This document shows, in pieces, positions 1 to 21,908 of a stretch of 21,908 bases of DNA. The DNA comes from a virus. Within the stretch, counting starts at the first letter, position 1; every line of letters begins with the position of its first letter. The position numbers and the translations under genes were made by a program. The notes under the pieces were generated by a model that searched no databases, was not told the DNA's origin, and saw nothing but the letters and a program-made list of their open reading frames with translations. Where the stretch lies: positions 1 to 21,908 of IMG/VR virus record IMGVR_UViG_3300007538_000222; one strand, written 5' to 3'.

Positions 1-632
1 CCACCCTTCCCACAGATGAACGCGCCTACGCCAATATTGAGTTGGAGTGTCGATCCGGCAGGGAAAACGCCAGTGCTGAGCGCGTATTCGCTGGTCGATG
101 TCGATCCGATGAGCGCAATGCTTGACCCAGGAGAGACGAACAGCCCGGCAGTGACATTCGCCGGGCCAATGCCGGTGTATCCCTGTTGGTTGCACAACTC
201 GCGGATGCTTACGTTTGTGCCAGACTGTAAGCTGATAACGAACGGCTCGCCGACGTTCGGGATGCCAGCACCGGACTCCACTGCACCAGCAGTCTTGCGG
301 TAGATCCAGATGCCCTGCACGGTGCCGCTGTCTTGCAGGATTACCTGCAACGCCTCGTCCACCGCGATCGTCGTCACGGTCGAACCAAGCACGTCCTTGA
401 GCGTCAGCGCGTGCGCACCGAAGTTGATGATCGTGAACGTCGGCTCTCCGCCGACTGCTTGCGGACACAGCGCCGCGATGGGCAGAACAACATTCAGCCC
501 GGATACTCCTGGCCGCAGGATGTGCATACGCACTGCGCCAGGCACGCCGGACGGCAGCGGCAGGTTGTAGTCAGAGACCGGGACCAGGTCGACTGCGCCA
601 CCGAAGTGCTCATCCATCGCGGTGCGCGCCAT
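1..632 (-). CDS. fibre-like virion protein, C-terminus cut off by window edge
   Basis: An open frame of 210 codons starts at ATG 632-630 and runs off the left edge without a stop. Its start overlaps the stop of the DUF2460 gene by one base (TGATG), so the two are probably translationally coupled. Residues about 47-111 form a beta-rich stretch ending in GIWIY that resembles the C-terminal domain of the preceding gene product. Residues about 135-210 follow a pattern I recognise from phage fibre and tip proteins with glycine-rich ends: VSIRELC, GYTG, then YALSTGVFPAGSTL, and finally GAFICGKGG, where a polyglycine sandwich usually begins. Its place directly after the distal tail gene fits a tail-tip or receptor-binding role. 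The family match comes from pattern memory and the missing C-terminus would decide it. Confidence 0.7.
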   Translation of the reverse strand, partial: MARTAMDEHFGGAVDLVPVSDYNLPLPSGVPGAVRMHILRPGVSGLNVVLPIAALCPQAVGGEPTFTIINFGAHALTLKDVLGSTVTTIAVDEALQVILQDSGTVQGIWIYRKTAGAVESGAGIPNVGEPFVISLQSGTNVSIRELCNQQGYTGIGPANVTAGLFVSPGSSIALIGSTSTSEYALSTGVFPAGSTLQLNIGVGAFICGKG

Positions 633-1582
633 CAGTAGACCACCCATGTGCTGGTAGTCGAACTGCGCACAAGGCCGACGAAGTTGGACGCGCCCGCTGC
701 GATCGGGGAGCCAATGGCGACGCCTAGCTCGTCACGGATCTGGACTGTCCCAGCGGCGCCAGCCGGCACGTTAACCGTGAAGATGTGTCCGCTCGGGATT
801 CGGGCAACAGATGGCAGAAATGCGCTGATCGTTGTCGTTGCTGCGATGGTGTGCAGTCGACCATCGTTCATCGTTAGCGCAACGTCCTGGCCAGCGTCTA
901 GCCAGTATCGACCTCCGCCAGCGTTCCAACGCTCGGGCGTCTCGACCTCAGACAGCACCTCGATGCAGCCCATGTCAGGGAAACTCCACGTCTGGAAGGC
1001 ATCGGCTTGCATGGATGCCCACTCGTCAAACGCCTTTGTGAAGCGCACGGGCACATCGAACTCGCAGCCAGCCGTAATCACTGCGTTGAGGATCGGCGCG
1101 ACAGCGAAGACAACCTGGCCGTCTCCGGTCACCGTAAAGCTCGTCGTTGCCACACCGGTGAGCGCGGCTACCACGGTCCCGTCAACAGGAAGCGTCAGCA
1201 CTCGCGGGTATGGCGCGTCGCCAGAAGCATCGTAGAGCTTGAGCAGCTGGAATGTGGTCGTGGTCCCGTCGCCGATGCCGATGATCTGGTCTGCGTTGCT
1301 CGGCGCGCTGGTGCCATCCTCGGCGGTGGTGTAGTCGCTCCAGTCCTTGAGCCGGAAGCTGTGTAGCGAACCACGGCGGCCGAGCGCGAACGCCTTGAGC
1401 GCCTTGGCCTCTGCCTCGGTCTGCAACTCCTTGCGGATGGTGAACCGATGGCGCCCTTGCGCCTGGCGAGCAATGCGATACTCGTGGCCGCTCGCGGACT
1501 CCTGCACGATGGTCTGAAACCCGGCGCCTGCCACGCTCTGGTATTGGATGCCGCTTGGCAGGGATACGTCGTGGAATGCCAT
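632..1582 (-). CDS. DUF2460-type distal tail protein with C-terminal extension
   Basis: The protein has 316 residues. The first ~185 match the DUF2460 (TIGR02217) tail family: an N-terminal SLPSGIQYQSVAGAGF segment, GHEYRIARQAQGRHRFTI around 32-49, a GDGTTTTFQLLKLY stretch at 105-117, and FDVPVRF at 175-181. Family members are about 210 aa and sit between the tape measure and the tail hub, as here. Residues about 220-316 are an extra beta-rich domain ending in STWVVY, which resembles the N-terminal part of the next gene product. The ATG at 1582 overlaps the TAA of the tape measure gene by one base. Role as a distal tail or baseplate component is inferred from family and position. Confidence 0.85.
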   Translation of the reverse strand: MAFHDVSLPSGIQYQSVAGAGFQTIVQESASGHEYRIARQAQGRHRFTIRKELQTEAEAKALKAFALGRRGSLHSFRLKDWSDYTTAEDGTSAPSNADQIIGIGDGTTTTFQLLKLYDASGDAPYPRVLTLPVDGTVVAALTGVATTSFTVTGDGQVVFAVAPILNAVITAGCEFDVPVRFTKAFDEWASMQADAFQTWSFPDMGCIEVLSEVETPERWNAGGGRYWLDAGQDVALTMNDGRLHTIAATTTISAFLPSVARIPSGHIFTVNVPAGAAGTVQIRDELGVAIGSPIAAGASNFVGLVRSSTTSTWVVY

Positions 1583-2952
1583 TACTGCGGGCGTAGTTGG
1601 ATGTTGCTGCCGCCTGGTGGCGGCGTGTCTGCTGCCACCTGGGCGCCGGTCTTGCCGAACCCAGCCGATGCAGCCCCGAAGATGTTCGCGAACGTCTGCC
1701 GCGATGCTGCTCGACTAAAGTCGAGGACGAGCGAGGCAAGTGCCTGGCGTGCGCTCTGCGTGCCGCTGGCCACGTTGAAGAATGCGTCGCCGATGGTCGC
1801 GCCGAACTCGCGGCCCGTCTGGACTAGTTCGTCCATGGCGCGCTGCGCTTCCTCGATGTTTCGGTTTCGGATGGCTGCGTCGATCTGTGCGCGCTCCGCA
1901 GGCGATTGGCGGATCAGGTCTCCGGCTGTGCTTGGGCCGCCGAAGTTCACGTCGAACTGGTTCGGGCCGAGTGCGCCTTGGCCGAACACGAGCGAGCCGC
2001 CTTGGCGCTGCGTCTGCCGGAACTGCGCAATGCGCTGGTTCTCGATGTCCTGAGCGTTGCGCGGTCCAGGGTAGAAGTTCGGCGATCCACCGAACTGCGA
2101 GCCGAATAGCCCACCACCGAACGCGACTGACGATCCAGGTGCGGACCCGCTAGACGCGGTCACCTGCGCGCTGATGTCCTTGTAGATCTGGCGCAGGATG
2201 GCTGCCGCTGCCGTGTTCGTAATCTTCTGGGCGCTGCCTTGGCTCGGGTCGAAGTTGACGAATGCACCGCCGCGAAAGGCTGCGCTCTCGACTTGCGGTT
2301 GCGTCAATCCAGCTTGCTTGCGCAGATCGCTGATTGATGTCGTTCCGTATGCTGGCTGCTTGAGGTAGCCGCCGACCAGGCTCTCGAGCGACGACAGTTC
2401 GCCGCCTCGGTTGTTCGATATGCCAAGGAAGTCCTTCACCTGGCTGCCGAGCCTTGCGTCCTTGATCGCCTTACCGAGTCGATCCCATTCGTCGGCGGTC
2501 TCTTTGGTTTCCTTGCCGAATAGCCCCATGGCCGTCGCAGCGCCCGCTAGAATGGTCGCGATCGTCAGCAACGGGTTCGCCTTGATGATGGCGCCCAGCT
2601 TCGAGAACGCGCCGCCTGCCGCGCCTGTGGCCGACGAGACGGCAGCCATGTCCGCAGACAGGCGCCCGATGTCTAGGAGCGCCTGCGATGCAGCGAACGT
2701 GGCCATGCCGAGGTTCGCACTCTTGAAGCCGTCGCCGATGCTGACCAGGCCACGAGTGACCGACAGGCCGCCGCCGGTCGCAGCGAATGCAGCCGACAGG
2801 TTGTGGCCGGATGCCTGGGCAGTGGTGCCCATCCGCTTGACGGATGACTCAGCCTGCTGCGCCTTCTTCGCGGTTTGGTCGAGTGCCCGGTCTGCGTCGG
2901 TCAGTCCTTGCCTGATCCCTCTCGCGTCCACTCCCAGCTCCAGAACTGGCAT
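1582..2952 (-). CDS. tail tape measure protein (short)
   Basis: The protein has 456 residues, small for a tape measure. An N-terminal helical, Ala/Gln/Lys-rich region is followed by one strongly hydrophobic segment at about 121-146 (KANPLLTIATILAGAA), typical of tape measure proteins that insert into the host membrane. The C-terminus (LASLVLDFSRAASRQTFANIFGA) matches the conserved end of lambda-like tape measures. The middle is Gly/Ser/Asn/Gln-rich. A clear ribosome site, AAGGAG, lies 8 nt before ATG 2952, inside the T frame of the chaperone fusion. By the usual 0.15 nm per residue the tail would be about 65-70 nm. It follows the chaperone genes, the standard order in siphoviruses. Confidence 0.88.
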   Translation of the reverse strand: MPVLELGVDARGIRQGLTDADRALDQTAKKAQQAESSVKRMGTTAQASGHNLSAAFAATGGGLSVTRGLVSIGDGFKSANLGMATFAASQALLDIGRLSADMAAVSSATGAAGGAFSKLGAIIKANPLLTIATILAGAATAMGLFGKETKETADEWDRLGKAIKDARLGSQVKDFLGISNNRGGELSSLESLVGGYLKQPAYGTTSISDLRKQAGLTQPQVESAAFRGGAFVNFDPSQGSAQKITNTAAAAILRQIYKDISAQVTASSGSAPGSSVAFGGGLFGSQFGGSPNFYPGPRNAQDIENQRIAQFRQTQRQGGSLVFGQGALGPNQFDVNFGGPSTAGDLIRQSPAERAQIDAAIRNRNIEEAQRAMDELVQTGREFGATIGDAFFNVASGTQSARQALASLVLDFSRAASRQTFANIFGAASAGFGKTGAQVAADTPPPGGSNIQLRPQ

Positions 2953-3289
2953 CAGGCTTGCTCCTTTGCTTCGCCATCTCGGCTAGCCAGACGACATCCA
3001 GTTGATGCAGCAGCCGACAGAAGCGCAGCCGCTCCTCGCCGTGACGATCGTGGTCCTCTGCATAGCGGGACAACTCCGACCACGGAATGCCAGACGGACT
3101 CATTCCGACTGGTCTGCTCATGTGGAGTGTGTTCCATGCTTGCCATATGGGTGTCAGGTCTTCAAACAGTCTTGGCGGATCTGGGATGTCGACGAATGCC
3201 TTGCCGCGCTTGGCCAGCCACTCGGCGCGCCTACGGGCGAAGTTGCCGTCCTTGCTGTGCCGTAGGTTCCACAGCAGAACGTCTACGAG
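2849..3289 (-). CDS. T-like part of tail assembly chaperone, made by -1 frameshift from the G frame
   Basis: This frame has no convincing start of its own. It continues the G-like gene after a -1 slip at GGGAAAC (3295-3289). The resulting fusion is 298 aa: 152 from the G frame and 146 from here. The first residues are LVDVLLWNLRHSKDG, followed by a WQAW/PSGIPWSELSRYA/LHQLDVVWLAEM pattern that resembles T-type chaperone segments. In lambda, gpG and gpGT bind the tape measure and load tube subunits, and the same role is likely here. The last ~100 bases (TGA at 2851-2849) overlap the start of the tape measure gene, so the final ~30 residues are constrained by two reading frames. Nonstructural, cytoplasmic during assembly. 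Confidence 0.85.
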   Translation of the reverse strand, partial: LVDVLLWNLRHSKDGNFARRRAEWLAKRGKAFVDIPDPPRLFEDLTPIWQAWNTLHMSRPVGMSPSGIPWSELSRYAEDHDRHGEERLRFCRLLHQLDVVWLAEMAKQRSKPDASSGAGSGRERDQARTDRRRPGTRPNREEGAAG

Positions 3290-3744
3290 TTTCCCGCTGC
3301 TTCCGCCTCCTGCGCTGCGAGTGTTGCTTGACGGTGGCCGGCTGCCGCAAGGCAGAAGTCGAGGAGGAACTTCCACTCGCGCTGCACGAGCAACTCGGTG
3401 GCTTTCTCTTCGGTCCAGATGACCGCCTCACCGTTCACCGTGATGTTCTGCCAGCCGCGCAGGATCTTCTTCGCAACCGCTGTCCCGGTGATCTTGTTCA
3501 TCAACGAGTCACGCTCGGAGTCGCTGAGATCGCCGCCGCGCAGCTTCGTCAAGTGTGGCTCGCGCTCACGCTCCGACTGCCGCTCGAATGCGTAGCCGCT
3601 TGGGACGATCAGCAGGGCCGCGTCGTCGTCCTTCGGCTTGTCGACGGGGTTGCCGATCAGTTCCCCGCCTTCCATGCGAACGACCCACCACGCGCCCTTG
3701 TCGAGCTTCTGCGTGTCCACCTTGATGCCTGAAAGCTCAAGCAT
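3283..3744 (-). CDS. tail assembly chaperone, G-like
   Basis: The protein has 153 residues. The frame extends upstream to 3774, but I choose ATG 3744 because it forms a TGATG overlap with the stop of the tail tube gene. The sequence is mixed alpha/beta with a WTEEKATELLVQREWKFLLDFCLAAAG helix region near the C-terminus. It ends in EAEAAGNS just after the slippery heptamer, with TAG two codons beyond. Position between tube and tape measure, length, and the -1 extension identify it as the G partner of a G/GT pair by analogy with lambda. I see no recognised sequence family beyond this context. Confidence 0.85.
   Translation of the reverse strand: MLELSGIKVDTQKLDKGAWWVVRMEGGELIGNPVDKPKDDDAALLIVPSGYAFERQSEREREPHLTKLRGGDLSDSERDSLMNKITGTAVAKKILRGWQNITVNGEAVIWTEEKATELLVQREWKFLLDFCLAAAGHRQATLAAQEAEAAGNS
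3289..3295 (-). promoter_or_regulatory. programmed -1 ribosomal frameshift site, GGGAAAC
   Basis: Read on the minus strand in the G frame, the codons are GCG GGA AAC TCG TAG. This gives the canonical X_XXY_YYZ heptamer G_GGA_AAC in the correct phase. A slip of -1 enters the open T frame. AGGAGG occupies 3311-3306, leaving exactly 10 nt to the heptamer. This is the arrangement of the stimulatory Shine-Dalgarno element in E. coli dnaX. Downstream, TGCTGTG (3276-3270) can pair with CACAGCA (3259-3253) around a 10-nt loop, starting 12 nt after the heptamer. The function is an inference from these elements and the gene context. Confidence 0.87.
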
Positions 3745-4913
3745 CAATCCCACCTCTGCAAGCGGGCGGTGCATAGCTCGACTGGGTCTTTGATGGCCGT
3801 GGCCGCCAGGTCGACCAGCACGTCGGTGTTGCTGCCACTGACATCTGCGCCGGCATCGGAGAACTTGACCTGGGGCAGCGAGAGCGAGTAGCCCTTGGCG
3901 TTCTCGTCCTCGGCAACGAACCAGATGTCCGTGGACGTGTTTCCTGCGTAAGCCTCCAACGCGGTGAAGTCTTCGAGGTAGGCGGTGATGCGGCCACTGG
4001 CACCGAACTCGCCGAAGCGCATCGACTGAGCACCTAGCGCGCCGATCTGAGTCCTTGGCGATGCGTTGTTGGAGAATGCCATGTTGATCGACTTGGCGAC
4101 GTATGCAGCACCTCCCGACCGAATCTCAGGGATGCCGATTGAGTCGAGCACTGGCGCGACGGTTGGGTCCGTGTAGGTGGCGCCAGTGATGAACACGTCG
4201 GTTGAGACGGCAGAGTTGACGAACGTCGAGCTGGCTGCCTGAATCGAGAAGTTCGCGGTGGTGATCGCCTCGTCGGCAACAGTCAGGTCCATCGAGTCGA
4301 TGACACAGCCCGTGAACAGTCGCGCCTTCTGGTTATCTAGGTATGCAACCTCGATCGTGTAGTACTTCTGCGTGGTGCCGTTCTTGAGTCGTGCGCCGCG
4401 AGTGACGCTCATGTCGCCGGTTGCGTCCCCGGTGAAGTTCGCGTCGGCCTCGACAGTGATCAGTTCCTCTGCAACGGCAGTGACCTTGAAGTATCCAAGG
4501 TCTGCGGCCAGCCCCTCGGTGGTCTTGACGATGTCGCCGACCTCGATCCCGTCAGTGACGAACTCTGCACCAGACTTCGAAATGGTCTTGGTTCCGGCGA
4601 CTGTCGTGACTCCCAACTCAGTGAATGCGGCTGTCTCTGTCGCAGCGAAAGCGCCGCGAATCATCAACTCCAGCCCCTCGGTCGTCGGCGAGTAGGTCAA
4701 CTCCATCGGGATGCCACCACCACCAGACTTGCTCAGGCGGATGATGTCCTGCAAGTTGCGATCGTTGTTGATCGTCCGCGACTGCTGATAGCCGATGCGG
4801 TCGCGCAGGCTGACGCCCGTCGTGGCCAGGACTTGGAAGGCAGGAGTCGCTGGCGTGACGCCGAATGTTGACTCCTCAACGATGGATACTCTGATCCTGT
4901 TACTGTCGCTCAT
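3744..4913 (-). CDS. tail tube (major tail) protein
   Basis: The protein has 389 residues. The start is ATG 4913, which makes a 4-nt ATGA overlap with the preceding gene; a further upstream in-frame start would give a non-phage-like basic leader. The N-terminus (NRIRVSIVEESTFGVTPATPAFQVL) and GVSLRDRIGYQQSRTINNDRNLQDIIRLSKS are typical of phage tail tube proteins, as is the mostly beta, Thr/Ala-rich composition. A central section around 130-190 (GIEVGDIVKTTEG and a following beta stretch) may be an inserted surface domain, making it longer than simple ~200-aa tube proteins. It lies between the tail terminator and the chaperone pair, the canonical position. It should polymerise as hexameric rings around the tape measure. 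Confidence 0.88.
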   Translation of the reverse strand: MSDSNRIRVSIVEESTFGVTPATPAFQVLATTGVSLRDRIGYQQSRTINNDRNLQDIIRLSKSGGGGIPMELTYSPTTEGLELMIRGAFAATETAAFTELGVTTVAGTKTISKSGAEFVTDGIEVGDIVKTTEGLAADLGYFKVTAVAEELITVEADANFTGDATGDMSVTRGARLKNGTTQKYYTIEVAYLDNQKARLFTGCVIDSMDLTVADEAITTANFSIQAASSTFVNSAVSTDVFITGATYTDPTVAPVLDSIGIPEIRSGGAAYVAKSINMAFSNNASPRTQIGALGAQSMRFGEFGASGRITAYLEDFTALEAYAGNTSTDIWFVAEDENAKGYSLSLPQVKFSDAGADVSGSNTDVLVDLAATAIKDPVELCTARLQRWD

Positions 4914-5323
4914 GGTGTCACCACGTCGGCGCGGAAGGGGATTCGCACGGTGCGCCGGCACCATGCTTCGTCTTGCTCTGCCACGCCGAGAACAGACGGC
5001 GAAGGCGTAAAGGTGATGTCGGGGTCGGCGATGCGCTGCCCCTGGAATGCTGCGATGACCAAGTCGGCGATAGCGAGCACGGCCGCGTCACCCTTGGCGA
5101 TCGGCGAGAACAACAGCGCGGTTGCCGATCCGACCGACCTGTGGCGAACCTGCCCCATGCTGACTTGGCTCGTGCCGTCGATCTGCACCGAGAAGCGGCA
5201 CCATGACTGCACGCGGCCAGATGGCTCGGGCGCGTTGTCGTGGATGACCCGCAGAGATTGCGGCGTCGCGACCTCGGTATCGAACCGGTTGCGAACAGCG
5301 GTCAGGATGTCGGCGAAGCTCAC
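4910..5323 (-). CDS. tail terminator protein (DUF4128-like)
   Basis: The protein has 137 residues. The GTG at 5323 is chosen because it overlaps the previous stop as GTGA and removes a spurious Arg-rich leader. The sequence starts FADILTAVRNRFDTEV and continues through a compact alpha/beta pattern (WCRFSVQIDG, VRHRSVGSATALLFSPIAKGD, LAIADLVIAAFQGQRI, WCRRTVRIPFRADV). This resembles DUF4128-type tail terminators that cap the tube and join it to the head. Position between the gp10-like gene and the tube gene supports this. Assignment rests on pattern and gene order. Confidence 0.75.
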   Translation of the reverse strand: MSFADILTAVRNRFDTEVATPQSLRVIHDNAPEPSGRVQSWCRFSVQIDGTSQVSMGQVRHRSVGSATALLFSPIAKGDAAVLAIADLVIAAFQGQRIADPDITFTPSPSVLGVAEQDEAWCRRTVRIPFRADVVTP

Positions 5324-5817
5324 TGCACCCTCGCATACTTGGCGGAGATGGCTGCGACCGCTTGCGCGACCATGCCTCGCGGCGCCTGCTTGGACCACCC
5401 GTTCTCCAGCCTGAACATGTATGGCAGCGGGTTGCCGATGTAGGCGATCGTTGGAGACTTGATACTTGCGGCTACGTCGTAGCCGATCCGCAGAGCCTCT
5501 GACCCGTTCGCGTCTACGCCTGACAGCGGCCGGGAGCTTGATGCGCCGATGGTCACCTGCCAGTTCTTTCGAGCGTGGCCACCCACGTAGCCCCTCGGAA
5601 GCGGCTCTCCACTACCTGCTGCGCGACCTTCTCGGCCCGCCCTGCGCCGTCGCAGGATGTTGGCCTTCCACTTGGTGTGGTTGCCTACCGGCGTGGCCTG
5701 CACGATCAACGTCAACGCCTCGGCGACGATGGTTCGCTGCACCTCCGCAACGCGAGCCGGAACCGTCTCCTTGATCCACTTGCTGATGTCCAGGCCGAAG
5801 CCTCGTGCGTCAGTCAT
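5320..5817 (-). CDS. HK97 gp10-like neck/tail completion protein
   Basis: The protein has 165 residues from ATG 5817, which overlaps the previous gene by 8 nt. The frame is open further upstream, but that part is out-of-frame shadow of the neighbouring gene. The pattern TPVGNHTKWKAN, HARKNWQVT, YIGNPLPYMFRLENGWSKQAPRGMVAQAV is the standard signature of HK97 gp10-like proteins (a Thr-Pro-Val motif, an NW motif, then a Tyr-pair/Glu-Gly-Ser/Gln-Ala-Pro motif). An Arg-rich stretch, ILRRRRAGREGR, at about residues 45-56 is unusual and may contact DNA or the neck. Such proteins act at the head-tail joint or in tail completion. Confidence 0.83.
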   Translation of the reverse strand: MTDARGFGLDISKWIKETVPARVAEVQRTIVAEALTLIVQATPVGNHTKWKANILRRRRAGREGRAAGSGEPLPRGYVGGHARKNWQVTIGASSSRPLSGVDANGSEALRIGYDVAASIKSPTIAYIGNPLPYMFRLENGWSKQAPRGMVAQAVAAISAKYARVQ

Positions 5818-6178
5818 CGCCGATCTCCCCCACGTCGACCTGATAGGCCAGCGCAACGCCCTGTAGCTCGTAGGTCGTGGTTGCGATGATTGCGAACGTG
5901 CGCGCGCCGAACTCGATTCGGTGCCCATTGCTCGGCGCGACCGCCAAGCCGCTGGCCGCCATGTAGAACGTCCCCGTGACAGTCGTAGCGGCCCCAGTCG
6001 CTGCATATCGCTTTGCTTCGTCGACTGGCCCCACAAGCGTCACGGAGACAGATGTCGGAACTTCGGTCACTTCACCCGCTTCGTATGTGCCATTGGGAAC
6101 GACAAGCGTTGCCGATGCGCCGAACCGCGTGATTGCGGCAAGCGTCTTCGTTGCAAGCTTGTCGGTCAGAGCGGTCAC
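5810..6178 (-). CDS. probable head closure/stopper protein
   Basis: The protein has 122 residues, starting at GTG 6178 in a GTGA overlap with the adaptor-fusion gene. It begins with a short helix (LTDKLATKTLAAITRFGAS). A beta-rich body follows: ATLVVPNGTYEAGEVTEVPTSVSVTLVGPVDE, then GTFYMAASGLAVAPSNGHRIEFGARTFAIIATTTYELQGVALAYQVDVG. The theme of a parameter description with a conserved 'hrIefg.rtfaIi' turn is common in head-tail joining/stopper proteins of this operon position. I infer the role mainly from position between adaptor and gp10-like genes. Confidence 0.7.
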   Translation of the reverse strand: MTALTDKLATKTLAAITRFGASATLVVPNGTYEAGEVTEVPTSVSVTLVGPVDEAKRYAATGAATTVTGTFYMAASGLAVAPSNGHRIEFGARTFAIIATTTYELQGVALAYQVDVGEIGDD

Positions 6179-8751
6179 CGGGTGATCCTCACCATCGACT
6201 TGCTCGATGAGTAGGACAGCAGACCGCGCAGCTTGCTCTCGACGATCGGGAAGCGTGGATGTGTCCCCTGCTGACCGGCGAACGACTCGCTGACCGAGAT
6301 CGGCCCGATCGAGAACGACGACGACGAGATGTTGTCAGTCCCAGCGGCAAGGTCAGGCCGGAGGCTGATGCCGGACAGGTGACGGATGGCAAGCTCTGCG
6401 CAAGCCTCTTGCAGCCGGCGCGGGATTACGTCGCTGTTGTATTGAAGGTTGCTGTCAGAGTCGACGGCGCCCATGCGCGGCCAGGTCAATGCCTGCGTCA
6501 GCGTCAAGACAGTGCCGCGCCACGATCCGCCGTGGACATCGTCCAGATATGCGGTGCCCTCGCGCAAAGCGTTCTGCTTCTCGATCGTGGTAGCTCCCGT
6601 CCATGTTGCCGGGTTGCTGCGCGTCGCGAAGTAGCTATCGCCGAATGCGACGGTGGCGTAGCTGTTCGCATCCGTTGCCCCGCTCCCGGCTTCGACGGTG
6701 AAGGCGGCGGAACTAGACAGGGTCGACGTTGTCGTATCTGTCTCGCCTTCATCGCTGTTCAGTGCGATCAGCGTCTCGGCAAGCTGCCTGCCGATCTGCA
6801 AGTTGGCCTCGCCGCTCCAGTGGATGTTGTCGCGCTTGAGCCGGAAGCCGGTGTCCGCAGATACCGCGAACTTGGCGTCCGTCGTGGCTAGCTGCGCAAC
6901 AGCCGCCCGGACGGTCGACCGATCCGCAAACGTGCCTCGAGTGCTGTATCCGCCCTCGTCGACATGCTTCGGGATCTCCTGCATCGCGACCGAGAGCGAA
7001 CCCTCTGAGCGCGTCTGGAACGTCTCGCGCCATGCGGCGACCGTATCCGCCAGCTTCGTAGCGAATGCCGCAGCGGCGGTGGACGACATCACGTCGTTGT
7101 CACCTAGCAGCGCGGCAACACCACGAACGTCTAGCGTCCTCGATAGCTGCGAGTAGACCTTGGCGATGACCTCGGACCACCACGTCTTAGTGTCGCTCCA
7201 CAGGCTATCTGTGAGCGTGATGTCAAACGACTCGATGCCTATGTCGTCTTGACCTTCGACAGTGAGTGATGCGCCACCCTGCGCAACCTTGAGCAGCAGC
7301 ACGCCGTTCGGGTGTTCCTCTGCCAGCCGAGCCAGGAAAGTGCAGCTAGGTCCAGCGTATCCGCTTGCCGGAGCACCGTTGGCGTTGTCGTTGGCAGTTA
7401 CGTCGTATAGCTCGATCGTCTCGTTGTCGCCGTTGTAGACCCACTGGTCCTGCCTGACCGTGCCAGGACTCGGGCCAAGCAACTCTTCCGACCCTTCCGC
7501 GACGATGAAGTTCAACTCGATCTGCCCGACTGCTTGCGAGTCGCCGAGCATGATGTATGTGGCGATGCCGGTTCCTGGCGCCACAGTCGGTGCAGCTGCG
7601 TGATAAGCCTCGATCGCGTTTGCGATCTGCACGCCATGCGTCAGAACTGACGGCACGTCGTATCCGGTCGCGTCTGTCAGCAATGCCGGGTTCAGGGCGT
7701 TTGCGTCAATCAGCCGGACGTAGTCGTCGCTGCCATCGCCGGGGTCGGTGTTGGCCATGACCCGCGTCCACTGGCGCACAGTCTCGGCCAATGGGCCGCC
7801 ACCTACGCTGTAGAGGTGCGAGACGTTGCCGATCTCCGCGTGCGGGTTGACGAGGAAGATGGGGACAGTGGTTCCGAACTTGGCTCGGATCTGCGTCAGG
7901 ACCAGGAACAGCTGGCCGAAGTAACTCTCGTTGTCGAGTTGGATGTCCTCGTGGGCGAAGTCGAGAACGATGCCTTTGATGTCGGCTGTGTCCGCGTCAT
8001 AGGCCAACTCCGCCTTGTCCCACTCGGCTACGAATGATGTCCATGCAGTGCCACCGGTAACCATCTGCGCGATGCCGGTATCGAAAGCCTGTTTGAAGAC
8101 CCGGAAGTAGGGCGACGTTGGATACAGCTCGTTGAGCCGCTCCATGAGCTTGATCGACGGGCCGAAGTTGCCAGGGGTAGACTGGAACCAGTTATCACCC
8201 AGCGTGCCCTTGTTCTGCCCGATCGTCGGGTTGTAGCCAGAGCGCACTGGGTTGTATCGGCGCCATGCACCTGTGGCGATGTGCATCACGTCGCCGGCAG
8301 ACGGGGCAACCGGCAGCGCAGGCGTGATCGTGATGGCCGTGGCCGTATGACTGGCGATCGTTCGCTCGAGTCCAGCAGGCGCCAGGGCTGCGTTGGATGT
8401 CTCGTCGAAGTAGACCTTCTTGCCGGTCAAGTCGCCGGCGAACGCGGCGCCGGTCAAGGTGAACGTGGTAGTGGTCGGCGATGGCGATGCAGCGACGACG
8501 AACTGCCCAGTTGTCGCGTTGGCGCCTTCCGATCCTGGCGTGCCAGACTTGCCATCCCACCAGACCTTGGCCGTGGAGTCGTTGCCGACATCCAGCGTCA
8601 GCTTGGGATCGCCCAGGCCGGTGAGGAACAGGTCCGCAGGCGACAGCGGCAGCCCCGCCGTGAGCGGGTATCCTGGCTGCGGTGTGACCGTGGCAGTGGT
8701 GCCGGTGATCGTCTCGCTACCCAGGTAGATGATGGTCGGGATCGCTGCCAC
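6175..8751 (-). CDS. SGNH carbohydrate esterase fused to DnaT-like head-tail adaptor
   Basis: One unbroken frame of 858 residues begins at GTG 8751, with GAGG a few bases upstream. Residues 1-160 are beta-rich with Thr/Gly repeats. Residues ~165-390 resemble a sialate O-acetylesterase (SGNH) fold (KGIVLDFAHEDI where QGESD is usual) but lack the catalytic Ser and His. Residues ~397-665 form a complete SGNH module: GDSQ with Ser405, Gly492, GDND with Asn552, and DNIH with Asp641/His644. A Ser/Thr/acidic linker (665-683) leads to 684-858, a DnaT-like domain (VEAGSGATDANSYATV, AYLDD, QALTWPRMG, DVIPRRLQEACAELA) known from phage adaptor genes just after the capsid gene. No in-frame ATG, GTG or TTG lies just before the adaptor, so it seems made only as part of the fusion. 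Predicted role: 12-fold neck ring carrying glycan deacetylase/esterase activity. Confidence 0.85.
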   Translation of the reverse strand: MAAIPTIIYLGSETITGTTATVTPQPGYPLTAGLPLSPADLFLTGLGDPKLTLDVGNDSTAKVWWDGKSGTPGSEGANATTGQFVVAASPSPTTTTFTLTGAAFAGDLTGKKVYFDETSNAALAPAGLERTIASHTATAITITPALPVAPSAGDVMHIATGAWRRYNPVRSGYNPTIGQNKGTLGDNWFQSTPGNFGPSIKLMERLNELYPTSPYFRVFKQAFDTGIAQMVTGGTAWTSFVAEWDKAELAYDADTADIKGIVLDFAHEDIQLDNESYFGQLFLVLTQIRAKFGTTVPIFLVNPHAEIGNVSHLYSVGGGPLAETVRQWTRVMANTDPGDGSDDYVRLIDANALNPALLTDATGYDVPSVLTHGVQIANAIEAYHAAAPTVAPGTGIATYIMLGDSQAVGQIELNFIVAEGSEELLGPSPGTVRQDQWVYNGDNETIELYDVTANDNANGAPASGYAGPSCTFLARLAEEHPNGVLLLKVAQGGASLTVEGQDDIGIESFDITLTDSLWSDTKTWWSEVIAKVYSQLSRTLDVRGVAALLGDNDVMSSTAAAAFATKLADTVAAWRETFQTRSEGSLSVAMQEIPKHVDEGGYSTRGTFADRSTVRAAVAQLATTDAKFAVSADTGFRLKRDNIHWSGEANLQIGRQLAETLIALNSDEGETDTTTSTLSSSAAFTVEAGSGATDANSYATVAFGDSYFATRSNPATWTGATTIEKQNALREGTAYLDDVHGGSWRGTVLTLTQALTWPRMGAVDSDSNLQYNSDVIPRRLQEACAELAIRHLSGISLRPDLAAGTDNISSSSFSIGPISVSESFAGQQGTHPRFPIVESKLRGLLSYSSSKSMVRITR

Positions 8752-8777
8752 TGGTCGCCTCGCGCTGGAGTCAATGC

Positions 8778-8804
8778 GACGCGGCCGGATGAGGCAGCCG
8801 CGTC
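8778..8804 (-). terminator. GC-rich hairpin after the capsid gene
   Basis: In the 73-nt gap after the capsid stop, a perfect 8-bp inverted repeat (GACGCGGC/GCCGCGTC) surrounds an 11-nt loop. No T tract follows on the minus strand, so it is not a standard intrinsic terminator. It could be a weak terminator or an mRNA end-stabiliser that lets the capsid message accumulate above the neck genes. The role is inferred from position. Confidence 0.45.
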
Positions 8805-8824
8805 ACGAGGAAGATCACTCGGGG

Positions 8825-9946
8825 TTAGCCGAGGATCTTGACGATGCCTTCGCTGCGAACTGCCTTGACGCCCCAGAGCGCGCTGACAACCCACAGGTCT
8901 TGCATCCATCCGCGCATCGTTTCGAGCCGCACGGCCAATCCAGATACCGGGTCAACGAGCGTGTCGGTCATCGCATTGGCGTCACTGGCAGGCAGCGGGC
9001 GCGATGCGAATGCAATCGAGTCCGAGGTAAACGCGAGGTTCGCCACGTGGTCGTTGTTGACCGTGATCGCATTGCCGGTCGGAATGGCATTCACCAAGCC
9101 GGGGCTATTGATCGTGACCGTGCCAGCGCCGCCCGTGTATGCCTCTGCAACCACGTACTTGTTCGCCGTGTCAGCAGCGAACGAGATCACGTCGCCAGCA
9201 ACGAGCGCCCCGGTGCCAGTCTGGACCACGATCGACGTTGCCCCAGCAGCCTGAATGCCATTGGTGACGTAGCCAGATCCGACACCCTTGGTATGGGTTG
9301 GGATGTTCTGGTTCTGCCACCACTGCGAGCCAACGCGGCGGTTGCCGTCGAAGGTGCCGTTGGTCATGGCTTGGTAGTCACCAACAAACTGGCTGTTCGC
9401 GAACTCGGGGAGGGCGATCAGGTTGGCTTCCGCGTCTGCATCGAACAGAACGTGGCGGCCTTCCTTCTCTACCTTGTTGCGGTTCAGGATCTTGTTCGCC
9501 TGGACAGCGAGGATCGCTGACGCGAAGGGAGTGGTCCCGGATGTTCCGGTAGCAGCGCCAGCGCCTTGGCTGCCAGCGGTGAGGATCGACACGTCGATCG
9601 CATCCACGAGCGTGGACATCGCCTTCGAAAGCACCTTCGGCATGTTGCCCTCACGCACGTCAAACTTGTCCTTATCAGACAGTTGGAACGTGACGTACTT
9701 CCAGTTGGCCATCTCGACATCGACAGCCGTTGGCGTCATGTCTGGAGGCGTTGGAGGAGTGACGCCTGGGGTTACGTCGCTGACCGTCATGGACGGCGTC
9801 ATCGGAACGCTGATCTTCTGGCCCTTCTGGGCAGACAGCGCCGAGTATTCCGACGTGAGCAGACGAGGAGTGACGCTGTTGGCCCGAAGCGGGTTCAGCA
9901 TCAACGTGAAGAGATCCTCGTAAAGCGAGGAGAGGTTGTTCGCCAA
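8825..9946 (-). CDS. major capsid protein, P22 coat family
   Basis: The protein has 373 residues if translation starts at TTG 9946 (ANNLSSLYEDLFTLMLNPLRANSV follows), the start that matches the P22 coat family N-terminus (MANxLSNL...). An upstream TTG at 10027 would add 27 residues of unlike character. Family features include TPRLLTSEYSALSAQKGQKISVPMTPSM near the N-terminus, WKYVTFQLSDKDKFDVRE, VLFDADAEANLIALPEF, and a beta-rich insert (ATSIVVQTGTGALVAGDVISFA to NNDHVANLAFTSDSIAFASRPL) common in this family. It ends with VSALWGVKAVRSEGIVKILG. With the scaffold gene upstream and no protease, assembly is P22-like, although the tail genes are siphoviral. No Shine-Dalgarno sequence precedes the start. 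Confidence 0.9.
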   Translation of the reverse strand: MANNLSSLYEDLFTLMLNPLRANSVTPRLLTSEYSALSAQKGQKISVPMTPSMTVSDVTPGVTPPTPPDMTPTAVDVEMANWKYVTFQLSDKDKFDVREGNMPKVLSKAMSTLVDAIDVSILTAGSQGAGAATGTSGTTPFASAILAVQANKILNRNKVEKEGRHVLFDADAEANLIALPEFANSQFVGDYQAMTNGTFDGNRRVGSQWWQNQNIPTHTKGVGSGYVTNGIQAAGATSIVVQTGTGALVAGDVISFAADTANKYVVAEAYTGGAGTVTINSPGLVNAIPTGNAITVNNDHVANLAFTSDSIAFASRPLPASDANAMTDTLVDPVSGLAVRLETMRGWMQDLWVVSALWGVKAVRSEGIVKILG

Positions 9947-10207
9947 TTGTCTAGAACCGGCAGCGATCGTTGGCTGTCCGGTCTCCAAGGGGTGCGTTTT
10001 CCGCAGACCACCCCTTGGTGGCGCCAACCATCAGCTAACTGCTCAATTCGATGACCGGAGCGGGACGGATCCCGGTGCGGTGAGCGACAAGAGCAAGACT
10101 GACAACCGGCAACATCCTGTGCGAGTCCTTATCGGAGTGGCACAGGTGCGCGGGCCGCTTGGCGCCTGGCTTATCCAGGGCGAAACCTCGCGGCTGATGG
10201 CTTTTTA
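9947..10207 (-). promoter_or_regulatory. structured leader region of the capsid gene
   Basis: This 261-nt stretch is the longest without a convincing gene. On the minus strand it contains, in order: a bulged hairpin at 10182-10163 with loop ATAAG; a 7-bp repeat CCTGTGC/GCACAGG (10146-10140 and 10122-10116) with an inner TCC/GGA pairing around GATAA; CGGGA-TCCG-TCCCG at 10074-10061, a UNCG-type tetraloop; and CCAAGGGGTG/CACCCCTTGG (10018-10009 and 9994-9985), a perfect 10-bp stem. Two 26-codon frames (ATG 10115 and ATG 10031) are also present. I see no convincing -35/-10 promoter. A cis-acting RNA that sets capsid expression is possible. Confidence 0.5.
9985..10018 (-). repeat. 10-bp perfect inverted repeat before the capsid start
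   Basis: CCAAGGGGTG at 10018-10009 pairs with CACCCCTTGG at 9994-9985 around a 14-nt loop. An alternative fold keeps 8 outer pairs and adds TGCG/CGCA around GAAAA with a five-base bulge. The 3' foot lies 38 nt before the TTG chosen as the capsid start. Confidence 0.7.
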
Positions 10208-10546
10208 CTACTCGGGTTCGGTCCTGTCAACCGTATCCGAGTTGCTGCGGCGACGCTTCGGCGCCTTTGGTCGGCGGCGAAACCCGTGAGCTATCCGCCC
10301 GTTCGGGAACGTCCAGTTGCCAACGTGGTCCCATTCTTCGGCCATGCCTTCGCCGATATTGCCCTGGTCTTCCATTAAGACCATGACGCCGATGTCTTCT
10401 TCGCCATCGGCCTCGTCATCGCACTTGAGAGCGACAAGGCACTGGCCGAGACGGTTCATGCGCATATCAATGACCTGCGCCCCCTTTGGCGCGCTGATCT
10501 CGAACGTCTGCGCGTCACCTGGGAATGCTCTGGTTTCGATTCTCAT
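10208..10546 (-). CDS. small phage protein of unknown role
   Basis: The protein has 112 residues. ATG 10546 is preferred because it makes an ATGA overlap with the scaffold gene. The pattern MRIETRAFPGDAQTFEISAPKGAQVIDMRM, then GQCLVALKC, resembles small phage proteins of the DUF7352 type (a strand, 'pkGAqiL', then an 'LwALvD'-like strand), but the match is weak. The C-terminus is basic and Arg-rich (GFRRRPKAPKRRRSN). It sits between the scaffold and the capsid gene, where decoration or accessory head proteins are common. Function not assigned. Confidence 0.75.
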   Translation of the reverse strand: MRIETRAFPGDAQTFEISAPKGAQVIDMRMNRLGQCLVALKCDDEADGEEDIGVMVLMEDQGNIGEGMAEEWDHVGNWTFPNGRIAHGFRRRPKAPKRRRSNSDTVDRTEPE

Positions 10547-11265
10547 TGCACCCACTCCGCTTCGCCTCGGCTGACTTCTTCGACGGCTTTGATCTTCTGC
10601 TCCGCCGATAGCTCGCTGCGTCGGTATTGCTTCTTGCCGCCTGGGCGACCGCCAGGCCGTGCGCTCCCGCCCTCACCACCTTCGAACAAGTAGGGATGCG
10701 TGGCCACCAGCTTGTCGACCCACGAATCAACCGTCAGATCGTTGCTCTTGTCATCAAGCATCGGCTCGCGTGGGGTCAGGTCGTCAAACGTGTCGTTGAC
10801 CTTGAAGACCCGGTCTGCGTGCAGGAGCAGGCTTTCCCGCGCCCCGCTGCGCAACCTGAGCTTCTTGCCCTCGACAACGGAGAGCACGCGATCCTTGAGG
10901 GCCGCTTGGCTCAGGTGCGAGAACTCCTTCTCCTTCGTGGCATTCCATGCCTTTCGCTCGGCATCCAACGCAGCCTTCTCGCGCTCCTTGTTTGCCTCGA
11001 ACTGCTTGCGAAGAGACTCGTTGCGCTCTCCTTCCGTTTGGCTTTTCTCCCACACCTCGCGCATCTTCGGGGCTGCCTCTGGGTCGATGCCTTCGAATGC
11101 AGCAAGCTTCGCCTCTAGCTCTTCGCGCTTCTGACGCTCGGCTGCCTTCTCGGCCTGGATGTGGTCGAGTCGACCCTTAAGCGATGCCAGTTGCCTGCTG
11201 AGGTCTGGCTGCTGTGGTTCTGCCGTTTGCGCCGAGTCGGCGACTTGCTCTTCTGTGTCCGTCAT
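10543..11265 (-). CDS. capsid scaffolding protein
   Basis: The protein has 240 residues and starts at ATG 11265, preceded by GAGGGG. The N-terminal half is charged and helical with a long predicted coiled coil at about 22-110 (SRQLASLKGRLDHIQAEKAAERQKREELEAKLAAF and similar). The C-terminal part (about 110-240) is less charged, then Gly/Arg/Lys-rich (GGRPGGKKQYRR) with a short final helix (AEQKIKAVEEV). Such a charged, coiled-coil protein just upstream of a P22-type capsid gene fits a scaffold, with the basic C-terminal helix as the likely coat-binding part. No protease motif is visible. Confidence 0.8.
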   Translation of the reverse strand: MTDTEEQVADSAQTAEPQQPDLSRQLASLKGRLDHIQAEKAAERQKREELEAKLAAFEGIDPEAAPKMREVWEKSQTEGERNESLRKQFEANKEREKAALDAERKAWNATKEKEFSHLSQAALKDRVLSVVEGKKLRLRSGARESLLLHADRVFKVNDTFDDLTPREPMLDDKSNDLTVDSWVDKLVATHPYLFEGGEGGSARPGGRPGGKKQYRRSELSAEQKIKAVEEVSRGEAEWVQ

Positions 11266-11268
11266 ATA

Positions 11269-11514
11269 TCAGCCCCTCTCGGCCTCGTTCTGTTGTGCCT
11301 GGCGCCACTTCGAGATCAGTTCCTCGAATGCGGTAGCCAAGTCGTGTGCTTGTTGTGTGTGCTGACCTTGGACCACGATCACGGTGTATGGACTGCCGCC
11401 GTGCGTCTCGTCGGTGGCGAATGTGATCTCGATGCCCTGCTGCTGCATCAGCGCGGCCAGCGTGCGCAGGTGCTCTGATGGCAGGCATTGGGCGAACTCG
11501 TTGGGGTCGGTCAC
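11269..11514 (-). CDS. hypothetical protein, 81 aa
   Basis: GTG 11514 overlaps the previous stop as GTGA, and the stop is 3 nt before the scaffold start. The sequence is small and soluble, with LPSEHLRTLAALMQQQGIEITFATDET, a short beta stretch (YTVIVVQG), and a C-terminal Gln/Glu/Ala-rich helix (ATAFEELISKWRQAQQNEAE). I do not recognise a family. Tight coupling on both sides argues that it is a real gene. Confidence 0.7.
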   Translation of the reverse strand: MTDPNEFAQCLPSEHLRTLAALMQQQGIEITFATDETHGGSPYTVIVVQGQHTQQAHDLATAFEELISKWRQAQQNEAERG

Positions 11515-11900
11515 TGCGCGGATTGCTCCCCCCAGCCTTGTGGTTGCTCGCCAGTTGCGAACGCCACCGTGACACCGTAACGATCACCTTCAGGCCATAG
11601 CACGAATGCGAAGCTGCACCATTCGGCGTCTTCTGCATCGGTCCTTGGAAAGCTGATCACGGATGACGCCGCGCCCATTCCTAGCCCTGTGCGAAGTTCC
11701 ACGAACGGCCGACGCCCCTTGCGATCCCATACTGCGAAGACATCCGCAGCGACTGGATAGTCGCATTCCTCGATCGTGACGGGTCGGAAGTATTCCTCTG
11801 GCTCCGCCGGGCGGCCGAATGGTGATCCGTCATCGCGGCTTCGCCAATCGACGATGAATCGCTCGGTGATCTCGATGAGTTTGGCGGTGTGGATGCTCAT
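11511..11900 (-). CDS. hypothetical protein, 129 aa
   Basis: ATG 11900 is chosen for its ATGA overlap with the DUF551-type gene. The frame is open further upstream to 11945 but that leader is out-of-frame shadow. The protein begins with an amphipathic helix (SIHTAKLIEITERFIVDW), then a mixed region with several aromatic/acidic segments (YFRPVTIEECDYPVAADVFAVWD, WCSFAFVLWPEGDRYGVTVAFATGE). No signal peptide or membrane segment. I do not recognise a family. It belongs to a three-gene accessory block between the head-morphogenesis and scaffold genes. Confidence 0.72.
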   Translation of the reverse strand: MSIHTAKLIEITERFIVDWRSRDDGSPFGRPAEPEEYFRPVTIEECDYPVAADVFAVWDRKGRRPFVELRTGLGMGAASSVISFPRTDAEDAEWCSFAFVLWPEGDRYGVTVAFATGEQPQGWGEQSAQ

Positions 11901-12181
11901 GGCTTCGGAGGCGGCGGCAGCGGCATCCAGTGGGTGACGTAGCAACTACTGGCAGGGTATATGTCTGTGGTGTCCCAGCCTCCATCCTCGTCACGACTTG
12001 TCACGGCCATGCTCCCGATATCGAGCATAACGAGTACGTCGCAGCATTCCTCGGGAAGCCTCACAGAAACCGGGATCCAACAGAGCGCGTGAACGTCATG
12101 CGCTTGACCTTTGCCTGTCCCGAGTCCGCTGACCGGATCACCGTCAGACATAGATGCGCTGTTCCCGTTAAACTCGGTCAT
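11897..12181 (-). CDS. DUF551 family protein
   Basis: The protein has 94 residues from ATG 12181, with an AGGGG-like ribosome site in the end of the preceding gene. The second half matches DUF551: WIPVSVRLPEECCDVLVMLDIG, a GGWDTTD turn, and VTHWMPLPPPPKP at the end. The N-terminal 35 residues are Gly/Ser/Asp-rich and not part of the domain. DUF551 proteins are common in proteobacterial phages, usually in early or moron-like positions, with no settled function. Its location inside a structural operon is unusual. Confidence 0.8.
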   Translation of the reverse strand: MTEFNGNSASMSDGDPVSGLGTGKGQAHDVHALCWIPVSVRLPEECCDVLVMLDIGSMAVTSRDEDGGWDTTDIYPASSCYVTHWMPLPPPPKP

Positions 12182-12185
12182 GCCC

Positions 12186-13250
12186 CTAGATCCTATCCAA
12201 CCGCCGCAGTTCCGCCAACGTGAGCGGCTGGAGATCGCGCCCGAGCATCTGCTTTAGCGTGATCTTGCCTGCTCGCCATGCCTCCGCCTTGGTCTTGCCG
12301 AGCACCGTGTTTTGCTCGCTGATCGACTGCGTGGCCAGCCATGACTCGTAGTCGGTAGCGGCAGGCACCTGCCCGTCGATACTGGCGCGGGTGCCGATCG
12401 GCTTGCCACGGAAGTCGGGGACTGCCACAGATCGGCAGTTGGGGTGCAGAGGGGGCATCGGCCCTTCGCCAACCAGGAACGACTTTCCGTCATTGGCCGC
12501 GCACTGCACCGTGGTCTTGCTGTCCAGAGTGGCCAGGAACCGCCAATGCGTGACGCCCAACTCCTGGAACGTCTCGCCGCGAGCCTGCGCGCTGGCTGAC
12601 GTGGCCGCAGTGCGAACCAGCGTGCCGACTGCCTGAGTGCTCGCGTCCAGAACACCGGCCTGTGTCCGCGTCCCACGGATGCTGCCGACGATCTGGTCCA
12701 CCGTCTGGCCCTGCTGCATTCCTTGCGTGATCCGTTGCCGGACTGCATCGCCGGTCGGCTGCACCAGCATCTTGCGAAACCATCGCTCGGTGTCGTCGCC
12801 AAGCCACGGGCGCCGGACCTCCTGGCCTGCTGGTGTGGTCGGGACAGGCTCGCCAAGCGTCTTGGCTGCGTTCTCCGCCACGAAGTCGACCTCGCCCTGT
12901 CCGATGTCTCGCATCCGTTGCTCGGTCAGCAGACGAACGCTGGCGACGCCCTGCTCGATGATGGCCTCCGCCTCGCGGATGATCTGGGCCAGCTCGGGGA
13001 AGTTGGCCGGGGTAACGTCCTGTCCGCGTGGGTCGAATCCTGCCAGCCCACCGGCAATGGCGCGGATCAGCGGCTCGGCAACTTCCATGCGGAACCGCTG
13101 CGCAGCCTCGATCTGGATGCCGCGCACCGCGCGCGCCACCAGCACGTCATGCCGGTAGAACCGTTGCAGGAACTCGCCCGCGCTTTGCCGCAGCTTGGCG
13201 CGGATGTCGGCGCGGTTTGCCGCTGACAGTTGTCCGGGGATGCCGGTCAC
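12186..13250 (-). CDS. head morphogenesis protein, SPP1 gp7/Mu gpF family
   Basis: The protein has 354 residues; GTG 13250 overlaps the portal stop as GTGA. The family core lies around 205-280: RTAATSASAQARGETFQELGVTHWRFLATLD (catalogue-like 'R..a..~ar...~~~~g~~~~~w~a~lD' pattern), a C at 249, then PPLHPNCRS with His268 and Cys271. The N-terminal part is helical. These minor head proteins sit next to the portal and are carried in a few copies in the capsid, with roles in DNA ejection or assembly. The gene order portal, gp7-like, scaffold, coat is standard. Confidence 0.88.
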   Translation of the reverse strand: MTGIPGQLSAANRADIRAKLRQSAGEFLQRFYRHDVLVARAVRGIQIEAAQRFRMEVAEPLIRAIAGGLAGFDPRGQDVTPANFPELAQIIREAEAIIEQGVASVRLLTEQRMRDIGQGEVDFVAENAAKTLGEPVPTTPAGQEVRRPWLGDDTERWFRKMLVQPTGDAVRQRITQGMQQGQTVDQIVGSIRGTRTQAGVLDASTQAVGTLVRTAATSASAQARGETFQELGVTHWRFLATLDSKTTVQCAANDGKSFLVGEGPMPPLHPNCRSVAVPDFRGKPIGTRASIDGQVPAATDYESWLATQSISEQNTVLGKTKAEAWRAGKITLKQMLGRDLQPLTLAELRRLDRI

Positions 13251-15100
13251 TGTGCGGCTTCCTCCTCATCTTCATCCTCGACGGGATCTTCCTCGGCATC
13301 CTCGACAGGCTCCGCCTCGGGATCCTCTTCGATCGCGGCATCCTCGTCGTCGCCCATCGGAACGCCTGCGCCGAACGCTCCACCGTCACCGGATGCCTGC
13401 ATCGGAGCACCGCCGAGGTTCGCACCAGCCTGCTGGAATGCCATCATCTGCAACTCGGACGCCACCACCTTCTGCTCGTAGACCTTGTCGGCTTCGGCAG
13501 CCAGGTCGACGCCCTCGAGCATCCCGAGCATCTGGATCTGCTCCAGGTATGTCGCGGTGCTGATGCGCCCCATACCCACGTCAGCCTGCAACATGGCAGC
13601 GATCGCATCCGGCTTCTGGATCATGGCACCCTTGCGGATGCGGTCGCGCTCTTCGTCGTCGGTGACGCCTGGTTGCAGCATCTCGCCGCGCCGCAGGTTG
13701 TAGCTGTAGGTCTCCCAACTGATGGCGCCCTCCTGCAACGACTGGGTCAGCGAAGCCAGCTCGGCCGGGTCCATGCGGCTGCTGTCGAAGTCCGTGGCCA
13801 GTTCGTAGCGCACGGCTGCCAGTTGGTCGGTGCTCTCGAACGAAGGATACTGCCACGACAGGTAGCGTTGGATCGCTCGCGTCATCGCCTCACTGACGTT
13901 GTGCGCGATGGTCGCCAGGATGCTGCGGTCGCCTGACTGTCGCAGCCGCACGGTGCCCATAGCCTCGGCCTGGTTCGGCTGCTCCTCTAGCATCCTTGCA
14001 CCAAGGACTGCTGCTTGCCGCTCCTTGTCGCGCTGTCCTTCGGCTAGGTGGTTCAGGCCAGCGCCGGAGAACTCCAGGTACTGCACGTTGGCGCCGGTCT
14101 GCGACGTAGCCCATGCGTATCCGCACCCGATGACGAACTGCGCACCCTCGGGCGCCTCGAAGCCAGACATCCATGGTTGCGGGATCGCGGTCAGGTGGCG
14201 GCCCCACTCCAGGTCGGCAGCGCCTCGGTAGTGCGCCAAGACGCAGTTGGCCAGCGCGAGCATCGGCGGATTTTCGTTTTTGGCTGTGATGCCACCGAGC
14301 GCGTTGACGATGTCGCAGGGGATCTCGTTCCAGAAGCGTCCGCCGTTCTTGGTCGGCACTTTGATCTCGTGCGGGAAGTCGCCGTAGCTCGATGCGACCT
14401 TGCCCGGCTTGCCCTCCTCTTCGCGCCAGATCTCCTGCCAGTAGATCGGCTGATCCGTGGGCGCTCCCGCAAAGCCCTCGAACCCTGCAACGCCTTCCCA
14501 GTGCTCGGGGATCATGCCCAGCCGAAGGATCAGCAGCTGCGGGTATTCCTTGACCGCCAACCCCATCTTGTCGTCGGGATCCTGCTCCTCGTAGGTCTGC
14601 GCGATCGCGACGCGGGTCAGCGTGCGGCGCCCGTCGATCTCTTCCTCGGCCCAGTGTCGAACATCCTCCGCAGGGAACTGCACGACGTAGGGACGCCCTT
14701 CGGGATCCGCCCCCTTGTCGACCATCAGCGCGTATCGGCCAACGGTCACAGCGTCCTCGACCTGCGACATCGTCAGCGCCTTGGCGCCCTCGTAGTTGAT
14801 GCCGAGCGCGTCCTTGATGTCGGTCAGGTCAGCATCTGGCACGCCCTCGATACTGGGATCCTTCCGCATGACAGCGCCCACAAGACCCTGCACCGTGCGA
14901 CTGGCGGCACCGTAGAAGCTCGCCCGCGTGATGTAGTTCTCGTAACTCTCCTGCGCGTATCGGTCGCCAGCCTCCTGCGATGCTAGGCGTGGCAGGTATG
15001 TGGTGGTAGCAGACTTGACGACCTCTTCGCCTGCAACGACATCGCGGACCTTGGTCCAGAGCGGGATCAATGCCCGATATGCTTCGTGAGACTGAATCAT
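13247..15100 (-). CDS. portal protein, DUF4055 type
   Basis: The protein has 617 residues from ATG 15100, which overlaps the terminase stop as ATGA. The frame is open further upstream, but that part is terminase shadow. It matches the DUF4055 portal pattern: YLPRLASQEAGDRYAQESYENYITRASFYGAASRTVQGLVG near the N-terminus, VMRKDPSIEGVP, a middle with MLALANCVLAHYRGAADLEWG, and a C-terminal helical region. The last ~36 residues are an acidic tail (GDDEDAAIEEDPEAEP and following), which is not typical of the core family. The dodecameric portal serves as the packaging motor docking site and later binds the adaptor ring. Confidence 0.88.
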   Translation of the reverse strand: MIQSHEAYRALIPLWTKVRDVVAGEEVVKSATTTYLPRLASQEAGDRYAQESYENYITRASFYGAASRTVQGLVGAVMRKDPSIEGVPDADLTDIKDALGINYEGAKALTMSQVEDAVTVGRYALMVDKGADPEGRPYVVQFPAEDVRHWAEEEIDGRRTLTRVAIAQTYEEQDPDDKMGLAVKEYPQLLILRLGMIPEHWEGVAGFEGFAGAPTDQPIYWQEIWREEEGKPGKVASSYGDFPHEIKVPTKNGGRFWNEIPCDIVNALGGITAKNENPPMLALANCVLAHYRGAADLEWGRHLTAIPQPWMSGFEAPEGAQFVIGCGYAWATSQTGANVQYLEFSGAGLNHLAEGQRDKERQAAVLGARMLEEQPNQAEAMGTVRLRQSGDRSILATIAHNVSEAMTRAIQRYLSWQYPSFESTDQLAAVRYELATDFDSSRMDPAELASLTQSLQEGAISWETYSYNLRRGEMLQPGVTDDEERDRIRKGAMIQKPDAIAAMLQADVGMGRISTATYLEQIQMLGMLEGVDLAAEADKVYEQKVVASELQMMAFQQAGANLGGAPMQASGDGGAFGAGVPMGDDEDAAIEEDPEAEPVEDAEEDPVEDEDEEEAAQ

Positions 15101-16419
15101 TGACGGAACTCCAATAGCCGTGCGGCCACTCGGTCGACGGGGAACAGATAGGCGATCGGGTAGCCAAAGGCGTCCAACAGGTGGCCCATAGCCTTCTGCG
15201 ATTGCTTGTGGCTGTCCTTGTGCGTGTTCGCTAGCAAGTAGCTGCGCAGCTTCCGGCACTCTGGCGAGATGGTCACCTTGCCGTTACGAAGCCCGCCGTT
15301 GACAGCGTTGATGCGGTCCACAATGGCTGGGTTGGATGGCCGACATTGCAGCGAGAACCCTGCTTTGCGTAGATACGCATGGGCGGACATGCCCTTGTTT
15401 CCGGCGTGCGATCGCTGCGCACCGCTGGCATCTGGGTAGATCTTGCGAACGCTAGGATGATCGTTGCGGATGTCTTGCGCGCACTCCTCGGCGTCGCTGT
15501 CGAACTTCTCATACTCGGCGACGAAGTGGATGCGGTCACCGCTTCGCCAGAACACCAGATACGCCATCGGATCGACGTTGAAGTCCATCCCGACGCAAAG
15601 CTCTGCATGGGCTGGCATCGGGCAGTCAACGACATGGATGGTCGAGTCGAAGCTGTGATACACACGCCCCTGAGACATGTTGACGAACAGGCCATGGCGG
15701 TACGCCTTCAATGCCTCGGGGTCGTAGGCAGCCTCCATGCGTGCGACGTAGTCAGGGGACAGCGCACGATTGGCGTCGGTGCTGGCCTGCACGAAGCCCA
15801 CGTTTTGCTTGACACCCTTCTCGCCCTCGCACAACTCATATCCCCAACCAACCACGCCTTCCGGTGTGCCCGTCAAGCCGATCTCGCGCAGCTTGGCCAG
15901 TGGATGCCGGACGCGGGCAATCACCTGCTTGTAAACGTCCTCGTGCTGGATGAACGGCTCGTCGATGTATGCGGCTGCCATGTTCGGCCCTTTGAGCCTA
16001 GCTGGCTTCTCGCCGCTGTAGCACTTGATGGTTGCGACTGCTCGACGGTTCGTGATGTTGAACGTGTATGGCGTCTTCTTGAGCAGCCGGAAGCGCATAT
16101 ACTTCTCGCCACTGCATCTCCCATCGAGAAGTTCGTTGATCGTCTCGACTACCGTGGCCTCTGCCATCGGGTAGGTCGGCGACACCGTCATCACGGGGAC
16201 AGGCGAATTGCGCAGAGCGGTGTAGATGGTGCGCTTGCCCAGCGTCATCGTCTTGCCGCCGCCGTAGCCCGTCACTAGCGCCTTGATGAAGTTGGGCATG
16301 TCCCACCACTTGCGCTGATGCTCCCACATGCCACCGCGCACGACGGCGCCAGATGCGTCCAGCTCCGGCTCATCCATGCGCCAGAAGTCCTGGCTAGGCG
16401 GTGTGGCTATAGCGGTCAA
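15097..16419 (-). CDS. terminase large subunit
   Basis: The protein has 440 residues from TTG 16419, immediately after the small-subunit TAA; a later ATG (residue 15) is an alternative. The ATPase has a Walker A-like GYGGGKT at 51-57, Walker B AYIDE at 150-154 (Asp153, Glu154), and motif III GLTGTPEG at 181-188. The RNase H-like nuclease has candidate metal-binding acids Asp279 (GMDFN), Asp330 (YPDAS) and Asp416 (LLDAFGYPI). The enzyme translocates DNA into the prohead and cuts the concatemer. The order small subunit, large subunit, portal is standard. Confidence 0.93.
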   Translation of the reverse strand: MTAIATPPSQDFWRMDEPELDASGAVVRGGMWEHQRKWWDMPNFIKALVTGYGGGKTMTLGKRTIYTALRNSPVPVMTVSPTYPMAEATVVETINELLDGRCSGEKYMRFRLLKKTPYTFNITNRRAVATIKCYSGEKPARLKGPNMAAAYIDEPFIQHEDVYKQVIARVRHPLAKLREIGLTGTPEGVVGWGYELCEGEKGVKQNVGFVQASTDANRALSPDYVARMEAAYDPEALKAYRHGLFVNMSQGRVYHSFDSTIHVVDCPMPAHAELCVGMDFNVDPMAYLVFWRSGDRIHFVAEYEKFDSDAEECAQDIRNDHPSVRKIYPDASGAQRSHAGNKGMSAHAYLRKAGFSLQCRPSNPAIVDRINAVNGGLRNGKVTISPECRKLRSYLLANTHKDSHKQSQKAMGHLLDAFGYPIAYLFPVDRVAARLLEFRQ

Positions 16420-16797
16420 TTACTCGAACCTCGGATCTGGCTCGATGTTGTCGACATCTTCGGATGCTGGCTCACGTTTGGCCCACCTATCAGGCCAGCG
16501 TCGTTCGAGCATCCATGCGGCGGCGGTCCAGTGCTTTTCGGTGTGTCGGAGGATCTTGCCGTGGAATCCACTTTCCGCCTGCGCTTCTGCCTTTTCTAGG
16601 GCCGTAACAAAGTCAGGGTTGCGCATCTTGTGCATACGCATCGCATCTGCGCTCACGCCGTGCATCTGTGCAGCGCGATCCGGCCACACTCCAAGCGCCA
16701 CGGTGCGAAGGATGGCGTCGATGTTCTCGTCCGTCATCTCGGTGCGCGGTCGGCCCACCTTGGCGGGCTTCTTCTTCGCTTTGCGCTTACTAGCCAC
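16420..16797 (-). CDS. terminase small subunit
   Basis: The protein has 125 residues from GTG 16797, overlapping the methyltransferase gene by 8 nt. A Lys/Arg-rich N-terminus (SKRKAKKKPAKVGRPR) leads into a helix-turn-helix region (ENIDAILRTVALGVWPDRAAQMHGVSADAMRMHKMRNPDF), followed by helices and WTAAAWMLERRWPDRWAKRE, a pattern seen in many small terminases. It should recognise the packaging start on phage DNA and load the large subunit. Location directly before the large subunit supports this. Confidence 0.87.
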   Translation of the reverse strand: MASKRKAKKKPAKVGRPRTEMTDENIDAILRTVALGVWPDRAAQMHGVSADAMRMHKMRNPDFVTALEKAEAQAESGFHGKILRHTEKHWTAAAWMLERRWPDRWAKREPASEDVDNIEPDPRFE

Positions 16798-17956
16798 GCA
16801 CCGCCTGCTTGCCTGTTAGGTTCTCCCACCGCTTGACGATCACGTCGCAGTATGCGGGGCTGATCTCCATGCCGTAGCACTTTCGGCCCAGTTGTTCGGC
16901 GGCGATCAGCGTGGTGCCGGATCCGAGGAATACGTCTAGGACCAGCGCCGCGCCTCTGGTTGTCTTCTCGATTGCCTCGGCAGCCAAGGCAACTGGCTTT
17001 TGCGTTGGGTGAACATATCTCGCCGCAGCGTCCTTGCCGAATGACCATACGCTGCCGATGCGCTTGCCGCACAACTCTGATCCACGATGGAAAACCATCG
17101 CCACCTCGTAATCAGTCGAGAAAGTTCGCTTTAGGTCGCCAATGCCTCCTCCGCCTTTGTGCCACACTACCAAGTTGCTCATGTCGCCAATCTGGCTTAC
17201 GGCTTCGGTCCACTCTGTTAGCACCCTCCAAGTCGTCCAGATAAACACCCATCCGCTGCTATGAGACATGGCTGGCGCAACCCACTCCGTAGCGATCGCA
17301 TCATCTCCATCAATGACGGCGAACTTGGCAGACTTCGTGCGCATGTTCGACTGGTAGCTGATCCCATATGGAGGATCGGTGAACACTAGCGATGCAACAC
17401 CACCAGCCATCAGCCTGCCAACATCCTCCGCTTTGGCAGAATCACCACAAAGCAACCGATGCTCGCCAAGCAGCCACAGGTCGCCAGGCTTCGTCACAGG
17501 CTCATCAGGAACAGGCGGTGCCTCATCCTCGACGATGTCGGTAGGCTCCAGCCCTGACATCAACTGGCGCATGTCCTTCTCGTCAAACGCCAGCGAGTTG
17601 CGCGTCTCGTCGTCCATGCCGTCGAGCAGGCTAGCAAGCGTCTCGTCGTCCCATTCCGCTAGCTCGCCCGTTCGATTGTCGGCGATGGCGAACTGCGATG
17701 CGGTGGCGTTGTCCTCGTCGATGACGACTGCCGCCAGGTGAGTCCATCCAAGCGCCTTGGCGGCCTCTAGCGTGCCGTTACCAGCGCGGACAATCATCCC
17801 CTCGCTCTGCACCACGATCGGCTTGCGTTGCCCGAACTTGTGCAGCGATGCCTTGATGGCGTCTAGGTTCTTCTGCCCGTGCTTGCGTGCGTTGGCCGGG
17901 TCCGGCGTCAAGTCGGCTATAGGAACCGACAGGTGCTCGATCTGTTTGGCTATCAA
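16790..17956 (-). CDS. ParB-like domain fused to DNA adenine/cytosine-N4 methyltransferase
   Basis: The protein has 388 residues from TTG 17956 in a TTGA overlap. Residues about 8-95 are a ParB/Srx-like domain (LTPDPANARKHGQKNLDAIKASLHKFGQRKPIVVQ, then GNGTLEAAKALGW). Residues about 160-385 are an N6_N4 methylase: DPPYG at 194-198 (motif IV; DPPY is typical of N6-adenine enzymes), HPTQKP at 316-321, and DVFLGSGTTLIAAEQLGRKCYGMEI at 341-365 (AdoMet-binding motif I). The order, motif IV before motif I, is the beta class. No partner endonuclease is near. The likely purpose is to protect phage DNA from host restriction. Such fusions are frequent in phages. Confidence 0.9.
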   Translation of the reverse strand: MIAKQIEHLSVPIADLTPDPANARKHGQKNLDAIKASLHKFGQRKPIVVQSEGMIVRAGNGTLEAAKALGWTHLAAVVIDEDNATASQFAIADNRTGELAEWDDETLASLLDGMDDETRNSLAFDEKDMRQLMSGLEPTDIVEDEAPPVPDEPVTKPGDLWLLGEHRLLCGDSAKAEDVGRLMAGGVASLVFTDPPYGISYQSNMRTKSAKFAVIDGDDAIATEWVAPAMSHSSGWVFIWTTWRVLTEWTEAVSQIGDMSNLVVWHKGGGGIGDLKRTFSTDYEVAMVFHRGSELCGKRIGSVWSFGKDAAARYVHPTQKPVALAAEAIEKTTRGAALVLDVFLGSGTTLIAAEQLGRKCYGMEISPAYCDVIVKRWENLTGKQAVRG

Positions 17957-18234
17957 GCAAGCACCCCCATATCAGCCAGCTTGGCCCGCGTCGCAGCAGC
18001 CAGCCGGACTCGCAGCGTGGCGTGTTCGCAGCAAATCGACTCTGCATAGTCCAAGACTTCCTTGTTGCTGGCGTCCATGTGCAGCTTGTCGAGTAGCAGC
18101 TCTACCACGTGGTAGCGCAGCCCGTCGATAGTCTCGCAGATGGATTCCCAAGCCTCGTTGGCTTGCAGTGGCGTAACGATGCAGTCGACCTCGAAGATCG
18201 AGAACTGCTGCGGCTCCTGGTCTTGGTAGGCCAT
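17953..18234 (-). CDS. hypothetical protein, 93 aa
   Basis: ATG 18234 has a perfect AGGAGG ribosome site 4 nt upstream; the open frame extends further but without such a site. The N-terminus is polar (AYQDQEPQQF), the middle is helical and amphipathic (EAWESICETIDGLRYHVVELLLDKLHMD), with ESICCEH in the C-terminal third and a final helix (RVRLAAATRAKLADMGVLA). I do not recognise a family. It is coupled to the methyltransferase by a TTGA overlap. No membrane segment is seen. Confidence 0.75.
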   Translation of the reverse strand: MAYQDQEPQQFSIFEVDCIVTPLQANEAWESICETIDGLRYHVVELLLDKLHMDASNKEVLDYAESICCEHATLRVRLAAATRAKLADMGVLA

Positions 18235-18242
18235 GCGGCCTC

Positions 18243-18497
18243 CTAGCGGTGCTTGTAGTAGATGTGCGTGACCGTCGCCGTGGTGTCCGTTGACCACACC
18301 TTGATGCAGGTCTGCGGCCAGATGCCTGCGGGCACGTTCGGCACGATGGTCTCGTAGCCGCTCGGGTCGGTGATCTTGACGTTGCCCGCAACGCTGATGT
18401 GCAGCGCGTCTGCTGGCGGGTCGAGAAGCGTCGTGTCGGATGGGGTGATCTCGCGCAACTTCTGCGCGGAGCCTGCTTGATCGTATACGCCTGACAT
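18243..18497 (-). CDS. spike base-like small virion protein (RcGTA Rcc01079 type)
   Basis: The protein has 84 residues from ATG 18497, with GGAG 6 nt upstream. The pattern REITPSDTTLLDPPADALHISVAGNVKI, then NVPAGIWPQTCIKVWSTDTTATVTHIYY, resembles the head-spike base protein family of Rhodobacter gene transfer agent (Rcc01079): ITPSD start, a 'lyVggaGdv' strand, 'nvpaG..lP..v..v..t.TTAt.i.ly' end. In RcGTA the base attaches a spike to the capsid vertices. In this window it is followed upstream by carbohydrate-active-type genes, which fits an outer-capsid or fibre role. The match is from pattern memory and needs a profile search. Confidence 0.7.
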   Translation of the reverse strand: MSGVYDQAGSAQKLREITPSDTTLLDPPADALHISVAGNVKITDPSGYETIVPNVPAGIWPQTCIKVWSTDTTATVTHIYYKHR

Positions 18498-18547
18498 TGG
18501 TATCTCCGGGGTTGGTTTGCTTGGTGCTTCGGTTGTGTTGTGCGCGG

Positions 18548-20347
18548 CTAGACGCCTGGCGGAACCCATGACCCGCCGCCGTTTGCGACTTGGTCCCAGA
18601 TCTGTAGCGCCTCGGCGTGGTATGGCTCGTGGCGAAGGATCGTTGCGATGCCGGGGACCGCCCACGAGTGGTCGAACCATCCGGTGCGATGCGCCCCCTT
18701 GCCCTCGACGTATTCGGCTGCCGGCAGAACCGTGCCATCCGTGTAGCCGACGTTGTCCCAGAAGATCCAGCGCCCGTTGGGTTGCTTGCGCCATGCGTGG
18801 GCGATGACTGCCTTGGCTGCTGCGAGTGCCAGGTCTCTGCCACCCTTGCCGCCGATGATGGTGCAGGCCAGGTCCAGACCGTAAGCGCCTAGCGACTGCT
18901 GCCAGAACATGGTGCCGCGCTGGTAGCCGTCAAGGTCAGCGGTGATGCTCTCATCGGCGCGACTGTCCCAGATGCCACCAGGCAGCCCGGACAACTCCGG
19001 CACGTAGACCTTCTCGACGCGATCGACCCAGCGATCGGCCACCTTGTCCGCCAGTTCGCGGTTCGCCAGCCCCTCGTAGAGATGCACGGCCACCATGCCC
19101 GCATAGCCGACAGATCGGGCAGCGTCGCAGTGTGATGTCGACAGGCTGCGGTCGATGGTCTCGCCGGCAAGGAAGCTCGTGGCTTGGTGCTCGAGCAACC
19201 TTTGGAGCATCGGGCAACCGTAGATGCGGGCAGCTGCGGCGAGCGTGCCTAGCAGCCAGTGCTCCCGATCTGGGCCGAACCAGTTGCCGGGCGCATCCCA
19301 TGCGGCCAAGTCTCGCTTCTTGCCGAGCCGGTCAGGGCTTAGACGGTGCGGTCGGCTGCTCCAGAAGAACATGCCGGGGTGCGCGGCCAGGTCGAGCGGT
19401 GCGCCGCTGTCCTCGTAGTGATGGCACGGGCGCTGGGCATACTTGCACGCGCTCAGGTAGGCGACATGTTCGGCTCCGGCTCCACCGGGCAGCAACGACT
19501 CCCCGCGCACAAATAGCTGGTCCTCCTGGCTGCCTGTCTGGCTGCTGGTGGGCGCAATGCCGACGACCGGGTATCCGTAGTCGTGCAGGCGATCGACTGC
19601 GCCACGCCAGTGCTGGCGGCTCCACGCCATCGGGTCGAAGCCTGGAGCGTATTGCGGGTTGCCGTCCGGCAGCAGGCGATGGAGCGCGGCGCATCCGATG
19701 AGGCCACCAGCCTGCATCTTCCAACTCGCGCCTTGCTTGGCGGTCGAGTGGCTAGGCCAGAACACCGAGAACGGGAGCGCGTTGCCTTGCCCATCAGCTA
19801 CCGGCTTGGCGTCTGCGAGCGGTTGCCAGATCTCTCGCCCCTCGACGTAGACGATGCCGTTGCCAAACTCCAACTTGATGGCTGGGGCTTGCGTGAGCAG
19901 CTTGTCGGTTCGCGGCGTGCTGTGGACCGTCAGGATGCGACCCTCTGCCCATGGCTGGCCGGGGTATTGCGTCAACCAGACTTCCGAGACCATCTCGCCG
20001 TGCCGCAGGCGCATGTGGGCGACGTATGCTGGGCCGTCCGTCTTGATGTCGAGCACCGGCAGCGTCAGCCCGTTGAGCTTGATCGGCCCGCCGAACCAGC
20101 TCATGCCGTTGGGCGGTTCCGGCGCCCAGTCCCACGGGCGCGACTCGGTCATGTCCAGCGACCTGCGCTCGCCCGGCTGTAGCTCAACGTGGACGTGGAT
20201 GGCCCGAGTGTCTTTGCCGGTGCTGTTGCCCAGGACATACCTGGCGCCTTCGACCTGGCCAGCCTTGTGCGGCGGCATCCAGTCGATGTTGCGGCGGACC
20301 CATCCAACGAACGGGTGCGCGCCATGGTTTGCTAGGGCGATGCGCAC
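18548..20347 (-). CDS. large candidate carbohydrate-active virion protein, toroid-like
   Basis: The protein has 599 residues from GTG 20347, with no clear Shine-Dalgarno. Residues about 30-195 are beta-rich (VEGARYVLGNST, HVHVELQPGERRSLDM, SEVWLTQYPGQPW, KLEFGNGIVYVEG). Residues about 210-590 are mostly helical with recurring Trp, His and Asp, for example FGPDREHWLLGTLAAAARIYG at 357-377, RSVGYAGMVAVHLYEGLANRELADKVADRW at 411-440, and WFDHSWAVPGIATILRH at 557-573. A beta domain with an alpha/alpha toroid recalls polysaccharide lyases or glycosidases such as YetA/PcRGLX-type proteins, but I cannot assign a catalytic residue or family. The neighbours suggest a glycan-binding or glycan-degrading spike. 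Confidence 0.75.
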   Translation of the reverse strand: MRIALANHGAHPFVGWVRRNIDWMPPHKAGQVEGARYVLGNSTGKDTRAIHVHVELQPGERRSLDMTESRPWDWAPEPPNGMSWFGGPIKLNGLTLPVLDIKTDGPAYVAHMRLRHGEMVSEVWLTQYPGQPWAEGRILTVHSTPRTDKLLTQAPAIKLEFGNGIVYVEGREIWQPLADAKPVADGQGNALPFSVFWPSHSTAKQGASWKMQAGGLIGCAALHRLLPDGNPQYAPGFDPMAWSRQHWRGAVDRLHDYGYPVVGIAPTSSQTGSQEDQLFVRGESLLPGGAGAEHVAYLSACKYAQRPCHHYEDSGAPLDLAAHPGMFFWSSRPHRLSPDRLGKKRDLAAWDAPGNWFGPDREHWLLGTLAAAARIYGCPMLQRLLEHQATSFLAGETIDRSLSTSHCDAARSVGYAGMVAVHLYEGLANRELADKVADRWVDRVEKVYVPELSGLPGGIWDSRADESITADLDGYQRGTMFWQQSLGAYGLDLACTIIGGKGGRDLALAAAKAVIAHAWRKQPNGRWIFWDNVGYTDGTVLPAAEYVEGKGAHRTGWFDHSWAVPGIATILRHEPYHAEALQIWDQVANGGGSWVPPGV

Positions 20348-20349
20348 GG

Positions 20350-20775
20350 CTAAACGTCGGTTATCGCGCCCGTTGTCGCGTCAAAGTCTACGGTGAAAGT
20401 CTCGCCAACCGGGAGCGAGACCGTGCTGCCATAGTCGAAGAAACCGATAAGCGGGCCGTCGGTAGCCGTGGCGTTGTAAACGATGGCATAGCGGAAGTCA
20501 GCCATACCCGCGCTAGCAGATGTGAACACTACGTCCGCCAGGACGAGCTTGTATACACCGCTGGTCTGCGCGCTGCTCGAAACCGTGATGGTCTCGCCGC
20601 CTGCGGTGTAGCCGTTGCCTGCTGCAATCTCTGTGATGTCGGCGAGCACGCTGTCTGTGACCACTGGCGAGACGTTGCTTAGTGCGACCTTGAGCGTGTG
20701 CCCGCCTACCGAGAGATTGTGGACGCCGTGCGCCTTGTCTTCGACGAACTGATAGAACTTCTGGAATGTTGTCAT
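20350..20775 (-). CDS. phage virion-associated protein, 141 aa
   Basis: The protein has 141 residues from ATG 20775, which lies 3 nt after the stop of the glycosidase-like gene. The sequence follows a pattern I recognise as widespread in phages: FQKFYQFVEDKAHGVHNL, TLKVALSNVSP, NGYTAGGETITV, DVVFTSAS, FRYAIVYNAT, LIGFFDYGSTVSLPVGETFTVDFD. It is beta-rich and likely a structural subunit, probably decoration or fibre associated, but its exact role is not known to me. No ribosome binding site is obvious; it may depend on upstream translation. Confidence 0.8.
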   Translation of the reverse strand: MTTFQKFYQFVEDKAHGVHNLSVGGHTLKVALSNVSPVVTDSVLADITEIAAGNGYTAGGETITVSSSAQTSGVYKLVLADVVFTSASAGMADFRYAIVYNATATDGPLIGFFDYGSTVSLPVGETFTVDFDATTGAITDV

Positions 20776-20778
20776 GGG

Positions 20779-21908
20779 TTAGATACCGATGCCGATGCCA
20801 AGTGAGAGGCGCTGCGCCCCGGAACCAGAGACGACGGCGCCAGAACTGACGGCCAGCGCCGCTGGATGGAACGTTGTCGCGAACTCGCCGTGCCCAGCGA
20901 ACAACGTCACTGATGCCCCGATGTAGTCCAGCACCGCTGCGTATTTGACATACTGCGTCAACGGTTCGGGAGAGAACGTGCCGAACGGAAGGTGCCCGAA
21001 GTCACCGTCCTTGCCGTTGCCTCGTGGTTGGTCGAGCGTGAAGACGCAGAACCCCTGGACTCCTAGGTCTTCTAGGCCCTGGAGGTATGTCGCATACGCA
21101 GACCCCATCTCGGGGACGTTCTGCATCGTCAGCAGATACGCTCGCAGTGCAGCATCGCTAGCGACTGCTGGCGCGTAGTGCTGGCCGCCCTCGTAGAGAA
21201 CGATCGGCAGCCCGTAGCCTAGATCAATGTGGCTTTGGACGTAGCCGAGCGATACCTCGATCGCCTTCGCTACCCCGTTGACTTCCGTCGAGTCGGCTGC
21301 GGTGTAGTCACTGAAGAATTGCTCCGTCGTTCTAGTTTGATGCCACGCGCTCTGTGCGCTTGACGTTGCACCACCGAAGTAAGGCGCAATCGACAGGATG
21401 TCAACGACCCCCACAGCGGCGCTGCTCTCGGCCAGCATCATCTGGTCGCACAACCAGCTATTGGCTGCCTGAGATGCCAGCACGCGCTGCATCTTGGTGC
21501 CCTGCGTCAATCCCGCAGTGTGCATAAGCGCCCAACACTCACGACTGCGGCGGATCGTATACCATAGTCGCTGGATTGTTACCGACTCCGCGGGCCAGAT
21601 CAGAGCACCCTGGTCGCCGACATACGTTGTCTGCTGGAAGACTCCGTTCCAGGTTTCATTGCTGTATTCGACGTATACCGTGCCGTCACAATCCAGGAGC
21701 TTCGTCGCTGCTGCTGTGACTGCTGCGTCTGTGGCTTGGTGGGGGATGCAATACCACATATCGCAACCGAGCTTGTTGGCCAGCGCGACACATACCTCGA
21801 TGGGCACGCCATAGTCCCCGCCCCAGTAGAGGTAAGACTGTGGTCGTAGCGTGTCGGTCGTCGTCGAGTTCTTTGTCGCCAGCCAGTTCATGAACCGGAG
21901 CAACGGGC
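20779..21908 (-). CDS. clan GH-A-like glycosidase domain protein, N-terminus beyond window
   Basis: The frame is open to the right edge, so the N-terminus is missing. Counting from the TTG at 21903, the first ~330 residues look like a TIM-barrel glycosidase: PQSYLYWGGDYGVPIEVCVALANKLGCDMWYCIPHQATD, VYVEYSNETWNGVF (candidate acid/base Glu83), SIAPYFG, and LPIVLYEGGQHY (candidate nucleophile Glu238). NE-x-W plus a late Y-E-G strand is the clan GH-A layout. The C-terminal ~45 residues (TFHPAALAVSSGAVVSGSGAQRLSLGIGIGI) are small-residue-rich, as in other virion fibre proteins. It probably cleaves or binds host surface glycan. The exact family is not decided. Confidence 0.78.
   Translation of the reverse strand, partial: PLLRFMNWLATKNSTTTDTLRPQSYLYWGGDYGVPIEVCVALANKLGCDMWYCIPHQATDAAVTAAATKLLDCDGTVYVEYSNETWNGVFQQTTYVGDQGALIWPAESVTIQRLWYTIRRSRECWALMHTAGLTQGTKMQRVLASQAANSWLCDQMMLAESSAAVGVVDILSIAPYFGGATSSAQSAWHQTRTTEQFFSDYTAADSTEVNGVAKAIEVSLGYVQSHIDLGYGLPIVLYEGGQHYAPAVASDAALRAYLLTMQNVPEMGSAYATYLQGLEDLGVQGFCVFTLDQPRGNGKDGDFGHLPFGTFSPEPLTQYVKYAAVLDYIGASVTLFAGHGEFATTFHPAALAVSSGAVVSGSGAQRLSLGIGIGI

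Follow-up and report, generated by a model that had tools for sequence, protein, structure and literature searches.

A head-tail adaptor gene of an uncultured phage encodes an N-terminal pair of SGNH domains, one of them a predicted esterase

The window (the whole 21,908-nt stretch of virus DNA analysed here, positions 1 to 21,908 of IMG/VR record IMGVR_UViG_3300007538_000222) encodes a protein in which a degenerate SGNH copy (pseudo-SGNH), an SGNH domain, a linker and a head-tail adaptor follow one another in one chain (Table 1). Profiles, gene order, predicted fold and conservation in three divergent lineages give good support to the view that residues 389-667 of this product are an intact-looking SGNH esterase fused to a neck adaptor. 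Our reading, to which we give a probability of about 0.6, is that the gene specifies a head-tail adaptor with a glycan-esterase appendage at its N-terminus, forming two-lobed neck arms that would bind and deacetylate glycans. Adaptors belong to the core assembly machinery and are small in nearly all cases. A 670-residue enzymatic arm that is conserved in divergent phages and absent from the nearest relatives points to the adaptor N-terminus as an evolvable attachment point for host-interaction modules.

Table 1. Features of the fusion gene and its neighbours. Positions are those of the window; residue numbers refer to the fusion protein except in the Neck1 row.
Feature	Positions	Strand	Basis or remark
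Fusion gene, 858 aa (pseudo-SGNH, SGNH esterase, linker, head-tail adaptor)	6178..8751	-	stop codon 6177-6175
GTG start codon	8751-8749	-	sequence
GAGG Shine-Dalgarno, 6 nt before the GTG start	8758..8761	-	sequence
Degenerate SGNH copy, residues 1-388	7588..8751	-	hhalign to second copy, model
SGNH/SASA esterase domain, residues 389-667	6751..7587	-	Pfam SASA 1.5e-8; Foldseek 2apj, 1zmb
Nucleophile Ser405 (GDSQ)	7537..7539	-	invariant in relatives
Gly493, oxyanion-hole glycine	7273..7275	-	conserved across relatives
Asn552 (GDND; GEND in lineage C)	7096..7098	-	conserved across relatives
Asp641-Asn-Ile-His644 (DNIH; DNVH in lineage C)	6820..6831	-	conserved across relatives
In-frame TTG, residue 651, possible start for a short adaptor	6799..6801	-	GAGG 5 nt upstream
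Acidic Ser/Thr-rich linker, residues 668-683	6703..6750	-	low model confidence; length varies in relatives
Head-tail adaptor (Ad1, 'DnaT_2') domain, residues 684-858	6178..6702	-	PHROG 477, PF20557
Major capsid protein (P22 coat-like, PHROG 283), directly upstream of the fusion gene	8825..10027	-	Pfam, PHROG
Head closure Hc1 (PHROG 161), directly downstream of the fusion gene	5810..6178	-	
Frame with Neck1 / tail completion protein (PHROG 169)	5320..6036	-	residues 64-236 matched
Tail terminator (PHROG 179)	4910..5398	-	
Tail tube protein (Phage_tube_2)	3744..4964	-	

The 858 codons form an uninterrupted frame on the minus strand, read from 8751 down to 6178, and the plus strand of the stretch holds no continuous frame, being broken by stops. 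A preliminary description had reported a frame of this length at 6175-8751; the frame is real and intact, and its strand, which that description omitted, is the minus strand. The gene is also intact in two other IMG/VR records with 100% and 99.98% identical DNA, the first identical over 9.6 kb and the second with two mismatches in 8.9 kb. Scans of viral contigs with a single sequence matched the same phage only. An assembly or sequencing error joining two genes, which the preliminary description had allowed for, is excluded by the identical frame in these two assemblies and is refuted by relatives at about 33-36% identity that have the same architecture in other contigs.

In order of transcription the window encodes terminase, portal, minor head protein, scaffold, P22-like coat, the fusion gene, Hc1, Neck1, tail terminator and tail tube. 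The order from major capsid protein through Ad1, Hc1, Neck1 and terminator to tube is that of HK97, and Type-1 necks have the gene order Ad1-Hc1-Ne1-Tc1 after the capsid gene (PMC4362835), in agreement with the earlier view that the adaptor occupies its canonical position after the capsid gene. The Neck1 frame probably has its true start internally, because PHROG 169 covers only part of it. Among the other minus-strand genes of the window, positions 16790-17956 encode a ParB-N domain fused to an N6/N4 DNA methyltransferase, beside the terminase genes, and positions 18548-20347 a 599-aa frame to which neither Pfam nor PHROG gives a significant match.

Residues 682-856 match PHROG 477, 'head-tail adaptor Ad1' (E 1.1e-37, profile positions 7-179 of 220), residues 683-858 match Pfam DnaT_2, PF20557 (E 1.3e-30, profile positions 2-167 of 168), and the domain aligns with standalone adaptors. 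Modelled alone (AF2, 37 sequences; pLDDT 86.7), it folds into helices, a beta hairpin and a C-terminal helix. When the full-length model was compared with predicted viral structures, the top matches were standalone 'DnaT-like' phage proteins. A structural match of the domain to known adaptors, the lack of which the preliminary description would have counted against it, was looked for and not obtained: Foldseek comparison of the adaptor model with the PDB gave nothing significant (best, the 812 neck, E 1.1; YqbG and the GTA neck weaker), hhalign to HK97 gp6 was not significant, and comparison by sequence with solved adaptors gave no match. Identification as an adaptor rests on the PHROG and Pfam families, synteny and a predicted helical core with a hairpin, and the 12-mer is an assumption, because no solved adaptor was matched significantly. 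A 12-mer on the portal and a place in the virion would follow the pattern of the family, and the side on which the N-terminus emerges is likewise assumed. The protein thus resembles the Type-1 neck adaptor Ad1 (PHROG 477 / DnaT_2; gene position of HK97 gp6 and SPP1 gp15) in family (E 1e-37), gene order and modelled core, and differs from a typical Ad1, which has ~170 aa and begins at the domain, in its long N-terminal arm. A standalone adaptor elsewhere in the same genome, named earlier as possible counter-evidence, was not found; there was at most one adaptor gene per contig examined, all of these contigs being fragments.

The second SGNH copy has the features expected of an esterase. Pfam SASA matches residues 466-662 (E 1.5e-8), the sequence covering only profile positions ~64-225, and SGNH blocks I, II, III and V (Ser, Gly, Asn and Asp-x-x-His) are all present. 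Ser405, Gly493, Asn552, Asp641 and His644 show no variation in any lineage that covers those sites. Three of the four blocks stand as first described; the glycine is Gly493 and not Gly492, as judged from conservation across relatives. Foldseek matched the whole-protein model to the plant esterase 2apj (E 2.3e-7, TM 0.70 by target) and to the Clostridium acetylxylan esterase 1zmb (E 2.7e-5, TM by target 0.63), with weaker matches to a cyanopodophage tailspike and sialic acid esterases. By sequence, 2apj alone was matched in the PDB, weakly, and no NCBIfam family was found. The full-length AlphaFold model has a mean pLDDT of 64, which makes its details unsafe, and the confidence is low near some parts of the active site. 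The profile searches and structure prediction proposed in the preliminary description recovered SASA, DnaT_2 and the SGNH fold of the esterase. Motifs and modelled fold suggest that residues 389-667 are an active esterase, and SGNH domains on phage adsorption or receptor-binding proteins are demonstrated esterases (PMC11654681, PMC13123978).

The preceding residues, left undefined (1-396) in the preliminary description, contain a second, catalytically degenerate SGNH copy that had been missed. Profiles of residues 1-388 and 389-673 align by hhalign over 213 columns (probability 97.7%, E 1.5e-12), as against at most 0.9% for 40 column shuffles and 0.3% for the reversed profile. Direct BLASTP between the two halves was not significant, and the duplication is visible by profiles only. 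The order of strands and helices in the AlphaFold model (mean pLDDT 64, as above) matches between the two parts, and a beta-rich insert lies around residues 83-158 of the first. Where the catalytic copy has GDSQ, the degenerate copy has GSET in the window and GDKQ or GDEQ in relatives, and a conserved DxxH is absent from the aligned relatives. Residues 1-388 are therefore predicted to be inactive. A profile scan with this region, all of whose matches were listed, found only members of the fused-adaptor family.

The linker between the esterase and the adaptor has pLDDT below 50 at residues 669-682. The earlier statement that no start codon closely precedes the adaptor is roughly true, but TTG651, the nearest in-frame start, lies 33 codons upstream behind its GAGG, and initiation there could give esterase-free adaptors in the phage of the window. 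Internal initiation is not conserved across lineages, because in L147 (lineage C) the 60 codons next to the adaptor contain no in-frame start, and the nearest one in L149 is without a Shine-Dalgarno-like sequence.

Adaptors were collected by a profile scan that gave 80 loci from viruses and 45 from genomes of bacteria and archaea; an alignment of 13 adaptor sequences was too diverse for scanning. Almost all of these adaptors, taken together with a further set of phage adaptors, are standalone proteins of about 170 aa that start at the domain. Besides the phage of the window, the only long-armed adaptors in that scan were L024, L042 and L039, all with the architecture of the window. Scans with the esterase halves added L147, L148, L149, a second L149-type record and L150, in which the contig ends before the adaptor is reached. 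The fusion is seen directly in three lineages with about 33-36% mutual identity: the window, L149/L024 and L147/L042/L039. In L147 and L149 the fused gene occupies the same slot before Hc1, Neck1 and terminator and is preceded by an unrelated capsid family, PHROG 212 (that of the window is PHROG 283). These PHROG 212 major capsid genes lie at 3339-4298 of L147 and 3507-4415 of L149, and the neck and tail genes are still common to these phages and the window. Values of dN/dS between close pairs are 0.12-0.36 in every domain; the whole fused frame is therefore under purifying selection. An N-terminal arm of 660-680 aa is unique to the fused family among about 130 viral, phage and prophage adaptors surveyed. 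A sample of 398 further genomes gave 12 adaptors above the family cut-off, every one of them standalone, and searches of 50,697 phage records and 72,556 plasmid records gave no credible match to the esterase arm. A different kind of enlargement is seen in L091 (4015-4884), a 289-aa adaptor with about 110 aa inserted inside the domain.

The closest relatives of the window in head and neck have no arm. L022 and L023 are collinear with it through portal, minor head, scaffold, coat, adaptor, Hc1, Neck1, terminator, tube and chaperone at about 32-69% identity, and are closer to it than L147 or L149 across the head genes. In both, the coat gene is followed directly by a bare adaptor, and their contigs yielded no SASA domain. 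Assembly of the neck evidently does not depend on the arm, and since these closest relatives have a bare adaptor, the esterase module appears to be an optional add-on. In the adaptor tree the window groups with L022 and L023 and not with the other fused adaptors, a placement which suggests repeated gain or loss of the arm, or its transfer between adaptors. The test of a single clade for the fused adaptors gave a borderline result (AU p 0.053); one origin is neither shown nor firmly rejected.

According to the proposed mechanism, the adaptor domain would assemble on the portal as in other Type-1 necks, and each copy would hold a two-lobed arm outside the neck by way of the flexible acidic linker. 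The inner lobe would be an active-looking SGNH acetylesterase. The outer lobe, a degenerate SGNH that would keep the fold and has lost the nucleophile, would most likely be a glycan-binding or structural partner. A collar of such arms might bind acetylated surface glycans (capsule, O-antigen or exopolysaccharide) and remove their acetyl groups, and so ease passage or give reversible attachment before the tail tip engages. We infer the presence of the arm in the virion, its copy number, orientation, activity and substrate. The adaptor ring of RcGTA has a diameter of 143 Angstrom (PMC7296036); by arithmetic, twelve arms of ~55 Angstrom fit round a ring of that size at a radius of about 110 Angstrom or more, which is within reach of a linker of 16-25 residues. 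A bolder form of the proposal, which we hold tentatively and at somewhat less than even odds, is a distinct virion organelle: an adaptor-built ring of pseudo-SGNH/SGNH arms in which the dead copy holds acetylated glycan for deacetylation by the live one, the glycan-processing collar being gained and lost as a cassette at the adaptor N-terminus.

Several known systems are similar in part. The SGNH / SASA-CE6 esterases (2apj, 1zmb, SIAE) have catalytic blocks and a predicted fold in common with the window protein, which differs from them by its degenerate tandem copy and its fusion to a neck protein of the virion. SGNH tail fibres and tailspikes (the G7C esterase tailspike, Klebsiella prophage RBPs) are likewise phage SGNH acetylesterases acting on surface glycans (PMC13123978), but are sited on receptor-binding proteins and not at the neck; esterase activity has been shown for the tailspikes of the N4-like phages Moo19 and B2 (PMC11654681). 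In the neck passage structures (NPS) of 936 lactococcal phages, groups F and G have domains resembling a carbohydrate-esterase binding module, so that a glycan-related module stands at a siphophage head-tail junction in a protein of 500-900 aa (PMC6669499). These NPS are separate collar proteins with a BppU-like N-terminus (a proposed 18-mer) and not adaptors, and the module is read as binding, whereas the window protein starts with an SGNH strand and is anchored by an adaptor. In DEV, the adaptor gp83 has an outward lectin-like insert, and a collar at the adaptor is built from the gp53 fibre, which has a carbohydrate-esterase-like domain; no LPS hydrolase activity of this fibre was detected in virions (PMC10925440). 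DEV and other N4-like phages (Schitoviridae) differ in being podophages with another adaptor type, the esterase being on a trimeric fibre and not on the adaptor chain. Both systems put carbohydrate-esterase-like modules at the neck, and the earlier remark that this is an unusual place for glycan-modifying activity was too strong. What is new here is the module within the adaptor chain itself, in tandem with a dead copy and toggling between close relatives; the open-licence literature searched gave no description of an SGNH domain as part of a head-tail adaptor.

These comparisons bear on an unlikely alternative, in which the SGNH pair is mainly glycan-binding, or lectin-like, and catalysis is weak or irrelevant, as in the carbohydrate-esterase-like modules of the 936 NPS. 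One of the two copies is without its nucleophile in every lineage, which agrees with binding, as do the modules of NPS groups F and G and the DEV fibre; pure binding would not, however, require the second copy to retain every catalytic residue at about 33-36% identity, as it does. Less probable still is a structural arm that contacts the capsid or stabilises the head-neck joint, the esterase fold being an exapted spacer. Adaptors of RcGTA and phage 812 do have outward, capsid-touching domains (PMC7296036, PMC12886913), but the retained catalytic residues, the presence of the module after capsid genes of two unrelated families (PHROG 283 for the window, PHROG 212 for L147/L149) and its absence from collinear relatives make such a role very improbable.

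The esterase might also be separated from the ring, by proteolysis of the linker or by initiation at TTG651, leaving plain adaptors with few or no esterases at the neck and a freed enzyme that acts elsewhere. The GAGG upstream of TTG651, the predicted flexibility of the linker and the standalone adaptors of close relatives, which work without the module, are consistent with this. We consider it rather improbable, since internal initiation is not conserved in L147 and L149, and three lineages keep the fused frame, none of them showing a split into two genes. Under the preferred reading of adaptor-borne arms, an esterase collar would be placed at the virus neck and not on tail fibres in a small group of uncultured phages. 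This suggests a possible site other than the tail fibres for glycan deacetylation, and the adaptor N-terminus may be a natural fusion site for neck display, probably at a fixed copy number.

Positions 632-1582 of the window (minus strand) encode a PHROG 2913 'glycoside hydrolase' tail protein, which is also conserved, at about 45-55%, in L147 and L161, two other phages with a fused adaptor. Positions 20779-21906 (minus strand), upstream of the terminase genes, encode the C-terminal part of a roughly 860-aa protein that continues at 12981-15000 of L160, another record of the same phage; its weak match to a right-handed beta-helix (Pfam Beta_helix, E 8e-4) makes it a possible tailspike or depolymerase. 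Downstream of the window, L159 (4092-7148 and 7553-8689, minus strand) encodes gene-transfer-agent-type tail-tip proteins (an Rcc01698-like C-terminus, a phiJL001 Gp84-like hub and BR0599), and L159 8686-9540 a Gp38-like adhesin.
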